A stretch of 64,000 nt of DNA from Leifsonia shinshuensis (lineage in GTDB: Bacteria; Actinomycetota; Actinomycetes; Actinomycetales; Microbacteriaceae): NCBI RefSeq assembly GCF_031456835.1, contig NZ_JAVDVK010000001.1:62001-126000 (forward strand), given 5' to 3'. Both the position numbers and the translations under genes were made by a program. Below, one piece after another: positions 1 to 64,000 of this stretch; within the stretch, counting starts at the first letter, position 1, and each line of letters opens with the position of its first letter. The notes beneath the pieces were generated by a model. That model had not been told where the DNA came from, searched no databases, and saw nothing but the letters and a program-made list of their open reading frames with translations.

Positions 1-407
1 GCTGCCTGCCCCGTCGCAACGTCGACGTGGCGGAGTTGCGTGGTCAGGAACGTGTCGCTGGGACCCGTCGCCGGTGCCCAGTCGCAGATGAGTCCAGGGC
101 TCTTCGACAGCATGCCCCCGAGAGCTGCGTCATAGGTGCCGAACCCTGCCCTCGGCACGCCTGGCCCGGATTTCCACGCCGGGTTGAGGACCAGCGAACC
201 GTTGTCGGACATGAAATCGGTCAGACCTGCGTAGAGCGCGTCGCAGCTGGACGGCAGCTTTTCCACGATTGCCGGTGCCGAGGGGACGGCGGGCATGCTC
301 GGACTGGGAGCGACGGCTGATCGGGTGGGCCCGCTCGTCGCCGCCGCGGTACAGCCCGCAAGAGAGAGCGCGATGAGGCCGATGACCGCCGGCGTTGCGA
401 GCTTCAC
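1..407 (-). CDS. Putative secreted lipoprotein (3' part cut by window edge)
   Basis: Reading leftward from a GTG at 405-407, the product begins with a short charged end, a hydrophobic stretch and a lipobox (SLAGC, Cys at residue 19). A Thr/Ser/Pro/Ala-rich linker follows, then a globular part with Cys residues (SSCDAL, LICDWAP). This is the expected layout of a type II signal-peptide lipoprotein anchored to the outer face of the membrane. The stop codon lies beyond base 1, so length and family cannot be judged. The start was chosen because it places the lipobox correctly. Function unknown. Confidence 0.6.
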   Translation of the reverse strand, partial: MKLATPAVIGLIALSLAGCTAAATSGPTRSAVAPSPSMPAVPSAPAIVEKLPSSCDALYAGLTDFMSDNGSLVLNPAWKSGPGVPRAGFGTYDAALGGMLSKSPGLICDWAPATGPSDTFLTTQLRHVDVATGQA

Positions 408-613
408 GCCGCAACCCTAGCGGACAATACTGTCTACCTCAGCGACCAGGGCGAGCTCACTGTTGTCGCCGTCCTGGCGGGCCGAAGAAGAGCACAAGGC
501 CGAGGGCGCCCGCGTCCGGTTTCAGTGTGGTGGCGCGAGGGCGATCGAGTCATCCTCGTAATACGTCCTGTTGCGCGAGCGACGGCGCAGGTGACTGAGG
601 AAAGGTGATCGAG

Positions 614-1588
614 ATGGACATCGAGGGCGACACGAGCCGGATGACCGCACTCCGGGCGCACGAGCGGGGTGGCCCCGAGAAGCTGGTGGTGGAGAAGGCT
701 CCCCGCCCCCGGCCGGGGCGGGGAGAAGTGCTGGTCCGCGTCGAAGCGGCAGCCATCACGGCTCCCGAGCTGACCTGGCCCGAGACGTGGGAGTCGGACG
801 GTGTGGACCGGACGCCCATCATCCCCTCGCACGAGTTCGCCGGCACCGTCGCCGAGGTGGGGGAGGGAGTCGAGGACTTCGCCGCGGGCGATCTCGTGTT
901 CGGATTGGTTCCCTTCAACCGGAACGGGGCCGCGGCGGAGTTCGTGGCCCTCCCCACCTCGTCGATCGGGCACAGGTCGTCCTCCGTCGACCCCGCCATC
1001 GCCGCCGCCGCGGTCCTCCCGGCGCTCACCGCATGGGAGGCGCTCCACGACCAGGTGAACCTGGAGGCCGGGAAGCGGCTTCTCGTCCGTGGTGGGGCCG
1101 GGGCGGTCGGCTCGATGCTCGTCCAGATCGGTCACGTGGCTCGCGCTCAGGTGACTGCCACCGTGTCGTCGGCCGACGACGTGGAGCGCGTGCGATCGCT
1201 GGGCGCCGACGAGGTCGTCGTCGTGCCCCGAGGCGAGGAGCCCGAGGGCCTGAGCGGGTTCGATGTGGTCGTGGATGCGGTCGGCGACCGGATTCCGCGA
1301 TGGATGTACGCGGCGGCGGCTCCGGAAGGAACGCTCGTCTCGTTGCAGCTCCCGCCGGACGAGCAGCTGGCCTCCGAGTACGGGGTCGACACCGTGTTCT
1401 TCGTCGTGTCGGCCAACACGGAGCGCCTTGCGGAGCTGGACGATCTCCTGTCTCAGCACAGGCTGGCGGTGGACGTCGCCATGCAGTTCCCGCTCGATCG
1501 CGGCCGGGAGGCCTTCGAGGCGGCCGGGACTCCGGGGCGCCGGCACGGCAAAGTGCTTCTGGTCCCGGGCAGCCGCCCATCGGAGTGA
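614..1588 (+). CDS. Zinc-independent MDR-family oxidoreductase (quinone oxidoreductase-like)
   Basis: This protein of 324 residues has the medium-chain dehydrogenase/reductase fold. An N-terminal GroES-like half contains a 'PIIPSHEFAGTVAEVG' type segment, and a Rossmann half contains RGGAGAVGS near residues 158-167. The Cys/Glu zinc ligands of alcohol dehydrogenases are absent, so NADPH-dependent reduction of quinones or enals is likelier than alcohol oxidation. The ATG at 614 is preferred because GAGGAAAGG ends 8 bases upstream; an in-frame GTG at 605 is the alternative. It stands alone and a lipoprotein gene follows. The exact substrate is unknown. Confidence 0.85.
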   Translation: MDIEGDTSRMTALRAHERGGPEKLVVEKAPRPRPGRGEVLVRVEAAAITAPELTWPETWESDGVDRTPIIPSHEFAGTVAEVGEGVEDFAAGDLVFGLVPFNRNGAAAEFVALPTSSIGHRSSSVDPAIAAAAVLPALTAWEALHDQVNLEAGKRLLVRGGAGAVGSMLVQIGHVARAQVTATVSSADDVERVRSLGADEVVVVPRGEEPEGLSGFDVVVDAVGDRIPRWMYAAAAPEGTLVSLQLPPDEQLASEYGVDTVFFVVSANTERLAELDDLLSQHRLAVDVAMQFPLDRGREAFEAAGTPGRRHGKVLLVPGSRPSE

Positions 1589-1711
1589 ACCCGTCCTCGA
1601 GATGGCCGACGAAGTCGCCTCCGTGGTGGCGGAAGGGGGTCTGTACCAGCCGATCGACCTGCCGATAGCGTGAGGGAACGCGAGGGGATGTCACCGTCGA
1701 CAGGGGGAACC

Positions 1712-2137
1712 ATGAATCAGCGCGCCCGCGCCGCACGCGTCGTATCGATCGTCGCGGCCACTCTGCTCGCCGCCGGCCTCGCCGGCTGCACCGGGGAGCC
1801 GAACGGAGGAACGACAACCGCCGCCACCACCGGCTGCGTGAACCTCCGCTCGACCGTCACCAACCTGGAGGCTCTGCGCTCCTGGTGCCTGGACCATGGC
1901 GACCCGGCCGGAGCGGCCGCCTGGATGAGCGGCATCGAGGACTCGCTGAAGGCTGAGGTCCGCGCCGGTTCCAGCTCCGCCGCGAGGGTCGATCGCGTGA
2001 CAGGAGAGCTCGACGAACAGCTCCAGCTGCTGAGCGGAGCCGACAAGGAGGCGGCGGTGGCGCAACTGCCGGATGCCCTGTCCCGCATCATCGACGAGCT
2101 CGCCCCGGCGCGCGACGGAGCCTGCGGCGTGAGCTGA
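1712..2137 (+). CDS. Small lipoprotein of unknown function
   Basis: The product is 141 residues. An Arg-rich N-terminus is followed by a hydrophobic segment and a LAGC lipobox (Cys26), then a Gly/Thr linker and a helical domain of about 100 residues with four further Cys (GCVNL, SWCLD, GACGVS region). The ATG at 1712 has an AGGGGG ribosome site just upstream and gives a proper signal peptide; an in-frame start at 1670 would bury it. It probably sits on the outer membrane face with a disulfide-stabilised domain. No family recognised. Confidence 0.7.
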   Translation: MNQRARAARVVSIVAATLLAAGLAGCTGEPNGGTTTAATTGCVNLRSTVTNLEALRSWCLDHGDPAGAAAWMSGIEDSLKAEVRAGSSSAARVDRVTGELDEQLQLLSGADKEAAVAQLPDALSRIIDELAPARDGACGVS

Positions 2138-2146
2138 TGCCGGCCC

Positions 2147-2914
2147 TCAGCTCCGGGGCGCCGGCGGCGGGTTGTCGGGCAGCCAATCCTCGAAGCGGGT
2201 CTCGAAGATCGTGGCGTCCGGTCCGGGGAGGAGCATGTCCTCCGTCAGTCGCTGCCCGAAGTAGAGCGCGTCGGGGTCGGCGACCACGGTGCGCGAGTCG
2301 CCGCGGAAGGCCAGTCCGGTGCGGATGAGGTCGTCGAGGCCGAACTCCTCGGGGCCGGCGACCTCCCGCGTCCCGTTCAACGGCTCACCGGCGGTGACGC
2401 GGGCGACAGCCGTCGCCACGTCTTCCGCAGCCATCGGGCGGATCAGGGCGGGGGAGAGGTGGACCTCGTCCCCGACCGTCGCCGAAGCGGCGATGCTGGT
2501 CACGAACTCGAAGAACTGGGTCGCGTGCACCAGGGAGAACGGGATGCCGCTCTCTCGGATGAGCTTCTCCTGCGCGATCTTCGCGCGCATGTAGCCGCTG
2601 TCCGTCATGCGATCCGAGCCGACGACGGAGAGGGCGACGTAGTGCTCGACGTTCGCCTTCTTCGCGGCGGCGATGATGTTCGTCGTCGCCGTGGTGAAGA
2701 ACGCCATGACGTCGTCGTCCGCGAACGACGGCGAGTTCGACACGTCCAGCACGGTGGATGCGCCGGCGAGCACCCCGTCGAGACCTTCGCCGGTGATGGT
2801 GTCGACTCCCGAGTTCGGGGAGGCGGCGATCGCCTCGTGACCGTGCTCGGTCAGTTTCCGAATGACCTTGGAGCCGATCAGGCCCGTGCCTCCGATGACG
2901 ACGATGTGGGACAT
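2147..2914 (-). CDS. NAD(P)-binding epimerase-like protein (atypical SDR), copy 1
   Basis: This 255-residue protein has GGTGLIG at residues 8-14 (nucleotide-binding loop) and Tyr108-xxx-Lys112 (SGYMRAK), as in atypical short-chain dehydrogenases of the NmrA/epimerase type. It is a clear paralogue of the protein at 5058-5819, sharing the SPxxGVDT, SGYMRAK/IGYMRAK and ATQFFEF segments. Oxidoreductases or epimerases of this sort are the usual partner genes of ECF41 sigma factors. A promoter of the ECF41 pattern lies 42 bases before its start, on the same strand, so it is probably part of that regulon. The substrate is unknown. Confidence 0.85.
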   Translation of the reverse strand: MSHIVVIGGTGLIGSKVIRKLTEHGHEAIAASPNSGVDTITGEGLDGVLAGASTVLDVSNSPSFADDDVMAFFTTATTNIIAAAKKANVEHYVALSVVGSDRMTDSGYMRAKIAQEKLIRESGIPFSLVHATQFFEFVTSIAASATVGDEVHLSPALIRPMAAEDVATAVARVTAGEPLNGTREVAGPEEFGLDDLIRTGLAFRGDSRTVVADPDALYFGQRLTEDMLLPGPDATIFETRFEDWLPDNPPPAPRS

Positions 2915-2956
2915 GCTGTCCTCTCCTTCTGCGGTGTGTGAACTGCCGTACTCCAG

Positions 2957-2986
2957 CTCTGACCGCGGCGCCGCCCATTTCGTGAC
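2957..2986 (-). promoter_or_regulatory. ECF41-type promoter for the epimerase-like gene at 2147-2914
   Basis: Read on the minus strand: GTCACG (-35, 2981-2986), 17 bases, GTCAGAG (-10, 2957-2963). It is the most divergent of six matching sites in 8 kb and lies back to back with the plus-strand copy at 2992. Confidence 0.65.
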
Positions 2987-2991
2987 AGCGA

Positions 2992-3021
2992 GTCACAGAT
3001 TCCTCGTCTGCGTGGTCCTAG
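2992..3021 (+). promoter_or_regulatory. ECF41-type promoter for the SnoaL-like gene at 3063
   Basis: GTCACA (2992-2997), 17 bases, GTCCTAG (3015-3021), ending 41 bases before the start codon. The spacing is identical to the other copies. GTCACA and a downstream GTC/CGTC element are what is known of ECF41/SigJ promoters; assignment to this sigma factor is inference. Confidence 0.75.
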
Positions 3022-3062
3022 TTGGCGAAGGCAGACGGACAGGTCTGAATGGAGGCACTCGG

Positions 3063-3479
3063 ATGTCAGCGATCGTGCACTGCTGGTGGTCGACGTGGGA
3101 ATGGCTGGCCCGGCCGGTTCGCTACCGGGCGGTGCGCGCGTTGCACGTGGCTGCCGAGACCAAGGACCGGGACCGGTTGAGGAGCCTCCTGACGCCGAAC
3201 GTGTCGGTCGTCGTCGACTCCGGAAGGGGCGACCCCTCGGGCGTCCGCGTGGTCCACGGGATCTCCGACGCTGCCGTGATGCTGGAGCTCGGATTCGCTC
3301 GCAAGCACGGCATCCAGGTCACCGAGCGGTCGGTGAACAACCAGGCCGGACTGATCATCAGCAGAGCCGGCGCCCCGATCGCCTCCGTGGCCGTGGACTT
3401 CACCGGACGTCTCGTCTCGGTGGTCTGGGTCCGCCTGGATCCGGTCGAGCAGCGGCATTGGAACAGCGTCTACGCGTGA
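3063..3479 (+). CDS. Free-standing SnoaL-like protein resembling the sigma-factor C-terminal domain
   Basis: A protein of 138 residues. After an N-terminal Trp-rich piece, it aligns by eye with the C-terminal SnoaL-like domain of the ECF41 sigma factor at 5830. The matching order is a helix 'AxxxxDxxxLxxLL', then VSVVVDSG (sigma: IVSYSDGG), a central NNQAGLIISRAGAPIASV (sigma: NGGPAAVLVRDGAVVAFI), and a closing 'V..V..P...HW'. It has no sigma regions 2 or 4. In ECF41 factors this domain tunes activity, so a free copy could modulate the sigma factor or bind the same ligand; that is inference. ATG 3063 has GGAGG about 8 bases upstream. Confidence 0.75.
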   Translation: MSAIVHCWWSTWEWLARPVRYRAVRALHVAAETKDRDRLRSLLTPNVSVVVDSGRGDPSGVRVVHGISDAAVMLELGFARKHGIQVTERSVNNQAGLIISRAGAPIASVAVDFTGRLVSVVWVRLDPVEQRHWNSVYA

Positions 3480-3515
3480 GCGCCCGGGCTGCGGGGGAGG
3501 TGGGTCACGTCCTCA

Positions 3516-3545
3516 GTCACAAGTGATCCTGCTGCGCGGTCATAG
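3516..3545 (+). promoter_or_regulatory. ECF41-type promoter for the DHA2 efflux gene
   Basis: GTCACA (3516-3521), 17 bases, GTCATAG (3539-3545), ending 38 bases before the ATG at 3584. It is a near-exact copy of the sites at 4985, 6727 and 10196. Confidence 0.8.
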
Positions 3546-3583
3546 CCCGTGACCCCGACGAGCCTCGACACAACGGAGAAGTC

Positions 3584-5014
3584 ATGCCCAACCCCACATC
3601 CGCCCGGCAGCGGCCGAGTACGACGCTGCAGCGGACGGTGCTCGCCATCTCGGTGCTGGCGACCTTCATCGCCTTCCTGGATGGGAGCGTCGTGAACGTC
3701 GCCCTGCCCGCGATCGGCCGCGAACTCGGCGGTGGCCTCGCCGCGCAGCAGTGGGTGGTGGATGCCTACCTGCTGACGCTGGGGTCGGTGATCCTCCTCG
3801 CCGGCTCGCTCTCCGACCTGTTCGGCCGCCGTCGTGTGCTGTTCTGGGGCTTGCTCGGCTTCGCTGTCGCATCGGTCCTGTGCGCTCTCGCACCCACCGC
3901 GGGCGTCCTGATCGTGGCCCGCGGGATGCAGGGAGTCGCGGGTGCGCTTCTCGTCCCCAGTTCGCTCGCCCTGATCTTCAGCAGCTTCAGCGGCGCCGCC
4001 CAGAGCCGCGCCATCGGCATCTGGACCGCCATCACCTCACTGGCGAGCATCGCAGGACCCGTTCTCGGAGGCGTCCTGGTCGACACGCTCTCGTGGCGGT
4101 GGGTGTTCGGCATCAACCTCCTTCCGATCGCGGTCACGTTGCTCCTGCTGCGCGGGCTTCCGGCGGATCCCCCGCGTCGGGCGGATGCGCGTGTCGACTG
4201 GGTCGGAGCGGGCCTGGGCGTCGTCGGTCTGGGGCTTCCGGTGTTCGCCCTGATCGAGCATCCACGGTACGGGTGGGGCTCGCCGCTGATCGCGGGCGCC
4301 GCGGGGCTCGGACTGGTCGCGCTGGTGGCGTTCGTGTGGTGGGAGCGGCGGACGCGGCAGCCCATGCTGCCCCTGGGCATCTTCCGCGCTCGGGACTTCT
4401 CGGTGGGGAACGTCTCGACCGCGTTCATCTACGGAGGGGTGGCGGTCGGCACCTTCGCGCTCGCGCTGTTCCTGCAGCAGGGCGCCGGGTACTCGGCGAC
4501 GCTGGCCGGGTTCGCGATGGTCCCGTCGAGCATCCTGCTGATCGCGTTGTCGGCCTTCTTCGGCCGGCTGAGCGGACGCGTGGGCCCCCGGCTGCTCATG
4601 ACCATCGGACCTCTGATCGCGGGCGCCGGTTTCCTGCTCATGCTGCGCATCGGCGGGAACGCCGACTACGTCACCGAGGTTCTTCCGGCGGTCGCCGCGT
4701 TCGGGCTCGGGATGTCCATCACGGTGGCACCGCTGACGGCGACCATCCTCGGGGCGGTCGACACCGCCCGCTCGGGGATCGCCTCCGCGGTGAACAACGC
4801 GGTCTCCCGTGTCGCGGGCCTGGTGGCGGTCGCCCTGGCCGGATCGGCCGGAGGCGCGATGTCGGCCGTGGGGAGCTTCCACGAGCTGGCCGGCGCGGCG
4901 GCGGTCGCGCTCTTCATCGGCGCGGTGGTGTCGGCCATCGGCATCCGGAACCCGAAGGCGACGGCCGCTCCTGCCGCGACTGTTGTCACAACGGCGCACG
5001 CTGTCCGGTCATAG
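3584..5014 (+). CDS. MFS drug:H+ antiporter, DHA2 (14-helix) family
   Basis: This 476-residue membrane protein is of the length expected for the 14-helix DHA2 group. Motif D1-like residues (FLDGSVVNVALPAI) lie in helix 1, motif A (SLSDLFGRRR) after helix 2, and the antiporter motif C (GPVLGGVLVD) in helix 5. Proton-driven export of drugs or toxic metabolites is the family role. It has its own ECF41-type promoter. Its stop codon lies inside the next gene's -10 element, so transcription of the pump runs directly into the promoter of the epimerase-sigma operon. Confidence 0.92.
   Translation: MPNPTSARQRPSTTLQRTVLAISVLATFIAFLDGSVVNVALPAIGRELGGGLAAQQWVVDAYLLTLGSVILLAGSLSDLFGRRRVLFWGLLGFAVASVLCALAPTAGVLIVARGMQGVAGALLVPSSLALIFSSFSGAAQSRAIGIWTAITSLASIAGPVLGGVLVDTLSWRWVFGINLLPIAVTLLLLRGLPADPPRRADARVDWVGAGLGVVGLGLPVFALIEHPRYGWGSPLIAGAAGLGLVALVAFVWWERRTRQPMLPLGIFRARDFSVGNVSTAFIYGGVAVGTFALALFLQQGAGYSATLAGFAMVPSSILLIALSAFFGRLSGRVGPRLLMTIGPLIAGAGFLLMLRIGGNADYVTEVLPAVAAFGLGMSITVAPLTATILGAVDTARSGIASAVNNAVSRVAGLVAVALAGSAGGAMSAVGSFHELAGAAAVALFIGAVVSAIGIRNPKATAAPAATVVTTAHAVRS
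4985..5014 (+). promoter_or_regulatory. ECF41-type promoter of the epimerase-sigma operon, overlapping a stop codon
   Basis: GTCACA (4985-4990), 17 bases, GTCATAG (5008-5014), 43 bases before the ATG at 5058. The whole promoter lies within the last ten codons of the MFS gene, and the TAG of the -10 element is that gene's stop codon. Because the operon includes the sigma gene, this predicts autoregulation. Confidence 0.8.
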
Positions 5015-5057
5015 CCGGTGAGCCCGTGGACGGACCACGGGCCGGAACGGAGAAACC

Positions 5058-5819
5058 ATGAGGATCGTCGTCGTCGGAGGGACGGGGCTGATCGGCCGGC
5101 CGCTGGTGGAGTCGCTGCGCGAGCAGGGGCACGACGCCGTGGCGGCTTCGCCGTCCACTGGTGTGGACACGGTCACCGGCGCCGGGCTCGCGGAGGTGCT
5201 GCGCGGCGCGGACGTGGTGGTCGACACCCCGAACGCGCCGTCGTTCGAGGACGGGCCGGTGCTCGACTTCTTCGAGCGCTCGACCGGGAACCTCGTCGCA
5301 GCCGAGAAGGATGCGGGGGTGCGGCATCACGTCGTGCTCTCGATCGTCGGCGCCGACCGGCTGCCCGACATCGGCTACATGCGGGCGAAGACCGCCCAGG
5401 AGCGGATCGTGCGCGAGAGCGGCATCCCGTTCACGATCGTGCGCGCCACGCAGTTCTTCGAGTTCATCGGCGCGCTGACGGATGGCGCGACGCAGGGTGG
5501 CACGGCCGTGCTGTCGGATGTGCTCATGCAGCCGATCGCGGCGGCCGACGTGTCGGCGGCGCTCGCCGATGCGGCGACCGCGCGACCCGCCGACGCCGTG
5601 ATCGAGCTGGCGGGTCCCGAGCCGCTCCGCCTCGACGAGCTCGCGCGCCGGCTCCTCGCCGCTCGCGGCGACGACCGCGAGGTCGTGACCGACCCGGCCG
5701 CCGGCTACTTCGGCGGAACCGTCGACGACCGTTCCCTGGTTCCCGGGAACGACCCTGCGATCACCGACCAGCGCTTCGGGAGCACGACGTACTCCCGCTG
5801 GCTGGAGGGTGCTCGCTAG
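5058..5819 (+). CDS. NAD(P)-binding epimerase-like protein (atypical SDR), copy 2
   Basis: A protein of 253 residues with GGTGLIG at positions 7-13 and Tyr107-xxx-Lys111. It is homologous along its whole length to the product of 2147-2914. Its gene is 10 bases from the sigma-factor gene and certainly co-transcribed with it. ECF41 sigma genes are typically linked to carboxymuconolactone decarboxylase, oxidoreductase or epimerase genes; this is the oxidoreductase/epimerase partner. It probably acts on a small reactive or quinone-like metabolite in the cytoplasm, but the substrate is not evident. Confidence 0.88.
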   Translation: MRIVVVGGTGLIGRPLVESLREQGHDAVAASPSTGVDTVTGAGLAEVLRGADVVVDTPNAPSFEDGPVLDFFERSTGNLVAAEKDAGVRHHVVLSIVGADRLPDIGYMRAKTAQERIVRESGIPFTIVRATQFFEFIGALTDGATQGGTAVLSDVLMQPIAAADVSAALADAATARPADAVIELAGPEPLRLDELARRLLAARGDDREVVTDPAAGYFGGTVDDRSLVPGNDPAITDQRFGSTTYSRWLEGAR

Positions 5820-5829
5820 CATTTCGACC

Positions 5830-6723
5830 ATGTCCGGGGAGACAGCGCACGCCGACGACCTGACCGCCGCAGCGGAGACGTTCGCGGCGGTCCGGCCGCG
5901 CCTGTTCGGCATCGCCTACCGGATGCTCGGCACCGTGGCCGACGCCGAGGACATCGTCCAGGACACCTGGGAGCGCTGGCAGAGCACCGACCGCAGCGTC
6001 GTGCGGGAACCGGCCGCGTTCCTGGCGACCACGACGACCCGGCTCGCCATCAACCAGGCGCAGTCGGCGCGCGTGCGGCGCGAGACCTACATCGGTCCGT
6101 GGCTGCCCGAACCGGTCGACACGAGCGCCGACCCGCTGCTCGGCGCGGAGCGGGGCGAGGCGCTGGAGTTCGCCGTGCTCGTGCTCCTGGAGTCGCTCTC
6201 GCCGACGGAGCGCGCCGCGTACGTGCTCCGCGAGGCGTTCGACTACCCGTACCGGCAGATCGCGGAGATCATCCAGGGCACCGAGGCGTCGGCGCGGCAG
6301 CTGGTGAGCCGGGCGCGCAAGCATCTCGCCGAGCAGCGGCATGTGCGTGAGGCCGGCAGGCAGGAGCAGCGGCGGATGCTGGAGGCGTTCCTCGACGCGG
6401 CGAAGTCGGGCGACATCGCCGAGCTCGAGCGGATCTTCACCGCGGACATCGTCAGCTACTCCGACGGCGGCGGCCTTGCCCGCGCGTCGCGCATCCCCGT
6501 GTTCACCCGGGAGACGGTCGCGAAGTACGTGCACGCGTTCCACACGCGGTTCTGGGATGGGACCGTTCACGTCGTCGAGGCGAATGGCGGGCCGGCGGCG
6601 GTGCTGGTTCGCGACGGTGCCGTCGTCGCGTTCATCGCGCTCGATGTGACTGCGGACGGCATCCGCCGCCTGCAGTGGGTGCTGAACCCCGAGAAGCTGG
6701 AGCACCTGCCCGTACCGGCCTGA
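5830..6723 (+). CDS. ECF41/SigJ-type RNA polymerase sigma factor with fused SnoaL-like regulatory domain
   Basis: A protein of 297 residues. Region 2 spans about 20-50 (RLFGIAYRML...DAEDIVQDTWERW) and region 4 about 122-166 (LSPTERAAYVLRE...ARQLVSRARKHL). The linker carries the ECF41 signature WLPEP (91-95). Residues from about 180 to the end form a SnoaL-like domain with DGGG (212-215), another family hallmark. ECF41 factors lack a classical anti-sigma factor, and their own C-terminal domain controls activity. ATG 5830 is taken as start because it is closest to the family N-terminus; an in-frame start at 5809 is possible. Co-transcribed with the upstream SDR and probably self-activating. Confidence 0.93.
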   Translation: MSGETAHADDLTAAAETFAAVRPRLFGIAYRMLGTVADAEDIVQDTWERWQSTDRSVVREPAAFLATTTTRLAINQAQSARVRRETYIGPWLPEPVDTSADPLLGAERGEALEFAVLVLLESLSPTERAAYVLREAFDYPYRQIAEIIQGTEASARQLVSRARKHLAEQRHVREAGRQEQRRMLEAFLDAAKSGDIAELERIFTADIVSYSDGGGLARASRIPVFTRETVAKYVHAFHTRFWDGTVHVVEANGGPAAVLVRDGAVVAFIALDVTADGIRRLQWVLNPEKLEHLPVPA

Positions 6724-6726
6724 CCT

Positions 6727-6756
6727 GTCACAGAACAGCCTGCTGTCTTGTCATAG
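6727..6756 (+). promoter_or_regulatory. ECF41-type promoter of the NDH-2 / cytochrome b operon
   Basis: GTCACA (6727-6732), 17 bases, GTCATAG (6750-6756), 48 bases before the ATG at 6805. It begins three bases after the sigma gene ends. Confidence 0.8.
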
Positions 6757-6804
6757 CTGTTGAGAGGATCGGCGTGGCGCCGGTCCCGGGACAGGGAGGC
6801 TGTG

Positions 6805-8169
6805 ATGCGCCGGATCCTCGTGGTCGGCGGCGGGTACGCCGGTTTCTACACCGCATGGAAGCTGGAGAAGAAGCTCCGGCGCGACGAGGCGGAGATCGTG
6901 GTGATCGATCCGCGGCCGTACATGACGTACCAGCCGTTCCTGCCCGAAGTCGCGGCCGGGTCGATCGAGGCCCGGCACGCCGCCATCCCGCTGCGCAGCC
7001 ACCTCAAGCGGACCCGGCTCATCCACGCGAGCGTCACCCGCATCCACCACGCGTCGAAGACGGTGACGGTGCTGCCGAAGGACGGCGAGCCGTTCGAGCT
7101 CGGCTACGACATCGTCGTCGTCACCGCGGGCGCCGTGACGCGCACGTTCCCCATCCCGGGCGTCATCGAGAACGCGATCGGGATGAAGCACGTCGAGGAG
7201 GCCGTCGCCATCCGCGACCGCCTGCTCGACGCCTTCGACCGCGCCGCCGTGCTGCCACCCGGACCGGATCGGAGCCGCCTGCTGACGGTCGCGTTCGTCG
7301 GCGGCGGGTTCTCGGGCGTCGAGGGCTTCGGCGAGACGCTCTCGCTCGCGACCGCGCTGCTGAAGTCGTACCCCGAGCTCACGTTCGCGGACCTGTCGTT
7401 CCACCTCATCGAGGCGCGCAACCGCATCCTCCCGGAGGTCACCGACGAGCCGGGACGCTGGGTGGTGCGAGCACTGGAGCGCCGCGGGGCGCACATCCAC
7501 CTGGATGCGCAGCTCGTCTCGGCCGAGGGCGGCCACCTGGTGCTCTCGACCGGTCAGGAGTTCGACGCGCACACCATCGTGTGGACCGCCGGCAACGGCG
7601 CGAACCCGGTCGTCGCCAACCACACCGACCTGCCGGTCACCGCGCGCGGATCGGTCATGGTCCGCGCCGACCTGCGGGTGGGAACGCCGGAGGCGGTCGT
7701 GCCCGACGCTTGGGCGGCGGGCGACGACGCCGCAGTGCCCGACCTCGCATCGCCCATCGAGGGCGCCATCACCGTCCCGAACGCCCAGCACGCCGTACGG
7801 CAGGCGAAACGGCTGGCGAAGAACATCGTCGCGACGCTCCACGGCGAGCAGCCGAAGGATTACGTGCACCACAGCCTGGGCGTCGTCGCGACTCTCGGAC
7901 TCGGCACGGGGATCTTCCAGTGGCGCGGAATCGTGATCACCGGCTTCCTCGCCTGGGTGATGCACCGCGGCTACCACGTGCTCGCGATCCCGACCTGGGA
8001 GCGCAAGGTGCGGGTGCTCCTCATCTGGGCGAGCGCCGTGTTCTTCGGCCAGGACATCGTCTCGCTGCTCTCGGTGCAGCATCCGCGCCGCGCCTTCGCC
8101 GGCGAGACGGGCGACCTCGAGGTGGCCGACCGCGAGGTGGCCGACCGCGAGAGAGTCGGGAGCTTCTGA
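6805..8169 (+). CDS. ndh: Type II NADH:quinone oxidoreductase (NDH-2)
   Basis: A protein of 454 residues. The FAD-binding loop is at the N-terminus (ILVVGGGYAGFYTAW), the NADH-binding loop mid-protein (FVGGGFSGVE), and there is a C-terminal FAD motif (AAGDDAAVP). A final amphipathic/hydrophobic stretch (VITGFLAWVMHRGYHV... RVLLIWASAVFFG) would seat it on the inner membrane face. Single-subunit, non-proton-pumping oxidation of NADH with menaquinone reduction is the family reaction. GGGAGG lies 5 bases before ATG 6805. The next gene starts in the stop codon (TGATG), so the two are translationally coupled. The C-terminal tail has a 15-bp internal duplication. Confidence 0.92.
   Translation: MRRILVVGGGYAGFYTAWKLEKKLRRDEAEIVVIDPRPYMTYQPFLPEVAAGSIEARHAAIPLRSHLKRTRLIHASVTRIHHASKTVTVLPKDGEPFELGYDIVVVTAGAVTRTFPIPGVIENAIGMKHVEEAVAIRDRLLDAFDRAAVLPPGPDRSRLLTVAFVGGGFSGVEGFGETLSLATALLKSYPELTFADLSFHLIEARNRILPEVTDEPGRWVVRALERRGAHIHLDAQLVSAEGGHLVLSTGQEFDAHTIVWTAGNGANPVVANHTDLPVTARGSVMVRADLRVGTPEAVVPDAWAAGDDAAVPDLASPIEGAITVPNAQHAVRQAKRLAKNIVATLHGEQPKDYVHHSLGVVATLGLGTGIFQWRGIVITGFLAWVMHRGYHVLAIPTWERKVRVLLIWASAVFFGQDIVSLLSVQHPRRAFAGETGDLEVADREVADRERVGSF
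8119..8148 (+). repeat. 15-bp tandem duplication in the NDH-2 tail
   Basis: GAGGTGGCCGACCGC occurs twice in succession (8119-8133, 8134-8148), encoding EVADR twice in the charged C-terminal tail. It looks like a recent slippage event. Confidence 0.85.
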
Positions 8170-9830
8170 TGCCTGTCGACCGTAGGATCCACCCCTCCGT
8201 CACCGCCCGCCTGTCCCGGGTCGTGTCGAACACCTCCGCCGGCCGCCGCGCCGTGGGGCTGCGCGAGGAGCTCAGGATGCGCCGGGCGCCGCTGCACTGG
8301 ACGAACCTCTTCGGAGTGGTCGCCTTCGCCTGCGTGGTCGTGCTGTTCGTGACCGGGTTCATCCTAATGTTCGCGTACGCGCCCTCCAGCGATCGCGTGA
8401 CCTACGACGGGCCGTACCTCCCGCTCGCCGGCGCGGAGATGTCGAAGGCGCTCCGGTCGACCCTGGCCGTGACGTTCGAGCTCCCCGGCGGCCTGCTGGT
8501 GCGGCAGGCGCACCACTGGGCGGCCCTGCTGCTGCCGGCGGCGCTCATCCTGCAGCTCGCCGTCAGCTTCTTCACCGGAGCGTTCCGGCGCCCGCGCCGC
8601 CTCTCGTGGGTGCTTCTCTTCGGGCTGTTGATCACCGCGCTCATCGGCGGGTGGAGCGGCTACGCCCTCCCCGACGACATGCTCTCGGGCACGGGCCTGC
8701 GGATCGTCGAAGGGATCGTGCTCGGCATCCCGGTCGTCGGCACCTGGCTCTCCGCGTTGCTGTTCGGCGGGGAGTTCCCGGGGCGGATCATCGAGAACCT
8801 GTATCCCATCCACGTAGCCGTCGTTCCGGTGCTGCTCGTCGTGCTGATCGCCGCCCGTGCCCGGAGTGCGTACGTGAACGGGCCGGTGCAGTTCGCCGGG
8901 CCCGGCCGCACCGAAGAGCGCGTCGTCGGGGTCCCGGTCTGGCCGAACCTCGCCGTGCGAGCGGGCGGACTGTTCGCGCTCGTCACCGGCGGCCTGCTCC
9001 TGGTCGCCGCGACGGTCACCATCAGCCCCATCTGGCTGTACGGGCCGTCCTCACCCGGCGCCGCGTCGGCGGGAAGCCAGCCCGACTGGTACACCGGGTT
9101 CCTCGACGGCGCGCTGCGCCTCGTCCCGCCCGGGTGGGAGGTGGTGTGGCTCGGTCGCACCTGGACGCTCGCAATCCTCGTCCCGTTGGCCGTCGTCGGC
9201 CTGTACCTCCTCGCCGTCGCCGTCTACCCGTTCGTCGAGCAGTGGGTGACCGGTGACCGGCTGGACCATCGCATCCTCGACCGCCCCAGGAATGAGCCGA
9301 CCCGCACCGGGCTCGGCGTCGCCGCCCTCGTCTTCTACGGCGCCCTGTGGGGAGCGGGCAGCGCGGACCTGGTCGCGACGCACTTCCACGTCACCGTCGA
9401 GTCGGTCGTCGCGCTGTACCAGGCGATCGTCGTCCTCGGCCCGGTCGTCGCCTTCCTGGTGACGCGGCGGGTCTGCCTCGCGCTGCAGAAGCGCGACCGG
9501 GAGATCCTCGTGCACGGTTACGAGACCGGGCGCATCGTCCGGCTGCCCGGTGGCGAGTACGTCGAGGTCCACTCGGATGTCGATGCGGCCGAGCGCTACC
9601 GTCTGGCCGGCCCGACGGCGGTGCGAGCGGACGATGTGCGTCCGGACGAGGCCGGTCGGCTGCGACTCGCGGAAAGGGTGCGCGGCGCTCTCGCGCGCAT
9701 CTTCTTCGAGGACAGGCTGCAGCCCGTGGACGATGGCGACCCCGGTGGAGGACGAACGGATGAGGCGATCGGGCAGAGCGGGACGGAGCGCGCGGATCAG
9801 GTCGCGGCGCCGCGGATCGACGCGGCGTGA
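8169..9830 (+). CDS. QcrB-like cytochrome b lacking the second heme's His ligands
   Basis: A protein of 553 residues similar throughout to the actinobacterial bc1 cytochrome b, with EMSKALRSTL before helix B and the quinol-site PDWY in QPDWYTGFL. Helix B reads RQAHHWAA, with His115 and His116, but 14 residues after His115 stands Gln129. Helix D has His215 (YPIHVAV), while the positions 14 and 15 residues later are Ala229 and Arg230. By family knowledge the first His of each helix binds heme bL and the second binds heme bH. So one heme site is kept and the other lost. No Rieske or cytochrome c gene is adjacent. Starts at TGATG with ndh. Confidence 0.88.
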   Translation: MPVDRRIHPSVTARLSRVVSNTSAGRRAVGLREELRMRRAPLHWTNLFGVVAFACVVVLFVTGFILMFAYAPSSDRVTYDGPYLPLAGAEMSKALRSTLAVTFELPGGLLVRQAHHWAALLLPAALILQLAVSFFTGAFRRPRRLSWVLLFGLLITALIGGWSGYALPDDMLSGTGLRIVEGIVLGIPVVGTWLSALLFGGEFPGRIIENLYPIHVAVVPVLLVVLIAARARSAYVNGPVQFAGPGRTEERVVGVPVWPNLAVRAGGLFALVTGGLLLVAATVTISPIWLYGPSSPGAASAGSQPDWYTGFLDGALRLVPPGWEVVWLGRTWTLAILVPLAVVGLYLLAVAVYPFVEQWVTGDRLDHRILDRPRNEPTRTGLGVAALVFYGALWGAGSADLVATHFHVTVESVVALYQAIVVLGPVVAFLVTRRVCLALQKRDREILVHGYETGRIVRLPGGEYVEVHSDVDAAERYRLAGPTAVRADDVRPDEAGRLRLAERVRGALARIFFEDRLQPVDDGDPGGGRTDEAIGQSGTERADQVAAPRIDAA

Positions 9831-10179
9831 GGCCGAGCACGCGGCCCTCATCGAGGGGTTCCGCGACGCGTGCCTGGCATCCGACATCGCGGAGCTCGCG
9901 CGGCTGCTCGGGCCTGAGGTTCGAGTCGTCGTCGATTCCGGGGGCGCCGAGGGCGCTCCGGGTCCGGCCGCGGGCATCACCGCCGCCGTCACCCTGCTGC
10001 GTGTCGCACTCGGCGCTCCGGCCGGTCTGAGGCTCGACCTCCGTTCCGTCAACGGGCGGCCGGGCCTGCTGGCGTCCCGCGATGGACGGCCCACCGCGGT
10101 GGTCGTCGTGGAGGGGCGACGTGGCCTGGTGGAGGGTGTGTGGCTCGTCACCGACGCGGGCAAGCTTCGGCACTGGTGA
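9760..10179 (+). CDS. Second free-standing SnoaL-like (sigma-C-terminal-like) protein
   Basis: The product is 139 residues: an Arg-rich N-terminus of about 25, then a domain like that of 3063-3479 and the sigma factor C-terminus (SDIAELARLLGPEVRVVVDS, VNGRPGLLASRDG, closing GKLRHW). ATG 9760 has GGAGGA 7 bases upstream. This makes the gene overlap the tail of the cytochrome b gene by 71 bases in another frame, so the two are presumably coupled. It is the last gene of the ndh operon. It could act on the sigma factor or bind a metabolite; neither is shown. Confidence 0.75.
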   Translation: MRRSGRAGRSARIRSRRRGSTRREAEHAALIEGFRDACLASDIAELARLLGPEVRVVVDSGGAEGAPGPAAGITAAVTLLRVALGAPAGLRLDLRSVNGRPGLLASRDGRPTAVVVVEGRRGLVEGVWLVTDAGKLRHW

Positions 10180-10195
10180 GCGACGGCGCCGGCTG

Positions 10196-10225
10196 GTCAC
10201 ACCGTGAGCGGGGTTCCGGTCATAG
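10196..10225 (+). promoter_or_regulatory. ECF41-type promoter for the alpha/beta hydrolase gene
   Basis: GTCACA (10196-10201), 17 bases, GTCATAG (10219-10225), 55 bases before the ATG at 10281. This is the sixth and last copy found. Confidence 0.8.
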
Positions 10226-10280
10226 CTGGCGGGAAGGACGCGACCGCGTCCTCGGACACCATCCATCAAGGAGCACGACC

Positions 10281-11051
10281 ATGAACGAACCCACCCTCGA
10301 GTACACCGAGAGCACGACGGACCAGAAGCCCGTCGTCGTGCTAGTGCACGGCGCATTCGCCGAGTCCGCCAGCTGGAACAGCGTCATCGGAATCCTGAAC
10401 CGCAACGGTATCGAGTGCATCGCCGTTGCCAACCCACTGCGCAGCCTTGCGGGCGATGCGGCGTACGTTCGCGACGTCATCGCTGCGGTCGGCCGACCCG
10501 TCGTCCTGGTGGGGCACTCCTACGGAGGGCTCGTCATCTCCGAGGGCGCTGCAGGCAACCACAACGTGAGCGCGCTCGTGTACGTCAACGCATTCGTGCC
10601 CGAGCACGGTCAGACGGCGTTCGACCTCTCGACGGAGTTCCCCGGGAGCACCCTCGCCGACGCCCTCTCGCCGCGCACGCTCAGCGACGGCAGTGTGGAG
10701 CTGGTGATCCGGCCCTCCGTCTTCCGCGATCAGTTCTGCGCAGACGTGCCGGAGGAGACGGCCGCACTCATGGCGGCGACGCAGCGCCCGGTCACTCAGG
10801 CGGCGCTCACGGAACCGCTGTCTGCCGAGACGCCGGCGTGGAAGAGCATCCCCTCATGGTGCGTGTTCAGCGACCAGGACCGGAACATCCCTGTCGCAGA
10901 GCACCGCGCGGGGGCCGCGCGGGCGAAGGCTCGGGTGGTCCGTGAGGTACCGGGAGGCTCGCACGCTCTGAGCGTCTCCCGGCCGGAGGCGGTGGCGGAG
11001 GTCATCATCGATGCGGTGTCCGCGGGCCGAGCTTCGAGCGTCGCAGCCTGA
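10281..11051 (+). CDS. Alpha/beta-fold hydrolase
   Basis: A protein of 256 residues. VVLVHGAFAES marks the oxyanion-hole strand and LVGHSYGG the nucleophile elbow, with the Ser near residue 80. SDQDRNIP fits the acid region and GGSHALSVSRP supplies the catalytic His. It belongs to the esterase/haloperoxidase-like group often annotated as salicylate-esterase-like. It has its own ECF41-type promoter and a good AAGGAG site before ATG 10281, so it is a probable member of the sigma regulon. No signal peptide; cytoplasmic. Confidence 0.88.
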   Translation: MNEPTLEYTESTTDQKPVVVLVHGAFAESASWNSVIGILNRNGIECIAVANPLRSLAGDAAYVRDVIAAVGRPVVLVGHSYGGLVISEGAAGNHNVSALVYVNAFVPEHGQTAFDLSTEFPGSTLADALSPRTLSDGSVELVIRPSVFRDQFCADVPEETAALMAATQRPVTQAALTEPLSAETPAWKSIPSWCVFSDQDRNIPVAEHRAGAARAKARVVREVPGGSHALSVSRPEAVAEVIIDAVSAGRASSVAA

Positions 11052-11131
11052 TGCCTCGCTGTGCCCGAGTGGTGTGAGCAACGCCGCCGCTGGTCGCGAC
11101 TCTGGTCAGCGGTCGGCTCGCCTCCCCACGG

Positions 11132-11425
11132 TCACCCGGCGAAGTAGTCGCCCACCTCGTAGACGTCGAATACTTCCTTGGAGACGACAGCGGTGCCGGT
11201 CCTCCCGTCGTCGTTGACTTCGAAGATGTAGGAATCCGGGACGACGACGACACGCCCGTCTCCCGGGGCCCCGTTCGCCGCCAGGCTCCCGTGCGAAGGC
11301 GCAAAGCGCTTGCCGACGATGATGCCGTTCGCGTGCGTCGTGCGCTTGAGATTCCTTCTGATGAAGAGCCAGGCGCATCCCGCGATGACCGCGAAGCCGC
11401 CGAGCGGAATCAGGGCGTAGATCAC
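11132..11425 (-). CDS. Small DUF3592-like membrane protein
   Basis: The product is 97 residues. One hydrophobic helix lies at the N-terminus (residues 2-22), followed by a basic turn (RRNLKR) and a beta-rich domain with VVPDSYIFEVNDDGR and a VGDYFAG ending, as in DUF3592 proteins. The start is GTG. The role is unknown; the family is found anchored in the membrane with its domain on one face. Confidence 0.65.
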   Translation of the reverse strand: MIYALIPLGGFAVIAGCAWLFIRRNLKRTTHANGIIVGKRFAPSHGSLAANGAPGDGRVVVVPDSYIFEVNDDGRTGTAVVSKEVFDVYEVGDYFAG

Positions 11426-11538
11426 CAGGCCTGTCTACCATCGAACTTCTTGACTTCGCCTTCGCCGCGACAAGGGACTTTCAGCTCGGCGGATGGGGAT
11501 ACCTGAGCAGCCGTCGAGCGCGTGCGAACTGGCAGCCG

Positions 11539-11832
11539 TCAGCGCACCGGCTTCTGGTCGCCGGCGCCGGGACCGTTCTCCTCCTCGAACGCGCGCAGCT
11601 CCTTCCGCGCGTTCCGCAGCCGCAGTATCCCGAGCACGAGAACGGCGATGGCGAGAACAAGCTGCCCGACGTGGATGACGACGTTCCCGTTCGAGAAGAC
11701 GAGCGGCGCGGCGAGCAGCGTCATCACCGCGCCGACCACGATGGCGGTCAAGGCGAACACCCGGGCCCGGTTGAGCGCGATTCGTTGCATGCTGAGGGAA
11801 CGCTTCGGGGGCTGGGGGTCAGGTTCCGACAC
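11539..11832 (-). CDS. Small two-helix membrane protein
   Basis: The product is 97 residues from a GTG start: a charged N-terminus, two hydrophobic helices (about 27-47 and 52-70), then a charged tail with ARKELRAFEEENG. Codon bias is consistent with a real gene. No family recognised. Confidence 0.55.
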   Translation of the reverse strand: MSEPDPQPPKRSLSMQRIALNRARVFALTAIVVGAVMTLLAAPLVFSNGNVVIHVGQLVLAIAVLVLGILRLRNARKELRAFEEENGPGAGDQKPVR

Positions 11833-11967
11833 AGCGAGAAACTACACCCGCGCTGGTGGTTCGACGGCAGACCGGCGAAGGATCGGGCCTTACCTTCTCT
11901 GCCTGGGCCGGCGGTCGGACTCTGCTCGCGGGGCCGTGCTCGGCAGCGCCGGCTCGGGCGCCACGGC

Positions 11968-12306
11968 CTACTTCTTTGTCGCCGCGTTGTACGCGTCGAC
12001 CACCGCGGCCGGAACCCGGCCCCGCGACGCGACCTCGTGCCCGTTCGCATTCGCCCAGGTGCGGACCGCCTGCAGGTCCGGCTTCGCTGACCTGGCGCCT
12101 CTCGCGGGTGCGGCAGCTTTCGTCCGACGGCGGCCGGCCGTGATGTACGGGGCGAGGGCCTCGCGGAATTGCGCGGCGTGCTCGGCGGACAGGTCGATCT
12201 CACGCTCCACACCGTCGATGGTGAACACGATGGTCTCACCGCTGTTGTCGTCGATCGGGGTGCCGTCGAGGTCGTCGACGAGCTGAACAATGACCTGCTG
12301 CGCCAC
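11968..12306 (-). CDS. lsr2: Lsr2-family nucleoid-associated protein
   Basis: A protein of 112 residues with the standard Lsr2 plan. The N-terminal dimerisation domain (VIVQLVDDLDGTPID, then VFTIDGVEREIDLS) and a basic linker precede a C-terminal DNA-binding domain. That domain holds the minor-groove RGR motif (ASRGRVPAAVVDAY). Lsr2 bridges DNA and silences AT-rich, horizontally acquired genes in actinobacteria. GTG start with GGAGGT just upstream. Confidence 0.95.
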   Translation of the reverse strand: MAQQVIVQLVDDLDGTPIDDNSGETIVFTIDGVEREIDLSAEHAAQFREALAPYITAGRRRTKAAAPARGARSAKPDLQAVRTWANANGHEVASRGRVPAAVVDAYNAATKK

Positions 12307-12482
12307 GGAGACCTCCGATGTTGTGGTGATCTCTCCGAGGGTAGCGAACCGTGTTGCACCCCGTCACCCGCGGAATCGAGGTTCCCGTTCATGCACACAG
12401 TCGCGTGGGGTCCCGGCGCATACTGAGGGCACAGCGAGTGTCGTGCATGTCGACGTGGCCCCGCCGATACGGGGAGCACACC

Positions 12483-13250
12483 ATGACCACAGACACCACC
12501 ATCCCTCCGGCGAGCGCAGCCCTTCAGCGACCACGGATGCGTCCCTCCCGACGGATCTCACTTGCCGTCGGCATCCTGTACGTGATCACGTTCGTCTCCA
12601 TCCCGACACTCGCGCTCTATGCCCCGATCAAGAACGACGTCGGCGCGTTCATCCTGGGGGCGGGAACCATCACCGCACTCCAGTGGGGCGTGCTCTCCGA
12701 GGTCGTGGTCGGCCTGGCCGGCATCGCCACCGCGATCGTGCTGTACCCGCTCACAAGACGAATCAGTCAGACCGCCGCCCTGGGCCTGGTGGCCGCGCGG
12801 CTCCTGGAGACCTGCCTCACCTTCGTGAGCGTGGTCAGTCTGCTCACGATGACGACCTTGCGGCACGACCTCGGCGGCGCCGCCGGCACGAACGCAGCGC
12901 TGACCACAACGGGACACAGCCTCCTGGCCAACTACAACTGGACCTTCCTGCTGTCCCAGAGCCTGATGCCGGTCGCCTGCGACCTGCTCCTGGGCTACCT
13001 CCTCTATCGGTCCGCCATCGTCCCGCGCATCTTCCCGATCGTCGCTTTCATCGGCGCCCCGCTGCTGCTCGCCTCCGACATCGCGGTCTTCTTCGGCGCC
13101 TACCCCCAGGTGTCCGCGCTCTCGGCCGTCGCGGCGCTTCCCGTGGCTGTATTCGAACTGTCACTCGGCCTCTGGCTGATCATCAGGGGCTTCAGGACGA
13201 CGCCCCTGACGGCCGCGTTCGACGAGGACGCCCGGACCGCAGCGGCCTGA
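12483..13250 (+). CDS. DUF4386-like integral membrane protein
   Basis: A protein of 255 residues with about six hydrophobic helices. The first is SLAVGILYVITFVSIPTLA and the last is near the C-terminus (FELSLGLWLIIRGF). The layout, including a central loop with TTTGHSLLANYNWTFLLSQ, matches the DUF4386 family of uncharacterised membrane proteins. ATG 12483 was chosen over earlier in-frame starts because the helices then begin where the family does and a GGGGAG site lies upstream. Confidence 0.78.
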   Translation: MTTDTTIPPASAALQRPRMRPSRRISLAVGILYVITFVSIPTLALYAPIKNDVGAFILGAGTITALQWGVLSEVVVGLAGIATAIVLYPLTRRISQTAALGLVAARLLETCLTFVSVVSLLTMTTLRHDLGGAAGTNAALTTTGHSLLANYNWTFLLSQSLMPVACDLLLGYLLYRSAIVPRIFPIVAFIGAPLLLASDIAVFFGAYPQVSALSAVAALPVAVFELSLGLWLIIRGFRTTPLTAAFDEDARTAAA

Positions 13251-13261
13251 GTCGGAGGCCG

Positions 13262-13280
13262 GCGGGTGAAGTCCACCCGC
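13262..13280 (+). terminator. Short hairpin after the DUF4386 gene
   Basis: GCGGGTG, five bases, CACCCGC. It lies 12 bases after the stop codon. There is no T-run, as is usual in very GC-rich actinobacteria. Confidence 0.45.
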
Positions 13281-13353
13281 GAGGGCTCGGGTCGGCTAGT
13301 GTCGGCGTGACGCGACGCGCGCCGACTTCGACCCCCCCGACCGAAGGACGACG

Positions 13354-13821
13354 ATGACCGAACTCTCGATCCCGTTTCTCGAGCAGCAGGAGCGGGAGCT
13401 GGTGCTGCCGTCGTTCGATCTCGCCGCATCCTGGCGTCTGGGGAGCCTCATCATCGAGCGGGCGCTCGCGGCGGGCTCCGGGGTGGCCGTGGACATCCGG
13501 CGTGGTGAGCACGTCCTGTTCCGCGCCATGCTGCCGGGGACGACCGTCGACCAGCAGGACTGGATCCGCAAGAAGGCGGCCGTCGTGCACCGGTTCGAGG
13601 CGAGCAGCGCCCTCGTCGCACTGCGGCTGGCGGACGTGGACATGAAGGGGCTCGGCTGGCTGGATGCGCGCGACTACGCGCTCACCGGTGGGTCGTTCCC
13701 GATCCGGGTCGCCGGCACCGGTGTCGTCGGCGCGGTCACCGCATCCGGCCTCACCTCGGAGGAGGACCACCTGCTGGTGACCGACGGGATCCGCGAGTAC
13801 CTGGCCTCCCTGTCGCACTGA
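13354..13821 (+). CDS. UPF0303 / heme-degrading-domain protein
   Basis: A protein of 155 residues resembling the UPF0303 (GlcG/HbpS-like) family. It has the opening ELSIPFLEQQERELVLPSFD, the central WIRKKAAVVHRFEASS and a glycine-rich TGGSFPIRVAGTGVVG near the end. The family is a small mixed alpha-beta fold of unknown or heme/cofactor-binding role. Its stop codon overlaps the start of the next gene (TGATG), so it is coupled to the reductase. Confidence 0.8.
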   Translation: MTELSIPFLEQQERELVLPSFDLAASWRLGSLIIERALAAGSGVAVDIRRGEHVLFRAMLPGTTVDQQDWIRKKAAVVHRFEASSALVALRLADVDMKGLGWLDARDYALTGGSFPIRVAGTGVVGAVTASGLTSEEDHLLVTDGIREYLASLSH

Positions 13822-14723
13822 TGAAGGCGGCGCAGTTCAGCCGGTTCGGCGGCCCCGAGGTCCTGGAGATCGTGGACCTGCCGGAGCCGCATCCGGGTCC
13901 GGGGGAGGTGCGCATCCGGGTCCGGGCTGCCGGGGTGAACGGCAGCGACTGGAAGAAGCGCCGGGGCGAACTGGACCCGGAACTTCCGCAGACGCTGGGC
14001 TACGAGGCGGCGGGCATCGTGGATGAGATCGGCGCCGGCGTCGCGGGCGTCCGGTCGGGCGACGCGGTCGCCGGCATCGGGGGAGGGGGCGCCGCCCAGG
14101 CGGAGTTCGCCGTGCTGTCGACGTGGGCGCCGATCCCCGCGTCGCTGGACTTCGTCACGGCGGCTGCCCTGCCGTCTGTCGTGGAGACGGCCGCGCGGGC
14201 TCTGGACCAGCTCGGCGTCGCCGACGGGAGCACCGTGCTCATCAACGGGGCGTCGGGCAGCATCGGCAGCGCGGCGGTGCAGTTCGCCGTGTACCGCGGC
14301 GCGCGGGTGATCGGCACCGGGAGTCCGGCGACGCACGACTACCTCCGCGGCCTGGGGGCCGAGCCCGTCGCGTATGGCGCGGGGATGGTGGACCGGGTCC
14401 GGACGCTCGTTCCGGCCGGCGTCGACCGGGCTCTCGACGTCGCGGGCAGCGGCGTCCTGGGTGAGCTGATCGAGCTGGCGGGCGGTGCGGATCGGGTCGT
14501 CACGATCGCCGATTACCCGGGCGCGCAGCGTTACGGCGTCCGGTTCAGCCGAGGCGATTCCGGCCGCGCGGAGTACGCGATCCCGCTGGCCCTGCGGCTT
14601 GCGGAGGAGCGCGGGTTCCGCATCCCGGTCGGTGCGACGTTCCTGCTCGACCAGGTCGCGGAGGCCGACCGGGTGGGCGAGTCGGGGGCCGTGCGCGGGA
14701 AGCTCGTCCTCACGGTCGAGTAA
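13821..14723 (+). CDS. NADPH-dependent MDR reductase (quinone/enal type)
   Basis: A protein of 300 residues of the zinc-free medium-chain reductase class. It has FGGPEVLEIVDLPEPHPGPG at the N-terminus, VLINGASGSIGSAAVQ as the NADPH loop (about residues 138-153), and no Cys/His zinc ligands. It probably reduces quinones or alpha,beta-unsaturated carbonyls. Coupled to the UPF0303 gene upstream. Confidence 0.88.
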   Translation: MKAAQFSRFGGPEVLEIVDLPEPHPGPGEVRIRVRAAGVNGSDWKKRRGELDPELPQTLGYEAAGIVDEIGAGVAGVRSGDAVAGIGGGGAAQAEFAVLSTWAPIPASLDFVTAAALPSVVETAARALDQLGVADGSTVLINGASGSIGSAAVQFAVYRGARVIGTGSPATHDYLRGLGAEPVAYGAGMVDRVRTLVPAGVDRALDVAGSGVLGELIELAGGADRVVTIADYPGAQRYGVRFSRGDSGRAEYAIPLALRLAEERGFRIPVGATFLLDQVAEADRVGESGAVRGKLVLTVE

Positions 14724-14949
14724 GGCGCGGCGGCATCCTGAAATCGGCGTCCACCGTCGGGTGGGCGCTGCCGGGCATCCCCTGACCCGGGGACGACCGA
14801 TCGATCGACCCTCGAACTGGGGTACAGAGAATGTCCTCAGAAATGAGGACACGTAGACCGTTCCGTCCTACTCTGCGGATAGGTGAGTAAATCTCATCTA
14901 ACTCTGCAGCCTATGCGTCCCCGATCAGACGCGGAGGGGGGCGAGGACC

Positions 14950-15981
14950 GTGGTCTCCTTCGCCGTTCATCATCACCACCGCCCACAGAAGTCCGGCCGT
15001 CACCACCACTGGTGGTTCGTCGCCCTGGCCGCCGTCGTCGCGATCGTCGCCACCGCGGTGGCCGTCGTGATCGGTGGTGGCGCGATCTACGCCGGGTCGG
15101 TCGCGAGCTCGTTCGACTCGCACGTCTCGCACATCCAGCGGGCGTTCCCGGCGGATGCGTCCCGGCCGGCCGCGACGCAGACGGGGGCGATGAACGTCCT
15201 CCTCATCGGGTCGGACTCGCGGGGCGCGCCCACCGGGACCGGGGCGGCGGGGGTGACGAACCAGCGCGCCGACACGATGATGCTGGTGCACATCGACGCC
15301 GACCGCCGGAACGTCTACGTGATGTCGATCATGCGCGACCTGTGGGTCCCCATCCCGGGCAACGGCACCGCGAAGATCAACGCGGCCCTCGCCTGGGGCG
15401 GAACCCCGCTCGCCGTGCAGACGGTCGAGCAGCTGCTCGGCACGCGGATCGACCACGTCGCCATCATCGACTTCTCCGGCCTCAAGGACATGACGGACGC
15501 CCTCGGCGGTGTGGATGTGGACAGCCCGGTCGGCTTCACCACCGTCAAGTCGCCGCACTACACGTTCGTGAAGGGGATGAACCACCTCGACGGCGCAGAG
15601 GCGCTCGCCTACGCCCGGGAGCGGTACGCGTTCCCGACCGCGGACTACCAGCGGGTGGCGGACCAGCAGGCGCTGATGCGCGCGTTCGGGTCGAAGCTGC
15701 TCAGCCTCTCCGTGCTCACCGACCCCGGAAAGCTCACGTCGTTCGCCGCCACCGCCGGTTCGTACGTGAAGGTCGACCAGGGCTTCGGCCTCCAGACGAT
15801 GCTGGGCCTCGCAGCGAGTATGCGGCTGTCGGGCATGTCGAGCATCCACACGTTCACCCTCCCGACCGGCGGAACAGGGACGTCGGCCGACGGGCAGTCG
15901 ATCGTGAACGTCGACCCGGCGGCGCTCGAGCGTCTGCGGGAGGCGCTGGCGAAGGATGCGCTGGGCGGCTTCACGGGCTGA
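14950..15981 (+). CDS. LytR-CpsA-Psr (LCP) family cell-wall polymer ligase
   Basis: A protein of 343 residues. A His-rich cytoplasmic tip (HHHHRP, RHHHWW) precedes one membrane helix (about 24-48). The extracellular LCP domain has NVLLIGSDSRG, an RADTMMLVHID segment, SIMRDLWVPIPG, KINAALAWGG and a late YARERYAF. These are the Arg and Asp clusters that bind the polyprenyl pyrophosphate. It attaches secondary polymers to peptidoglycan. The GTG at 14950 follows a strong GGAGGGGGGCGAGGA tract. Confidence 0.92.
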   Translation: MVSFAVHHHHRPQKSGRHHHWWFVALAAVVAIVATAVAVVIGGGAIYAGSVASSFDSHVSHIQRAFPADASRPAATQTGAMNVLLIGSDSRGAPTGTGAAGVTNQRADTMMLVHIDADRRNVYVMSIMRDLWVPIPGNGTAKINAALAWGGTPLAVQTVEQLLGTRIDHVAIIDFSGLKDMTDALGGVDVDSPVGFTTVKSPHYTFVKGMNHLDGAEALAYARERYAFPTADYQRVADQQALMRAFGSKLLSLSVLTDPGKLTSFAATAGSYVKVDQGFGLQTMLGLAASMRLSGMSSIHTFTLPTGGTGTSADGQSIVNVDPAALERLREALAKDALGGFTG

Positions 15982-16013
15982 GCGGGCCAATCGCGGTGGT
16001 GGTGCGCACTACC

Positions 16014-16113
16014 GTCGGAAAGCACCTCCGGAATCTCCGACGGAACGCTCTGTGGCGGGAGATCCGTGGCGGATCGCGCCGGATCTCCGATGTACGGCGC
16101 CGGATCTCCGACG
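16014..16113. repeat. Dispersed 'TCGGAGAT' intergenic repeat, copy A
   Basis: Read on the minus strand it contains GGATCTCC, CAGAGC, TCGGAGATTCCGGA and TTTCCGAC in the same order as the tandem units at 51966-52505. Several TCGGAGAT/ATCTCCGA words pair as inverted repeats. It sits between convergent genes. Confidence 0.7.
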
Positions 16114-16132
16114 CAAGCGAGGCGAGCGGGCG

Positions 16133-16660
16133 TCAGCCGAGCAGGGGTACCGCCATCAGCGCGACCGCCGCGCCGCCGAGCGCCGCCTCCGCGCGCGGGA
16201 GGAGCGGCAGCCGGCGTCGGGCGGCGACCGCGACGGAGACCACCGCGAATGCGAGCGCCGCCGCCGCCAGAGCCGCGGTCACCGGCACACCGTGGCCGGC
16301 GTGTGCGTCGCCCGGGGCGGTCGCCGCGTGGTGTCCGCCGGCCGCGACGATCAGCCCGGCCATCAGGATCGCCTGCAGGGCGCGGTGCACGGCCATCGTC
16401 CGGGCGGGATGCGCCGCGGACTCGACCCGGGGACGCAGTCGCTGGGCCAGCGCCGTGGCGACGCCGGTCGCGAGCAGGAGGGCCGCCCAGACGATCGCAG
16501 GGACGAGCGGGCGGGGGAGCAGCATGGTGTCCGCCATCGCGGCCAGCATGGCGAGCATCCCGAACCAGGTGAGCGGCGAGCGGCGGTCGGCGGTCCCGGC
16601 GACGCAGCATGCTCCCAGCGTGGCCGGGAGCATGCTGCCGAGGTGAAGGGCCTCGATCAT
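16133..16660 (-). CDS. Five-helix membrane protein in the amine oxidase operon
   Basis: The product is 175 residues, strongly hydrophobic, with about five membrane helices and a His cluster in one loop (AGGHHAATAPGDAHAGHG). Its ATG overlaps the amine oxidase stop by 4 bases (ATGA), so it is translated with the oxidase. The DUF5134 type of metal-related membrane proteins is a possibility, but I do not assign it. His residues and operon suggest copper handling or another accessory role for the oxidase; that is inference. Confidence 0.65.
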   Translation of the reverse strand: MIEALHLGSMLPATLGACCVAGTADRRSPLTWFGMLAMLAAMADTMLLPRPLVPAIVWAALLLATGVATALAQRLRPRVESAAHPARTMAVHRALQAILMAGLIVAAGGHHAATAPGDAHAGHGVPVTAALAAAALAFAVVSVAVAARRRLPLLPRAEAALGGAAVALMAVPLLG

Positions 16661-18669
16661 CCGTGGTGGGAGTGGTCGCCGTGGTCGCCGTGCGAGTGGT
16701 CGCTGTGCGCGTGGTGGCCGGGCGCGCAGTGCGCGGGCGCCTCCGCCGGCACGTTGAGGGCGGGGTTCCGGCCGAAGAAGCCGTACGGCTTCAGCGTGAA
16801 CTTCGCGTAGTCCACGGGCATGACCGGCCAGTCCTCGACCCGCGGGAAGTGGGTCGGGCCGAAGGTGTGCCAGAGCACGATGTCCTCGCCGTCGAGCGAG
16901 CGGTCGGCCGCCATGTACGCGGGGAGCCCGTCGCCGCCCGGGTTCTGGTTGACGAACTCGCCCGCCGGGTAGCGCTCGTCGCTCGCGTACTGCGTCACCC
17001 ACAGCTGTTTGGTCGTGAACGCCGCACGCGCGGTCACCGACGCCGACGGGTCCGCCATCAGCGTCGGATTCTGCTCGGCGTGCAGCACGTAGCCGGTCGG
17101 CCTCCCGAGCCGGTTCGTCTTCTCGGTGTTGACGATGTGCCAGGTGCGCCCGACCGAGGCGTCGGCCGAGCGTGCGCCCTCCGCTTCGCTCAGGATGCGG
17201 GTCGCGTGCTTCGTGAAGGCGTTGCCGTACGGGTTCGTGTCGCTCACGGGCAGGCGCACCGCATCCACCTCGTCGACCGCGTTCGCCAGGCCGTCCACCA
17301 TCATGTCGAGGCGCGCTGAGAACAGGTGCTGGTGGTACGGGGCGCCGAGCCCCGGCGCGACCTCGCTGGCCGTCGCCGACCCCTCCACGTAGGAGGAGGT
17401 GAACAGGATGCCGGTCAGCTTCGCCTCGCACTCGATCGTGCCGTCGAGGTACAGGTACCAGTAGAAGCCGTAGTCGTAGTTGCCGACGGTGGTGAAGAAC
17501 GAGATCACCAGCCGCCGAGAGCGACGCACCTCGTTGGCCGAGGTGAACAGGTCGGTGTGCTTCCACAGCGTCCCGTAGTCCTCCTCGTGGATGCAGATCG
17601 CGTTCTCGATGGTCTTGGGCCGGCCGAACTCGTCGGACACCACGGCGTCGAGGTAGCGGATCTCGCCCAGGCAGTCGCAGCCGAGCGTCAGCGAGTTGGC
17701 GAACCGGCCGAACAGGTACTCGCCGGTGTCGAAGTAGTTCTGCCAGTAGCGCGTCGGCGACGGGTCCGCGTACGGCACCACCATCTCGGCGATGGATGCG
17801 CGGTAGACCACCGGGCGCACCGCGCCGCCCTGGTCGGGGTCGGCGAAGCCGAGGGTGCGCAGGATGAGGCCCTCGCGGGCGTCGAAGCCGAGCGAGAGGG
17901 ACCAGTTCGCCCAGGTGATGCGGTCGCCGTCCACCTGGAAGCTGGGACCCTCCGGCTGGGTGATCGAGATCGGCTTGAGCGTGTCGAGCGGCGCGGGACG
18001 CTCCGTCTCGAGGTGGAAGTTGCCCGGCTCCTCGGGGACCGGCAGCTCGAACGCATCCACGACCTGGGTCGCCTGACGGGCGATCATGTCGACGTAGGCG
18101 CACAGTCCGTCGACGGGGTGCGCCCACGGGTGGTCGTCGGCGTGGTCCATCCGGAACGCGAAGACGCGGATGATGCGGCGGCCCTCCTCGCCGGGGATGT
18201 CGTACGAGCCGGGGGAGAGCGGCGCGTAGACGACCTGCTCGCTGGTCAGCCCGCGCTTCGCCAGCGCGGCCAGCCAGTCGGCGTCGGCGGCGAGGATCCC
18301 GCCGATCGCCTCGAACTCCTCCTCGAGGATGGGCACCTGGCCGCGCGACCCGTCGATCGGGACGAGCGCGATGACCTCTCCGCGGGTGAGGGAGACGGCG
18401 GCGTCGGTGCTGGCGCCGGTCGCGACATCCAGCAGCAGGATGCGCGCCTCGCGGTCGGGGGCGTCCGCCTCGCCGGCGAGCGCAGCCAGCACATCGGCCT
18501 TGTCCGGCTCGAGCAGGCCGACGTACACGAAGCGGGACGTGTCGGTGGCCGCGCCGGCGTCGCGGAGGATGCGGGCCGCCGCCTCGATCTCCGCGGCGGT
18601 GAGGCTGGAGAGCGGGCCCGGGGCGGCCGTGTCGTCGTGGGGGAGGGTGATGGGCAGTTCGGTGGTCAT
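16657..18669 (-). CDS. Copper-containing primary amine oxidase
   Basis: A protein of 670 residues, the normal family length plus a tail. The quinone-cofactor precursor is Tyr398 in GNYDYG, the copper ligands are His446 and His448 (YHQHLF) and His607 (THFPR), and the catalytic base is Asp314 (YFDTGEY). Spacing agrees with well-studied bacterial enzymes. It oxidises primary amines to aldehydes with release of ammonia and hydrogen peroxide. The last 20 or so residues are a His/Asp-rich tail (HHAHSDHSHGDHGD), probably metal-binding. No signal peptide. It lies 13 bases after the permease gene, with AGGAGAT before the start. Confidence 0.95.
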   Translation of the reverse strand: MTTELPITLPHDDTAAPGPLSSLTAAEIEAAARILRDAGAATDTSRFVYVGLLEPDKADVLAALAGEADAPDREARILLLDVATGASTDAAVSLTRGEVIALVPIDGSRGQVPILEEEFEAIGGILAADADWLAALAKRGLTSEQVVYAPLSPGSYDIPGEEGRRIIRVFAFRMDHADDHPWAHPVDGLCAYVDMIARQATQVVDAFELPVPEEPGNFHLETERPAPLDTLKPISITQPEGPSFQVDGDRITWANWSLSLGFDAREGLILRTLGFADPDQGGAVRPVVYRASIAEMVVPYADPSPTRYWQNYFDTGEYLFGRFANSLTLGCDCLGEIRYLDAVVSDEFGRPKTIENAICIHEEDYGTLWKHTDLFTSANEVRRSRRLVISFFTTVGNYDYGFYWYLYLDGTIECEAKLTGILFTSSYVEGSATASEVAPGLGAPYHQHLFSARLDMMVDGLANAVDEVDAVRLPVSDTNPYGNAFTKHATRILSEAEGARSADASVGRTWHIVNTEKTNRLGRPTGYVLHAEQNPTLMADPSASVTARAAFTTKQLWVTQYASDERYPAGEFVNQNPGGDGLPAYMAADRSLDGEDIVLWHTFGPTHFPRVEDWPVMPVDYAKFTLKPYGFFGRNPALNVPAEAPAHCAPGHHAHSDHSHGDHGDHSHHG

Positions 18670-18682
18670 GGTGCGAGATCTC

Positions 18683-20185
18683 CTAGGCGCTGATGGTGTC
18701 GATGATGTTCTGGTAGGCGTCGCGCCGGGTCCGGCGCAGGATGAGGGCCTGCACGACGCCGATCACGGGGAAGGCGAGCATCGCCGCGAAGAAGGCGATC
18801 GAGAGGGGGCCGAGCACGGGGGTGCCCTTCGCATCCACGTCGCCGATCAGCAGCGGGAAGTTGTCGACGATGATGAGCGTCACGCCCACCAGGCCGAGCA
18901 GCCCGATCACGGGGGCGATGACGGTGCGCCAGAGCCCTGCTCCGGTCTTCTTCCGGGCGAAGTAGATGATGACGGCGAGGCACGTGAGCGCCATCAGCAC
19001 CACGATCGCCAGGGTCGCGATGCCGCTGAACCAGGTGAACACCTGCAGCACCGGGTCGAGCCGGAACAGCGCGAAGGCGGCGATCAGCACGGCGGCCGTG
19101 ACGGTCTGCACCAGCGACGACACGTAGGGCGACGAGTGCTTCCCGTGCACGCGGCCGATCATGGCCGGGAACACCGACGCGTTCGACATGGAGTGCTGGT
19201 AGCGGGTCACCACGTTGTGGAACGAGAGGACGCAGGCGAACAGGCTCGTGATCAGCAGCACGTTGACGATCACTCCGCCGACGGTGCCGAGGTAGTGCAC
19301 CGCGGTGTTGACGATGAAGCCGCCGGTGTCGGAGGCGACCACGTCCACGATCTTCGCGGGGCCCCATCCCATCACCAGAGCCCAGGAGGCGAACGTGTAG
19401 AACAGGCCGATCGCGATCACGGCGATGTAGGTGGCGCGGGGGATGGTCTTCTCGGGCTCCTTGGCCTCGTCGCGGAAGATCGCGGTGGACTCGAAGCCGA
19501 TGAACCCGGCCAGCGCGAACATGAGCCCGATGCCGGGGGAGCCCGAGAGCACCGTGCTCGGCTCGAACGGCGCGAGGGACAGTCCCTCCGCTCCGCCGGT
19601 GCCGATGATCACGACGCTCAGCACGATGACGATTCCGACCTCCGCGATCAGCAGCACGCCCAGCACGCGCGAGCTCAGCTCGATGTGCCGGTAGCCGAGC
19701 ACGCCGACGAGGGCGATCATCGCCAGCGAGTAGACGTACCAGGGGATGTCCGGGCCGTGCAGCGCCACCACGGACGACTCGAGCGTGGCGCCGAGGTAGC
19801 CGTACACCGCGACCTGCACGGTCGTGTACGTCAGGAGCGCGAGATAGGCGGCCGCCAGACCGAGCGGGCGGCCCATCCCGTAGCCGACGTACGTGAAGAA
19901 CGCGCCGGGTCGCGGGATGAAGCGGCTCATCGCGCTGAGCCCGACCGCGAAGAACAGCAGGATGATCGCACCGATCGCGAACATGCTCGGCACGCCGGCG
20001 CCGTTGCCGAGCAGCACGGCGACGGGGAAGCCGCCGCCGATGACCGTGAGCGGGGCCGCCGCGGCGACCACCATGAACACGATCGATCCGACGCCGAGCC
20101 GGCCGGAGAGCTGGCGGGCGGCGCCCGGCCCGCGCAGCGCGACCGGATCGCCGAGCAGGGTCTGAGGCTCCTGTGCAGCCGTCAT
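18683..20185 (-). CDS. APC-family amino acid/amine permease
   Basis: A protein of 500 residues with about 12 membrane helices, an APC-type first helix (GSIVFMVVAAAAPLTVIGG) and the conserved ALAGFIGFESTAIFRDEAKEP segment after helix 5. It is the first gene of an operon with the amine oxidase and its membrane partner, so import of an amine substrate is the likely role. Divergent from the second permease across a 195-bp promoter region. Confidence 0.92.
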   Translation of the reverse strand: MTAAQEPQTLLGDPVALRGPGAARQLSGRLGVGSIVFMVVAAAAPLTVIGGGFPVAVLLGNGAGVPSMFAIGAIILLFFAVGLSAMSRFIPRPGAFFTYVGYGMGRPLGLAAAYLALLTYTTVQVAVYGYLGATLESSVVALHGPDIPWYVYSLAMIALVGVLGYRHIELSSRVLGVLLIAEVGIVIVLSVVIIGTGGAEGLSLAPFEPSTVLSGSPGIGLMFALAGFIGFESTAIFRDEAKEPEKTIPRATYIAVIAIGLFYTFASWALVMGWGPAKIVDVVASDTGGFIVNTAVHYLGTVGGVIVNVLLITSLFACVLSFHNVVTRYQHSMSNASVFPAMIGRVHGKHSSPYVSSLVQTVTAAVLIAAFALFRLDPVLQVFTWFSGIATLAIVVLMALTCLAVIIYFARKKTGAGLWRTVIAPVIGLLGLVGVTLIIVDNFPLLIGDVDAKGTPVLGPLSIAFFAAMLAFPVIGVVQALILRRTRRDAYQNIIDTISA

Positions 20186-20380
20186 GGTTCCTCCAAGGGG
20201 GAGAGGGAGTGGGTGCCGCCAGTCTCACGACGCGGTGTTGCGCGTCCGTTCCGCCCCCGTGAAGAGTCCCCGCCGCCCGAATGGGACACGCGCTGTCGCA
20301 TTCGGCGGTCATCCGGTCGTGACGCCGACGAAACCCGGCCGCAACACGTGCGACGTAACCTCGCGAGCGAGGAGCACACC

Positions 20381-21880
20381 GTGACAGCACAGCCCCCCGT
20401 GACGGCTCTGAGCCGCGCCATCGCCGATCCCACGCCGGTGGACGGACTCCCCGCGCGCTCGCCGATGGCGGGGCTCGACCGCCGCAGTCTGTCGTTCGTG
20501 GATGTGCTGGCGCAGTCGGTCGGCGCGGTCGCCCCCTCCGCGGCGGCGGCGACCTGCCCGGTGCTCGTGGCCGCACGCGCGGGGTCGGGGACGCTGCTGG
20601 CCTTCCTGCTGGCGGGCGTCCTGATGGCGCTCGTGGCCTATGCGGTCAACCAGTTCACGCGGCGGATGGCCGCGACCGGCTCCCTCTATACGTTCGCGGC
20701 GCGCGGTCTCGGCGTCCGAGCGGGCTTCGCGACGAGCGCCGCGATGATCGTGGGCTACGGATTCGTGGCGATGTTCGCCCTCCTGGGTGCTGCCTACTAC
20801 GGGCGGACGCTGCTGGCGCACGTCATGCCGGCGGTGGCCGGTTCCCGGGGGGTCGTACTCGCCCTCCTCGCCGGGTTCGGGGCGCTGTGCCTGCTGGTGC
20901 TGTGGCGCGGCATCCGGCTCTCGACCCGTGTCACGCTGGTCATCGAGCTGCTGTCGATCGCGGGCATCCTGGTGCTGATCGTCGTGCTGCTGGTGCGGGT
21001 GCCGGCGCCGTCGTTCTGGGACGTCGCCCTCCCGCGCGGTGTGGGCATCCCGCAGCTCGCGGCCGGGACGACGGTGGCCGTGACCGCGTTCGTCGGGTTC
21101 GAGAGCGCCGCGACGCTCGGCGTCGAGTCCCGGCGGCCGTTCGCGACCATCCCGCGCACCATCCGGTGGACCGTGATCGCCGCCGGGGTGCTCTACCTGC
21201 TCTCCGCGTACACGCAGCTCGCCGGGTTCGACGCGCTCGGCGGCGACCTCGCGCGCAGTGACAGCCCGGTCAACGACCTCGCGGCGCGCGCGGGCGTCGA
21301 GTGGATCGGGCTGCTGCTGGATGCGGCGCTCGCCAGCTCGTTCCTGGCCTGTGCCCTGGCATCCACCACCGCTCTGGCGCGGGTGCTGTTCTCGCTCGGC
21401 CGGGAGGGAATCGCGCCCCGCGCCCTCGGGCGCACCCACCCGCGGTTCCGCACGCCGTACGTGGCGCTCGCCGTGGGCGTCGCCGCCGAGGTGGCGCTTC
21501 CGGCAGCGCTGGTGTCGGCGGGGATGGGCGCCTGGCAGGCGATGGGGGTGATCGTGGTGTGCGCGGCGGCGGGCTACATGACCGCCTACGCGCTCGTCTG
21601 CATCGCGACACCGTTCTTCCTCCGCCGGATCGGGGAGCTAACGGCCGGCCCCGCCGTGGCCGCGGCCATCGCGGCCGCGGGGCTCCTCACCGCGCTCGGA
21701 CTCGACCTCTGGCTCGAAGGGTCCGGCGACCGGGCGGTCGCGGTGCTGCTGCTGGCGCTCGTCGCCGCCACCGCGTGGCTGCTCTGGGGAGTGTGCCGTC
21801 GCCACCGCCCGGAGGCGTTGCGCCGCATCGGGCTCTACGACGAGCCGACGACGGGGGACGTGCTCGGCGGGACGCCATGA
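20381..21880 (+). CDS. APC-family permease, second copy
   Basis: A protein of 499 residues with about 12 helices. Family features include SFVDVLAQSVGAVAPSAA in helix 1, TAFVGFESAATLGVESR and ARVLFSLGREGIAPRALG. GTG 20381 is preceded by GAGGAG. It diverges from the amine oxidase operon and ends in an ATGA overlap with an IclR regulator. It is only distantly similar to the permease at 18683, so it may carry a different substrate of the same pathway. Confidence 0.92.
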   Translation: MTAQPPVTALSRAIADPTPVDGLPARSPMAGLDRRSLSFVDVLAQSVGAVAPSAAAATCPVLVAARAGSGTLLAFLLAGVLMALVAYAVNQFTRRMAATGSLYTFAARGLGVRAGFATSAAMIVGYGFVAMFALLGAAYYGRTLLAHVMPAVAGSRGVVLALLAGFGALCLLVLWRGIRLSTRVTLVIELLSIAGILVLIVVLLVRVPAPSFWDVALPRGVGIPQLAAGTTVAVTAFVGFESAATLGVESRRPFATIPRTIRWTVIAAGVLYLLSAYTQLAGFDALGGDLARSDSPVNDLAARAGVEWIGLLLDAALASSFLACALASTTALARVLFSLGREGIAPRALGRTHPRFRTPYVALAVGVAAEVALPAALVSAGMGAWQAMGVIVVCAAAGYMTAYALVCIATPFFLRRIGELTAGPAVAAAIAAAGLLTALGLDLWLEGSGDRAVAVLLLALVAATAWLLWGVCRRHRPEALRRIGLYDEPTTGDVLGGTP

Positions 21881-22551
21881 GCGCGATCCCCGAACTGAGC
21901 GGCCGCCAGCCCGGCGCGGTGCACAGCGCGCTCGCCGTGCTGGAGGAGGTCGCGCGGGCCGGCCCCGGGGTGACCGCCCAGCAGCTGTCGGCGCGACTGG
22001 GCCTCCCGCGTGCGACCGCCTACCGGCTGCTGAATCTGCTGGTGCAGGACGAGTACCTGGTGCGGATGCCCGACCTGCGCGGGTTCGCCCTCGGCCGCAA
22101 GGTCGCCGAGCTCGCGGACGTCGCCCAGGCCCAGGATGCCGCCGCGACGGCGCGCGAGGCGGTCGCAGACCTGCGCGCGCGCATCCGCGGCGGCGTGCAC
22201 CTCGCGGTGTACCGGGGCGGGCGCGTCGTTCCGGTGGATGTCGACCCCGACTTCCCGCTGTCCGACCCGCGGCGGATCGCCTCCGACCTCAGCGTCTCCG
22301 CCCTCGGCCGGCTGCTGCTGGCCGAGGAGGCCGCCCGGACGGTGCCGTCGCCGACGCGGTTCACGACGCAGGAGGGCGAACTGACGCCCGGCTTCGGGTG
22401 CCTCGCCGTCCCGGTGCGCGGCGGTGATCAGCGCCTCATCGCGGGTCTCGCCCTGGCACTGCCCGCGGCGCGGCTCGCCGATCGGGACGGGCTGGTCTCG
22501 CTGGTGGCCGACACCGCGGTGCGGCTCGGTCCGCTGCTGCAGCACGCCTGA
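21877..22551 (+). CDS. IclR-type transcriptional regulator
   Basis: A protein of 224 residues. The N-terminal winged helix (SALAVLEEVAR...VTAQQLSARLGLPRATAYRLLNLL) is of the IclR type. A shorter-than-usual effector domain follows, with HLAVYRGGRVVPV and a final GLALALPAARL. It overlaps the permease gene by 4 bases. By position it probably controls the permease and perhaps the divergent amine oxidase operon. Confidence 0.88.
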   Translation: MSAIPELSGRQPGAVHSALAVLEEVARAGPGVTAQQLSARLGLPRATAYRLLNLLVQDEYLVRMPDLRGFALGRKVAELADVAQAQDAAATAREAVADLRARIRGGVHLAVYRGGRVVPVDVDPDFPLSDPRRIASDLSVSALGRLLLAEEAARTVPSPTRFTTQEGELTPGFGCLAVPVRGGDQRLIAGLALALPAARLADRDGLVSLVADTAVRLGPLLQHA

Positions 22552-22578
22552 CCGAGGCGGCGCTGGCCGCGCGCAGGG

Positions 22579-22622
22579 GAGCGGCCCCGGCGCGTCGCCG
22601 TGACGACGCACCGGGGCCGCTC
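22579..22622. terminator. Strong bidirectional hairpin terminator
   Basis: The left arm is 22579-22597 and the right arm 22604-22622. The stem is 18 pairs with one C/A mismatch around a six-base loop. It lies between two convergent genes and probably ends transcription from both sides. Confidence 0.8.
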
Positions 22623-22654
22623 GACCGCCGGGTGCGGCGGCCGGGATCGCCGGC

Positions 22655-23422
22655 TCAGCGGCCGGAAGCGATCTCCTGCTCGACTTGCTGGGCCAGCTGC
22701 TGCAGGTCGGCGCCGTACCCGCCGGCGACGGCGGTGGCGGCGATCTTCTGCACGTCCGGCGTGCGCTCGGCGGCCGGGGCCGAAGCCAGCTGCGTCAGGT
22801 CGCTGCGCAGCGCGGCCGGCAGCTTCGCGGCGAGCTGGGCGTCGGCGGTCACATCGGCCGCGACCGTGGCGCCGGTGTCGCCGAGCTGCGGGGACGACAG
22901 GTCGCCCGACCGCAGCTCCTGCACCAGATCGGTGAGACCGGATGCGGCCGTACGGTCGCCGCGGGCGTCCTTCAGCCGGGTGGCGAGGTCCTTGACGGCG
23001 GAGCCGTAGCCGCCCGTCAGCGCCGTATGGACGATCGCCTTCGCGTCGGCGGTGCGGTCCTGGGCCGACGCGGTGGCGAGCGCCGTCACGTCGCGCTGCA
23101 GCGCATCCGGGAGCAGTGCGAACAGCGGCTTGTCGGCCACGATCCGCTTCGCGAGGGCCTGCGCCTTCGCGCCGCTCAGGTGGCCGGTGAACAGGTCGTG
23201 CCCGGCATCGGCCGACACGTGCGCCTGCGCCGTGGCCTGCGCCGACGAGCTCGAGGCCGAGCCCGAGCCCGAGGCGCCGCCGTCGACCGTGGTCGCGAAC
23301 GCTCCCTGGGCGCCGACGCCGACGAGGGCGGTGGCGGTGAGGAGCGATGCCGCGCCGACGACGGCCCGCTTGGCCGTGAAGGCGCTGCTCTTCCGAACGG
23401 AGGTGTTCTTCGTGTAATCCAT
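22655..23422 (-). CDS. Secreted protein with two homologous repeats
   Basis: A protein of 255 residues. A Sec signal peptide (AKRAVVGAASLLTATALVGVG, cleavage after a GAFA-type site) is followed by a Gly/Ser linker and two helical repeats of about 75 residues. Each repeat shows the same order: LP.AL..D...LA.A.A..RT.D...I...A..GGYG..L..L. No enzyme motif is visible. The repeat pair suggests a binding or structural role outside the cell. ATG 23422 gives the signal peptide; earlier in-frame starts do not. Confidence 0.75.
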   Translation of the reverse strand: MDYTKNTSVRKSSAFTAKRAVVGAASLLTATALVGVGAQGAFATTVDGGASGSGSASSSSAQATAQAHVSADAGHDLFTGHLSGAKAQALAKRIVADKPLFALLPDALQRDVTALATASAQDRTADAKAIVHTALTGGYGSAVKDLATRLKDARGDRTAASGLTDLVQELRSGDLSSPQLGDTGATVAADVTADAQLAAKLPAALRSDLTQLASAPAAERTPDVQKIAATAVAGGYGADLQQLAQQVEQEIASGR

Positions 23423-23636
23423 GGGATCCTTTCCGTGCCCGCGCTGCGGCCGGCCGGAGTGCCGGCCGCTTCGGATCGCGGGCGTCGGCGACGTTACGGA
23501 ACCCGTCTGGGTCGTTCGTGCGGACACTCTGCGAGGTCCGACAGGGTGGTTGACGCGGCTGCGCGAGCCGGTTATCGGGGGACGCGCGGCGAGGACATGC
23601 CCGCCGATCATGGGCTGAATGCCACCGCGTGGGCCG

Positions 23637-23726
23637 TCAGCGGCGGAAGAAATCCAAGAAGCCCTCTGCCAGCGCGTTCACGAGTTCCGCGACCTGCGCG
23701 AGGCGAAGCTGCAAACGGTGACGCAT
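23637..23726 (-). CDS. Possible 29-residue amphipathic peptide
   Basis: A short reading frame with ATG at 23724-23726, an AAAGGGGAG ribosome site 6 bases upstream and a TGA stop. The peptide alternates basic and hydrophobic residues (MRHRLQLRLAQVAELV) and ends FLDFFRR, so it could form one amphipathic helix. It lies in a 390-bp stretch otherwise without genes. Expression is not shown; the ribosome site is the main support. Confidence 0.4.
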   Translation of the reverse strand: MRHRLQLRLAQVAELVNALAEGFLDFFRR

Positions 23727-23814
23727 CGTCGGCTGCTCCCCTTTCGTGTTTCGGCAGAACGCCCGGCTGACGAGGCGCGTCCCACCCCACCACGGATACT
23801 AGCTAGCTGCCGCG

Positions 23815-24150
23815 CTATCCCTCGCTGATCCGGAGGCTGGCGATGCGCGTGCCGTCGAGGCGGAACGTCATCGGGCCGGTGCCGTTGTAGCCGTCGCCGG
23901 TGACCGTGAGGGTCGCGATGTAGGTGTCCGGTTCGTCGGCTGGGACGACGCTCACGATGTCGAAGTGGGCGTTCACGCCGATGTTGTCCGTCTCGTTCCA
24001 CCTGCGGACGCCTTCGCGGCCGTGGAACTCGCGGCCCCAGTCGTTCAGGAATGCGTCGTCGGTGAACGCGTCGACGAAGGCCTCGGTGTCTCCGCGGTTC
24101 GTCGCGTCGACGAACTGCTGGATCGGTTCGGGCACGCTGGTCTCGGCCAT
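23815..24150 (-). CDS. SnoaL/NTF2-like small protein
   Basis: The product is 111 residues with the SnoaL-like opening IQQFVDATNRGDTEAFVDAFTDDAFLNDWGREFHG and a beta-rich remainder ending in a FRLDGTRIASLRI strand. Such domains bind or isomerise small molecules. ATG 24150 has an AGGAG site. In-frame sequence upstream up to 24240 comes from the intergenic repeat and is not counted as coding. Confidence 0.8.
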   Translation of the reverse strand: MAETSVPEPIQQFVDATNRGDTEAFVDAFTDDAFLNDWGREFHGREGVRRWNETDNIGVNAHFDIVSVVPADEPDTYIATLTVTGDGYNGTGPMTFRLDGTRIASLRISEG

Positions 24151-24210
24151 GGTCGGCTCCTTTTCGCGATCGTCCGGTGGCGCGACCATTGTCGCGCGTC
24201 CCGAGCAATC

Positions 24211-24316
24211 GTCGGAGAACGGGTCTGGAATCTCCGACACAGGGCTCTGCGGATGGAGATCTGACAGCCAAACGCGCGAATCTCCGACGCAAGGCCGCGA
24301 ATCTCCGACAGAACGC
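24211..24316. repeat. Dispersed 'TCGGAGAT' intergenic repeat, copy B
   Basis: On the minus strand it carries TCTCCATCCGCAGAGCCC, TGTCGGAGATTC and GACCCGTTCTCCGAC, matching the tandem units at 51966-52505 almost base for base over about 50 bases. Further ATCTCCGAC words follow. Confidence 0.8.
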
Positions 24317-24362
24317 TTGCGGGCGGGCAGCGCCGGCCGAGATGCGCCGGCGGCGCGGCCGC

Positions 24363-24581
24363 CTACGACGTCTGCGCCCGCATCGCCTGCCAGAGCGCCT
24401 GGCGCAGCTGCGCCTCGATGCGGCGCGCCTGCTCGCTGCTCACGCCCTCGACGCCCTGTCGGCGCTCGGAGCCGCCGCAGCGGTCGCCGTCGCGGGTGAA
24501 GTGGATGGCGATCCGCCCGTCCCCGAGCACCGGCTGCTGCTCACCGCAGTGTCCGCATTCCGAGAAAGAGAACGACCCCAT
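24363..24581 (-). CDS. Small zinc-ribbon-like protein
   Basis: The product is 72 residues. It starts MGSFSFSECGHCGEQQ and has a further Cys 22 residues later (DRCGGS), plus a His between (IAIHFTRDG), so three Cys and one His could hold a metal. The rest is a helix with SSEQARRIEAQLRQALWQAM. No family recognised. Confidence 0.6.
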   Translation of the reverse strand: MGSFSFSECGHCGEQQPVLGDGRIAIHFTRDGDRCGGSERRQGVEGVSSEQARRIEAQLRQALWQAMRAQTS

Positions 24582-24650
24582 GTCACCACGCTAGGAGCCG
24601 CGTGTTTCTTCCGGATTGCGACCGCGAGAAGTCTCGATGACGCTGCTCGA

Positions 24651-25448
24651 TCACCGCGTGCCCGCGGCGGCGAGCTGCGACGATTCGGCGGGCTGCCCCG
24701 GGCATCCGGAGAGGACGCGGGTCATCGCCGCCTTCTCGGCGCTCGTCACCCACAGCCCGTAGGTCGCCTTGACGGAGATCTGCCGGGCTACGTATTCGCA
24801 GCGGAAGCCCTTGGCCGCAGGCAGCCAGGTGGCCGCGTCGCCCGACGACTTCTGCTGGTTCGAGTGGGCGTCGACCGCGATCAGGTTCAGCGGATCGTTG
24901 GCGAGGCTGACGCGCTGCGCCTGCGTGAGCTGCTGACCTCCCGTGATCCAGGCGTTCTGCAGGGGCACGATGTGGTCGATCTGCACCAGGGAGGACGTCT
25001 TCTGTCCGCGCACGAAGTGGATTGTCTCGCCGGTATAGGCGTCGGCGAGCGTCCCCGACAGCACCGTGCACGAACCTTTCCGCACGGTATCGGTCAGGTC
25101 GCGGGAGAGGATGTCGTTGCGGGTGTCGCATCCGTTGCGGTCGACATCCAGCCAGGCGGAGCCGAAGTCGGTGGTTCGCTGGTACCCGGTCGCCGGGGCC
25201 TTGCCCTTGACCGGGAGGGCGGCGAGCACATCGAGCGCCGTCGAACGCCCGCCGTCGTCGGCGCCGGCCGTCGTCGGGGGCGCGGTGGTGCCCGGCGACG
25301 GCGTCACCGGAGCGGCGCCCTCGACGGGAACGGTCTGCGGCCGGGCGCCCTCGGCGGTCACCGTACAGCCGGCGACGGCCAGCCCCAGGGTGAGGGCGAT
25401 GAGTACGGCCGAGGAGGAGCGGAGGGGCTGAGAGGGGATGCGGTGCAC
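24651..25448 (-). CDS. Secreted lipoprotein with HNH/DUF1524-type nuclease domain
   Basis: A protein of 265 residues. Signal peptide with AVAGC lipobox, Thr/Pro-rich linker, then a domain containing LVQIDHIVPLQNAW (the Asp-His of the HNH motif), ANDPLNLIAVDAHSNQQKSS (the Asn/His segment) and four Cys likely forming disulfides. This matches the DUF1524/HNH group of extracellular actinobacterial proteins. It would cut DNA outside the cell if active. The start is GTG 25448, chosen for the signal peptide. Confidence 0.85.
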   Translation of the reverse strand: MHRIPSQPLRSSSAVLIALTLGLAVAGCTVTAEGARPQTVPVEGAAPVTPSPGTTAPPTTAGADDGGRSTALDVLAALPVKGKAPATGYQRTTDFGSAWLDVDRNGCDTRNDILSRDLTDTVRKGSCTVLSGTLADAYTGETIHFVRGQKTSSLVQIDHIVPLQNAWITGGQQLTQAQRVSLANDPLNLIAVDAHSNQQKSSGDAATWLPAAKGFRCEYVARQISVKATYGLWVTSAEKAAMTRVLSGCPGQPAESSQLAAAGTR

Positions 25449-25577
25449 AGGGGTCTTTCTCGGGACGGTCGTGTGCAGGCTAGCCCGGGGCGAAGCGAAG
25501 TCGCTGCAGCGACGCCCGCCTCCGCCGTCTCCGTGCGTTCGCTGAGGGAGGACCCGGACCCCTTCCCCAACGCCTCT

Positions 25578-25603
25578 CAGCGATATATCGTCGAGTATCG
25601 CTG
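25578..25603. promoter_or_regulatory. PadR operator palindrome
   Basis: CAGCGATA, ten bases, TATCGCTG, placed 17 bases before the padR start, as expected for an autorepressor site. The core also holds GATATATC. Confidence 0.7.
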
Positions 25604-25620
25604 ACGACTGGAGGCATCCC

Positions 25621-26178
25621 ATGTCCACTTCATTCCCCACCGGCGGGTTCGGCGCCCGCATGGATCCGGACGCCATGTGGCAGGCGTTCGAGCAGTTGCG
25701 CTCCACCTTCGAGAAGAAGGTCGGCTCGCGCATGGGCCGCGGCGACGTCCGCGCGGCCGTCCTGAGCCTGCTGAGCGAGAAGCCCATGCACGGCTACCAG
25801 ATCATCCGCGAGATCGAGGAGCGCAGCGGCGGCAGCTGGAAGCCGAGCGCCGGCTCGGTCTACCCGACCCTGCAGCTGCTCGCTGACGAGGGCCTGATCA
25901 CCGCCGAGGAGTCCAACGGTCGCAAGACCTACGCGCTCACCGAGGCAGGCCGCGAGGTCGCCGCCGCCGAGGCGGGGACGCCGTGGCAGGGCGAGGGGAC
26001 CGCGACCGCGGGCGGGCGTCGCCCGATGAACGGCGGCACCCTGCCGAAGGCGGGCGTCGAGCTCGCCCAGGCGGCCGCGCAGGTGCACCGCACCGGCACC
26101 CCGGAGCAGGTTCAGGAGGCGGCGGCCGTGCTCGACGAGGCACGGCGGCGGCTGTACTCGATCCTCGCCCAGGGCTGA
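25621..26178 (+). CDS. PadR-family transcriptional regulator
   Basis: A protein of 185 residues. The PadR winged helix is at about 40-115 (AVLSLLSEKPMHGYQIIREIEERSG, SAGSVYPTLQLLADEGLI, KTYALTEAGRE). A Gly-rich linker and a C-terminal helix (QVQEAAAVLDEARRRLYSIL) for dimerisation follow. An operator-like palindrome precedes the gene. It is 4 bases from the AarF kinase gene and probably controls it. Confidence 0.92.
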   Translation: MSTSFPTGGFGARMDPDAMWQAFEQLRSTFEKKVGSRMGRGDVRAAVLSLLSEKPMHGYQIIREIEERSGGSWKPSAGSVYPTLQLLADEGLITAEESNGRKTYALTEAGREVAAAEAGTPWQGEGTATAGGRRPMNGGTLPKAGVELAQAAAQVHRTGTPEQVQEAAAVLDEARRRLYSILAQG

Positions 26179-26182
26179 CGGG

Positions 26183-27898
26183 GTGACGTCGGACCAGGCG
26201 CCTGCCGCGGTGCCCCACCGGCCCGCGGCGACGCCGGCCACTCGCGCGCGCTACCGCCGCATCCTGCGCTTCGCGGGCTGGAACCTCGCCGTCACCTGGT
26301 GGTACGAGCTGTTCCTGCCGCGCATCGGCCTCGCCCGCGTCGCCGCGCGCACGCGGTCGAAGCGGATGCGCCGCTTCGCGCAGCGGTTCCACGGGCTGGC
26401 GGTGGAGCTGGGCGGTCTGATGATCAAGGTCGGCCAGTTCATGTCGTCCCGGCTCGACGTGCTGCCGCCCGAGATCACCAGCGAGCTGGAGGGGCTGCAG
26501 GATGAGGTCCCCGCCGTGCCGTTCCCGGCGATCCGGGCGCTGGCGGAGGCGGAGCTCGGCGTCGCACTGGAGCGGGCGTTCGCGTCGGTCGACGAGACCC
26601 CGGTCGCGGCGGCCTCGCTCGGGCAGGCGCATCGCGCGCGGCTGAGGCCGGAGACGGCAGCGGAGACCGGGCTGGAGGCGGTCGTCATCAAGGTGCAGCG
26701 TCCCGGCATCGACGCGATCGTTGATGTCGACCTCGCCGCCCTGCGCCGGGTCGGGCGGTGGCTGAGCCACGTCCGGCTCGTCTCCGATCGGGTGGATGCG
26801 CCGGCACTCGTCGAGGAGTTCGCCACGACCAGCCTCGAGGAGATCGACTACCTGCACGAGGCCGGCAACTCGGAGAAGTTCGCGGCCGAGTTCGACGGCG
26901 ACGACCGGGTCGCCGTGCCGGAGGTCGTGTGGGAGCGGACCACCCGCCGGGTTCTGACCCTTGAAGACGTCACCGCCATCAAGATCACCGACGCGGACGC
27001 GCTGCGGGCGGCCGGCATCGACCCGGCCGATGTCGCCCCGGTCTTCGCCGAGGTGATGTTCGACCAGCTGTTCAGCAGCGGCTTCTTCCACGCCGACCCT
27101 CACCCCGGCAACATCTTCGTCACGCCGCGCCCCGGCACGGGCGACCGGCCGTGGACGCTCACGTTCGTCGACTTCGGCATGATGGGCGAGGTGCCGCCGG
27201 GCACGCGCAGCGGCCTCCGCAAGCTGCTGATCGCCGCCGCCTCCCGCGACGGGAAGGGCCTGGTGGATGCGATCCGCGACGTGGGCGTGCTGCTCCCGAC
27301 CGCCGACACCCGGGAGCTGGAGCGCGCGATGACCCACCTGTTCGGGCGGTTCGGCGGGATGGGGTTCGCCGAGCTGCGCGAGGTGGATCCGCGCGAGTTC
27401 CGCGAGTTCGCGGTCGAGTTCGGCGACGTGGTCCGGTCGCTGCCGTTCCAGCTGCCCGAGAACTTCCTGCTCATCATCCGTGCCATGTCGCTGACCTCCG
27501 GGGTGTGCAGCGCGCTCGACCCGGCCTTCAACCTGTGGGACTCGGTGGAGCCGTACGCCGGGCAGCTGCTGCGCGACGAGCGCGGCAACGTCGTGCAGGA
27601 CGTCGCGAAGCAGGCGCTCGAGGTGGCCGGCATCGCTCTGCGACTGCCCAAGCGGCTGGATGCGCTGGTCACCCGGGTCGAGGAGGGCGACGTCGCCGTC
27701 AGCACGCCCCGCCTCGAGCAGCGCGTGGCGCGGCTCGACCGCGCGGTGCGGAGGCTCGTGGCGGCGGTGGTCTTCGGCGGGGTGCTGATCGCGGGGGCGA
27801 TCGTCCACGCCACCGACGAGGTGCTCGGCACGGTGCTGCTCATCGCATCCGTGGTGCCGCTCGGGTTCACCGTCTTCACAGGCCGCCGGGGGGCCTGA
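26183..27898 (+). CDS. AarF/ABC1/UbiB-family atypical kinase
   Basis: A protein of 571 residues. Hallmarks include KVGQFMSSRLDVLPPEI, the Ala-rich loop AAASLGQAH, the Lys strand VVIKVQRPG, HADPHPGNIF and the DFG motif FVDFGMMG. Two membrane helices lie at the C-terminus (about 515-565). The family supports quinone or lipid metabolism through ATP binding. Paired in an operon with PadR. GTG start. Confidence 0.93.
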   Translation: MTSDQAPAAVPHRPAATPATRARYRRILRFAGWNLAVTWWYELFLPRIGLARVAARTRSKRMRRFAQRFHGLAVELGGLMIKVGQFMSSRLDVLPPEITSELEGLQDEVPAVPFPAIRALAEAELGVALERAFASVDETPVAAASLGQAHRARLRPETAAETGLEAVVIKVQRPGIDAIVDVDLAALRRVGRWLSHVRLVSDRVDAPALVEEFATTSLEEIDYLHEAGNSEKFAAEFDGDDRVAVPEVVWERTTRRVLTLEDVTAIKITDADALRAAGIDPADVAPVFAEVMFDQLFSSGFFHADPHPGNIFVTPRPGTGDRPWTLTFVDFGMMGEVPPGTRSGLRKLLIAAASRDGKGLVDAIRDVGVLLPTADTRELERAMTHLFGRFGGMGFAELREVDPREFREFAVEFGDVVRSLPFQLPENFLLIIRAMSLTSGVCSALDPAFNLWDSVEPYAGQLLRDERGNVVQDVAKQALEVAGIALRLPKRLDALVTRVEEGDVAVSTPRLEQRVARLDRAVRRLVAAVVFGGVLIAGAIVHATDEVLGTVLLIASVVPLGFTVFTGRRGA

Positions 27899-27936
27899 GC
27901 CGGAATACCGCCTGGTGCACCGGCGTTTCACCTCAC

Positions 27937-28323
27937 ATGGCAACCACCGAGATCACCTCGACCAACCACGACCAGACCGTCTCCGACGGCATCGTGCTGC
28001 TCGACTTCTGGGCCGACTGGTGCGGACCGTGTCACATGTTCGCGCCCGTCTTCGAGAAGGCGTCCGAGAAGCACTCCGACATCACGTTCGGCAAGATCGA
28101 CACCGAGGCGCAGCAGGCGCTGGCGGCGTCGTACGGCATCCAGTCCATCCCGACCCTCGTCGCCTACCGCGACGGCATCCCCCTGTTCTCGCAGGCCGGC
28201 GCCCTCCCGGGCGAGGCCGTCGAGGACCTCATCCAGCAGATCCGCGGCCTCGACATGACCGAGGTGCGCAAGCAGTACGACGAGCTGAAGGCTGCGGCCG
28301 AGCAGCAGCAGCAGCAGAGCTGA
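27937..28323 (+). CDS. Thioredoxin
   Basis: A protein of 128 residues with the active site WCGPC (Cys29, Cys32), the cis-Pro in IQSIPTLVAY, and a C-terminal helix longer than usual, ending in a run of five Gln encoded by tandem CAG. It reduces protein disulfides in the cytoplasm. The N-terminus is right for the family at ATG 27937, but no clear ribosome site is visible. Confidence 0.93.
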   Translation: MATTEITSTNHDQTVSDGIVLLDFWADWCGPCHMFAPVFEKASEKHSDITFGKIDTEAQQALAASYGIQSIPTLVAYRDGIPLFSQAGALPGEAVEDLIQQIRGLDMTEVRKQYDELKAAAEQQQQQS

Positions 28324-28344
28324 CGCTCCGGCCGACGTCCGAGA

Positions 28345-28377
28345 GGCGCGGGCCCGTCACACGACGGGTTCCGCGCC
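28345..28377. terminator. Bidirectional hairpin terminator
   Basis: Left arm GGCGCGG and CCCGTC, loop ACAC, right arm GACGGG and CCGCGCC, with a small internal loop. It lies between the thioredoxin gene and the convergent small membrane gene, overlapping the stop codon of the latter. Confidence 0.7.
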
Positions 28378-28698
28378 TTCGTCGTCTCCGGGGGTGCTCC
28401 GCAGTCCGGCGACCGCCGCACGCCGCGACGGGTCCGCGGTGAGCAGCCGGCCGACGTACGTCATCACCAGCGACGCGCCGATGAGCGCGACACCGAGCGG
28501 AGGGACGACCTGCGCGACGACGCGCACGACGAGGTCGATCCCCACGAGCATCCCCTGATCGACGCCGGTCGACGCGTCGTGCTGCAGTGTCAGCGTGTAG
28601 CCCAGCTGGGGCAGCAGCAGCGTGAGCAGCACCCCGCCCAGCGTCAGGCCAATGCCCCACCAGAGCACCGGTCGCGGTCGCAGCCTCGATCCGTTCAC
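28357..28698 (-). CDS. Small two-helix membrane protein
   Basis: The product is 113 residues from a GTG start. Two hydrophobic segments (about 11-33 and 55-80) flank a polar loop with QHDASTGVDQ. The C-terminus is charged. No family recognised; the codon bias and terminator placement support it. Confidence 0.55.
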   Translation of the reverse strand: MNGSRLRPRPVLWWGIGLTLGGVLLTLLLPQLGYTLTLQHDASTGVDQGMLVGIDLVVRVVAQVVPPLGVALIGASLVMTYVGRLLTADPSRRAAVAGLRSTPGDDEGAEPVV

Positions 28699-28761
28699 GC
28701 ACGTCCCCCTTCGTCGCGGTTCCGTCCGATGCTAGCGGGCCGCGCGCGACGACGGCAGGAG

Positions 28762-29781
28762 TCAGTCCGTGGCGGTCAGCGAGCTGCTGCGCCGCACGAC
28801 GAGCTCGGGCTGGTAGAGCACGTGCCGGGGTTCGAGGTCGGGGTCCTCGGCCTCCTCGAGCAGGATGCTGACGCCGGTCTGTCCGATGAGGTGGCTGGGC
28901 TGGCGCACCGAGGTGAGCGGCACGACGGATGCACTCGCGAACATGATGTCGTCGTAGCCGACCAGCGCGATGTCCTCCGGGATGGCCACGCGACCGTTGA
29001 TGAACAGTCCCTGCAGCAGGCCGACCGCCACCAGGTCGTTCGCGGCGAAGACGCCGTCCGGCCGCTGGGCCGGAGGCCGCTGGACCAGCTGCTCGCCGGC
29101 CCTCCGTCCCTCCATCACCGTCAGCTCGGCGACGGGCACGACCTCGATGCTGACGCCGGGGTGCTTCTCGACCTCGCGGCGCGCGCCCTCGAGGCGGTCG
29201 CTGACCTGGCGGATCTCGAGCGGTCCGCCCACGAACGCCAGACGCGTGCGGCCGGAGTCGATGAGGTGGGATGCCGCGAGGGCGCCGCCCGCCACGTCGT
29301 CGACCGACACCGAGCTGAACGACTCGTCGGTGCTGACCCGGTCGACGAGCACGGACGCGATGCCGCGATCGCGCAGCTGGCGGAGCCGGCGCGCCGGGTC
29401 GGCGACGGGGGAGAGCAGAACGCCGCGCACGCGGAGCTCCTCGAAGAGCCCCAGGTAGCCGGCCTCCCGCTCGCGCAGGTTGTTGCTGTTGCCGACGATG
29501 ACGCTGTAGCCGGCGTCGGCGGCCGCGTCCTCCGCGGCGGTCGCCAGGTCGGTGAAGAACGGGTTGCCGCCGCTGAGCGTGATGAGCCCGAGCGCCTGGC
29601 TGTGCCCGAGGCGCAGCTGGCGGGCCGCCTCGTTGCGCACGTAGGAGAGCTTCTGCATGGCCGACATGACCCGCTCGACCGTTTCGGGCGCGACGATCTC
29701 CGGCCGGTTGAGCACGTTCGACACCGTGCCCACCGAGACCTGCGCCAGTGCGGCGACGTCTTTCACGCTTGCGGAAGCCAT
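28762..29781 (-). CDS. LacI-family regulator of the rhamnose island
   Basis: A protein of 339 residues. The N-terminal helix-turn-helix and hinge (VKDVAALAQVSVGTVSNVLN) precede a periplasmic-binding-like effector domain (GLITLSGGNPFFTDLATA, PDGVFAANDLVAVGLLQG, LVGYDDIMFASAS). It diverges from the sugar ABC operon, and the shared intergenic region holds three TGAAnCG sites. It is the likely repressor, with L-rhamnose or a derivative as inducer; the inducer is inference. Confidence 0.92.
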   Translation of the reverse strand: MASASVKDVAALAQVSVGTVSNVLNRPEIVAPETVERVMSAMQKLSYVRNEAARQLRLGHSQALGLITLSGGNPFFTDLATAAEDAAADAGYSVIVGNSNNLREREAGYLGLFEELRVRGVLLSPVADPARRLRQLRDRGIASVLVDRVSTDESFSSVSVDDVAGGALAASHLIDSGRTRLAFVGGPLEIRQVSDRLEGARREVEKHPGVSIEVVPVAELTVMEGRRAGEQLVQRPPAQRPDGVFAANDLVAVGLLQGLFINGRVAIPEDIALVGYDDIMFASASVVPLTSVRQPSHLIGQTGVSILLEEAEDPDLEPRHVLYQPELVVRRSSSLTATD

Positions 29782-29820
29782 GCGATCCCTCCTCGGCCGA
29801 TGGTAGCGGATGGGCGTCGT

Positions 29821-29922
29821 TGAATCGAACCAATTAAGTTGCGCGTCCCGCCTAATTTGAATCGTTATATTTCGTGCTTGACGGCGGACGCAGGTCGCCT
29901 CTATGGTCAGTGAAGCGTTTCA
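29821..29922. promoter_or_regulatory. Three LacI-type operator sites
   Basis: TGAATCGAACCA (29821-29832), TGAATCGTTATA (29858-29869) and the near-palindrome TGAAGCGTTTCA (29911-29922). All share TGAAnCG, the half-site style of LacI repressors. One sits upstream of the -35 and one just after the -10 of the ABC operon promoter. Confidence 0.65.
29878..29907 (+). promoter_or_regulatory. Sigma-A-type promoter of the rhamnose ABC operon
   Basis: TTGACG (29878-29883), 18 bases, TATGGT (29902-29907), in an AT-richer region. The leader to the ATG at 29978 is about 65 bases. Confidence 0.6.
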
Positions 29923-29977
29923 AATTACCCGAAAACCACGGGCAGCCGACGCGCTCGAAAATACAAGGAGGTATTTG

Positions 29978-31294
29978 ATGTTCTCTCGCAGGACGGCGAC
30001 ACGGGTCGCCGCCACGCTCGGCGGCGTCGCGCTCATCGGCGCAGCCCTTGCCGGTTGCAGCGCATCCGGCGGATCCGGCGGCTCCACGACGATCTCGCTC
30101 CTCGCGGCGGGCAACGACCCGGCCAGCACCAGCTTCGCCAACGACCTGGCCAAGGCCTTCCACAAGGCCAACCCCTCGATCACCGTCAAGGTCGAGACCC
30201 GCCCGGGCGGCACCGACGGCGACAACCTCGTCAAGACGCGCCTGTCCACGGGCGACATGAACGACGTCTTCCTGTACAACTCGGGATCGCTGCTCCAGGC
30301 GCTCCGCCCGGACACGCAGCTCCAGCCGCTGACCGACGAGGCGTGGGCCAAGGACCTCACCGACGACTTCAAGAAGTCCGTGAGCACCGACAAGGGCCTC
30401 TACGGGGCGCCGACCGGCACCACCTTCGACGGCGGCATCATGTACAACAAGAAGGTCTACGAGAAGCTCGGCCTGACCGTGCCGAAGACCTGGGACGAGT
30501 TCATCTCGAACAGCGAGAAGATCAAGGCCGCGGGCATCGCGCCGATCATCCAGTCCTACGGCGACACCTGGACGAGCCAGCTCTTCGTGCTCGGCGACTT
30601 CGCGAACGTGAGCGCGGAGGACGCGAACTGGGCGAAGGACTACACGGCGAACAAGGCCGACGCGAAGTACTCGAAGGATCCGGCGTTCGCGGGCTTCGAG
30701 CACACCCAGGAGGTGTTCGACAAGGGCCTCACGAACAAGGACTACGCGTCGCTCACCAACGTCAACGCCCTGAAGATGCTGGCCACCGGCGAAGGCGCGC
30801 AGTACCCGATGATCACCACGGTCATCAGCAACGTGCTGCAGTCGAACCCCGACCAGATCAACGACATCGGCTACTTCGCGATGCCGACCGACCCGGGCGA
30901 ACCGCACGCCACCGTCTGGGAGCCGACCTCGGCCTACATCCCGAAGTCGACCACCGGAGACAAGCTGACCGCCGCGAAGAAGCTGGTCGCGTTCATCAAC
31001 ACCTCGGAGGGCTGCGACATCCAGAACAGCGCCGGCACCCCGGCGGGCCCGTTCGCGATCAGCACCTGCAAGATCCCGGACGACGCCCCCGCGCTGGTGA
31101 AGGACGAGCTGGCGTACCAGGATGCGAAGAAGACCGGCCTCGCGCTCGAGTTCCTCTCGCCGATCAAGGGCCCGAACCTGGAGAAGATCCTCATCCAGGT
31201 CGGCTCCGGCATCTCCTCGGCCAAGGAGGGCGCGGCCCTCTACGACCAGGATGTGAAGGCACAGGCCCAGCAGCTGGGCATCAAGGGCTGGTGA
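29978..31294 (+). CDS. Sugar ABC transporter substrate-binding lipoprotein
   Basis: A protein of 438 residues. Signal peptide with LAGCS lipobox at about residue 27, then a family-1 binding-protein fold: a DVFLYNSGSLLQAL segment, YGAPTGTTFDGGIMYNKKVYEKLGL and TWDEFISNSEKIKAAGI. It captures a sugar outside the membrane. AAGGAGG precedes the ATG ideally. Given the island, the ligand is probably rhamnose or rhamno-oligosaccharides. A hairpin follows the gene. Confidence 0.93.
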   Translation: MFSRRTATRVAATLGGVALIGAALAGCSASGGSGGSTTISLLAAGNDPASTSFANDLAKAFHKANPSITVKVETRPGGTDGDNLVKTRLSTGDMNDVFLYNSGSLLQALRPDTQLQPLTDEAWAKDLTDDFKKSVSTDKGLYGAPTGTTFDGGIMYNKKVYEKLGLTVPKTWDEFISNSEKIKAAGIAPIIQSYGDTWTSQLFVLGDFANVSAEDANWAKDYTANKADAKYSKDPAFAGFEHTQEVFDKGLTNKDYASLTNVNALKMLATGEGAQYPMITTVISNVLQSNPDQINDIGYFAMPTDPGEPHATVWEPTSAYIPKSTTGDKLTAAKKLVAFINTSEGCDIQNSAGTPAGPFAISTCKIPDDAPALVKDELAYQDAKKTGLALEFLSPIKGPNLEKILIQVGSGISSAKEGAALYDQDVKAQAQQLGIKGW

Positions 31295-31299
31295 CGGCC

Positions 31300-31333
31300 C
31301 GGCCGGGCCGGCGCGATCGCGTCGGCCCGGCCG
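31300..31333 (+). terminator. Intra-operon hairpin after the binding-protein gene
   Basis: Arms of 11 bases (31300-31310 and 31323-31333) enclose a further palindrome CGCGATCGCG. It probably stabilises or partly terminates the message, so more binding protein than permease is made, a common arrangement. Confidence 0.7.
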
Positions 31334-31391
31334 CCCCCGGCCCCGAAACGCAGCGTCCCGGCCACCACAGAACACTCGACGAGGAGCGGAC

Positions 31392-32339
31392 ATGTCGACG
31401 GCTACCCCTTCGACCGCAACACAGGCGGCCGGAATCCTGACCGAGGTGAAGGACCCCGGCGATCGCACGACCAAGCGCAAAGGCATCAGGTCGCACTACC
31501 CGACCTGGTTCTTCATCCCGGCGCTCGTGCTCTACGCGGTGTTCTTCGCGATCCCGTCCCTGTCGTCGTTCTACTTCTCGCTCACCCGCTGGTCGCTGTT
31601 CGACGCGCAGTTCATCGGCTTCGCGAACTACGTCCAGTTCTTCCAGGACCCGCAGCTCTACACGAGCTTCATCCACACGCTGGTGTACGCGGTCCTCACC
31701 TCCGGAGCCAAGGTCATCATCGGCTTCTTCCTCGCGCTGCTGCTGACTTCGCCGGTCGTCGGCCGCGGGTACCTCCGGGCCATCGTCTTCTTCCCGGTGC
31801 TGCTCTCCACGATCGGCGTCGGCATCCTCTGGAAGGCCCTGCTCGACCCCTTCCACGGGATGGTCAACGGCGTCCTCGGATTCTTCGGCCTGCCGCAGCC
31901 GGGCTGGTTCACCGACCCGAACCTCGCGCTCTACACGATCGCCGGCGTCGACATCTGGAAGGGCGTCGGCATCGCCACCCTCATCTTCATGGCGGGCATC
32001 GTCGCGATCCCCAACGAGTACTACGAGGCGGCCAGGATGGACGGCGCGACCGGGTGGCGCATCCTGCGCGACATCACGATCCCGCTCAGCCGCGGCGCCA
32101 CCGCGACGGTCATCATCCTGTCGCTGATCGGCGGCCTGCGTTCCTTCGACATCATCTGGGCCACCACCGGCGGCGGTCCCGGCTTCACCAGCGACGTGCT
32201 CGCCTCGGTGATCTACAAGCAGTACCAGGCGGGCTTCTACGGCCTCTCCACCGCGGGCAACGTCGTGCTGTTCCTCGTGGTGACGGTCATCATGGTGCCG
32301 CTGTCGTACTTCCTGAACAGAAAGCAGGTGGAGCTGTGA
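31392..32339 (+). CDS. Sugar ABC transporter permease, MalF type
   Basis: A protein of 315 residues with six hydrophobic helices and the cytoplasmic EAA loop (YYEAARMDGATGWRILRDITIP) that docks on the ATPase. Stop and next start overlap (GTGA). The ATPase subunit is not in this operon; a shared MsiK-like ATPase elsewhere in the genome is typical for actinobacteria. Confidence 0.93.
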   Translation: MSTATPSTATQAAGILTEVKDPGDRTTKRKGIRSHYPTWFFIPALVLYAVFFAIPSLSSFYFSLTRWSLFDAQFIGFANYVQFFQDPQLYTSFIHTLVYAVLTSGAKVIIGFFLALLLTSPVVGRGYLRAIVFFPVLLSTIGVGILWKALLDPFHGMVNGVLGFFGLPQPGWFTDPNLALYTIAGVDIWKGVGIATLIFMAGIVAIPNEYYEAARMDGATGWRILRDITIPLSRGATATVIILSLIGGLRSFDIIWATTGGGPGFTSDVLASVIYKQYQAGFYGLSTAGNVVLFLVVTVIMVPLSYFLNRKQVEL

Positions 32340-33169
32340 AGCGGCAGCGCATCCGGTCCTGGACGATCGGGGTCATCGCGATCGCGGTCTCCGTCATCGT
32401 CTTCCTCGTCCCGCTCGCCTTCGTGCTCCTCCAGGCGTCGAAGACGCCGGACGACGCGTCCAGCCTCGCCTTCACCTGGCCGAAGGAGTGGAGCTTCTTC
32501 CCCAACCTCATCGCGGTGCTGGAGAGCGGCGACGGCCTGATCTGGCGGGCCTTCTTCAATTCCGCCCTCCTGACGGTCTTCTCGGTCGCCCTCATGGTGA
32601 TCATCGCGGCCATGGCCGGCTACGTGCTCGCCCGCAAGCGCAGCAAGTGGGGCCCGGTCGTCAACTTCTTCGTGCTGGCCGGGCTCATCGTCCCTCCGGC
32701 CGTCGTCCCGACGATCTGGGTGCTGCAGGGCCTGGGGCTGTTCAAGACCCTGCCGGGCATGATCCTCATCGAGACGACCTTCGGGCTGTCCTTCTCGATC
32801 CTGATGTTCCGGGCGTTCTTCGGGACGGTGCCGCGGGAGCTCGACGAGGCCGCGGTGCTCGACGGCGCGGGGCGGGTGCGGATGTTCTTCCAGGTGATCC
32901 TGCCGCTGCTCCGGCCGGTGATCGTCACGGTGATCGTGGTGCAGTCGGTGTTCGTCTTCAACGACTTCCAGAACCCGCTGTACTTCCTGCCGGGCGCCGA
33001 CAACGCGACGGTGCAGACCACCCTGTACAGCTTCGCCGGGCAGAACCTGAGCTTCTACAACCTGCTCTTCATGGACTTCCTGCTCATCACCATCCCGCCG
33101 CTCGTGGCCTACATCTTCTTCAACCGGCAGATCATCGCCGGCATGACCAGCGGGGCCGTCAAGGGATGA
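32336..33169 (+). CDS. Sugar ABC transporter permease, MalG type
   Basis: A protein of 277 residues with six helices and the EAA loop (ELDEAAVLDGAGRVRMFFQVILP). GTG 32336 overlaps the previous stop by 4 bases. Its own stop overlaps an ATG in the reading frame of the rhamnosidase (33166), so the next frame is coupled too. Confidence 0.92.
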   Translation: MKRQRIRSWTIGVIAIAVSVIVFLVPLAFVLLQASKTPDDASSLAFTWPKEWSFFPNLIAVLESGDGLIWRAFFNSALLTVFSVALMVIIAAMAGYVLARKRSKWGPVVNFFVLAGLIVPPAVVPTIWVLQGLGLFKTLPGMILIETTFGLSFSILMFRAFFGTVPRELDEAAVLDGAGRVRMFFQVILPLLRPVIVTVIVVQSVFVFNDFQNPLYFLPGADNATVQTTLYSFAGQNLSFYNLLFMDFLLITIPPLVAYIFFNRQIIAGMTSGAVKG

Positions 33170-33200
33170 CGGCAGTGCCCGCGGACGACGACGAACGCAC

Positions 33201-33260
33201 GACGCAGAACCCACCGACACAGAACACCCCGACACAGAACCCCCCGACACAGAACACCCC
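33201..33260 (+). repeat. 15-bp tandem repeat, four copies
   Basis: Units of 15 bases such as GACACAGAACACCCC, four whole and one partial. They lie between the permease stop and the usual rhamnosidase start and stay in the rhamnosidase frame, encoding TQNPP/TQNTP. Confidence 0.9.
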
Positions 33261-33285
33261 GACACGAAAGCGGAGAGACAACGCA

Positions 33286-35559
33286 ATGAACTGGCACGCC
33301 CGCATGATCGCCGCCGCAGCCGACTTCGACGGAGCGCCGCTGCTGCGACGCGAGTTCTCGCTCGAGTCCGGTCACGGAGCGGTGACCCGCGCGACCCTCC
33401 ACCTGACCGCGCACGGCATCGTCGAGGCGTGGCTCAACGGCCGCCCGGTGTCGGAGGACCTGCTCACGCCGGGATGGAGCGCCTACGAGTGGCGGCTGCG
33501 GTACGCCGACTACGACGTGACGGAACTGCTCGAGGACACCACGGTGCTGGGGCTCGCCCTCGGCAAGGGCTGGTTCGGCGGACGCCTCGGCTGGGCGGGC
33601 GGCGGCTCGTACTACGGCGACAGCCTGGGCGCGTTCGCCCAGCTCGAGGTCGAGTTCGAGGACGGCGCGACGCAGCTGGTCGTCACGGACGACAGCTGGG
33701 CCAGCGGCCCCAGCGCGGTGCTGGCCAACGACCTCTACGACGGCGAGACGATCGACGCCCGCCGGCGCGACGAGGCGTGGAAGCGCCCCGGCTTCGCCGG
33801 CGACGGCTGGACCGGCGTGCGCGAGGTCGAGTTCGACACCGCGACGCTCACCCCGTACATCGGTCCGCGCGTGACCCGCTGGGCGGCGCTCCCCGTGCAG
33901 GAGGTCACCACATCCCCGTCGGGTAGGACCTTGGTCGACTTCGGGCAGAACCTCGTCGGCTGGATCAAGGTCCGCGTTCAGGGCGAGGCCGGCGCCGAGG
34001 TGACCATCCGCCACGCGGAGGTGCTGGAGCACGGCGAGCTCGGCACGCGGCCGCTGCGCAGCGCGCAGGCGACCGACCGCTACATCCTGAGCGGCGGCGT
34101 CGACGAGTTCGAGCCGACCTTCACCTTCCACGGCTTCCGCTACGCCGAGATCGAGGGCTGGCCGGGCGAGCTCGACCCCGCCGACCTCACGGCGGTCGCG
34201 ATCGGCTCCGAGCTCACCCGGATCGGCGAGTTCCACACGTCCGACCCGCTGCTGAACCAGTTCCACGAGAACGTGGTGTGGGGGATGCGCGGCAACTTCG
34301 TCGACGTGCCCACCGACTGCCCGCAGCGCGACGAGCGACTCGGCTGGACCGGCGACATCGCGGCCTTCGCGCCGACGGCCGCGTTCCTGTACGACGTCGA
34401 CGGCTTCCTCTCCGACTGGCTCGTTGACCTCGACCTGGAGCAGAAGCACCACGACGGCATCGTCGGCTTCGTCATCCCGGACATCCTGAAGAAGATCGAG
34501 CAGGCCACCGACTTCGGCCCGGTCGACTCGACGGCGATCTGGAGCGACGCCGCGGTGTGGGTGCCGTGGACGCTCTACCAGGCGTACGGCGACGACGCCG
34601 TGCTCGGCCGCCAGTTCGACTCGATGACCGCGCACGTCCGCCGGGTGGAGTCGCTGCTCTCGCCCGCGGGCGTCTGGGACACCAGCTTCCAGTTCGGCGA
34701 CTGGCTCGACCCGGACGCGCCGCCGGAGGACCCGGCCCTCGCGAAGGCCGACACGGGCGTCGTCGCGACGGCCTGCGCGTTCCGCTCGGCGACCATCGTC
34801 GCCGAGACCGCGAAGCTGCTCGGCCGCACGGAGGAGCAGGCGGAGTTCGAGGCCCTGGCGGCGCGGCTGCGCGAGGCGTTCAACGCCGAGTACGTGCGCG
34901 ACGGCGTCGTGAAGAGCGACTGCACGACCGTGTACGCGCTCGCCATCGTGTTCGGCCTGCTGAGCGCGGCGGACGAGGCGTTCGCCGGCGACCGGCTCTC
35001 CGAGCTCGTCGCCGAGGCGGGCTACCGCATCTCGACCGGCTTCGCGGGCACGCCGTTCATCACCGACGCTCTCACGCAGACCGGCCACCTGGACGACGCG
35101 TACCGGCTTCTCCTCGAGAAGGAGTGTCCGTCGTGGCTCTACCCGGTGACGATGGGCGCCACCACGGTCTGGGAGCGCTGGGACTCCATGCTCCCGGACG
35201 GCACGATCAACCCGGGCGAGATGACCAGCTTCAACCACTACGCCCTCGGAGCGGTCGCCGACTGGATGCACCGCGTCGTCGGCGGACTCTCGGCGCTGGA
35301 GCCCGGCTACGCCCGCGTGCTCGTGGCGCCGCAGCCCGGCGGCGGCCTGACCGAGGCGGAGACCTCGCTCGTCACGCCGCGCGGTCCGGTGAGCGTGCGC
35401 TGGACGCTCGACGGCGACACCCTGACCGTCGAGGCCGACCTGCCGGAGGGCGTGGACGGCGTGCTGCGCCTCCCCGGCGAGGACGACCGGAGCATCGGCG
35501 CCGGGCACACCAGCGCGCAGGCGACCGTCCGCACGGCATCCGCCGACATCATCCGCTGA
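33286..35559 (+). CDS. Alpha-L-rhamnosidase, GH78
   Basis: A protein of 757 residues. An N-terminal beta-sandwich (VEAWLNGRPVSEDLLTPGWS, GLALGKGWFGGRLGW) precedes the (alpha/alpha)6 catalytic domain, with DCPQRDERLGWTGD holding the conserved acid cluster. The end is a C-terminal beta domain. It removes terminal alpha-L-rhamnose from glycosides. No signal peptide, so it works on imported rhamnosides. ATG 33286 has CGGAGAGA upstream. An in-frame ATG at 33166 would add a 40-residue Pro/Thr/Gln/Asn-rich leader made by the tandem repeat. Confidence 0.93.
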   Translation: MNWHARMIAAAADFDGAPLLRREFSLESGHGAVTRATLHLTAHGIVEAWLNGRPVSEDLLTPGWSAYEWRLRYADYDVTELLEDTTVLGLALGKGWFGGRLGWAGGGSYYGDSLGAFAQLEVEFEDGATQLVVTDDSWASGPSAVLANDLYDGETIDARRRDEAWKRPGFAGDGWTGVREVEFDTATLTPYIGPRVTRWAALPVQEVTTSPSGRTLVDFGQNLVGWIKVRVQGEAGAEVTIRHAEVLEHGELGTRPLRSAQATDRYILSGGVDEFEPTFTFHGFRYAEIEGWPGELDPADLTAVAIGSELTRIGEFHTSDPLLNQFHENVVWGMRGNFVDVPTDCPQRDERLGWTGDIAAFAPTAAFLYDVDGFLSDWLVDLDLEQKHHDGIVGFVIPDILKKIEQATDFGPVDSTAIWSDAAVWVPWTLYQAYGDDAVLGRQFDSMTAHVRRVESLLSPAGVWDTSFQFGDWLDPDAPPEDPALAKADTGVVATACAFRSATIVAETAKLLGRTEEQAEFEALAARLREAFNAEYVRDGVVKSDCTTVYALAIVFGLLSAADEAFAGDRLSELVAEAGYRISTGFAGTPFITDALTQTGHLDDAYRLLLEKECPSWLYPVTMGATTVWERWDSMLPDGTINPGEMTSFNHYALGAVADWMHRVVGGLSALEPGYARVLVAPQPGGGLTEAETSLVTPRGPVSVRWTLDGDTLTVEADLPEGVDGVLRLPGEDDRSIGAGHTSAQATVRTASADIIR

Positions 35560-35626
35560 CCCCGCGCACGACCGCAACCGACACGTGGCCGCGCATCCCG
35601 CAGCCGCAGAGAGAAAGCGAAGTACC

Positions 35627-36790
35627 ATGACCCTCCCCGTCGAGATCCGGGATCAGCTGGCGTTGCAGGCGATCGAGCTGCCGAGCTGGGCGTTCGGCAA
35701 CTCGGGAACGCGGTTTCGGGTGTTCGGCACGCCGGGCACGGCGCGCGACCCGTTCGAGAAGGTGTCGGATGCGGCGCAGGTGCACAAGCACACCGGGCTG
35801 GCGCCGACGGTCGCGTTGCACATCCCGTGGGACCGGGTGGACTCGTACGCCGATCTGAAGAAGCATGCGGAGGACAACGGGGTCGAGCTGGGGACGGTCA
35901 ACTCGAACACGTTCCAGGACGACGACTACAAGTTCGGGTCGGTCACCCACGCGGACGACCGGATTCGGCAGAAGGCGATCGATCACCACTTCGAGTGCAT
36001 CGATGTGATGAACGAGACCGGGTCGCGGGATCTGAAGATCTGGCTGGCGGATGGCACGAACTATCCGGGTCAGGATTCGATGCGCGCCCGGCAGGATCGG
36101 CTGGCCGACAGCCTGCAGAAGATCTACGAGCGGATCGGCGAAGGTCAGCGGCTGGTGCTGGAGTACAAGTTCTTCGAGCCGGCGTTCTATCACACGGATG
36201 TTCCGGACTGGGGGACCAGCTTCGTGCAGACGCAGGCGCTGGGCGACCGTGCGGTGGTGTGCCTGGACACCGGGCACCATGCGCCGGGGACGAACATCGA
36301 GTTCATCGTGATGCAGCTGCTGCGGCTGGGGAAGCTGGGCTCGTTCGACTTCAACAGCCGGTTCTACGCCGACGATGACCTGATCGTGGGCGCGGCGGAC
36401 CCGTTCCAGCTCTTCCGGATCATCTTCGAGGTGATCCAGGGCGGCGGGTACGCGAACCCGGAGGTCGCGTTCATGCTCGACCAGTGCCACAACCTTGAGG
36501 CCAAGATCCCCGGGCAGATCCGCTCGGTGCTGAACGTGCAGGAAGCCACCGCCAAGGCGCTGCTGGTCGACACCGAGGCGCTGGCGGCCGCGCAGGCCGC
36601 GAACGATGTCCTGGCCGCGAACACCGTGTTCATGGACGCGTTCAACACGGACGTGCGCGCCGACCTGGCCGCGTGGCGGGAGGCGCGCGGGCTGCCCGCG
36701 GACCCGATGGCCGCGTACAAGGCGTCCGGGTACCAGGAGCAGATCGAAGCCGACCGCGTCGGCGGCACCCAGGCGGGATGGGGAGCGTGA
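35627..36790 (+). CDS. rhaI: L-rhamnose isomerase (RhaI type)
   Basis: A protein of 387 residues of the xylose-isomerase-like TIM barrel. Segments include ALHIPWDRVDSY, VNSNTFQDDDYKFGS, LEYKFFEPAFYHTDVPDWG and CLDTGHHAPGTNIE, which carry the metal-binding Glu/Asp/His residues of the Pseudomonas-type L-rhamnose isomerase. It converts L-rhamnose to L-rhamnulose. It lies in the operon between rhamnosidase and aldolase. Confidence 0.93.
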   Translation: MTLPVEIRDQLALQAIELPSWAFGNSGTRFRVFGTPGTARDPFEKVSDAAQVHKHTGLAPTVALHIPWDRVDSYADLKKHAEDNGVELGTVNSNTFQDDDYKFGSVTHADDRIRQKAIDHHFECIDVMNETGSRDLKIWLADGTNYPGQDSMRARQDRLADSLQKIYERIGEGQRLVLEYKFFEPAFYHTDVPDWGTSFVQTQALGDRAVVCLDTGHHAPGTNIEFIVMQLLRLGKLGSFDFNSRFYADDDLIVGAADPFQLFRIIFEVIQGGGYANPEVAFMLDQCHNLEAKIPGQIRSVLNVQEATAKALLVDTEALAAAQAANDVLAANTVFMDAFNTDVRADLAAWREARGLPADPMAAYKASGYQEQIEADRVGGTQAGWGA

Positions 36791-36792
36791 GC

Positions 36793-38829
36793 ATGCAGAA
36801 CCAGACCGTCGCATCCCTGCTGGCCCGCTCGAATCGCCTCGGTTCGGACCCGGCGAATACGAACTACGCCGGCGGCAACACCTCCGCCAAGGGCACCGAG
36901 ACCGACCCGGTGACGGGTGAGCCGGTCGAGCTGCTGTGGGTGAAGGGCTCCGGGGGAGACCTCGGCACGCTCACGGAGGCCGGGCTGGCCGTGCTGCGGC
37001 TGGACCGGCTGCGCGCGCTGCAGAACGTCTACCCGGGCGTCGAGCGCGAGGACGAGATGGTCGCCGCGTTCGACTACACGCTGCACGGGAAGGGCGGTGC
37101 GGCGCCGTCGATCGACACGGCGATGCACGGTCTGGTGGATGCGGCGCACGTCGATCACCTGCACCCGGATGCCGGGATCGCGATCGCGACCGCGGCCGAC
37201 GGTGAAGAACTGACCGCGAAGGTCTTCGGCGGCCGGGTGGTGTGGGTGCCGTGGCGGCGTCCCGGTTTCCAGCTCGGGCTCGACATCGCGGCGATCAAGG
37301 CGGCGAACCCGGAGGCGATCGGCACCATTCTCGGCGGGCACGGCATCACCGCGTGGGGCGACACGTCGGAGGAGGCGGAGGCGAACTCGCTGTGGATCAT
37401 CCAGACCGCCGCGGACTACATCGCCGCCCACGGGCGTCCCGAGCCGTTCGGTCCGGTGCGGCCCGGGTATGAAGCGTTGCCGGAGGCCGAGCGGCGGGCG
37501 AAGGCGGCGGCGCTGGCTCCGCACCTGCGCGCGATCGCCTCGACCGACCGGGTGCAGGTGGGCCACTTCACCGACTCGGACGTGGTGCTGGACTTCCTGG
37601 CGTCGGCCGAGCATCCGCGGCTCGCCGCGCTCGGCACCTCGTGCCCGGATCATTTCTTGCGCACGAAGGTGAAGCCGCTGGTGCTCGACCTGCCGGCCGA
37701 CGCATCCATCGAGGAGTCGGTGGCGCGGCTGGAGGAGCTGCACGAGCAGTACCGGGCCGACTACCAGGCCTACTACGACCGGCACGCGACCGCGGAGTCG
37801 CCGGCGATCCGCGGCGCGGACCCGGCGATCATCCTCATCCCCGGTGTGGGCATGTTCTCCTACGGCAAGGACAAGCAGACGGCCCGGGTGGCGGGCGAGT
37901 TCTACGTCAACGCGATCAACGTCATGCGCGGGGCGGAGGCCCTCTCGACCTACGCGCCCATCCCCGAGTCAGAGAAGTTCCGCATCGAGTACTGGGCGCT
38001 GGAGGAGGCGAAGCTGCAGCGGATGCCGAAGCCCAAGCCGCTCGCCGGACGCATCGCCCTGGTCACCGGGGCGGCATCCGGGATCGGGAAGGCCATCGCG
38101 ACCCGGCTCGCCGCCGAGGGCGCGTGCGTGGTCATCGCCGACCTCGACCTGGCCAAGGCGCAGGCCGCGGCGGCCGAGATCGGCAACGCGGATGTCGCGA
38201 TCGGTGTCGTCGCGGACGTGACCGACGAGAAGGCGGTCGACGCGTCCATCCGGGATGCGCTGCTCGCGTTCGGCGGTCTCGACCTGGTGGTCAACAACGC
38301 CGGGCTCTCGATCTCCAAGCCGCTGCTGGAGACCACGAACGCCGACTGGGACCTCCAGCACAACGTCATGGCCAAGGGGTCGTTCCTAGTCTCCCGCGCC
38401 GCCGCGCGCGTGCTCATCGACCAGAAGCTCGGCGGCGACATCGTCTACATCTCGTCCAAGAACTCGATCTTCGCCGGACCCAACAACATCGCCTACTCGG
38501 CGACCAAGGCCGACCAGGCGCACCAGGTGCGGCTGCTCGCCGCCGAGCTCGGCGAGCACGGCATCCGGGTCAACGGCATCAACCCCGACGGCGTCGTCCG
38601 CGGCTCCGGGATCTTCGCCGGCGGCTGGGGCGCCAAGCGCGCCGCGGTCTACGGCGTGCCCGAGGAGGAGCTGGGCCAGTACTACGCCCAGCGCACCCTG
38701 CTCAAGCGCGAAGTGCTGCCCGAGCACGTCGCCAACGCGGTCTTCGTGCTCTGCACCAGCGACCTCGACCACACGACCGGCCTGCACATCCCGGTGGATG
38801 CGGGAGTCGCGGCCGCCTTCCTCCGATGA
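36793..38829 (+). CDS. rhaD: Fused rhamnulose-1-phosphate aldolase / L-lactaldehyde dehydrogenase
   Basis: A protein of 678 residues. The N-terminal class II aldolase half has YAGGNTSAKG, the metal His pair VDHLHPD and GGHGITAWG. From about residue 415 there is an SDR domain (GRIALVTGAASGIGKAIA, VVNNAGLS, YSATKADQAHQ). The first half splits rhamnulose-1-phosphate into DHAP and L-lactaldehyde; the second oxidises the aldehyde to L-lactate. ATG 36793 has GGGGAG upstream; GTG 36787 is an alternative. ATGA overlap with rhaB. Confidence 0.94.
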   Translation: MQNQTVASLLARSNRLGSDPANTNYAGGNTSAKGTETDPVTGEPVELLWVKGSGGDLGTLTEAGLAVLRLDRLRALQNVYPGVEREDEMVAAFDYTLHGKGGAAPSIDTAMHGLVDAAHVDHLHPDAGIAIATAADGEELTAKVFGGRVVWVPWRRPGFQLGLDIAAIKAANPEAIGTILGGHGITAWGDTSEEAEANSLWIIQTAADYIAAHGRPEPFGPVRPGYEALPEAERRAKAAALAPHLRAIASTDRVQVGHFTDSDVVLDFLASAEHPRLAALGTSCPDHFLRTKVKPLVLDLPADASIEESVARLEELHEQYRADYQAYYDRHATAESPAIRGADPAIILIPGVGMFSYGKDKQTARVAGEFYVNAINVMRGAEALSTYAPIPESEKFRIEYWALEEAKLQRMPKPKPLAGRIALVTGAASGIGKAIATRLAAEGACVVIADLDLAKAQAAAAEIGNADVAIGVVADVTDEKAVDASIRDALLAFGGLDLVVNNAGLSISKPLLETTNADWDLQHNVMAKGSFLVSRAAARVLIDQKLGGDIVYISSKNSIFAGPNNIAYSATKADQAHQVRLLAAELGEHGIRVNGINPDGVVRGSGIFAGGWGAKRAAVYGVPEEELGQYYAQRTLLKREVLPEHVANAVFVLCTSDLDHTTGLHIPVDAGVAAAFLR

Positions 38830-40292
38830 GCACGGCAGCGCCATCCGGGGTGGGCTCGGTCGCCGCCGTCGACCTCGGCGCCACCAGCGGCCGGGTCATC
38901 CACGCGCGTGTGGCCCCCGACACCCTGGAGCTGACGGAGGCGGCCCGCTTCCAGAACACGCCCGTGCGGGTGTGGGAGGGCGACCGGGCCGCGCTGCATT
39001 GGAACCTCACCGGGCTGTATACGAACGTGCTCGACGGCCTGGCCTCGGTCGCGCGGGCCGATCCGGCGCTCGCGAGCATCGGCGTGGACGCGTGGGCGGT
39101 CGACTACGGACTGCTGCGCGACGGGCGCCTGCTCGGCGAGCCGTACCACTACCGCGACGAGCGGACCGCCGACGGCGTCGCGACGGTGCATGCCTCCGTC
39201 GAGCCGGGGGAGCTGTATCGCGAGGGCGGACTCCAGTTCCTGCCGTTCAACTCGCTCTACCAGCTGGCGGTAGATGCCGCGGGCGGCTCGTTGCAGTGCG
39301 CGGACCGCTTCCTGCTCGTCCCCGACCTCCTCACCTTCTGGTTGACCGGGGCCGTGCAGGCCGAGCGCACCAACGCATCCACCACCGGCCTGCTCACGGC
39401 CGACGGCGCCTGGAACGACGCCCTCATCGCGCGCCTCGCGCTTCCGCGCTCCGTGTTCCCGCCCCTCGTGGACGCCGGGACGCCGGTGGGGCGCCTCCTG
39501 CCGTCCCTGCGCGGCGACCTGCCGTTCGGCGGCAACGGTCCGGTGGTCACCGCGGTCGGCTCGCACGACACCGCGTCGGCGGTCGTCGCCGTGCCGATGG
39601 ACGCCTCCCGCGCCGCCTACATCTCCTGCGGAACGTGGGGGCTGGTCGGCGTCGAGCTTCCGCGGCGCGTCGTGTCGGAGGAGGGACGCGCGGCGAACTT
39701 CACCAACGAGGGCGGAGTGGATGGGCGCATCCGCTACCTCCACAACGTCATGGGGCTGTGGCTGCTCAGCGAGTCGGTGCGCGAGTGGCAGCGCCGCGGG
39801 CTGCGAGTGACGCTCGAGTCGCTGCTCGCCGAGGCGGCGGAGCTGCCCCGGCCGTCGGACCTCTTCGACCCGGACGACCCGCGCTTCCTCGCTCCGGGAG
39901 ACCTCCCGTCGCGCATCGCCGAGTGGTTCGCGGAGCGCGGGCTGGCCGCACCGGCGTCGCCGGCCGGGATGGTCCGCGTCATCGTCGAGAGCCTCGCCGC
40001 CGCCTTCGCCGACTCGGTGCACCGCGCGGCGGCGCTCACGGGCGTCGCGGTCGAGGTGGTGCATCTCGTGGGCGGGGGAGCCCGCAATGCGCTGCTGTGC
40101 CAGGCGACGGCCGACCGCAGTGGGCTGCCGGTGCTCGCGGGACCTGTCGAGGCGACCGCCATCGGAAACGTGCTCGTCCAGGCGCGTGCCGCCGGCCTGC
40201 TCGGCGGGGACCTGGAGACGCTCCGCGCGCTCGTCGCCCGCACCGCTCAGATCACGCGCTACGACCCCGTTAGGATCCTTGCCCATGGTTGA
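38826..40292 (+). CDS. rhaB: Rhamnulokinase (FGGY family)
   Basis: A protein of 488 residues. The phosphate-binding strand [35 protein letters not shown] and [11 protein letters not shown] are RhaB features. It phosphorylates L-rhamnulose at O1 with ATP, feeding the aldolase encoded just upstream. Overlaps both neighbours by a few bases. Confidence 0.93.
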
Positions 40293-41553
40293 TCGCCAGT
40301 TCCCTCGTCCGGTGGAGTTGCTGGAGTTGATGCAGTTCAAGAAGCCGGAGCTGAACCTGAAGAAGCGGCGGCTGGAGTCGGCGTTGACGATCGAGGATCT
40401 GGCGCGGATCGCTCGCCGGCGCACACCTCGTGCGGCGTTCGACTACACCGAGGGTGCCGCCGAGGGGGAGCTGTCGTTGGCCAGGGCGCGGCAGGCGTTC
40501 CAGGATGTGGAGTTCCACCCCTCGATCCTGCGGGACGTGTCGACGGTGGACACGTCCTGCGAGATCTGGGGTGGCCCCTCGGCGCTGCCGTTCGGGATCG
40601 CGCCGACCGGGTTCACGAGGTTGATGCAGACCGAGGGGGAGACCGCCGGAGCCGGTGCTGCCGGGGCGGCGGGCATCCCCTTCACTTTGTCCACGTTGGG
40701 CACGACGTCGATCGAGGGGGTGAAGGCGGCGAACCCGAACGGGCGTAACTGGTTCCAGCTGTATGTGATGCGGCAACGCGAGATCTCCTACGGGCTGGTG
40801 GAGCGGGCGGCGCAGGCGGGGTTCGACACGCTGTTCTTCACGGTCGATACGCCGATCGCGGGGGCGCGGTTGCGGGATAAGCGCAACGGGTTCTCCATTC
40901 CGCCGCAGCTGACGCTCGGCACCATCGTGAACGCGATCCCCAGGCCGTGGTGGTGGTACGACTTCCTGACCACTCCGAAACTCGAGTTCGCGTCCCTGTC
41001 CTCCACCGGCGGCACCGTCGGCGACCTGCTGAACGCCGCCATGGACCCGTCGATCAACTACGACGACTTGGCGATCATCCGGGAGATGTGGCCGGGGAAG
41101 CTGGTCATCAAGGGCGTGCAGAACGTCGACGACGCTCGCACCCTGGTGGATCACGGGGTGGACGGGATCGTGCTCTCCAACCACGGCGGCCGGCAGCTGG
41201 ACCGTGCCCCCATCCCCTTCCATCTCCTCCCCTCGGTGGTGCGTGAGGTGGGGCATCACACCGAGGTCGCGATCGACACGGGCATTATGAACGGCGCCGA
41301 CATCATCGCCGCGTACGCGTTGGGGGCGAAGTTCACGTTGATCGGACGCGCGTACCTCTACGGCCTGATGGCCGGCGGCCGCGCGGGCGTCGACCGCACC
41401 ATCCAGATCCTCACCGACCAGCTCATCCGCACCATGAAACTGCTCCAGGTCACCTCGCTTGCCGAACTCGGACCCCAGCATGTGACGCAGCTCACCCGGC
41501 TGCAGCCCCTCCGCCGCGACCCCGAGCCCGTCCGGCAGGACACCGACGCCTGA
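40285..41553 (+). CDS. lldD: FMN-dependent L-lactate dehydrogenase
   Basis: A protein of 422 residues of the alpha-hydroxy-acid oxidase family: [43 protein letters not shown], the catalytic-His segment [12 protein letters not shown] and [17 protein letters not shown]. It oxidises L-lactate to pyruvate with a quinone or oxygen as acceptor. It overlaps rhaB by 8 bases, so it is the last step of this rhamnose operon rather than a general lactate gene. Confidence 0.92.
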
Positions 41554-41562
41554 CCGGGCCGA

Positions 41563-41618
41563 CATTCGTGCCGAATGCGGCCTCTCAGCACACGAAGGCC
41601 CACATTCGTGCCGAATGT
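41563..41618. repeat. Pair of CATTCGTGCCGAATG palindromes
   Basis: The 15-base palindrome with central TGC occurs at 41563-41577 and again at 41603-41617, just after lldD. They may serve as terminators or protein sites; the same GTGCC core recurs at 41654. Confidence 0.8.
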
Positions 41619-41653
41619 CGCCCCGCCCGACCCCTTCGCGGCGCGCGCGGCTT

Positions 41654-41714
41654 CACGATTTGTGCCAAATCGTGGTTATGCGGCGGCGAAAACCGCGAAT
41701 TGGCACAAATCGTG
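41654..41714. repeat. Nested palindromes with TTTGTGCCAAA core
   Basis: A 21-base palindrome (CACGATTTG, TGC, CAAATCGTG) at 41654-41674. Its first 15 bases also pair perfectly with 41700-41714, so two alternative hairpins are possible. It lies between convergent genes. Confidence 0.8.
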
Positions 41715-41741
41715 GGGCGTACCGGCGCGCGGGGGCGGCGG

Positions 41742-42035
41742 TCAGCGCGGGGTGTACTCGTAGACGACGGCCGACCAGTGGCCCTCGAGCTCGTCCCATG
41801 ACTCGGGGCCGTGGAAGGCGAGCGCGTACTGGAGGTTGAGGATCGGGCCGAGGATGTCGAGCACGTCGGGGAGGAACGGCGTCCCGGGCGGGAAGCCGAG
41901 CCCGAAGCTGTGGATGATGCTGTCGTCGGCCGCCCGCAGCCAGATCCCCCAGCCCTGCGAGACCGGCATCGCGACCACCCGGAAGACGGTGGCGGGGTCG
42001 TAGTCGGCGGGGAGGGCGTCCGGCAGCTCGGTCAT
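41742..42035 (-). CDS. Small protein of unknown function
   Basis: The product is 97 residues: TVFRVVAMPVSQGWGIWLRA, then SFGLGFPPGTPFLPDVLDILGPI, ending ESWDELEGHWSAVVYEYTPR. It looks like a folded cytoplasmic protein without a signal or helix. ATG 42035 begins the part with good codon bias. No family recognised. Confidence 0.6.
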   Translation of the reverse strand: MTELPDALPADYDPATVFRVVAMPVSQGWGIWLRAADDSIIHSFGLGFPPGTPFLPDVLDILGPILNLQYALAFHGPESWDELEGHWSAVVYEYTPR

Positions 42036-42091
42036 GCAGCAACGGTACAAGGCGCGCGCGCCCGCAGGAACAAATCGGCGGGCGGAGCGGT

Positions 42092-42127
42092 TGATTGACG
42101 TGTCAGCTAAACGAGTGACACCAATCA
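42092..42127. promoter_or_regulatory. MarR operator palindrome
   Basis: The core is GTGTCA, ten bases, TGACAC (42100-42121). It is flanked by outer arms TGATTG (42092-42097) and CAATCA (42122-42127). It is 14 bases before the marR start. Confidence 0.7.
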
Positions 42128-42140
42128 GGACGAGGACCAC

Positions 42141-42641
42141 ATGACTCCCACCGAGAACGCCGAGCGACTGACCGACCACGAACTGGTCGTGTGGCGGTCG
42201 CTGCTCGACACGACCGGCGATCTGCGCCGCCTGCTCTCGTCCGAGCTCCAGAAGGTGGACCTCTCACCCGGCGACTACGCGGTGCTGCTGGCCCTGACCG
42301 AGGCGGAGGGCCGCACCCTGCGGTCGTCCGAGCTGGCCGACGCCATCGACTGGGAGCGCAGCCGGGTCTCGCACCACCTCGGGCGCATGGAGAAGCGCGG
42401 CCTCATCCGGCGGACCGAGTGTCCCGGCGACAACCGCGGCGCGTTGGTCGTCCTCACCGAGGGCGGCCTCGACGCGATCCGCCGTGCCAGCGGTCCGCAC
42501 CTGCGGACCGTGAAGCGGCTCTTCGCCGACGCGCTCAGCCCCGATCAGCTCGACGCCCTCGCCGGCGCGCTCGACAGCATCCGCACCCACCTCGACCGCA
42601 CCGCGGCCGACCAGCAGACTTCAGAAGGAAACCGCCCATGA
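42141..42641 (+). CDS. MarR-family transcriptional regulator
   Basis: A protein of 166 residues: winged helix with VLLALTEAEGRTLRSSELADAIDWERSRVSHHLGRMEKRGLIRR and the wing DNRGALVVLTEGG. Helices at both ends serve for dimerisation. A palindrome lies before it. It overlaps the reductase gene by 4 bases and probably represses the three-gene unit 42141-44436. Confidence 0.92.
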   Translation: MTPTENAERLTDHELVVWRSLLDTTGDLRRLLSSELQKVDLSPGDYAVLLALTEAEGRTLRSSELADAIDWERSRVSHHLGRMEKRGLIRRTECPGDNRGALVVLTEGGLDAIRRASGPHLRTVKRLFADALSPDQLDALAGALDSIRTHLDRTAADQQTSEGNRP

Positions 42642-43324
42642 CCACCGCCCCCGGGCGACCCCGCGTCGCGATCCTCGGCGTCGGACACGTCGGCTCGACG
42701 CTCGCACGCATCCTGCTCGACGCCGGCTACGAGGTCGCCGTCGCGGCCTCCGGCGACCCTCAGCGCATCCGGCTCATCGCCTCGGTCGTCATGCCGGGCG
42801 CACGCCCGGAGTGGGCGGTGGATGCCGTGGCCGGCGCCGACATCGTGATCCTCGCCATCCCGCTGCACCGCTTCGCCGGTCTCGACCGCGGGATGCTGGC
42901 GGGCAAGGTCGTCATCGACTCGATGAACTACTGGGCGCCGACCGACGGTGTGCAGCCGCTGTTCGAGGACACCGACCTCACCAGCAGCGAGATCGTGCAG
43001 CGCGAGCTTCCGCACTCCACCGTCGTCAAGACGTTCAACCACATCGGCTACCACGAGATGGAGGAGGACAGGCGGCTACCGGGCGATCCGGACCGCCGCG
43101 CCCTCGGCGTGGCTTCCGACGATCCGGAGGCGGCCGCGCTCGTGGCGACCGTGATCGAGGACGCGGGCTACGACACCGTCCTCGTCGAGGGCCTGCGCGA
43201 CGGCGTCGCCTTCGAGCCGGGCGGTCCCGTCTTCGGCGCACGCCTCGACGCGGACGCCTTCCGCGCGGCCGTCGCGGGCGAGAGCGCCGCGGCAGCCGCG
43301 GCCTCCGCCGAGATCGCCGCCTGA
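42638..43324 (+). CDS. NADPH-dependent F420-reductase-like oxidoreductase
   Basis: A protein of 228 residues. The N-terminal Rossmann loop VAILGVGHVGSTLARILL, the ADIVILAIPLHRF strand and VVKTFNHIGYHEME place it with the F420:NADP oxidoreductase-like family. A smaller homologue is at 63066. It follows marR with overlap and precedes an LLM flavin-type oxidase, a pairing that suggests shared substrate or cofactor. The C-terminus is Ala-rich. Confidence 0.85.
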   Translation: MTTAPGRPRVAILGVGHVGSTLARILLDAGYEVAVAASGDPQRIRLIASVVMPGARPEWAVDAVAGADIVILAIPLHRFAGLDRGMLAGKVVIDSMNYWAPTDGVQPLFEDTDLTSSEIVQRELPHSTVVKTFNHIGYHEMEEDRRLPGDPDRRALGVASDDPEAAALVATVIEDAGYDTVLVEGLRDGVAFEPGGPVFGARLDADAFRAAVAGESAAAAAASAEIAA

Positions 43325-43389
43325 CCGGCGGCGATCGCACCCCACCCGCCCCCAACGCACCCAGCACGTCCACACCCGAAAGCACACAA

Positions 43390-44436
43390 ATGAACATCGC
43401 ATCCCCGAGCTTCCCGCTCACCTTCGGCCTGAACACCTTCGGCGACGTCACCAGCGACGCCGACGGCCGGCCCGTCTCGCACGCCCAGACCATTCGCGAC
43501 CTGGTCGGTCACGGGGTCACCGCCGAGCAGGCGGGGCTCGACTTCTTCGGCATCGGCGAGCACCACGTCGACGACATGCCGCTCTCCGCGGCCGACATCG
43601 TGCTCAGCGCCGTCGCCGCGCGCACCGAGCGCATCCACGTGGGATCCGCCGTCACCGTGCTGAGCTCCGACGACCCCGTGCGCGTCTTCCAGCGCTACTC
43701 CACCCTGAACGCCGTGTCGGACGGCCGGGCCGAGGTCATCCTCGGCCGCGGCTCGAGCATCGACTCGTTCCCGCTGTTCGGCTTCGACCTCTCCGACTAC
43801 GAGCAGCTGTTCGAGGAGAAGACGAACCTGTTCGCCCACCTCCGCGAGGGCGGACCGGTCACCTGGGAGGGCACCACCCGCAGCGGTCTGCGCGACCAGG
43901 ATGTGGTGCCGCACCTCGAGTCGCCGCTCCCGACCTGGATCGGCGTCGGAGGGAGCCCGGAGTCCGTCATCCGCACCGCGCACTACGGCTTCTCGCTCAT
44001 GCTCGCCGTCATCGGCGGTCCCGCAGCGCGGTTCGCGCCGTACAGCGAGCTGTTCCAGAAGGCGCTGGAGCAGTTCGGGCGGGAGCCGCAGCAGATCGGC
44101 CTGCACTCGCCCGGGCACGTGGCCGCCACCGACGAGCAGGCGCGCGAGGAGTTCTGGCCGCACTACCGCGACATGATCGCCAAGGTGAGCGCGACCCGCG
44201 GCTTCGCCATCCCGACCGAGGCGTCGTTCCGCCGCGAGCTCGGCCCCGACGGCAGCCTCTACGTGGGCTCGCCGGAGACCGTCGCCGCGAAGATCGCCGC
44301 CAACCTGCGGGTCGTCGGCGCCAACCGTTTCGACCTCAAGTACGGCATCCCCGGGATGACCGACGAGTCGCTCCTCACGACCATCCGCCTCTACGGCGAG
44401 CAGGTCGTCCCCCGCGTCCGCGACCTCCTCGCCTAA
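43390..44436 (+). CDS. LLM-class (luciferase-like) oxidoreductase
   Basis: A protein of 348 residues: LNTFGDV strand, GLDFFGIGEHHVDDMPLSAADIVLSAVAARTERIHVGSAV, then RVFQRYSTLNAVSDGRAEVILGRGS, all typical of the flavin- or F420-binding TIM barrel. It probably oxygenates or reduces a small organic substrate with FMNH2 or F420H2. Downstream lies a perfect palindrome acting as terminator. Confidence 0.9.
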   Translation: MNIASPSFPLTFGLNTFGDVTSDADGRPVSHAQTIRDLVGHGVTAEQAGLDFFGIGEHHVDDMPLSAADIVLSAVAARTERIHVGSAVTVLSSDDPVRVFQRYSTLNAVSDGRAEVILGRGSSIDSFPLFGFDLSDYEQLFEEKTNLFAHLREGGPVTWEGTTRSGLRDQDVVPHLESPLPTWIGVGGSPESVIRTAHYGFSLMLAVIGGPAARFAPYSELFQKALEQFGREPQQIGLHSPGHVAATDEQAREEFWPHYRDMIAKVSATRGFAIPTEASFRRELGPDGSLYVGSPETVAAKIAANLRVVGANRFDLKYGIPGMTDESLLTTIRLYGEQVVPRVRDLLA

Positions 44437-44461
44437 CCCGCCCCGCCCCGCTCAGCCCCCG

Positions 44462-44527
44462 CCGTCGAGTACACGAATAGTGCACGCGACACGCCGCCGG
44501 AGCGTGCACTATTCGTGTACTCGACGG
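44462..44527. terminator. Perfect 26-bp-arm palindrome between convergent genes
   Basis: Arms 44462-44487 and 44502-44527 are exact reverse complements over 26 bases with a 14-base loop. In RNA a G-U pair and four more C-G pairs extend the stem to 31. The arms contain TACACGAATAGTGCA, less GC-rich than the surroundings. It can serve both convergent genes. Confidence 0.9.
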
Positions 44528-44544
44528 TGGGGCGGGAGCGCGGG

Positions 44545-46845
44545 TCAGGACTCGGCGGCGGGCGGGCGCTGCAGCACCAGGAAGCGGGCGCCGTAGGCGG
44601 GCACGCTCACGGGGAAGCTGGCCAGGTCGTCCACCGTGCCCACCTCGCTGCCGTCCGCCGCGTCCGTCACGGTCGCGCGGTGCGGCAGCGCCTCCGAGCG
44701 CACCGTGCCGTCGACCGCAGTGTCCGTCATGTTGAGCACGGTCAGCTGCACGATCGGCAGGCCCTGCTCGTCGAGCGTCTCGAGCTCGTGCACCATGACG
44801 AGCATCCCGGGGTGGGCGACGTCGGGCACGTCCACCTGGCGGGCCGACGCGATGCCCCAGCGGTTCCGGATGCGCAGCAGCTGCCGGAGGCCGCTCGCGA
44901 ACGAGGTGCGCCGCTTCAGCTGCTCCGGCAGCGGGCCGTAGAGGGCGCGGGCGCGCGGCATCCCGGACGCCGAGCGCTCCGCCTCTGGCGCGACGCCGAG
45001 GAGGTCGTGCGCCCCGCGTTCCACCCAGCGGGTGTCTCCCTCGGCGATCAGGTCCGCGACCTGCTCGCGGGGGAGGGTCAGCGCCCCCAGCAGGTCCCAT
45101 CCGGACAGCGCGAACACCCCGGGCTGCCAGGCGTTGAACGCGGCCAGCAGCAGGTGCGCGTCGCGGATGGCCGGGATGTCGGCCTCCGTGATCGAGTCCA
45201 GCGTCGCGTGCCCCTGCGTCGCGGCGATGAGGGATGCGGACGTGCAGGCGATTCCGTTCGTCGTGAACACGAGGTTGTAGTCCGCGGTCGGCGCCGTGAT
45301 CGCCTCGGTGAGGTCGGCGCGGATGCGCTGGGCCAGCTCGCCGCCGGTGATCTCCTCGCCGCGGAACGTGTAGACGTCGTTCTGGTGCAGGGTCGCCCAG
45401 TGGACCAGCTCGTAGGTGAGCTCGTCGTGGTTCTGCATCCCGTGCACCAGGCTCACCGGCTCGACGCCCAGCTCGAGGGAGGTGCGCAGCGTCAGCCGCA
45501 GGAACTCGGTGTCCCCGGTCGCGAGCGCATGGTGGTAGGCGGGGCGGTTGATGAAGTCGTAGGACAGGTCCGCGCCGACGGCGCCGGTGTCGCGGATGTC
45601 CTCGACGGTCAGGTTGAGCTCCTGGAAGGTGAAGCCGCCGACCTTGCGCACCATGCCGGCGATGATGTGGTTCGCCGCGTGCGAGAGGGGGTGGCCCTCC
45701 GACCAGGCGGGCATCCCCTCGGCGCTCTTCTCGACGCCCAGGAAGCCGTTCGCGTCCAGTCGCAGGGCGCTCGTCCCCAGGTCGCCCAGCGAGTGCAGGG
45801 CGTCGCCGATGACGAGCCGCATGCCCGAGAACGTCGGGTCGAGCCAGTTGACCGACGGCTGCCCCTCCTTGAAGTAGTGGAGGTACACCCAGCGCCGCGT
45901 GATGCCGTCGACGCCGATGACGGGGGCGGTCGCGCTCCAGTTGGTCTCCTTCACGCCGGGCGCGAAGAAGATGACCCGCTGCAGCTCGCCGATGATGTAG
46001 CCGCGCTCGGCCAGCGCCGCCTCGGTCGACTCGTCGAGGTTCACCGAGTCGCGGCCGTCGGGGACGTCGGGCAGCAGGTGCCACTCGTCCGGCGGGATCT
46101 CGACCATGTGGTAGATGCCGGGGTAGTCCTTGTACGCCATCTCGGCGAGGCGGAAGTCCGCGCCCTTGCCGGTGTGACCCGGCACGATGTCGTCGATGAC
46201 GCTGCCGCCGTGCTCCTCCGCGACGTCGGTCAGCCGGCGGAACGTCTCCTCGTCGCCGAACGCCGGGTCGATCTGGGTGCCGATCCGGTCGAAGTGGCCG
46301 TCGACGCTGGGGGTCTCCTGCCAGCCGCGGATGCCGCCGGCCCGCTTGACCGGGCCGGTGTGGACGCCGTTGATGCCGATCCGCTCGAACGCCGTCCAGA
46401 GCTCCGGGTCGGCGAGCGCGGTGAGGAAGGACTCGCCGGGCCGCGTGATCAGCGAGATCGGGTACGCCGTGAACCAGACGTCCGACGTCGACACCGCGCG
46501 CCGCGCATCCGGCCGGGCGTAGGGGTTGCGCCACATGCTGGGCGAGCCGGAGAGCTGCCGGCTGAGCACGTCCGCATCCTTGAGCATGGATTGGCGCACC
46601 AGCCACTCGACGTAGGCCGGGTTCTGCCCGTTGGCGGCCCGCGGGTCGGAGAACGTGCGGCGGATGCTCCCGCCGCGCAGGTTGGCGCGCGGGCGCAGGC
46701 GCCGGGGACGGGCCGGGTACAGCTGCTCGTCGTAGGTGATCTCCTCCGGCGGCGCCTCCACCTCCTCGGTTCCGGCGGCGGGCGCGGCCTCCGTGTCCAC
46801 GATCGTCGGGTCCTGCTCGGTCACCTCGGGTGCCTCGTCGTTCAC
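44545..46845 (-). CDS. GH13 alpha-amylase-family enzyme, trehalose-synthase-like
   Basis: A protein of 766 residues. An acidic N-terminal extension of about 40 residues precedes a (beta/alpha)8 barrel with nucleophile Asp364 (ALRLDANGF), acid/base Glu409 (FTFQELNL) and the third acid Asp474 (QNHDE). The end is a beta domain. Overall similarity is to maltose alpha-glucosyltransferase/trehalose synthase proteins, but it is longer and diverged, so substrate assignment stays open. GTG 46845 has AAGGAGAG upstream. Confidence 0.82.
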
Positions 46846-46900
46846 GCGCTCTCCTTCCGTGACTGCCAACCTAGCCCTGTGCTGCGACGACCCGCGCGGG

Positions 46901-47326
46901 TCACTCGCTGAGACGTTCGATGAGCTGGCCCTTGGTCAGCTTGGAGACGTTCAGCAGCCCTCGGGTGCGCGCGACATCGCGCAGCGCCTGAACGGTCAGC
47001 TGGTCCAGCTCCGGGTCGTGGGGCGCGCTCGTGGTCACCGATCCGGCGTACTCGACGGTCTTTTCGACGCTCTCGTCGCGGACGGTGGGGAGCGGCGGCG
47101 TGAGGTCGATCGGAGGGGCGCCGCCGTCCTCCGCGGCGCTCGCCGAGCGTTCGCTGCGGCCCACGACTTCCGCGAGCTCCTTCTCGAGTTCTTTGGCGTG
47201 CTTCTTGGCCTTCTTCGCCTTCTTGGCGTCCAATTTCACGGCCGCCTCGCGCGCCTCGGCGACGGCCTCCTCGGCACGTTCGAACGCCTTCTGCGCGGCC
47301 TTCTCGAGCTTCTTCTGCTTCGCCAT
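46901..47326 (-). CDS. Lys/Ala-rich coiled coil with C-terminal SAP/Rho-N-like motif
   Basis: A protein of 141 residues. Residues 1-55 are a highly charged helix ([37 protein letters not shown]), and the last 35 ([27 protein letters not shown]) form a helix-turn-helix of the SAP or Rho N-terminal type, which binds nucleic acid. A chromatin or RNA-binding role is plausible. Confidence 0.75.
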
Positions 47327-47413
47327 GCTCTCTCCGTTCCCCGGCTGTCGTCGGCCCCGCCATGAACGGTGCCACGGGGTTGGCGGCAGGGCAAGGCGCG
47401 TGACTCTTTCGAG

Positions 47414-47431
47414 TATCAGCAAACGCTGATA
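47414..47431. promoter_or_regulatory. ArsR operator palindrome
   Basis: TATCAGC, AAAC, GCTGATA, ending 10 bases before the arsR start codon. It likely overlaps the promoter -10 and would give autorepression. Confidence 0.75.
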
Positions 47432-47441
47432 TCATCCACAC

Positions 47442-47795
47442 ATGAACTCGTTCTCGGTGCTCGCCGACCCGGTCCGGCGGCGGATGGTGGAACTGCTGGC
47501 CGAAGAGGAGGCTCCGGCCGGGCGCGTCGGCGCGGTGATCATGCGGGAGTTCGGCATCGGGCAGCCCGCGGTGTCGAATCAGCTGCGCGTGCTGCGCGAC
47601 GCCGACGTCGTCACGGCCGAACGGCAGGGGTCCCAGCGGATCTACCGGCTGGTTCCCGGAGCTCTCGACGACCTCACCGGCTGGGTCGACCGGTACACCC
47701 GGATGTGGTCGCAGCGGCTGGATGCGCTGGAGACCGAGCTGGTGAGGGACCGCTCGCAGCGGAATCCCGGCGCACGACGGCCGGAGGCCCGCTGA
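47442..47795 (+). CDS. ArsR-family transcriptional regulator
   Basis: A protein of 117 residues: NSFSVLADPVRRRMVELLAE, GQPAVSNQLRVLRDADVV and ERQGSQRIYRLVP form the winged helix. No metal-binding Cys pair is seen, so it belongs to the group paired with SRPBCC proteins. Its stop overlaps the next start. Confidence 0.93.
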   Translation: MNSFSVLADPVRRRMVELLAEEEAPAGRVGAVIMREFGIGQPAVSNQLRVLRDADVVTAERQGSQRIYRLVPGALDDLTGWVDRYTRMWSQRLDALETELVRDRSQRNPGARRPEAR

Positions 47796-48700
47796 TGGAC
47801 CCGCGAACGGTCCGGGCGCTGATCGGCACGCCCCGGCATCCCGAGCTGGTGCTCCGGAGGGAGTACCGGGCGACGTCCGGCGAGCTGCGAGACGCCTGCA
47901 CCTCTCTTCCGCGCCTGGCCCGCTGGTTCGGGTCGGTGGAGGGCGCGCCCTCCGGCGCCGGCGCAGAGTTCCGCGTCGACCTCGGCGGTGACGGCACGGC
48001 GACCGGGCGCATCCGGCGCTGCGACGACGACGGTCTCGAGGTGTCGTGGGTCGCAGGCGAGGAACCCGAGAGCATCCTCTCCGCCGAGTGGAGGGACACG
48101 GGCGCCGGGCGCGCCGAGCTGACGCTGCGCCATCGGCTCGCGTCGGAGGAGCGGGTCGCGCCGTCCGGCCGGGGCTGGGACGACGCCCTCGCGGCGCTCG
48201 ACCGGTCGCTGACCGGCGGCGAGGCGGTCGCAGAGGGCGCCGGCGCCTGGCGCCTCATCGGCGCCCGCCCGCTCGAGGTCACGAGAACGGTGGATGCCGA
48301 GCCCGAGCGGGTCTGGGCGGCCATCGCCTCCGCCGAGGGCCTCCGGACCTGGTGGTGGCGGCACTGGAGCGACGTGACGATCGAGGCGGACGTGCGCGTC
48401 GGCGGCCGCTACCGGATCGAAGCGCCGGGTGCGGAGATCGCCGTGGAGGGTCGCTACCTCGTGGTCGAGCCGCCGCAGCGCCTCGCCTTCGGCTGGCGCT
48501 GGATCGACGCCGACGGCTCGAGCGTCGACGAGGCGGTGGACATCACGCTCAGCGCGGCCGGGCGCGGCACCCTGGTGACCGTGCGGCACACCGGGCCGTG
48601 GGAGGACGACGCACCGGCGGAGTCGTATCGGCAGGGCTGGGACTTCACCCTCGGCGAGCTGGCGGCCGTCCTCGCCGGAGCCCGCGCGCGCAACCCGTAG
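47795..48700 (+). CDS. Double SRPBCC (AHSA1-like) domain protein
   Basis: A protein of 301 residues with two successive START-like domains. The first (about 18-145) is diverged. The second (about 165-300) has the family EVTRTVDAEPERVWAAIASAEGLRTWW, GGRYRIEAPG, VVEPPQRLAFGWRW and the final GWDFTLGELAAVL. These bind hydrophobic small molecules. Coupled to ArsR by a one-base overlap. Confidence 0.88.
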   Translation: MDPRTVRALIGTPRHPELVLRREYRATSGELRDACTSLPRLARWFGSVEGAPSGAGAEFRVDLGGDGTATGRIRRCDDDGLEVSWVAGEEPESILSAEWRDTGAGRAELTLRHRLASEERVAPSGRGWDDALAALDRSLTGGEAVAEGAGAWRLIGARPLEVTRTVDAEPERVWAAIASAEGLRTWWWRHWSDVTIEADVRVGGRYRIEAPGAEIAVEGRYLVVEPPQRLAFGWRWIDADGSSVDEAVDITLSAAGRGTLVTVRHTGPWEDDAPAESYRQGWDFTLGELAAVLAGARARNP

Positions 48701-48732
48701 CAGTCCGCCGTGGTGGGGCGTATGAACGCAGC

Positions 48733-49908
48733 ATGAGAGCACTCACCTGGCAAGCAACCAAGAAGGTCGCCGTCGTGGACGTCCCCGACCCCGTCATCCA
48801 GGAGCCGACCGACGCGATCGTGCGCATCACGTCCAGCGCCATCTGCGGCAGCGACCTCCACCTCTACGACGTGCTGGGGCCGTTCCTCGCGAAGGGGGAC
48901 GTGCTCGGTCACGAACCGATGGGGATCGTGGAGGAGGTCGGCCCGGAGGTCCGGAACGTCCGCGTCGGCGACCGGGTCGTCATCCCGTTCGTCATCGCCT
49001 GCGGCACCTGCTTCATGTGCCGCCGCGGCCTGACGACGCAGTGCGAGACCACGCAGAACTACGACCACGGCACCGGCGCCACCCTGTACGGCTACACCGA
49101 GCTGTACGGCTCGGTCCCCGGCGGCCAGGCGGAGCGGCTCCGCGTTCCGCTCGCGGACTTCAACGCCTACCGCGTCGGGTCGGAGCTGCCCGACGACCGC
49201 TACCTGTTCCTCAGCGACATCCTCCCGACGGCGTGGCAGGGCGTGCAGTACGCGCAGCTTCCGGAGCACGGCGTCCTCGGCGTGATCGGCCTCGGGCCTG
49301 TCGGCCAGTTCGTCAGCCGGATCGGCGTGCACCTCGGCCACCGCGTCGTCGCCGTCGACCCCGTGCCGGAGCGCCGTGCGATGGCCGAGCGCCACGGGGT
49401 GGACACCTTCGACCTCAGTGACGACGTCGCCGACTGGTTCCGCGAGGCCACCGACGGGCGTGGCCCGGACGGCATCGTGGACGCCGTCGGCATGGAGGCG
49501 CACGGCAACCCGGGGACGGCGGCGGTGCAGTCCGCGGTCGGACTGCTGCCGGACCCGGTGGCGCAGAAGCTGATGACGACGGTCGGGGTGGACCGGATGG
49601 CGGCCATGACGCTCGCCTTCGACGCCGTCCGCCGCGGCGGGACGGTCTCCCTGAGCGGCGTGTACGCCGGCGTCGCCGATCCGGTGCCGTTCATGAACCT
49701 GTTCGACAAGCAGGTGACGCTGCGGATGGGGCAGTGCAACGTCCACGCCTGGCGGGACGAGCTGCTCCCGCTCGTGGAGGACTCGTCCGACCCGCTCGGG
49801 ACCGAGGACCTGGTCACGCACCGGGTGCCGCTGGAGGAGGCGGCGCGGATGTACGACATCTTCCGCGACAAGGAGGACGGCTGCATCAAGGTGGTCCTCA
49901 CGCCCTGA
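48733..49908 (+). CDS. Zinc-dependent alcohol/formaldehyde dehydrogenase-like protein
   Basis: A protein of 391 residues of the MDR zinc class. It has SAICGSDLHLYD (catalytic Cys and following residues), GHEPMGIVEEVG, the structural-zinc Cys set CGTCFMCRRGLTTQC, and the NAD loop VIGLGPVGQF. The insert with HGNPG and extra loops matches the glutathione-independent formaldehyde dehydrogenase subgroup. NAD-dependent oxidation of an alcohol or aldehyde is expected. Confidence 0.9.
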   Translation: MRALTWQATKKVAVVDVPDPVIQEPTDAIVRITSSAICGSDLHLYDVLGPFLAKGDVLGHEPMGIVEEVGPEVRNVRVGDRVVIPFVIACGTCFMCRRGLTTQCETTQNYDHGTGATLYGYTELYGSVPGGQAERLRVPLADFNAYRVGSELPDDRYLFLSDILPTAWQGVQYAQLPEHGVLGVIGLGPVGQFVSRIGVHLGHRVVAVDPVPERRAMAERHGVDTFDLSDDVADWFREATDGRGPDGIVDAVGMEAHGNPGTAAVQSAVGLLPDPVAQKLMTTVGVDRMAAMTLAFDAVRRGGTVSLSGVYAGVADPVPFMNLFDKQVTLRMGQCNVHAWRDELLPLVEDSSDPLGTEDLVTHRVPLEEAARMYDIFRDKEDGCIKVVLTP

Positions 49909-49919
49909 GCGCGCCGCTG

Positions 49920-49995
49920 GCGACGGCGGGCACCGGCGGCCGCCTGTCGGGCACCGGCGGGGCGCCGGTCGGGCGCCGGTCAGGCGCCGGGCGGG
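49920..49995. repeat. GC-rich short repeat tract
   Basis: Words such as GGCACCGGCGG and CGGGCGCCGGT recur three to four times with small changes. It probably forms hairpins after the dehydrogenase gene. No coding content seen. Confidence 0.6.
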
Positions 49996-50032
49996 CGTGA
50001 CCACGGGCGCGGCACTCGCTAGAGTCGCTCCC

Positions 50033-51925
50033 GTGACCATCCCGCTCACCGTCATCCAGCGTTCGCCCGACCCGGAGTCGCCGGGCGAGTCCCGTGACCG
50101 CCGGCCGACCATCGCCGAGCGGTTCCGCATGATGGGCCGCAGCCGCCTCGGCGCGCTGCTGCTCGTCGCCGCGACGCTCGTCGCGATCGTCTGGGCGAAC
50201 ATCTCCTTCGCCGGCTACGAGGACTTCTGGGAGACGCACCTCACCGTCGGCGTGGGCGATCTCACCCTCGACTTCACCCTCCACTCGCTCGTCAACGACG
50301 CCCTCATGGCGATCTTCTTCTTCACCGTGGGGCTGGAGGTGCGGCGCGAGTTCGCGATCGGCGAGCTGACCAGCTGGTCGCGCGCCGTCGTACCCGTCGT
50401 CGCCGCCGTCTTCGGCCTGGCCGTCCCCGCCGTGATCTTCGTGCTGTTCACGGCCGGGACGGGCATGCAGCACGCCTGGGGCGTCGTCATCTCGACCGAC
50501 ACGGCGTTCCTGGTCGGGGCGCTGGCCCTGGTCGGGCCGCACGCGACCGGTCGCCTCCGCGTGTTCCTGCTCGCGCTGGCCGTGGTCGACGACATCGGCG
50601 CACTCAGCATCATCGCGCTCGTCTACACCGAGCATTTCAACCCGATCCCGCTCATCGTCGCGGCCGTCGGGCTCGTGGGCGTCTACTTCACGCGCTACCT
50701 GCGGGGCGGTCGCGGACCGGTGTACGCGACGCTCGCGATCATCGTCTGGCTAGCGTTCCTGGCCTCCGGCGTGCATCCCACCCTCGCCGGCGTCGCCATC
50801 GCACTGCTCGTGCCCGTGTACCGGCCGAACCGGCGGGATGTGGAGCACGCGCTCGACCTCGCCCGCACGTTCCGGCAGTCCCCCAACACGGAGTACGCCC
50901 GCGCCGCCGCCAACAGCCTGCGCGAGTCGATCTCGATCAACGAGCGCCTGCAGTCCGCCTGGGGACCGTACGTCGCCTACGTGGTGCTCCCGCTCTTCGC
51001 GCTGGCGAACGCCGGCGTCCGGCTGAGCGGCGACATCCTGATGGGCGCCCTCGTCTCTCCGATCGCGTGGGGCGTGCTCGTGGGGCTGGTCGTCGGCAAG
51101 TTCATCGGCGTGTTCGGGTCGGCGGCGCTGCTGCGCGTACTGCGGATCGGCGAGTTCGGCCCGGGCCTCACGCTCGACCGGCTCGCCGGGGGAGCGGCGC
51201 TGTGCGGCATCGGCTTCACCATCTCGCTGTTCATCGTCGACCTCGCCATCCCCGACGAGGCCGCGCAGAACGCGGCGCGCGTCGGCGTTCTGGCCGCCAC
51301 GCTGGTCGCGTTCGGTGTGGCCACGGTCGTCTTCCGCATCTCCGACGCCCACCGTCCGAAGGACGAGGCCGGCTTGACGCTCGTCCGCCCGGTCGACCCG
51401 GCCCGCGACCACGTCTTCGGCTCGCCGGACGCGCCCTACGAGATCGTCGAGTACGGCGACTTCCAGTGCGGTTTCTGCCTGAAGGCGACGGGCTCGGTGT
51501 TCGAGGTGCAGCGGGAACTGGGCGACCGGCTGCGCTACGTCTGGAGGCACGCCCCGCTGACCCGGTTCCACCCGAACGCGCTCGCCGCGGCGGAGGCGTC
51601 GGAGGCGGCGGCGAAGCAGGGGATGTTCTTCGAGTTCGAACGCGCCCTCTTCGCCGACCAGGAGCACCAGCTGCCGTCCGACATCCTGCGCCGAGCGGAG
51701 GAGCTGGGTCTCGACCTGGACCGCTTCGAGGCGGACCTCAGCTCGCCGGAGGTCGCCGCCCGCGTCCGCGACGACATGCTGGACGCGGAGGCGATGGACA
51801 TCACGGCCGTCCCCACGTTCTTCATCAACGGACGCCGCCACGTCGGCCCCTACGACGCCCAGTCGCTGATCCGCGCGCTGCAGGCGCCCGCCGAGGGCGG
51901 CGCGCCCGCGCCGACGCCCGCGTAG
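50033..51925 (+). CDS. nhaA: NhaA Na+/H+ antiporter fused to a DsbA-like thioredoxin domain
   Basis: A protein of 630 residues. Residues up to about 435 are NhaA with its helices (FFFTVGLEVRRE, STDTAFLVGALA, and the paired Asp of AVVDDIGALSIIA). From about 455 a DsbA-like domain follows, with YGDFQCGFCLKATG (CGFC active site) and ITAVPTFFINGR (cis-Pro). The fusion is known in actinobacteria. A TAGAGT -10-like box ends 7 bases before GTG 50033, suggesting a leaderless message; GTG 49997 is an alternative. Confidence 0.93.
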   Translation: MTIPLTVIQRSPDPESPGESRDRRPTIAERFRMMGRSRLGALLLVAATLVAIVWANISFAGYEDFWETHLTVGVGDLTLDFTLHSLVNDALMAIFFFTVGLEVRREFAIGELTSWSRAVVPVVAAVFGLAVPAVIFVLFTAGTGMQHAWGVVISTDTAFLVGALALVGPHATGRLRVFLLALAVVDDIGALSIIALVYTEHFNPIPLIVAAVGLVGVYFTRYLRGGRGPVYATLAIIVWLAFLASGVHPTLAGVAIALLVPVYRPNRRDVEHALDLARTFRQSPNTEYARAAANSLRESISINERLQSAWGPYVAYVVLPLFALANAGVRLSGDILMGALVSPIAWGVLVGLVVGKFIGVFGSAALLRVLRIGEFGPGLTLDRLAGGAALCGIGFTISLFIVDLAIPDEAAQNAARVGVLAATLVAFGVATVVFRISDAHRPKDEAGLTLVRPVDPARDHVFGSPDAPYEIVEYGDFQCGFCLKATGSVFEVQRELGDRLRYVWRHAPLTRFHPNALAAAEASEAAAKQGMFFEFERALFADQEHQLPSDILRRAEELGLDLDRFEADLSSPEVAARVRDDMLDAEAMDITAVPTFFINGRRHVGPYDAQSLIRALQAPAEGGAPAPTPA

Positions 51926-51965
51926 CCGGCGCGGGCGCCGGCTGGGCCGGCGCGGGGCTGCTTCC

Positions 51966-52505
51966 GTCGGAGATCCGCGACCGTCCGTCGGAGATGCAGC
52001 CGCTTCCGGCGCGGATCTTCCGGCTCAGAGCCTTGCGTCGGAGATTCCGGACCCGTTTTCCGACGATCGTCGTCGGCGTCGCGCTGAGTGCCTGCGTCGG
52101 GCACTGGTGACCGATCGTCGGAGATCCGTGACCGTCCGTCGGAGATCCAGCCGCTTCCGGCGCGGATCTCCCTCCGCAGAGCCCTGTGTCGGAGATTCCG
52201 GACCCGTTCTCCGACGATCGGTGCCTGCGTCGGGCACTGGTGACCAATCGTTGGAGATCTGTGACCGTCCGTCGGAGATCTAGCCGCTTTCGGCGCGGAT
52301 CTCCCTCCGCAGAGCCTTGCGTCGGAGATTCCGGACCTGTTCTCCGACGATGGTCGTCGGCGTCGCGGTGGGTGCCTGCGTCGGGCAGTGATGACCGATC
52401 GTCGGAGATCCGTCACCGTCCGTCGGAGATGCAGCCCCTTCCCGCCCGGATCTCCCGCGACAGAGCCCTGTGTCGGAGATTCCGGACCCGTTCTCCGACG
52501 ATCGT
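51966..52505. repeat. Tandem array of about 151-bp 'TCGGAGAT' units, four copies
   Basis: Units begin GTCGGAGATCC at 51966, 52117, 52250 and 52401; lengths are 151, 133, 151 and 105 (partial). Unit 2 lacks an 18-base segment. Each holds TCGGAGATTCCGG and TTCTCCGACGA, an inverted repeat TCGGAGA with 12-base loop. No gene here, though several frames stay open. Related single copies are at 16014 and 24211. Confidence 0.92.
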
Positions 52506-52562
52506 GCAACCGCGCATCCCGCCCCCGCATCCACCGTCGGCGGTCGCCCCTACGATCGGGTC

Positions 52563-53156
52563 ATGGCCGACGACACCCGTCCCGATCCCGAACCGCTGGT
52601 CGTCGCCGACCAGGCGGCCTGGCGTGCGTGGCTCGATGAGCACGAGTCGACGTCGGACGGCGTCTGGCTGATCCTCGCCAAGAAGGGGACGACCGACCCG
52701 ACGAGCCTGAGCTACGACCAGGCGGTCGTGGAGGCCCTCTGCAGCGGATGGATCGACGGCCAGCGCCGGTCGCGGGACGAGGCGACCTTCGTGCAGCGGT
52801 ACACCCCGAGGCGCAAGACGTCGCTGTGGTCGCAGCGCAACATCGGCCTAGTCGAGGCGCTGATCGCCGAGGGGCGGATGCGGCCGGCCGGCCACGCCGA
52901 GATCGAGCGCGCCCAGGCCGACGGGCGGTGGGAGCGCGCCTACGCGGGTTCCGCCTCCGCCGAGACGCCCGAGGATCTGGCCGCAGCCCTCGCCGCATCC
53001 CCGGCGGCGGCAGCGACCTTCGAGCGCCTGAACGCCCAGAACCGGTACGCCGTGCTGCACCGCATCATCACCGCCCCGAGCGCCACCAGCCGCGGCAACC
53101 GTCTGGCGAAGCTGGTCGCGATGCTCGAGCGCGGCGAGACGCCCTACCCGCAGTAA
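52563..53156 (+). CDS. YdeI/OmpD-associated family protein
   Basis: A protein of 197 residues: WRAWLDEHESTSDGVWLILAKKG, SYDQAVVEALCSGWIDGQRR, and WSQRNIGLVEALIAEGRMRPAG are typical of the YdeI family (some annotated as bacteriocin-protection proteins). A TACGAT box ends 6 bases before the ATG, so the message may be leaderless. Confidence 0.88.
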   Translation: MADDTRPDPEPLVVADQAAWRAWLDEHESTSDGVWLILAKKGTTDPTSLSYDQAVVEALCSGWIDGQRRSRDEATFVQRYTPRRKTSLWSQRNIGLVEALIAEGRMRPAGHAEIERAQADGRWERAYAGSASAETPEDLAAALAASPAAAATFERLNAQNRYAVLHRIITAPSATSRGNRLAKLVAMLERGETPYPQ

Positions 53157-53202
53157 GCCACCCGGCAGTAAGCCACCCGCAGTGAGCCACCCGCAGTAAG
53201 CC
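53147..53202 (+). repeat. Short tandem repeat of CCCGCAGTAAGCCA
   Basis: Four copies of 13-15 bases (53147, 53161, 53176, 53190). The first includes the stop codon of the YdeI gene, so the array duplicates the gene's end. Confidence 0.88.
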
Positions 53203-53330
53203 GGTGAGGCAGCAGTCCCGCAGCACGGCAACAGTCCAGCATCGCCGCTCGAAGCCCCCAGGACAAGCGTTGATCGCGCACGCCGGGCGGCCCTAGCGTT
53301 GCGTGCGTCAGCGCTCACCGAAGGGAAGAC

Positions 53331-54380
53331 ATGACCTCCAGCTCGCCGCACGTCGCCTCACTGATCGATTCGCCGGACACCTTCCAGAACGATGGCGGGC
53401 GCATCTCGCAGCTCACCCGTGACGACTTCCCGATCCTGAGGAGGATGTCGCTGAAGCGCATCGTGCTGGAACCGGGAGCAGTGCGCGAGCCGCAGTGGAA
53501 CGTGAACGCCAACCAGATCGCCTACGTCGTGCGCGGCACCGTCCTCGTCTCCATGCTGGCCACCGCGGACGAGTTCGCGAGCTTCGTCGTGCAGGCCGGG
53601 CAGATGTATCACGTCGCCTCCGGGGCGATCTACCACATCGAGAACGTCGGCGAGGAGACCGCCGAGGTCATCGCCTCGTTGCGCAGCGCGCGCCCGGCGC
53701 ACTTCTCGCTGCAGAACAGCGTGAACGCGATGACGGATGCGGTGCTCGGCAACACCTACGACCTTCCGGCGTCCGCGTTCCGGCCGTTCGACCGGCACGA
53801 CGCCCAGCAGATCGTCCGGCGGGAGGGGCCGGCGCGCATCCCGGACACCGCCGGGCTCCCGAACGCGCACCTCTTCGATGTCGCCGGGCAGATCCCGCCG
53901 CTGTCCTACGCCTACGGCAGCGCCCGGCTGGCCCGTAAGCAGTTCTGGGCGGCGCTCGACGACCTCTCGATGTACTCGCTCGAGATCGGCGGCACCGGCA
54001 TGCGTGAGCCGCACTGGCATCCCGTCACGGCGGAGCTCGGCTACGTGCAGAGCGGACACGCCCGGATGACGGTCCTCGATCCCGACGGCACCATCGACAC
54101 GTACGAGCTCGAACCGGGGGATGCCTACTTCATCCCGCGCGCATATCCGCACCACATCGAGTCCCTCGGCGAGGAGGGCATCCACTTCCTGATCTTCTTC
54201 GACCAGCCGACGCCCGGTGACATCGGCTATCGGGCGACCGCCTCGGCGTTCTCCCGCGAGGTGCTGTCGGCGTCCTTCGGGGTGCCGGAGGCGCAGTTGC
54301 CCCGGTTCCCCTTCACGCCCGTCGACCCGCTCATCGTCGGTCGTTCGAATCCGGTCGACCCGGTGGAGCAGGCGGACTAG
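53331..54380 (+). CDS. Bicupin protein, oxalate-decarboxylase-like
   Basis: A protein of 349 residues with two cupin domains. The second has a full metal site (REPHWHPVTAELGYVQSG, later FIPRAYPHHIES). In the first, the equivalent segment reads REPQWNVNANQIAYVVRG, so both His of the HxH are gone (Gln and Asn), although VASGAIYHIEN keeps a His. One metal centre is therefore likely. No signal peptide is seen, unlike many oxalate decarboxylases. AAGGGAAG precedes the ATG. Confidence 0.85.
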   Translation: MTSSSPHVASLIDSPDTFQNDGGRISQLTRDDFPILRRMSLKRIVLEPGAVREPQWNVNANQIAYVVRGTVLVSMLATADEFASFVVQAGQMYHVASGAIYHIENVGEETAEVIASLRSARPAHFSLQNSVNAMTDAVLGNTYDLPASAFRPFDRHDAQQIVRREGPARIPDTAGLPNAHLFDVAGQIPPLSYAYGSARLARKQFWAALDDLSMYSLEIGGTGMREPHWHPVTAELGYVQSGHARMTVLDPDGTIDTYELEPGDAYFIPRAYPHHIESLGEEGIHFLIFFDQPTPGDIGYRATASAFSREVLSASFGVPEAQLPRFPFTPVDPLIVGRSNPVDPVEQAD

Positions 54381-54432
54381 CCGGACCGCCCGGAAGCACA
54401 TCCCGCCCGGACCGCCCGGACGCACATTCCGC
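54381..54432. repeat. 26-bp direct repeat, two copies
   Basis: Two adjacent 26-base units (54381-54406, 54407-54432) beginning CCGGACCGCCCGGA and differing at about two or three bases. They lie between convergent genes. Confidence 0.85.
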
Positions 54433-54448
54433 CCGCGCCGTCCGCCCG

Positions 54449-55924
54449 TCACACCCCGCGCTTGCCCGCCCTCCGCCGCTCGCGCAGGTCGACCAGCCCG
54501 ACGACCAGCGCCACTGCGAGCAGTGCCAGCGTGACGAGGTACCCGGAGCGCACGGCGGCGTGGTACTCGGAGACGGGATGCGAGCCCCCGCCCGGCACCG
54601 TGGCGAAGAACACCGCCGTGACGAGCGCCACGCCGACCGCCGTCCCGATGCGCTGGCCCAGCTGGGCGATGGAGCCCGCGGCGCTTCCCTCCTCGGGCGG
54701 GATCTCGGAGAGCGTGAGCGTCTGGTTGGGCGAGATCACGAGCCCGCCCCCGAGGCCGCCGATGAGCGTCGAGCCGGCCATGAACCAGACGGCGGACGGC
54801 GGAGGGGCCAGCGTCGCGGACGCGAGCAGCGCGGCGATCCCCACGATGACCACGACCAGTCCCGTCACGACCAGGCCGCGGCCGAAGCGCTGCACCAGGC
54901 GGCCGCCCACGAAGGCGGAGAGCGCGGCGCCGAGGGCGAACGGAACGCTGACGAGGCCTGCGGTGAGCGGCTGCGCGTGCAGTCCCTCCTGCAGGAAGAG
55001 CGTGGTGACGAGGAAGCTCGCCGGGAGCCCGGCGAAGTACACCGCCGCGATCAGGATGCCGTTGCGGTACGACGCCGTCCGGAACAGCTCGAGGTGCACG
55101 ATCGGCGAGAGTCCGCGGCGGCGGTAGGCCCGCTCCCAGAGCAGGAAGGCGCCGCCCGCGACGACGAACGCGATGAGCCAGAGCCAGCGCAGCGGGTCGT
55201 CCGTCGACGAGCCCGTCGTCATCAGGAACGGCAGCATCAGCCCCAGGATCGCCACGGCGAGGAGCGCGAGGCCGACCGGGTCGAGCTGCGTGCCCTCGCG
55301 GCTCCGCTCCTGGTCGCGCGGCAGGTACCGGAGTGCGAAGAACAGCGCCACGGCGCCGCACGGGACGTTGAACCAGAACAGCAGTCGCCATCCCTCGGTC
55401 GCTCCGCCGAGAGCGATCAGGGAGCCGGCGAGTGTCGGCCCGATCGCCGTCGCGATGCCGACCATCGCCCCGAACACGCCGAACGCGCGGCCGCGCTCCT
55501 CTCCTCGGTAGAGCTGCTGGATCATCCCGAGCACCTGCGGCATCTGCACGCCGGCCGCCGCGCCCTGCACGAAGCGCGTCACCGTCAGCCAGACGATGCC
55601 CGGCGCGAGCGCGCAGAGGGCGCTGGCCGCGCTGAAGCCGATCAGCCCGATCACGAACATCGCCCGGCGCGACCGCGTGTCGCCCAGCCGTCCGGAGGGG
55701 ATGAGCGTGAGGCCGAAGGCGAGCGCGTAGCCGGCGACGATCAGCTGCAGCTGGGTCGAGTCGGCGTGCAGCGACCGTTGGATGGACGGCAGCGCGACGT
55801 TGACGCCGGAGAGATCGAGGATCGTGAGCGCCCCCACCGCGATGCACACCGCGAAGGCGGGGCCGCGTCCGGGGTGGGCGGCGGTGCTGGTGGTCGAGGT
55901 GGAGCCGGGGGAGAGGTCGGTCAC
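54449..55924 (-). CDS. MFS transporter, DHA2 family
   Basis: A protein of 491 residues with about 14 helices. It has LSGVNVALPSIQRSLHAD in helix 1, RLGDTRSRRAMFVIG as motif A, and GPTLAGSLIALGG as the antiporter motif C. Drug or metabolite export. It faces the TetR gene at 55988, transcribed the same way, 63 bases upstream. Confidence 0.92.
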   Translation of the reverse strand: MTDLSPGSTSTTSTAAHPGRGPAFAVCIAVGALTILDLSGVNVALPSIQRSLHADSTQLQLIVAGYALAFGLTLIPSGRLGDTRSRRAMFVIGLIGFSAASALCALAPGIVWLTVTRFVQGAAAGVQMPQVLGMIQQLYRGEERGRAFGVFGAMVGIATAIGPTLAGSLIALGGATEGWRLLFWFNVPCGAVALFFALRYLPRDQERSREGTQLDPVGLALLAVAILGLMLPFLMTTGSSTDDPLRWLWLIAFVVAGGAFLLWERAYRRRGLSPIVHLELFRTASYRNGILIAAVYFAGLPASFLVTTLFLQEGLHAQPLTAGLVSVPFALGAALSAFVGGRLVQRFGRGLVVTGLVVVIVGIAALLASATLAPPPSAVWFMAGSTLIGGLGGGLVISPNQTLTLSEIPPEEGSAAGSIAQLGQRIGTAVGVALVTAVFFATVPGGGSHPVSEYHAAVRSGYLVTLALLAVALVVGLVDLRERRRAGKRGV

Positions 55925-55987
55925 GCCGACACCGTACGCCGCGAGTGGTGCGCTGCCAGCCCGCGACGGGGCCGCCTCACGACGCAG

Positions 55988-56644
55988 TCAGGCGCTCTCC
56001 AGCGCCCCGACCAGGTACGCGCTGAGGATGCGGCGCAGCCGCGGCTCGAGGTCGATGAGCGCGTGCCCGAGCCGCGGGTCCGACCGGTACAGCGCGGCGA
56101 TCTCGGGCGGCGGCGTGGAGATCTGCCAGAACGTGCCGGCGAGCGAGGTCGCCGCGGCCACGAGGTCTCGCGCCGCGGATTCCGGCAGCGCGGGGAGAGC
56201 GGACCGGACCGCCTCCGCGATGCGGGCGAGGCTCTCGCCGCTGGTCAGCTTGTAGGCGCGCACCGCCTCGACCGAGACGTTCCGCTCCAGGTTGAGCGGG
56301 GCCTGCGCCAGCAGGTCGCAGAACGGCCCGCGCTCGGCGAGCGTCGTCGAGAAGGCCGCTGCGACCTCCGCGGGGGTGGATGCGGCGGCAAGCCGTTCGA
56401 TCAGCGCGGGCGTCCACTCGCCCCAGGCCTCGGCGGTCAGGCGCAGGAAGATTTCCTCGCGGGTCTCGAAGTAGCGCAGCATGGCCGACTTGTGCATCCC
56501 CACCGCGTCGGCGATCTCGGTCAGCGTGACCGTGCGGATGCCGCGCTCGGCCGCTAGCGCGCGCGCCGCGTCCAGGATGGCCTGCTCGCGGACCGCCTTT
56601 GCCTCTCGGCTGCGGGCGCGCTGGAACGTCTCGGACGAAGTCAT
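55988..56644 (-). CDS. TetR-family transcriptional regulator
   Basis: A protein of 218 residues: ILDAARALAAERGIRTVTLTEIADAVGMHKSAMLRYFETREEIFL is the DNA-binding domain. The rest is an all-helical ligand domain of the C-terminal type seen in plant-type or drug regulators. It likely controls the MFS gene downstream and the divergent SDR gene, with two palindromes between them. Confidence 0.92.
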   Translation of the reverse strand: MTSSETFQRARSREAKAVREQAILDAARALAAERGIRTVTLTEIADAVGMHKSAMLRYFETREEIFLRLTAEAWGEWTPALIERLAAASTPAEVAAAFSTTLAERGPFCDLLAQAPLNLERNVSVEAVRAYKLTSGESLARIAEAVRSALPALPESAARDLVAAATSLAGTFWQISTPPPEIAALYRSDPRLGHALIDLEPRLRRILSAYLVGALESA

Positions 56645-56658
56645 GCGACCACCATATC

Positions 56659-56694
56659 GCAACGCGGTTGCATTAGGTAAAGAAACGGTGTTTC
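56659..56694. promoter_or_regulatory. Two palindromes in the tetR-SDR intergenic region
   Basis: GCAAC, GCG, GTTGC (56659-56671) and GAAAC, GGT, GTTTC (56682-56694). They are candidates for the TetR operator in a 59-bp divergent region. Confidence 0.6.
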
Positions 56695-56703
56695 ACTAAC
56701 GGC

Positions 56704-57597
56704 ATGGAACAGACACTCACCACCGACCGGGCACCGCTGACGTGGTTCGTCACCGGATCCTCCCGCGGCTTCGGCCGCGCTCTCGTCGTCGCCGCGCTGC
56801 AGGCGGGCGACCGGGTCGCCGCGACTGCCCGGCGCCCCGAGCAGCTCGACGACCTCGTCGCCGAGTACGGCGACCGCATCCTCCCGCTCGCACTCGACGT
56901 GACGGACGCGGCGCGCGCCGCCGACGCGCTCGCCGAGGCGCACGAGCGATTCGGCCGCCTCGACGTCATCGTCAACAACGCCGGCTACGCCAACGTGTCG
57001 CCGATCGAGACGACCGACGACGCCGACTTCCGCCGCCAGTTCGAGACCAACTTCTGGGGCGTCTACAACGTCAGCAAAGCGGCGATCCCGATCCTGCGCG
57101 AGCAGGGCGGCGGGCTCGTGATCCAGTTCTCCTCGGTGGGTGGACGCGTCGGCGGCTCCCCGGGGATCGCGTCGTACCAGGCGGCGAAGTTCGCCATCGA
57201 CGGCTTCAGCCGCGTGCTGCGCGCGGAGACGGCGCCCTTCGGCGTGCGCGTGCTGGTCGTCGAGCCGAGCGGGTTCCGCACCGACTGGGCCGGCTCGTCG
57301 ATGGAGGTGCACGACGTCCCCGAGCAGTACCAGGAGACGGTGGGCGCGATGAACCGGCGGGTACGGCAGAGCGACGCCGGTCCGGCCGGCGATCCCGTGC
57401 GCGCGGCCGAGATCCTCGTCGGCATCGCCGGCCGGCGCGACCTGCCGACCAACCTCCCGCTCGGCGCCACGGCGGCGGAGTTCAGCATCGCCCAGGACCG
57501 CCGCCTCCTCGCCTCCGACCTCGCCTGGGCGCCGGTCAGCCGCTCCGCCGATGCGGACCAGCCCTACCCCGTCTCGTTCCCGCCCGAGGCCGCATGA
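56704..57597 (+). CDS. SDR-family oxidoreductase
   Basis: A protein of 297 residues, classical short-chain dehydrogenase: WFVTGSSRGFGRAL (cofactor loop), VNNAGYANVSP, a catalytic Ser in VIQFSSVGGR, and Tyr-xxx-Lys in SYQAAKFAIDG. The long C-terminal part is as in the carbonyl-reductase-like subgroup. Divergent from tetR. Confidence 0.92.
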   Translation: MEQTLTTDRAPLTWFVTGSSRGFGRALVVAALQAGDRVAATARRPEQLDDLVAEYGDRILPLALDVTDAARAADALAEAHERFGRLDVIVNNAGYANVSPIETTDDADFRRQFETNFWGVYNVSKAAIPILREQGGGLVIQFSSVGGRVGGSPGIASYQAAKFAIDGFSRVLRAETAPFGVRVLVVEPSGFRTDWAGSSMEVHDVPEQYQETVGAMNRRVRQSDAGPAGDPVRAAEILVGIAGRRDLPTNLPLGATAAEFSIAQDRRLLASDLAWAPVSRSADADQPYPVSFPPEAA

Positions 57598-57724
57598 CCG
57601 CATCCCGCCCCGAGGCGGAGTGCGGGCAGGTGACGATCGGGTGAACACGGCGGGTGCTGCCTGCCGGGCGCGGCGGCCGACGGCTATGCTCCAGCCGTAG
57701 GTCAGGTCGACGAGGGGAACGGCC

Positions 57725-57928
57725 ATGCAGGGACTGTCATCCGCCGGGGCGTTCGCCGCCGCGATCGCGCTCGCCGCGATCGTGCTGGTGATCGCGCCGG
57801 CAGGGAGCGCCATCCAACCCGCCGTCATGGCGGTGGACCTGGTGGTCGCCGGCGTCGCGGGGGCGGCGGCGGCGACCTTCCTGGGCATCGCGGGAGGGCT
57901 GCGGCACCGTCGCCGCCGGGCGCGCTAG
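57725..57928 (+). CDS. Small membrane protein of 67 residues
   Basis: Two hydrophobic segments (about 8-27 and 35-58) and a basic tail (RHRRRRAR) keep the C-terminus inside the cell. AGGGGAAC lies before the ATG. No family recognised. Confidence 0.5.
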   Translation: MQGLSSAGAFAAAIALAAIVLVIAPAGSAIQPAVMAVDLVVAGVAGAAAATFLGIAGGLRHRRRRAR

Positions 57929-58003
57929 CGGCAGGAGGGCCCCGAGCGCAAGGGGTCCCCCGAAAAGTTGACAACCCGCTCGTGCGTGTGGAGCATCGAG
58001 AAG

Positions 58004-58771
58004 ATGACGTTGGTGGACGGGACCCTCGAGGACTTCGCCCGCGATTTCGAGATCGCGCTGGCGCAGCGCCAGGTCATCGCTGCCTACCAACCGCAGATCG
58101 ACGTCGCCGACGGCTCCATGGTCGGCGTCGAGGCGCTGGCCCGCTGGACGCATCCCGAGCACGGACCCGTCGCGCCCGACGTCTTCGTCGACGTCGCGCA
58201 GAAGACCGGGCTGCTGCCGCTGCTGACCGCGCGCATCATCTCCGATGTGACCGCCGAGTACATCCCGGGGTGCACGATCGAGGTGGCGGTCAACGTCTCG
58301 GCGACCCAGCTGGAGGACCCGTCCCTCTACGACATGTTCGAGGGCGCGTTCGCGACCGGCCGGTGCAACCCCACCACCCTGACGGTGGAGGTGACCGAGA
58401 GCCACAGCATCGCGCATCCGGAACGGGTGGCGGCGCCGCTCGAGGCGCTGGCGGCGGCCGGTGTGACCATCTCGGTCGACGACTTCGGGACCGGGCACTC
58501 CTCGTTCGCCCGGGTGGAGTCCCTCCACGCGCGCGAGCTCAAGCTCGACAAGAGCCTGGTGCAGTCAGAGGAGCGCGTCCACGAGGTCGCGCAGATCATC
58601 ACGGAGGCCCACAGGCGGGGGATCCGCGTGGTCGGGGAGGGCGTCGAGACGCAGCTGCAGCTCGACCGGCTCGCCGCGGCCGGATGCGACCGCGCGCAGG
58701 GCTACCTCATCTCCAAGCCGCAGCCGGCTGACGTGCTGGTCGACTGGTACCGCAACCGCTTCGCCCGGTAA
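58004..58771 (+). CDS. Stand-alone EAL-domain c-di-GMP phosphodiesterase
   Basis: A protein of 255 residues: one EAL domain with intact Glu43-Ala-Leu (GVEALARW), the VEVTES Glu, the DDFGTGHSS loop and KLDKSLV. So it should hydrolyse c-di-GMP. There is no sensor domain or membrane helix. ATG 58004 is likely; an upstream TTG at 57968 extends the frame. Confidence 0.9.
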   Translation: MTLVDGTLEDFARDFEIALAQRQVIAAYQPQIDVADGSMVGVEALARWTHPEHGPVAPDVFVDVAQKTGLLPLLTARIISDVTAEYIPGCTIEVAVNVSATQLEDPSLYDMFEGAFATGRCNPTTLTVEVTESHSIAHPERVAAPLEALAAAGVTISVDDFGTGHSSFARVESLHARELKLDKSLVQSEERVHEVAQIITEAHRRGIRVVGEGVETQLQLDRLAAAGCDRAQGYLISKPQPADVLVDWYRNRFAR

Positions 58772-58815
58772 CGCGCCCGAAGCCGTAGGCCCGTGGACGG
58801 GCCCGGAGACGACGA

Positions 58816-58844
58816 ACGCGCACGTCCCGAGGGAACGTGCGCGT
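58816..58844. terminator. Bidirectional hairpin terminator
   Basis: ACGCGCACGT (58816-58825) and ACGTGCGCGT (58835-58844) pair across a short CCC/GGG-containing loop. It lies between the EAL gene and the convergent small gene. Confidence 0.75.
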
Positions 58845-58861
58845 CCGCGAGGCTCAGCGGT

Positions 58862-59119
58862 TCAGAGCGCGTCGAACGAGTCGATGTCGACCCGCGGCTC
58901 CTCCTGGCGCGTGGCGGGCGGATCGACCTCGATCTGCGCCCAGGTGACCGGCATGCCCGGCGAGAACAGCACGTCGACGCCGGGGCCGCCGCGCAGAGGA
59001 GGGATGGTCACGTAGCCACCGCCCGCTCGCACCGCCTCCAGGATCTTTCCGCGGAGGTCGGTCACCGGATCGGGCAGGAAGTAGTCCTTTCCGTCGACCG
59101 TGAGGCGGTGAACGATCAT
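58862..59119 (-). CDS. Small actinobacterial protein of unknown function
   Basis: The product is 85 residues: VHRLTVDGKDYFLPD, then KILEAVRAGGGYVTIPP, then VDVLFSPGMPVTWAQIEVD. It is probably a small beta-rich fold. A GAAAGGAAA site lies before the ATG. It diverges from the DUF7882-like gene at 59244. Confidence 0.65.
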   Translation of the reverse strand: MIVHRLTVDGKDYFLPDPVTDLRGKILEAVRAGGGYVTIPPLRGGPGVDVLFSPGMPVTWAQIEVDPPATRQEEPRVDIDSFDAL

Positions 59120-59243
59120 GCGGTGTTTCCTTTCCGTTCGTGTGTCGTAGAACACTATCGCGCGGTCACGATACACCTGTATTCCTGACGTATATGCTCG
59201 CAGGAGCATTCACGCGCCCTCTCTCGACACACGAAAGGCACCC

Positions 59244-59558
59244 GTGGGAACTCTCCGTTATGACGGCGAAAGCTACGAACTGGACGACCGTCTCCTGTTC
59301 CACATGCAGATCGCCATCAGCACCAAACTGCGGCGGGGTGAGAACTTCTTCCTCACCTGGCCGGTCCCGGCCGAGCTCGGCAGCGGACGGCACACGATCT
59401 GGGTGGACAACGGCGTCCCCCTGCACATCTTCTTCTCCGGGTCGAAGGTGCCGACGCTGAACAAGGACTGGATCGAGGCCATGATCCAGACCGGTGGCCG
59501 GGCCTCCGGAATGATCGTCATGGAGGAGTCGGAGACGCGTCCGCCCGGCCAGCGATGA
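59244..59558 (+). CDS. DUF7882-like small protein
   Basis: The product is 104 residues from a GTG start, beginning MGTLRYDGESYELDDRLL, as in a family common in Microbacteriaceae. A charged middle (KLRRGENFFLTW) and WVDNGVPLHIFFSG follow. Some databases label relatives 'ATP-dependent DNA ligase', but no ligase motif is present. Function unknown. Confidence 0.8.
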   Translation: MGTLRYDGESYELDDRLLFHMQIAISTKLRRGENFFLTWPVPAELGSGRHTIWVDNGVPLHIFFSGSKVPTLNKDWIEAMIQTGGRASGMIVMEESETRPPGQR

Positions 59559-59695
59559 GGCTGGGCCAGCGCTTATAGCGGATGGCCTCAGCGAAAACAA
59601 GGCCCCCCGAATTTCTTGCTTCACCGGACCGGTAGTTCGATCATCTAACTAGGTCAACGAATCGCACCGCGACGGAAGAGAAGTAAGGAAGAACC

Positions 59696-59962
59696 ATGGC
59701 CGAGCAGCTCGCCGACATCATCGATCTCCCCACGGAGTACGTCTCCTGGCACTCGCCGGCCGCGGCGCTCTGGGTGGCCTCGACGCCGACCTCCTACGTC
59801 GGGATGGTGGACCGCAACCACGACGGTTTCGTCGCCACCGACTGCACCGGTCGCGAGCTCGGCGTCTACGGCTCGCTGGAGTCGGCACGCGTCGCCGTGT
59901 ACGGCGCCTGGGTCGCCCCGGCCCCGGCCGACCAGACCGCGGACCAGGCGCTCATCGCCTGA
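59696..59962 (+). CDS. Small protein of unknown function
   Basis: The product is 88 residues: PTEYVSWHSPAAALWVASTPTSYVG, VDRNHDGFVATDCTGRELG, YGSLESARVAVYGAWV. It looks like a compact alpha-beta domain. AAGGAA precedes the ATG, and a strong terminator follows. Confidence 0.65.
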   Translation: MAEQLADIIDLPTEYVSWHSPAAALWVASTPTSYVGMVDRNHDGFVATDCTGRELGVYGSLESARVAVYGAWVAPAPADQTADQALIA

Positions 59963-60015
59963 CCGACCACAGACCATCCCGGCCGGCGTTTCGGGTGCGC
60001 CCACCGGGATCTGGC

Positions 60016-60048
60016 GGAACCCCGGCACCGTTCTGGTGCCGGGGTTCC
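60016..60048. terminator. Strong bidirectional terminator
   Basis: GGAACCCCGGCACC and GGTGCCGGGGTTCC are perfect 14-base arms with a GTTCT loop. It lies between the convergent genes ending at 59962 and 60077. Confidence 0.92.
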
Positions 60049-60076
60049 AACATTTAAGGGATGCGCTCGTCGCCCG

Positions 60077-62635
60077 TCAGTTGAGGCTGGGCTCGGCCAG
60101 CGCCTCCGCCACCGCCTGCTCGACGCCGAGCTCCCGGCCCTCGGCGACGGCCTCGGCCAGGCGCCCGGGCGGAGACGCCGCCGCGAGCCGGTCCAGGTAG
60201 CGCTGGTGGAACGTGAAGGTCGGGCCGTTGTGCGTTCCGGATCGCTCCCGCAGCGCGTGCGCCGCACCCGCCAGCCGCCCGGCGCGGTCGACGTCGCCCG
60301 CCAGGGCCGCGACCGCCGCCAGTCCCTCCAGGCCGTAGGCGATCCCCTCGATGTGCCCGAGGGACGTGGAGAGCGTCACGCTGAGCATGAAGTCCTTCCG
60401 CGCGTCCTCCGGGGCTCCCAGGAGGAGGTGCGCCCAGCCCAGGTGGTACGCGGCGATGCGGCCGCCGACGGCGTCGCCGCTGCGCTGGGTGAGCGCCAGG
60501 GACTCGTCGAAGCGGTCGAACGCCGTCCGCACCGACTGCTCGAGCAGGGCGACGCGGCCGAGCAGCACGAGCGCCATGGACTCGCCCCAGACGTCGGCGG
60601 TGTCGCGGAACAGCGCGAGGCTGCGCTCCATCACCTCCTGAGCGCGGGCAGTGTCCGGTTTCTCGCCAGCCAGCAGGGCGAGGGCGAGCGAGATCATCGC
60701 CATGGCTTCGCCCGTGCGGTCGGCGCACTGGCGGAACAGGTCCGCGCTCTCCTGCAGGTCGGCGGCCACCCGGCCGTCCGGGTCCTTCCAGAAGCGGATG
60801 GTGCGCGTGAAGTAGAGCGCGATGGCGCGGGTGCGATCGTGGAGCGCGTCGCCCGATTCGAGCGGTTCGTCCATCCACGTCCGCACCTCGCCGAGCAGGC
60901 CGATGACCCAGAAGTAGAGGAACAGGTTGAAGGCGAGCTGCGCCGCGCGGTCCCAGTCGCGGGCATCCAGGAGGTAGCGCTCGGCCGCTCGCAGGTTGTC
61001 GCGTTCGTCGCCGAGCCGCTGCAGCCACTCCCGCTGGCCGCCGGCCTTGAGCGGGAGGCGGGCCCGGGCGCCGAGGTCGATGAAGAACCGCGCGTGCGCG
61101 TCGCGCGCCGCCTGCAGCTCGCCCTCGGTCTGCAGCCGCTCCCGGGCGTACTCGCGGACGATCGCCTGCATGGTGAACCGCGGCCGGTCGTCGCTGTCGT
61201 GCTGCGACACCAGACTGGAGTCGACCAGCACCGCGAGGTCGCTCAGCACGTCCGGGCCGTCCCCGTCTTCGCCGACGGCCTCGGCGGCTTCGAGGGTGAA
61301 GCCGCCCTCGAACACGCCCAGCCGTGACAGCAGCCGGCGCTGCGTCGGAGCGAGCAGCTGGGTGCTCCATTCGATCGTGCGGCGGATGGTCTGCTGCCGC
61401 TCCGGCAGGTCGCGTGAGCCGCCGACGAGCACGGAGAGCCGCCGGTCGAGCCGGTCGAGGAGCTCGGCGGGGGAGAGCACACGGACGCGCGCCGCGGCGA
61501 GCTCGATCGCGAGCGGCGCCCCGTCGAGGGCGGCGCAGACGCGCGCGACCGCCTCGGCGTTCTCAGGCGTGACCTCGAAGTCGGGCTTGACGGCGTGCGC
61601 GCGCTCCACGAAGAGGTTCACCGCGGAGTCCTCGGCGAGCGGGCCGACCTCGTAGCTCTGCTCGGCTCTCACCCGCAGCAGTGCGCGGCTGGTGACGAGG
61701 AGCGCGAGGCCCGGGGCCGCCGCGAGCAGTCCCGTGAGCAGCGGCGCGGCGTCCAGCACCTGCTCGAAGTTGTCGAGCACCAGGAGGATGCGGCGGTCGC
61801 GCAGCGCGGTGACCAGGTTGTCCAGGATGGGCGCGTCGCCGGTGTCGCGCACGCCCAGCGCCTGGGCGATGCGGTTCGGCACGCGCTGCGGGTCGTGCAC
61901 GGCCGACAGGTCGACGAAGACGGCGCCGTCCTCGAAGTCCTGCGCTGCGGCCCGGGCGGCCGCGATGGCCAGCCGGCTCTTCCCGATGCCGCCGGGTCCG
62001 GCGAGGGTGATGAACCGCGTCCCGGTCGAGAAGCGGTCGACGATCGCCCGGATGTCGTCGTCCCGGCCGACGAGGCCGGTCAGCGGCACCGGCAGGCGGA
62101 CCGGCTCCACCACACGGTCGGCGTCGCTCGCCACGTCCGCCGTCACGACCGCCCGGCTCTGGTCGAACCGTTCGGCGAGCAGCGTGGCGAGGTCGTTCTC
62201 GATCAGCTGCGCGAGCTCCTTGGGCGTCTCGAAGTACTTGTAGGCGGCGCGGTCGTCGTCGCGGATGCGGGCCAGCAGCTCGGAGAGCTTCGGTTCGCGT
62301 CCGTCGGCGGGCGTCTTGACGTAGAGCAGGCGCGGCAGCTCCGGCGGGCAGAGGTTGTACTCGTCCTCGAGACCGGAGACCTCCTCCTCGGGGGCGACCC
62401 AGCCGTAGCGCTCCCAGTAGAGGCCCACGAAGACGTCGCTCTGCTCGAGGTACGCCCGGTACAGCTCACGGGGCGGATGAGGGCGCGCGCCGAGCTCGAA
62501 CATGACGGGAGCGAGGTGCAGCCGTTCGATGGCGGTCCGTGCGGCACGGCGCTCAGCGGCGAGCTCCTGCAGCGTGGACGACACGAAGATCCGGAGCCGC
62601 TGGTCTGGGGTCCGGATCACATGAGGGTGGCTCAT
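60077..62635 (-). CDS. DUF4062-STAND ATPase with C-terminal helical repeats
   Basis: A protein of 852 residues. DUF4062 spans about 12-110 (RIFVSSTLQELAAERRAART). The STAND/NB-ARC ATPase spans about 185-470, with Walker A GPGGIGKS (213-220), Walker B ILLVLDNFEQ (Asp288) and the GLPL-like GAPLAIELAAAR. TPR-like helices follow to the end. No DNA-binding domain is present, unlike AfsR regulators. Proteins of this build act as sensors or switches, some in phage defence; defence here is inference. Confidence 0.88.
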   Translation of the reverse strand: MSHPHVIRTPDQRLRIFVSSTLQELAAERRAARTAIERLHLAPVMFELGARPHPPRELYRAYLEQSDVFVGLYWERYGWVAPEEEVSGLEDEYNLCPPELPRLLYVKTPADGREPKLSELLARIRDDDRAAYKYFETPKELAQLIENDLATLLAERFDQSRAVVTADVASDADRVVEPVRLPVPLTGLVGRDDDIRAIVDRFSTGTRFITLAGPGGIGKSRLAIAAARAAAQDFEDGAVFVDLSAVHDPQRVPNRIAQALGVRDTGDAPILDNLVTALRDRRILLVLDNFEQVLDAAPLLTGLLAAAPGLALLVTSRALLRVRAEQSYEVGPLAEDSAVNLFVERAHAVKPDFEVTPENAEAVARVCAALDGAPLAIELAAARVRVLSPAELLDRLDRRLSVLVGGSRDLPERQQTIRRTIEWSTQLLAPTQRRLLSRLGVFEGGFTLEAAEAVGEDGDGPDVLSDLAVLVDSSLVSQHDSDDRPRFTMQAIVREYARERLQTEGELQAARDAHARFFIDLGARARLPLKAGGQREWLQRLGDERDNLRAAERYLLDARDWDRAAQLAFNLFLYFWVIGLLGEVRTWMDEPLESGDALHDRTRAIALYFTRTIRFWKDPDGRVAADLQESADLFRQCADRTGEAMAMISLALALLAGEKPDTARAQEVMERSLALFRDTADVWGESMALVLLGRVALLEQSVRTAFDRFDESLALTQRSGDAVGGRIAAYHLGWAHLLLGAPEDARKDFMLSVTLSTSLGHIEGIAYGLEGLAAVAALAGDVDRAGRLAGAAHALRERSGTHNGPTFTFHQRYLDRLAAASPPGRLAEAVAEGRELGVEQAVAEALAEPSLN

Positions 62636-62761
62636 GTAACGTCATTCTGTTGCGTCCGTATGAAAATGTACAGAGGGCACTCCATGGGCGTTGCCTAGCA
62701 CGTTGAAAGTGCGGAGCGCAAGCCTCTACAGCCGCATCCTGATCCGGCGTTAGCTAGGCAT

Positions 62762-63049
62762 GTGAAAGAAGTCGCCTGGTACGTCCTTGGATTCTCCGCC
62801 GCGGTGTGCACCCTGGCGTTCGGACTCCTCCTGGCGCCCGGAGCCGCGGATGCGACCCACGGGACGGGAGGGCTCCTCCAGCACCTCACCAGCACCCAGT
62901 GGGCCGACCTCGTCGTCGGACTCGTCTTCGCGGCGATCGCGTTCGTGAGCGGCAGCTACCTCTCGTCGCGCGCGGCCTCCGAGGCCGTCGGCGCGATGCC
63001 GTCGGCCGCGCCGACGGTGGAGCTCGTCACCGCGAAGACCGCGGGCTGA
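62762..63049 (+). CDS. Small two-helix membrane protein
   Basis: The product is 95 residues from GTG 62762: helices about 5-25 and 46-68 joined by a polar loop, with a C-terminal tail. The start lies just after an inverted repeat (TGCCTAGC at 62692, GCTAGGCA at 62753). No family recognised. Confidence 0.6.
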   Translation: MKEVAWYVLGFSAAVCTLAFGLLLAPGAADATHGTGGLLQHLTSTQWADLVVGLVFAAIAFVSGSYLSSRAASEAVGAMPSAAPTVELVTAKTAG

Positions 63050-63065
63050 GCCCCACCGCCCGCGA

Positions 63066-63713
63066 TCACATGTCGCGGTAGCGCTTGGCCGCGGCGAGGG
63101 CCTCCTTCAGGCCCGCGGCGTCGTAGCGGCGCACGTAGGCCGGTGTGTCGCGCTGCGCACGCCATCCCTCGGAGAGCGGTCCGATGTCCACCGCGTCGAA
63201 CCCGAACTCGTCGATCAGGGCCGCGACGCGCTCGCGCGCTCCGGCGTCGTCGCCCGCGACGATCAGCGCGCGGCGGTCCGGCGTGCCGGCCGGAAGGTTC
63301 TGGCTCGTGAGCTCGCGGGCCCCGATGTGGTTGAACGCCTTCACCACGTGCGACTCCGGCAGCACCTTCTGCAGGCGCTCGGCGACGGTCGTCGACTCGT
63401 CATCCAGCTCCGCGATGTGCCCGTCGCGCTGCGGGTAGTAGTTGTTGGTGTCGATCACGATCTTCCCGGCGAGTTCGGCGACGGGGAGCGTCGCCTCGGC
63501 GGCCAGGGGAGTCGTCACCACCACGATGTCGCCGGCGGACGCGGCCTCCGCCGGGGTCGCGGCGCGGGCGCGCTCGCCCAGTTCGTCGACGAGGCCCTGC
63601 AGGGTCTCGGGGCCGCGGGAGTTGCTGAGCACCACGTCGTAGCCGTGCGCGACCGCGAGGCGCGCGAGCTGGGAGCCGATGTGTCCTGATCCGATGAGTC
63701 CGATGGTCGTCAT
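63066..63713 (-). CDS. NADPH-dependent F420-reductase-like oxidoreductase
   Basis: A protein of 215 residues: IGLIGSGHIGSQLARLAVAHG, a Ser-Arg loop (NSRGPETL) that suits NADPH, VIDTNNYYPQRDG and HVVKAFNHIGARELTS. It belongs to the same family as the gene at 42638 but is closer to the core length. It probably works as an NADP-linked reductase, whether with F420 or not. Confidence 0.9.
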   Translation of the reverse strand: MTTIGLIGSGHIGSQLARLAVAHGYDVVLSNSRGPETLQGLVDELGERARAATPAEAASAGDIVVVTTPLAAEATLPVAELAGKIVIDTNNYYPQRDGHIAELDDESTTVAERLQKVLPESHVVKAFNHIGARELTSQNLPAGTPDRRALIVAGDDAGARERVAALIDEFGFDAVDIGPLSEGWRAQRDTPAYVRRYDAAGLKEALAAAKRYRDM

Positions 63714-63767
63714 GTCCGACGGAACAGCGAGGCGGGGGTCACGATTCCCGGGACCGGCGATCGATCC

Positions 63768-64000
63768 TCAGCCGCACAGCCCGACGCCCGCGGACGTCAG
63801 GATGACGGTGCGGTTCTGCTCCGCGAGCGCGTCGGAGTACTTCCCGCTCGCGTCCGTCTCGCTCTTCCAGCCGCACCACTGGAACCCGACCCCGGCCGTC
63901 TGCAGCAGCGACGCGGGCACCCCCAGTCCCACCAGTGCCGCCTTCACGGCATCCGCCCGGCGCAGCGACAGCGCGGTGTCCGCCGTATTGTCAGTGGCCT
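63768..64000 (-). CDS. OmpA-like C-terminal domain protein (5' part beyond window)
   Basis: Reading leftward from the window end, the frame gives DNTADTALSLRRADAVKAAL, then GVPASLLQTAGVG and a late NRTVILT. That order is the OmpA C-terminal (peptidoglycan-binding) fold. Two Cys (QWCGWK, GLCG) may pair. The stop is at 63768-63770; the start lies past base 64000. Confidence 0.75.
   Translation of the reverse strand, partial: ATDNTADTALSLRRADAVKAALVGLGVPASLLQTAGVGFQWCGWKSETDASGKYSDALAEQNRTVILTSAGVGLCG

What the first reader, a model, noticed from the sequence alone, without database searches (positions are those of the whole stretch)
8169..9830. QcrB-like cytochrome b that has lost one heme's ligands
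His115 and His215 (first His of helices B and D) are kept, but the partner positions are Gln129 and Ala229/Arg230. In bc1 cytochrome b the second His pair binds heme bH. The quinol-site PDWY is intact. With no Rieske or cytochrome c gene alongside, this looks like a one-heme membrane quinone protein, possibly working with NDH-2 instead of complex III.
Basis: partly seen in the sequence, partly recalled or inferred. Interest (0 to 1): 0.85.

Follow-up and report, generated by a model that had tools for sequence, protein, structure and literature searches.

The report
One-heme cousin of respiratory cytochrome b
Many soil actinobacteria carry, beside their normal respiratory cytochrome b, a second copy that has lost the binding site of one of its two hemes and the nearby quinone site while keeping the other half, and here it sits behind stress-type promoters, so nature appears to have made a mutant that biochemists built on purpose.

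Summary
Window 8169-9830 (+) encodes a 553-aa QcrB paralog. The heme bL histidines (H115, H215) and PDWY are kept; the two bH ligand positions are Gln129 and Arg230 (R230, not A229, is the aligned position). This is a conserved family, not decay: Gln129 in all 120 listed best hits, query included; dN/dS 0.16-0.24 in six pairs; one clade. The helix-C glycine is Leu and the quinone-reduction (QN) glutamate mostly Val, while the quinol-oxidation loops stay conserved.
The genome also has a complete ctaE-qcrCAB, so this is an extra copy, not a replacement for complex III. NDH-2 lies directly upstream in 18 of 36 named relatives and 0 of 41 normal copies. An ECF41/SigJ-type sigma gene lies nearby; its likely promoter motif occurs five times in the genome, all in this cluster, once before NDH-2-qcrB.
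Best reading: a natural 'bH knockout' cytochrome b, probably stress-induced, that oxidises menaquinol at its outer half and probably works with the normal Rieske/cytochrome cc subunits. Heme content, partners and reaction are untested. A second lineage with the same changes may be independent (not proven).

The parts
8169..9830 (+). one-heme-type QcrB paralog, 553 aa
   Evidence: Pfam Cytochrome_B and Cytochrom_B_N_2; NCBIfam bc1_QcrB_actin 540.9 bits against cut-off 500, own normal QcrB 752.7
8511..8513 (+). His115 codon, bL ligand kept
   Evidence: 280 of 281 rows picked for Gln129; 248 of 249 after near-duplicates are removed
8553..8555 (+). Gln129 codon, bH ligand position (His in 91 of 91 normal rows)
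   Evidence: 120 of 120 listed best hits; 95 of 97 further hits
8616..8618 (+). Leu150 codon, replaces the helix-C glycine (Gly in 91 of 91 normal rows)
   Evidence: 186 of 186; 273 of 281 in the wider set
8811..8813 (+). His215 codon, bL ligand kept
   Evidence: 281 of 281
8856..8858 (+). Arg230 codon, bH ligand position (His in 91 of 91 normal rows)
   Evidence: Arg in 266 of 281
9081..9092 (+). PDWY, quinol-oxidation (QP) site motif
   Evidence: 279 of 281
6805..8169 (+). NDH-2 (type II NADH dehydrogenase); stop overlaps the cytochrome start (TGATG)
   Evidence: Pyr_redox_2; best solved match NADH dehydrogenase-like protein SAOUHSC_00878 E 3e-32
5830..6723 (+). ECF41/SigJ-type sigma factor with a C-terminal extension; carries WLPEP (ORF may start at 5809)
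   Evidence: SigX4 and SigJ models over cut-off (given 5809-6720); WLPEP is named as an ECF41 feature in PMC3426412
5058..5819 (+). NmrA-like NAD(P)-binding oxidoreductase/epimerase (SDR)
3584..5014 (+). MFS exporter, DHA2 type; start uncertain
3063..3479 (+). small protein like the C-terminal domain of SigJ
9760..10179 (+). second small SigJ-C-terminal-like protein, overlaps the end of the cytochrome gene; start uncertain
   Evidence: models matched in ORF 9550-10176
10281..11051 (+). alpha/beta hydrolase; start uncertain
   Evidence: given 10185-11048
2992..3021 (+). ECF-type promoter motif GTCACA-N17-GTCCTAG before the small protein at 3063
3516..3545 (+). promoter motif GTCACA-N17-GTCATAG before the MFS gene
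4985..5014 (+). promoter motif before the SDR-sigma pair; overlaps the end of the MFS gene
6727..6756 (+). promoter motif before NDH-2-cytochrome
10196..10225 (+). promoter motif before the hydrolase

Best explanation
It is an extra QcrB from which the cytoplasmic-side (n-side) half of the cytochrome b machine, heme bH and the quinone-reduction (QN) site, has been removed, while heme bL, the quinol-oxidation (QP) site and its outer loops stay under selection: a natural version of the laboratory 'bH knockout'. SHOWN by sequence: the ligand and pocket changes, their conservation, the clade, the normal copy elsewhere in the genome, the NDH-2 and sigma neighbours, and the promoter motif. INFERRED: the protein binds one heme (bL). 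Under stress the ECF41-type sigma factor turns on NDH-2 and this cytochrome; NDH-2 feeds electrons into menaquinol; the paralog enters bcc complexes with the normal QcrA (Rieske) and QcrC, alone or as one half of a mixed dimer with normal QcrB. It then oxidises menaquinol at QP, gives one electron to the Rieske centre, and cannot return the other through its own bH. That electron would either cross the dimer from bL to the normal partner's bL and bH, or drain in a non-recycling, uncoupled route. I put loss of bH binding at about 0.93, a redox role at QP/bL at about 0.65, and assembly with QcrA/QcrC at about 0.45.
For: Q129 in the 120 listed best hits and in 95 of 97 further hits of a second search. 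Rows picked for Q129 (186, of which 159 differ by more than 2%) were compared with 91 normal rows (81 distinct): E50 is V in 164 of 186 and E in 91 of 91; G150 is L in 186 and G in 91; H230 is R in 178 and H in 91; H239 is P in 166 and H in 91; N146, F40 and Y261 are mostly replaced; K238 is kept in 61 of 186. E50, F40 and Y261 align by my mapping with E49, F39 and F262 of the M. tuberculosis QN site (passages of PMC8616580). The cd and ef loops stay close to normal QcrB (identity 0.62 and 0.61, against 0.74 and 0.70 among normal copies) while TM1, TM4, the D-E loop and TM5 diverge (0.37, 0.34, 0.40, 0.41 against 0.73, 0.56, 0.69, 0.72); the cytoplasmic C-terminal part is also kept (0.49 against 0.54). 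dN/dS 0.16-0.24 in six pairs. Two relatives (L082, L132) are half-way: H129 kept, Tyr at 230, Ala or Val at 150; they branch between the clade and the normal copies. Five promoter motifs in 3.79 Mb, all here; the control pattern has none. An orphan QcrB of Streptomyces coelicolor, QcrB3, co-purifies with bcc-aa3 components (passages of PMC7931247). Engineered bc1 dimers lacking bH in one half still pass electrons bL to bL (passages of PMC4330944).
Against: I found no heme, binding or expression data for any member. By PMC4330944 a bc1 lacking both bH hemes shows no profound antimycin-sensitive cytochrome c reduction, so a homodimer should be a poor enzyme. Residues next to the bL ligand in helix D also change (R210 to H or N, 213 to P), so the dimer face or bL environment may differ. 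The contrast is not simply inside against outside: the n-side B-C and F-G loops are fairly well kept too (0.65 and 0.66), and I set the region borders by hand. In two outlying groups the QP motif itself is changed (ALWF in L208, Leu at 306 in both L208 and L209; PPWY in L246, L248, L250) while the bL histidines stay, which argues that quinol oxidation with a Rieske partner is not the role there. No QcrA or QcrC gene was found within four genes of a Q-type copy (0 of 36; 0 of 26 in a second, partly overlapping set). The sigma-promoter pairing is inferred. The motif stands before NDH-2 or the cytochrome gene in 6 of 11 other genus members read, and before neither in 5; in the non-genus loci scanned it was not seen before these genes.
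Confidence: 0.45

Rival explanations
1. A stand-alone one-heme membrane quinol dehydrogenase paired with NDH-2: NDH-2 makes menaquinol on the inside, the paralog oxidises it on the outside through bL and passes electrons to an extracytoplasmic acceptor (for example the exported Rieske lipoprotein found elsewhere in the genome), with no bcc complex.
For: NDH-2 directly upstream in 18 of 36 named Q-type loci and 0 of 41 normal ones; the genome has a 153-aa Rieske protein with a twin-arginine-like, lipoprotein-like N-terminus by my reading.
Against: That Rieske protein is in 28 of 28 genus members, while the paralog is in 16 of 28, so they do not go together specifically; NDH-2 is not beside half of the paralogs; I saw no linked acceptor gene.
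Confidence: 0.22
2. A bypass that tolerates poisons: a QcrB without a QN site cannot be blocked by QN-site inhibitors made by neighbouring microbes, and is switched on together with an exporter, a hydrolase and an oxidoreductase.
For: Several QN-site residues are replaced; the same promoter motif precedes a DHA2-type exporter and a hydrolase.
Against: Removing bH along with QN should cost most of the turnover; I searched for no inhibitor link; a relative of the exporter lies within four genes in 1 of 36 named Q-type loci.
Confidence: 0.13
3. A non-catalytic subunit: a decoy or assembly and regulatory version of QcrB that binds bL only for folding and lowers supercomplex activity or signals its state.
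For: The bL ligands and overall sequence are kept even where PDWY is lost; small SigJ-C-terminal-like proteins lie beside it.
Against: In the main clade PDWY is kept (279 of 281) and the cd and ef loops are more alike among paralogs (0.81, 0.84) than among normal copies (0.74, 0.70), which a decoy would not need at the QP site.
Confidence: 0.15
4. Heme bH is still bound, through other ligands or an unseen rearrangement.
For: Cys55 (78%) is a newly conserved residue near the n-side of helix A; single rows keep one bH histidine (one HHHR, one HQHH among 97).
Against: No new conserved His; both ligands are lost together with the helix-C glycine.
Confidence: 0.05

Closest known systems
QcrB of the actinobacterial bcc-aa3 supercomplex (NCBIfam NF050120, PF00033/PF13631)
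   Same: Fold (the nine best Foldseek hits are actinobacterial QcrB, TM by query 0.70-0.74), bL ligands, PDWY, cd and ef loops, C-terminal part; passes the NCBIfam cut-off.
   Different: Both bH ligands, the helix-C glycine and several QN residues are gone; not in a qcrCAB operon; an extra copy.
Orphan QcrB2/QcrB3 of Streptomyces coelicolor (PMC7931247)
   Same: Second cytochrome b genes away from qcrCAB; QcrB3 co-purifies with supercomplex components in the paper (passages).
   Different: Nine second copies without QcrA/QcrC hits in the stretch read keep all four histidines, Gly150 and Glu50; three of them (L260-L262) are on named Streptomyces plasmids, and L239, L242, L244 are unnamed but group with Streptomyces rows. 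Three more such copies in the same reading (L246, L248, L250) do not. The SCO7120 and SCO7236 sequences themselves were not compared.
Engineered bH knockout (H212N) of Rhodobacter capsulatus cytochrome bc1 (PMC4330944)
   Same: A cytochrome b with bL and a working quinol site but no bH; asymmetric dimers use bL-bL transfer (passages).
   Different: One laboratory substitution, against a conserved natural family with the pocket remodelled.
ECF41 sigma factor clusters (PMC3426412)
   Same: WLPEP motif, C-terminal extension, epimerase/oxidoreductase neighbour, GTCACA core of the -35 and the same spacing.
   Different: The paper reports generally a single target gene or operon; here five promoter copies, one before respiratory genes. 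The base before GTCACA is T in two of the five sites, and the -10 reads GGTC or TGTC, not CGTC.

Membership tests
QcrB, cytochrome b of the bcc complex | Four histidine ligands for two b hemes | tested here: not met
   Q129 and R230 at the bH positions
QcrB, cytochrome b of the bcc complex | bL ligands and the PDWY-type quinol-oxidation motif | tested here: met
   H115, H215, PDWY
QcrB, cytochrome b of the bcc complex | Gene with qcrC and qcrA | tested here: not met
   0 of 36 and 0 of 26 paralog loci; 33 of 41 normal loci
QcrB, cytochrome b of the bcc complex | Overall sequence model and fold | tested here: met
   540.9 bits against cut-off 500; fold match
QcrB, cytochrome b of the bcc complex | Two b hemes in spectra; complex with Rieske and cytochrome cc | not testable with these tools
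   needs purified protein
NDH-2 | Sequence relationship to solved type II NADH dehydrogenases | tested here: met
ECF41 sigma factor | WLPEP linker motif and C-terminal extension | tested here: met
   motif read in the ORF; SigJ and SigX4 models over cut-off; feature named in PMC3426412. Pfam's SnoaL models did not hit at E 0.001
ECF41 sigma factor | Target promoter TGTCACA-n16-CGTC | tested here: inconclusive
   GTCACA core and spacing agree; the first -35 base is T in two of five sites and the -10 differs at its first base

The most novel reading that the evidence does not exclude
Actinobacteria evolved, at least twice, a cytochrome b that keeps only the quinol-oxidising half, and use it under ECF41-type control to form mixed dimers with normal QcrB, in which electrons must cross from bL to bL: a built-in switch from a Q-cycling to a partly non-cycling bcc-aa3 supercomplex.
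Probability: 0.2. Interest if true: 0.93.

Novelty: new variant of a known kind. Interest (0 to 1): 0.74.

Why it matters
bH-less cytochrome b was known to me only as a laboratory mutant, used to argue whether electrons cross the bc1 dimer. A conserved natural family would let that question, and the need for the Q-cycle, be tested in cells that chose it. Many of these genes are annotated as ordinary bc1 cytochrome b subunits in databases (names; the NCBIfam model accepts the window's protein), so automated respiratory-chain reconstructions are likely to misread them.

Tried and rejected
Pseudogene or sequencing error: rejected by conservation, clade and dN/dS.

Another histidine taking over bH: none found.

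Specific pairing with the exported Rieske protein: not supported, since it is in all 28 genus members searched.

Structure model: the QP loops had low confidence (pLDDT under 50 at 288-305, block means 54-66 over 161-210). A control model of the own normal QcrB, also with 41 rows, was weak in the same regions, so I draw nothing from it. The normal copy was also weak at its N-terminus and D-E loop where the paralog was confident; the two alignments differ in diversity, so this is suggestive only.

Independent origin of the second group (L246, L248, L250): the tree puts it beside its own normal QcrB (SH-aLRT 99), but the AU test of one clade gave p 0.083, so it is favoured, not shown. The ligand columns were left in for both.

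One alignment (A4) held a wrong gene from L191 and was replaced by A5. L105, L106, L157 and L190 were missed by my gene caller and read by tblastn; they are not in the 186 and 91.

Literature: searches listed no paper whose title or abstract start describes a natural bH-less QcrB. Of the listed papers I saw passages of six: PMC8616580, PMC8361435, PMC4330944, PMC3426412, PMC8999054 and PMC7931247. Only open-access papers are held, so this is weak evidence of absence.

Full report
What is there. The ORF at 8169-9830 (+) encodes a 553-aa QcrB homolog. Its start overlaps the stop of an upstream NDH-2 gene by one base (TGATG). The host genome is one 3.79 Mb contig; the best named homologs are from Leifsonia, so I call it Leifsonia-like. 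The same genome has a normal copy in a ctaE-qcrC-qcrA-qcrB cluster with ctaF, ctaD and ctaC beside it (the cta and qcrC names are my reading of the sequences), cytochrome bd, two further NDH-2-like genes (59% and 39% identical), QcrC as the only protein hit by the CBB3-type cytochrome c model, and four Rieske domains of which one is QcrA.

Ligands. Aligned with the own normal QcrB (50% identity) and solved actinobacterial QcrB chains, H115 and H215 are the bL histidines. The bH histidines are replaced by Q129 and R230; the helix-D spacing is 15, so R230, not A229, is the partner. Which pair serves bL and which bH follows from established cytochrome b topology (recalled). Among the 120 listed best hits, the query included, Q129 is 120, R230 116, H115 119, H215 120, PDWY 119; the search scored 7,567 relatives but listed only these. 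A second search seeded with distant members gave 97 new sequences: 95 Q129, one Gly, one His; one of the 95 keeps His230.

More than two ligands. 186 rows picked for Q129 (159 distinct at under 98% identity) were compared with 91 normal rows (81 distinct); two half-way rows were set apart. Invariant in the normal rows and switched in the paralogs: E50 (V in 164 of 186), G150 (L in 186), H230 (R in 178), H239 (P in 166). N146, F40 and Y261 are mostly replaced; K238 is kept in 61. Passages of PMC8616580 list QN-site residues F39, E49, L225, L232, W236 and F262 in M. tuberculosis QcrB; by my own alignment arithmetic these fall on P0001 40, 50, 224, 231, 235 and 261. Positions 224 and 235 say little, since normal rows vary there or do not carry Trp. 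By region, the cd and ef loops are close to normal QcrB, and TM1, TM4, TM5 and the D-E loop are far from it; but the n-side B-C and F-G loops are also fairly well kept. The region borders were set by hand and the two sets differ in taxonomic breadth, which biases such averages.

History. A maximum-likelihood tree of 64 rows (34 of the 186 paralogs and 28 of the 91 normal rows, chosen by me, plus both half-way rows) puts the paralogs in one clade (SH-aLRT 100), with L082 and L132 between it and the normal copies. Those two keep H129, E50, N146 and Y261 but have Y230, A or V150 and P239, as a stepwise loss would leave. Pairwise dN/dS is 0.16-0.24 for six paralog pairs and 0.08-0.14 for ten normal pairs: weaker, but clear, constraint. 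In a second tree (56 rows) two further groups appear. L208 and L209 join the clade's base, with PDWY changed to ALWF in L208. L246, L248 and L250, from another order, sit beside their own normal QcrB: two with Q129 and one with His129, all three with L150, and R, R and W at 230. Holding all one-heme types together costs 35 log-likelihood units, AU p 0.083, so a second origin is favoured but not proven.

Distribution. In the genus 16 of 28 genomes have the paralog as well as the normal copy; the ligand positions of all 16 paralogs were read: 16 Q129, 15 R230, one Leu. In a family sample at least 18 of 299 genomes have one, counted from the listed rows with 57% or more identity to the query, one of them half-way; the listing was cut, so this is a lower bound. 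Named hosts of Q-type copies include Leifsonia, Agromyces, Microbacterium, Humibacter, Okibacterium, Pseudolysinimonas, Pseudactinotalea, Isoptericola (MAG), Promicromonospora, Myceligenerans, Antribacter, Microlunatus and Nocardioides. In a class sample of 79 genomes, with four plasmid loci added, I read the copies that were fetched: nine second copies without QcrA/QcrC hits in the stretch read, three of them on plasmids, keep all four histidines, and only L246, L248 and L250 do not. Being an orphan and being one-heme are therefore separate traits.

Neighbours (genes called by my own script, contig ends not corrected for). NDH-2 lies directly upstream on the same strand in 18 of 36 named Q-type loci and 0 of 41 normal ones; in a second set of 26 family and genus loci, partly the same organisms and one of them half-way, it is 9. 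QcrA or QcrC within four genes: 0 of 36 and 0 of 26, against 33 of 41 normal. A SigJ-like sigma gene lies within four genes in 10 of 36 and 16 of 26, and in 1 of 41 normal loci, and beside both half-way copies and L208/L209. The window's sigma factor passes the SigX4 and SigJ models and carries WLPEP, an ECF41 hallmark (PMC3426412, passages).

Promoters. GTCACA-N17-GTCATAG occurs four times in the window, against none in 100 shuffles. With GTCMTAG it occurs five times in the whole genome, all in this cluster and all on its strand; the control pattern has none. I wrote the pattern after seeing sites, so the shuffles are not a blind test; the genome-wide confinement to one cluster is the stronger fact. 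In 11 other genus members read, a slightly looser pattern stands before NDH-2 in three (L059, L061, L063), directly before the cytochrome gene in three without NDH-2 (L065, L066, L069), and before neither in five (L060, L062, L064, L067, L068); it was not seen before these genes in the non-genus loci scanned (L125 is the same organism's locus as L065). PMC3426412 gives TGTCACA-n16-CGTC and generally a single target; the GTCACA core and spacing agree, the first -35 base is T in two of five sites, and the -10 differs at one base. That this sigma factor reads these promoters is inferred.

Function. The kept half is the half that oxidises quinol. In bc1 the second electron then goes bL to bH to the inner site. 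Passages of PMC4330944 describe the engineered mutant without bH and asymmetric dimers in which electrons pass from bL to bL. Passages of PMC7931247 report that an orphan QcrB (QcrB3) co-purifies with bcc-aa3 components, though the authors say replacement is not proven. Together these make assembly with the normal QcrA/QcrC, possibly as mixed dimers, my leading but unproven mechanism. Against it stand the lack of linked partners, the altered helix-D start (210, 213), and the outlying groups that changed PDWY.

Verdict. The interpretation 'one-heme' is likely; 'instead of complex III' is not supported; 'with NDH-2' is true for about half.

Noticed in passing
window 2992-10225: Five copies of an ECF-type promoter motif, all in one 7-kb cluster and no exact match elsewhere in the genome; ECF41 factors are described as having generally one target.
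   Followed up: yes
window 3063-3479 and about 9760-10179: Free-standing small proteins that resemble the C-terminal regulatory domain of SigJ; they recur beside many relatives and might bind the same signal or titrate it.
   Followed up: partly
L208 8938-10485 and L209 1476-3023: A further paralog with bL histidines and Q129 but PDWY changed (ALWF in L208), flanked by two SigJ-like genes.
   Followed up: partly
L263 10242-11843 and L264 10757-12358: Q129/L150 cytochrome b of another order with PPWY, followed directly by genes for lipoprotein-like, perhaps serpin-like, proteins (serpin likeness recalled, not searched).
   Followed up: no
L260, L261, L262: Streptomyces plasmid-borne orphan QcrB with all four histidines, next to a FAD-dependent monooxygenase or NAD(P)-binding protein, pcaB and a DUF3099 gene.
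   Followed up: partly
L205 2203-2664: 153-aa exported-looking Rieske protein, present in 28 of 28 genus members; function unknown to me.
   Followed up: partly
L007 132-1492: The NDH-2 gene beside this relative's paralog matches in two pieces in different frames, so it may be broken or mis-sequenced there.
   Followed up: no
window 8169-9830, NCBIfam NF050120: The model bc1_QcrB_actin accepts the one-heme paralog (540.9 bits against 500), so it would be annotated as an ordinary bc1 subunit.
   Followed up: yes
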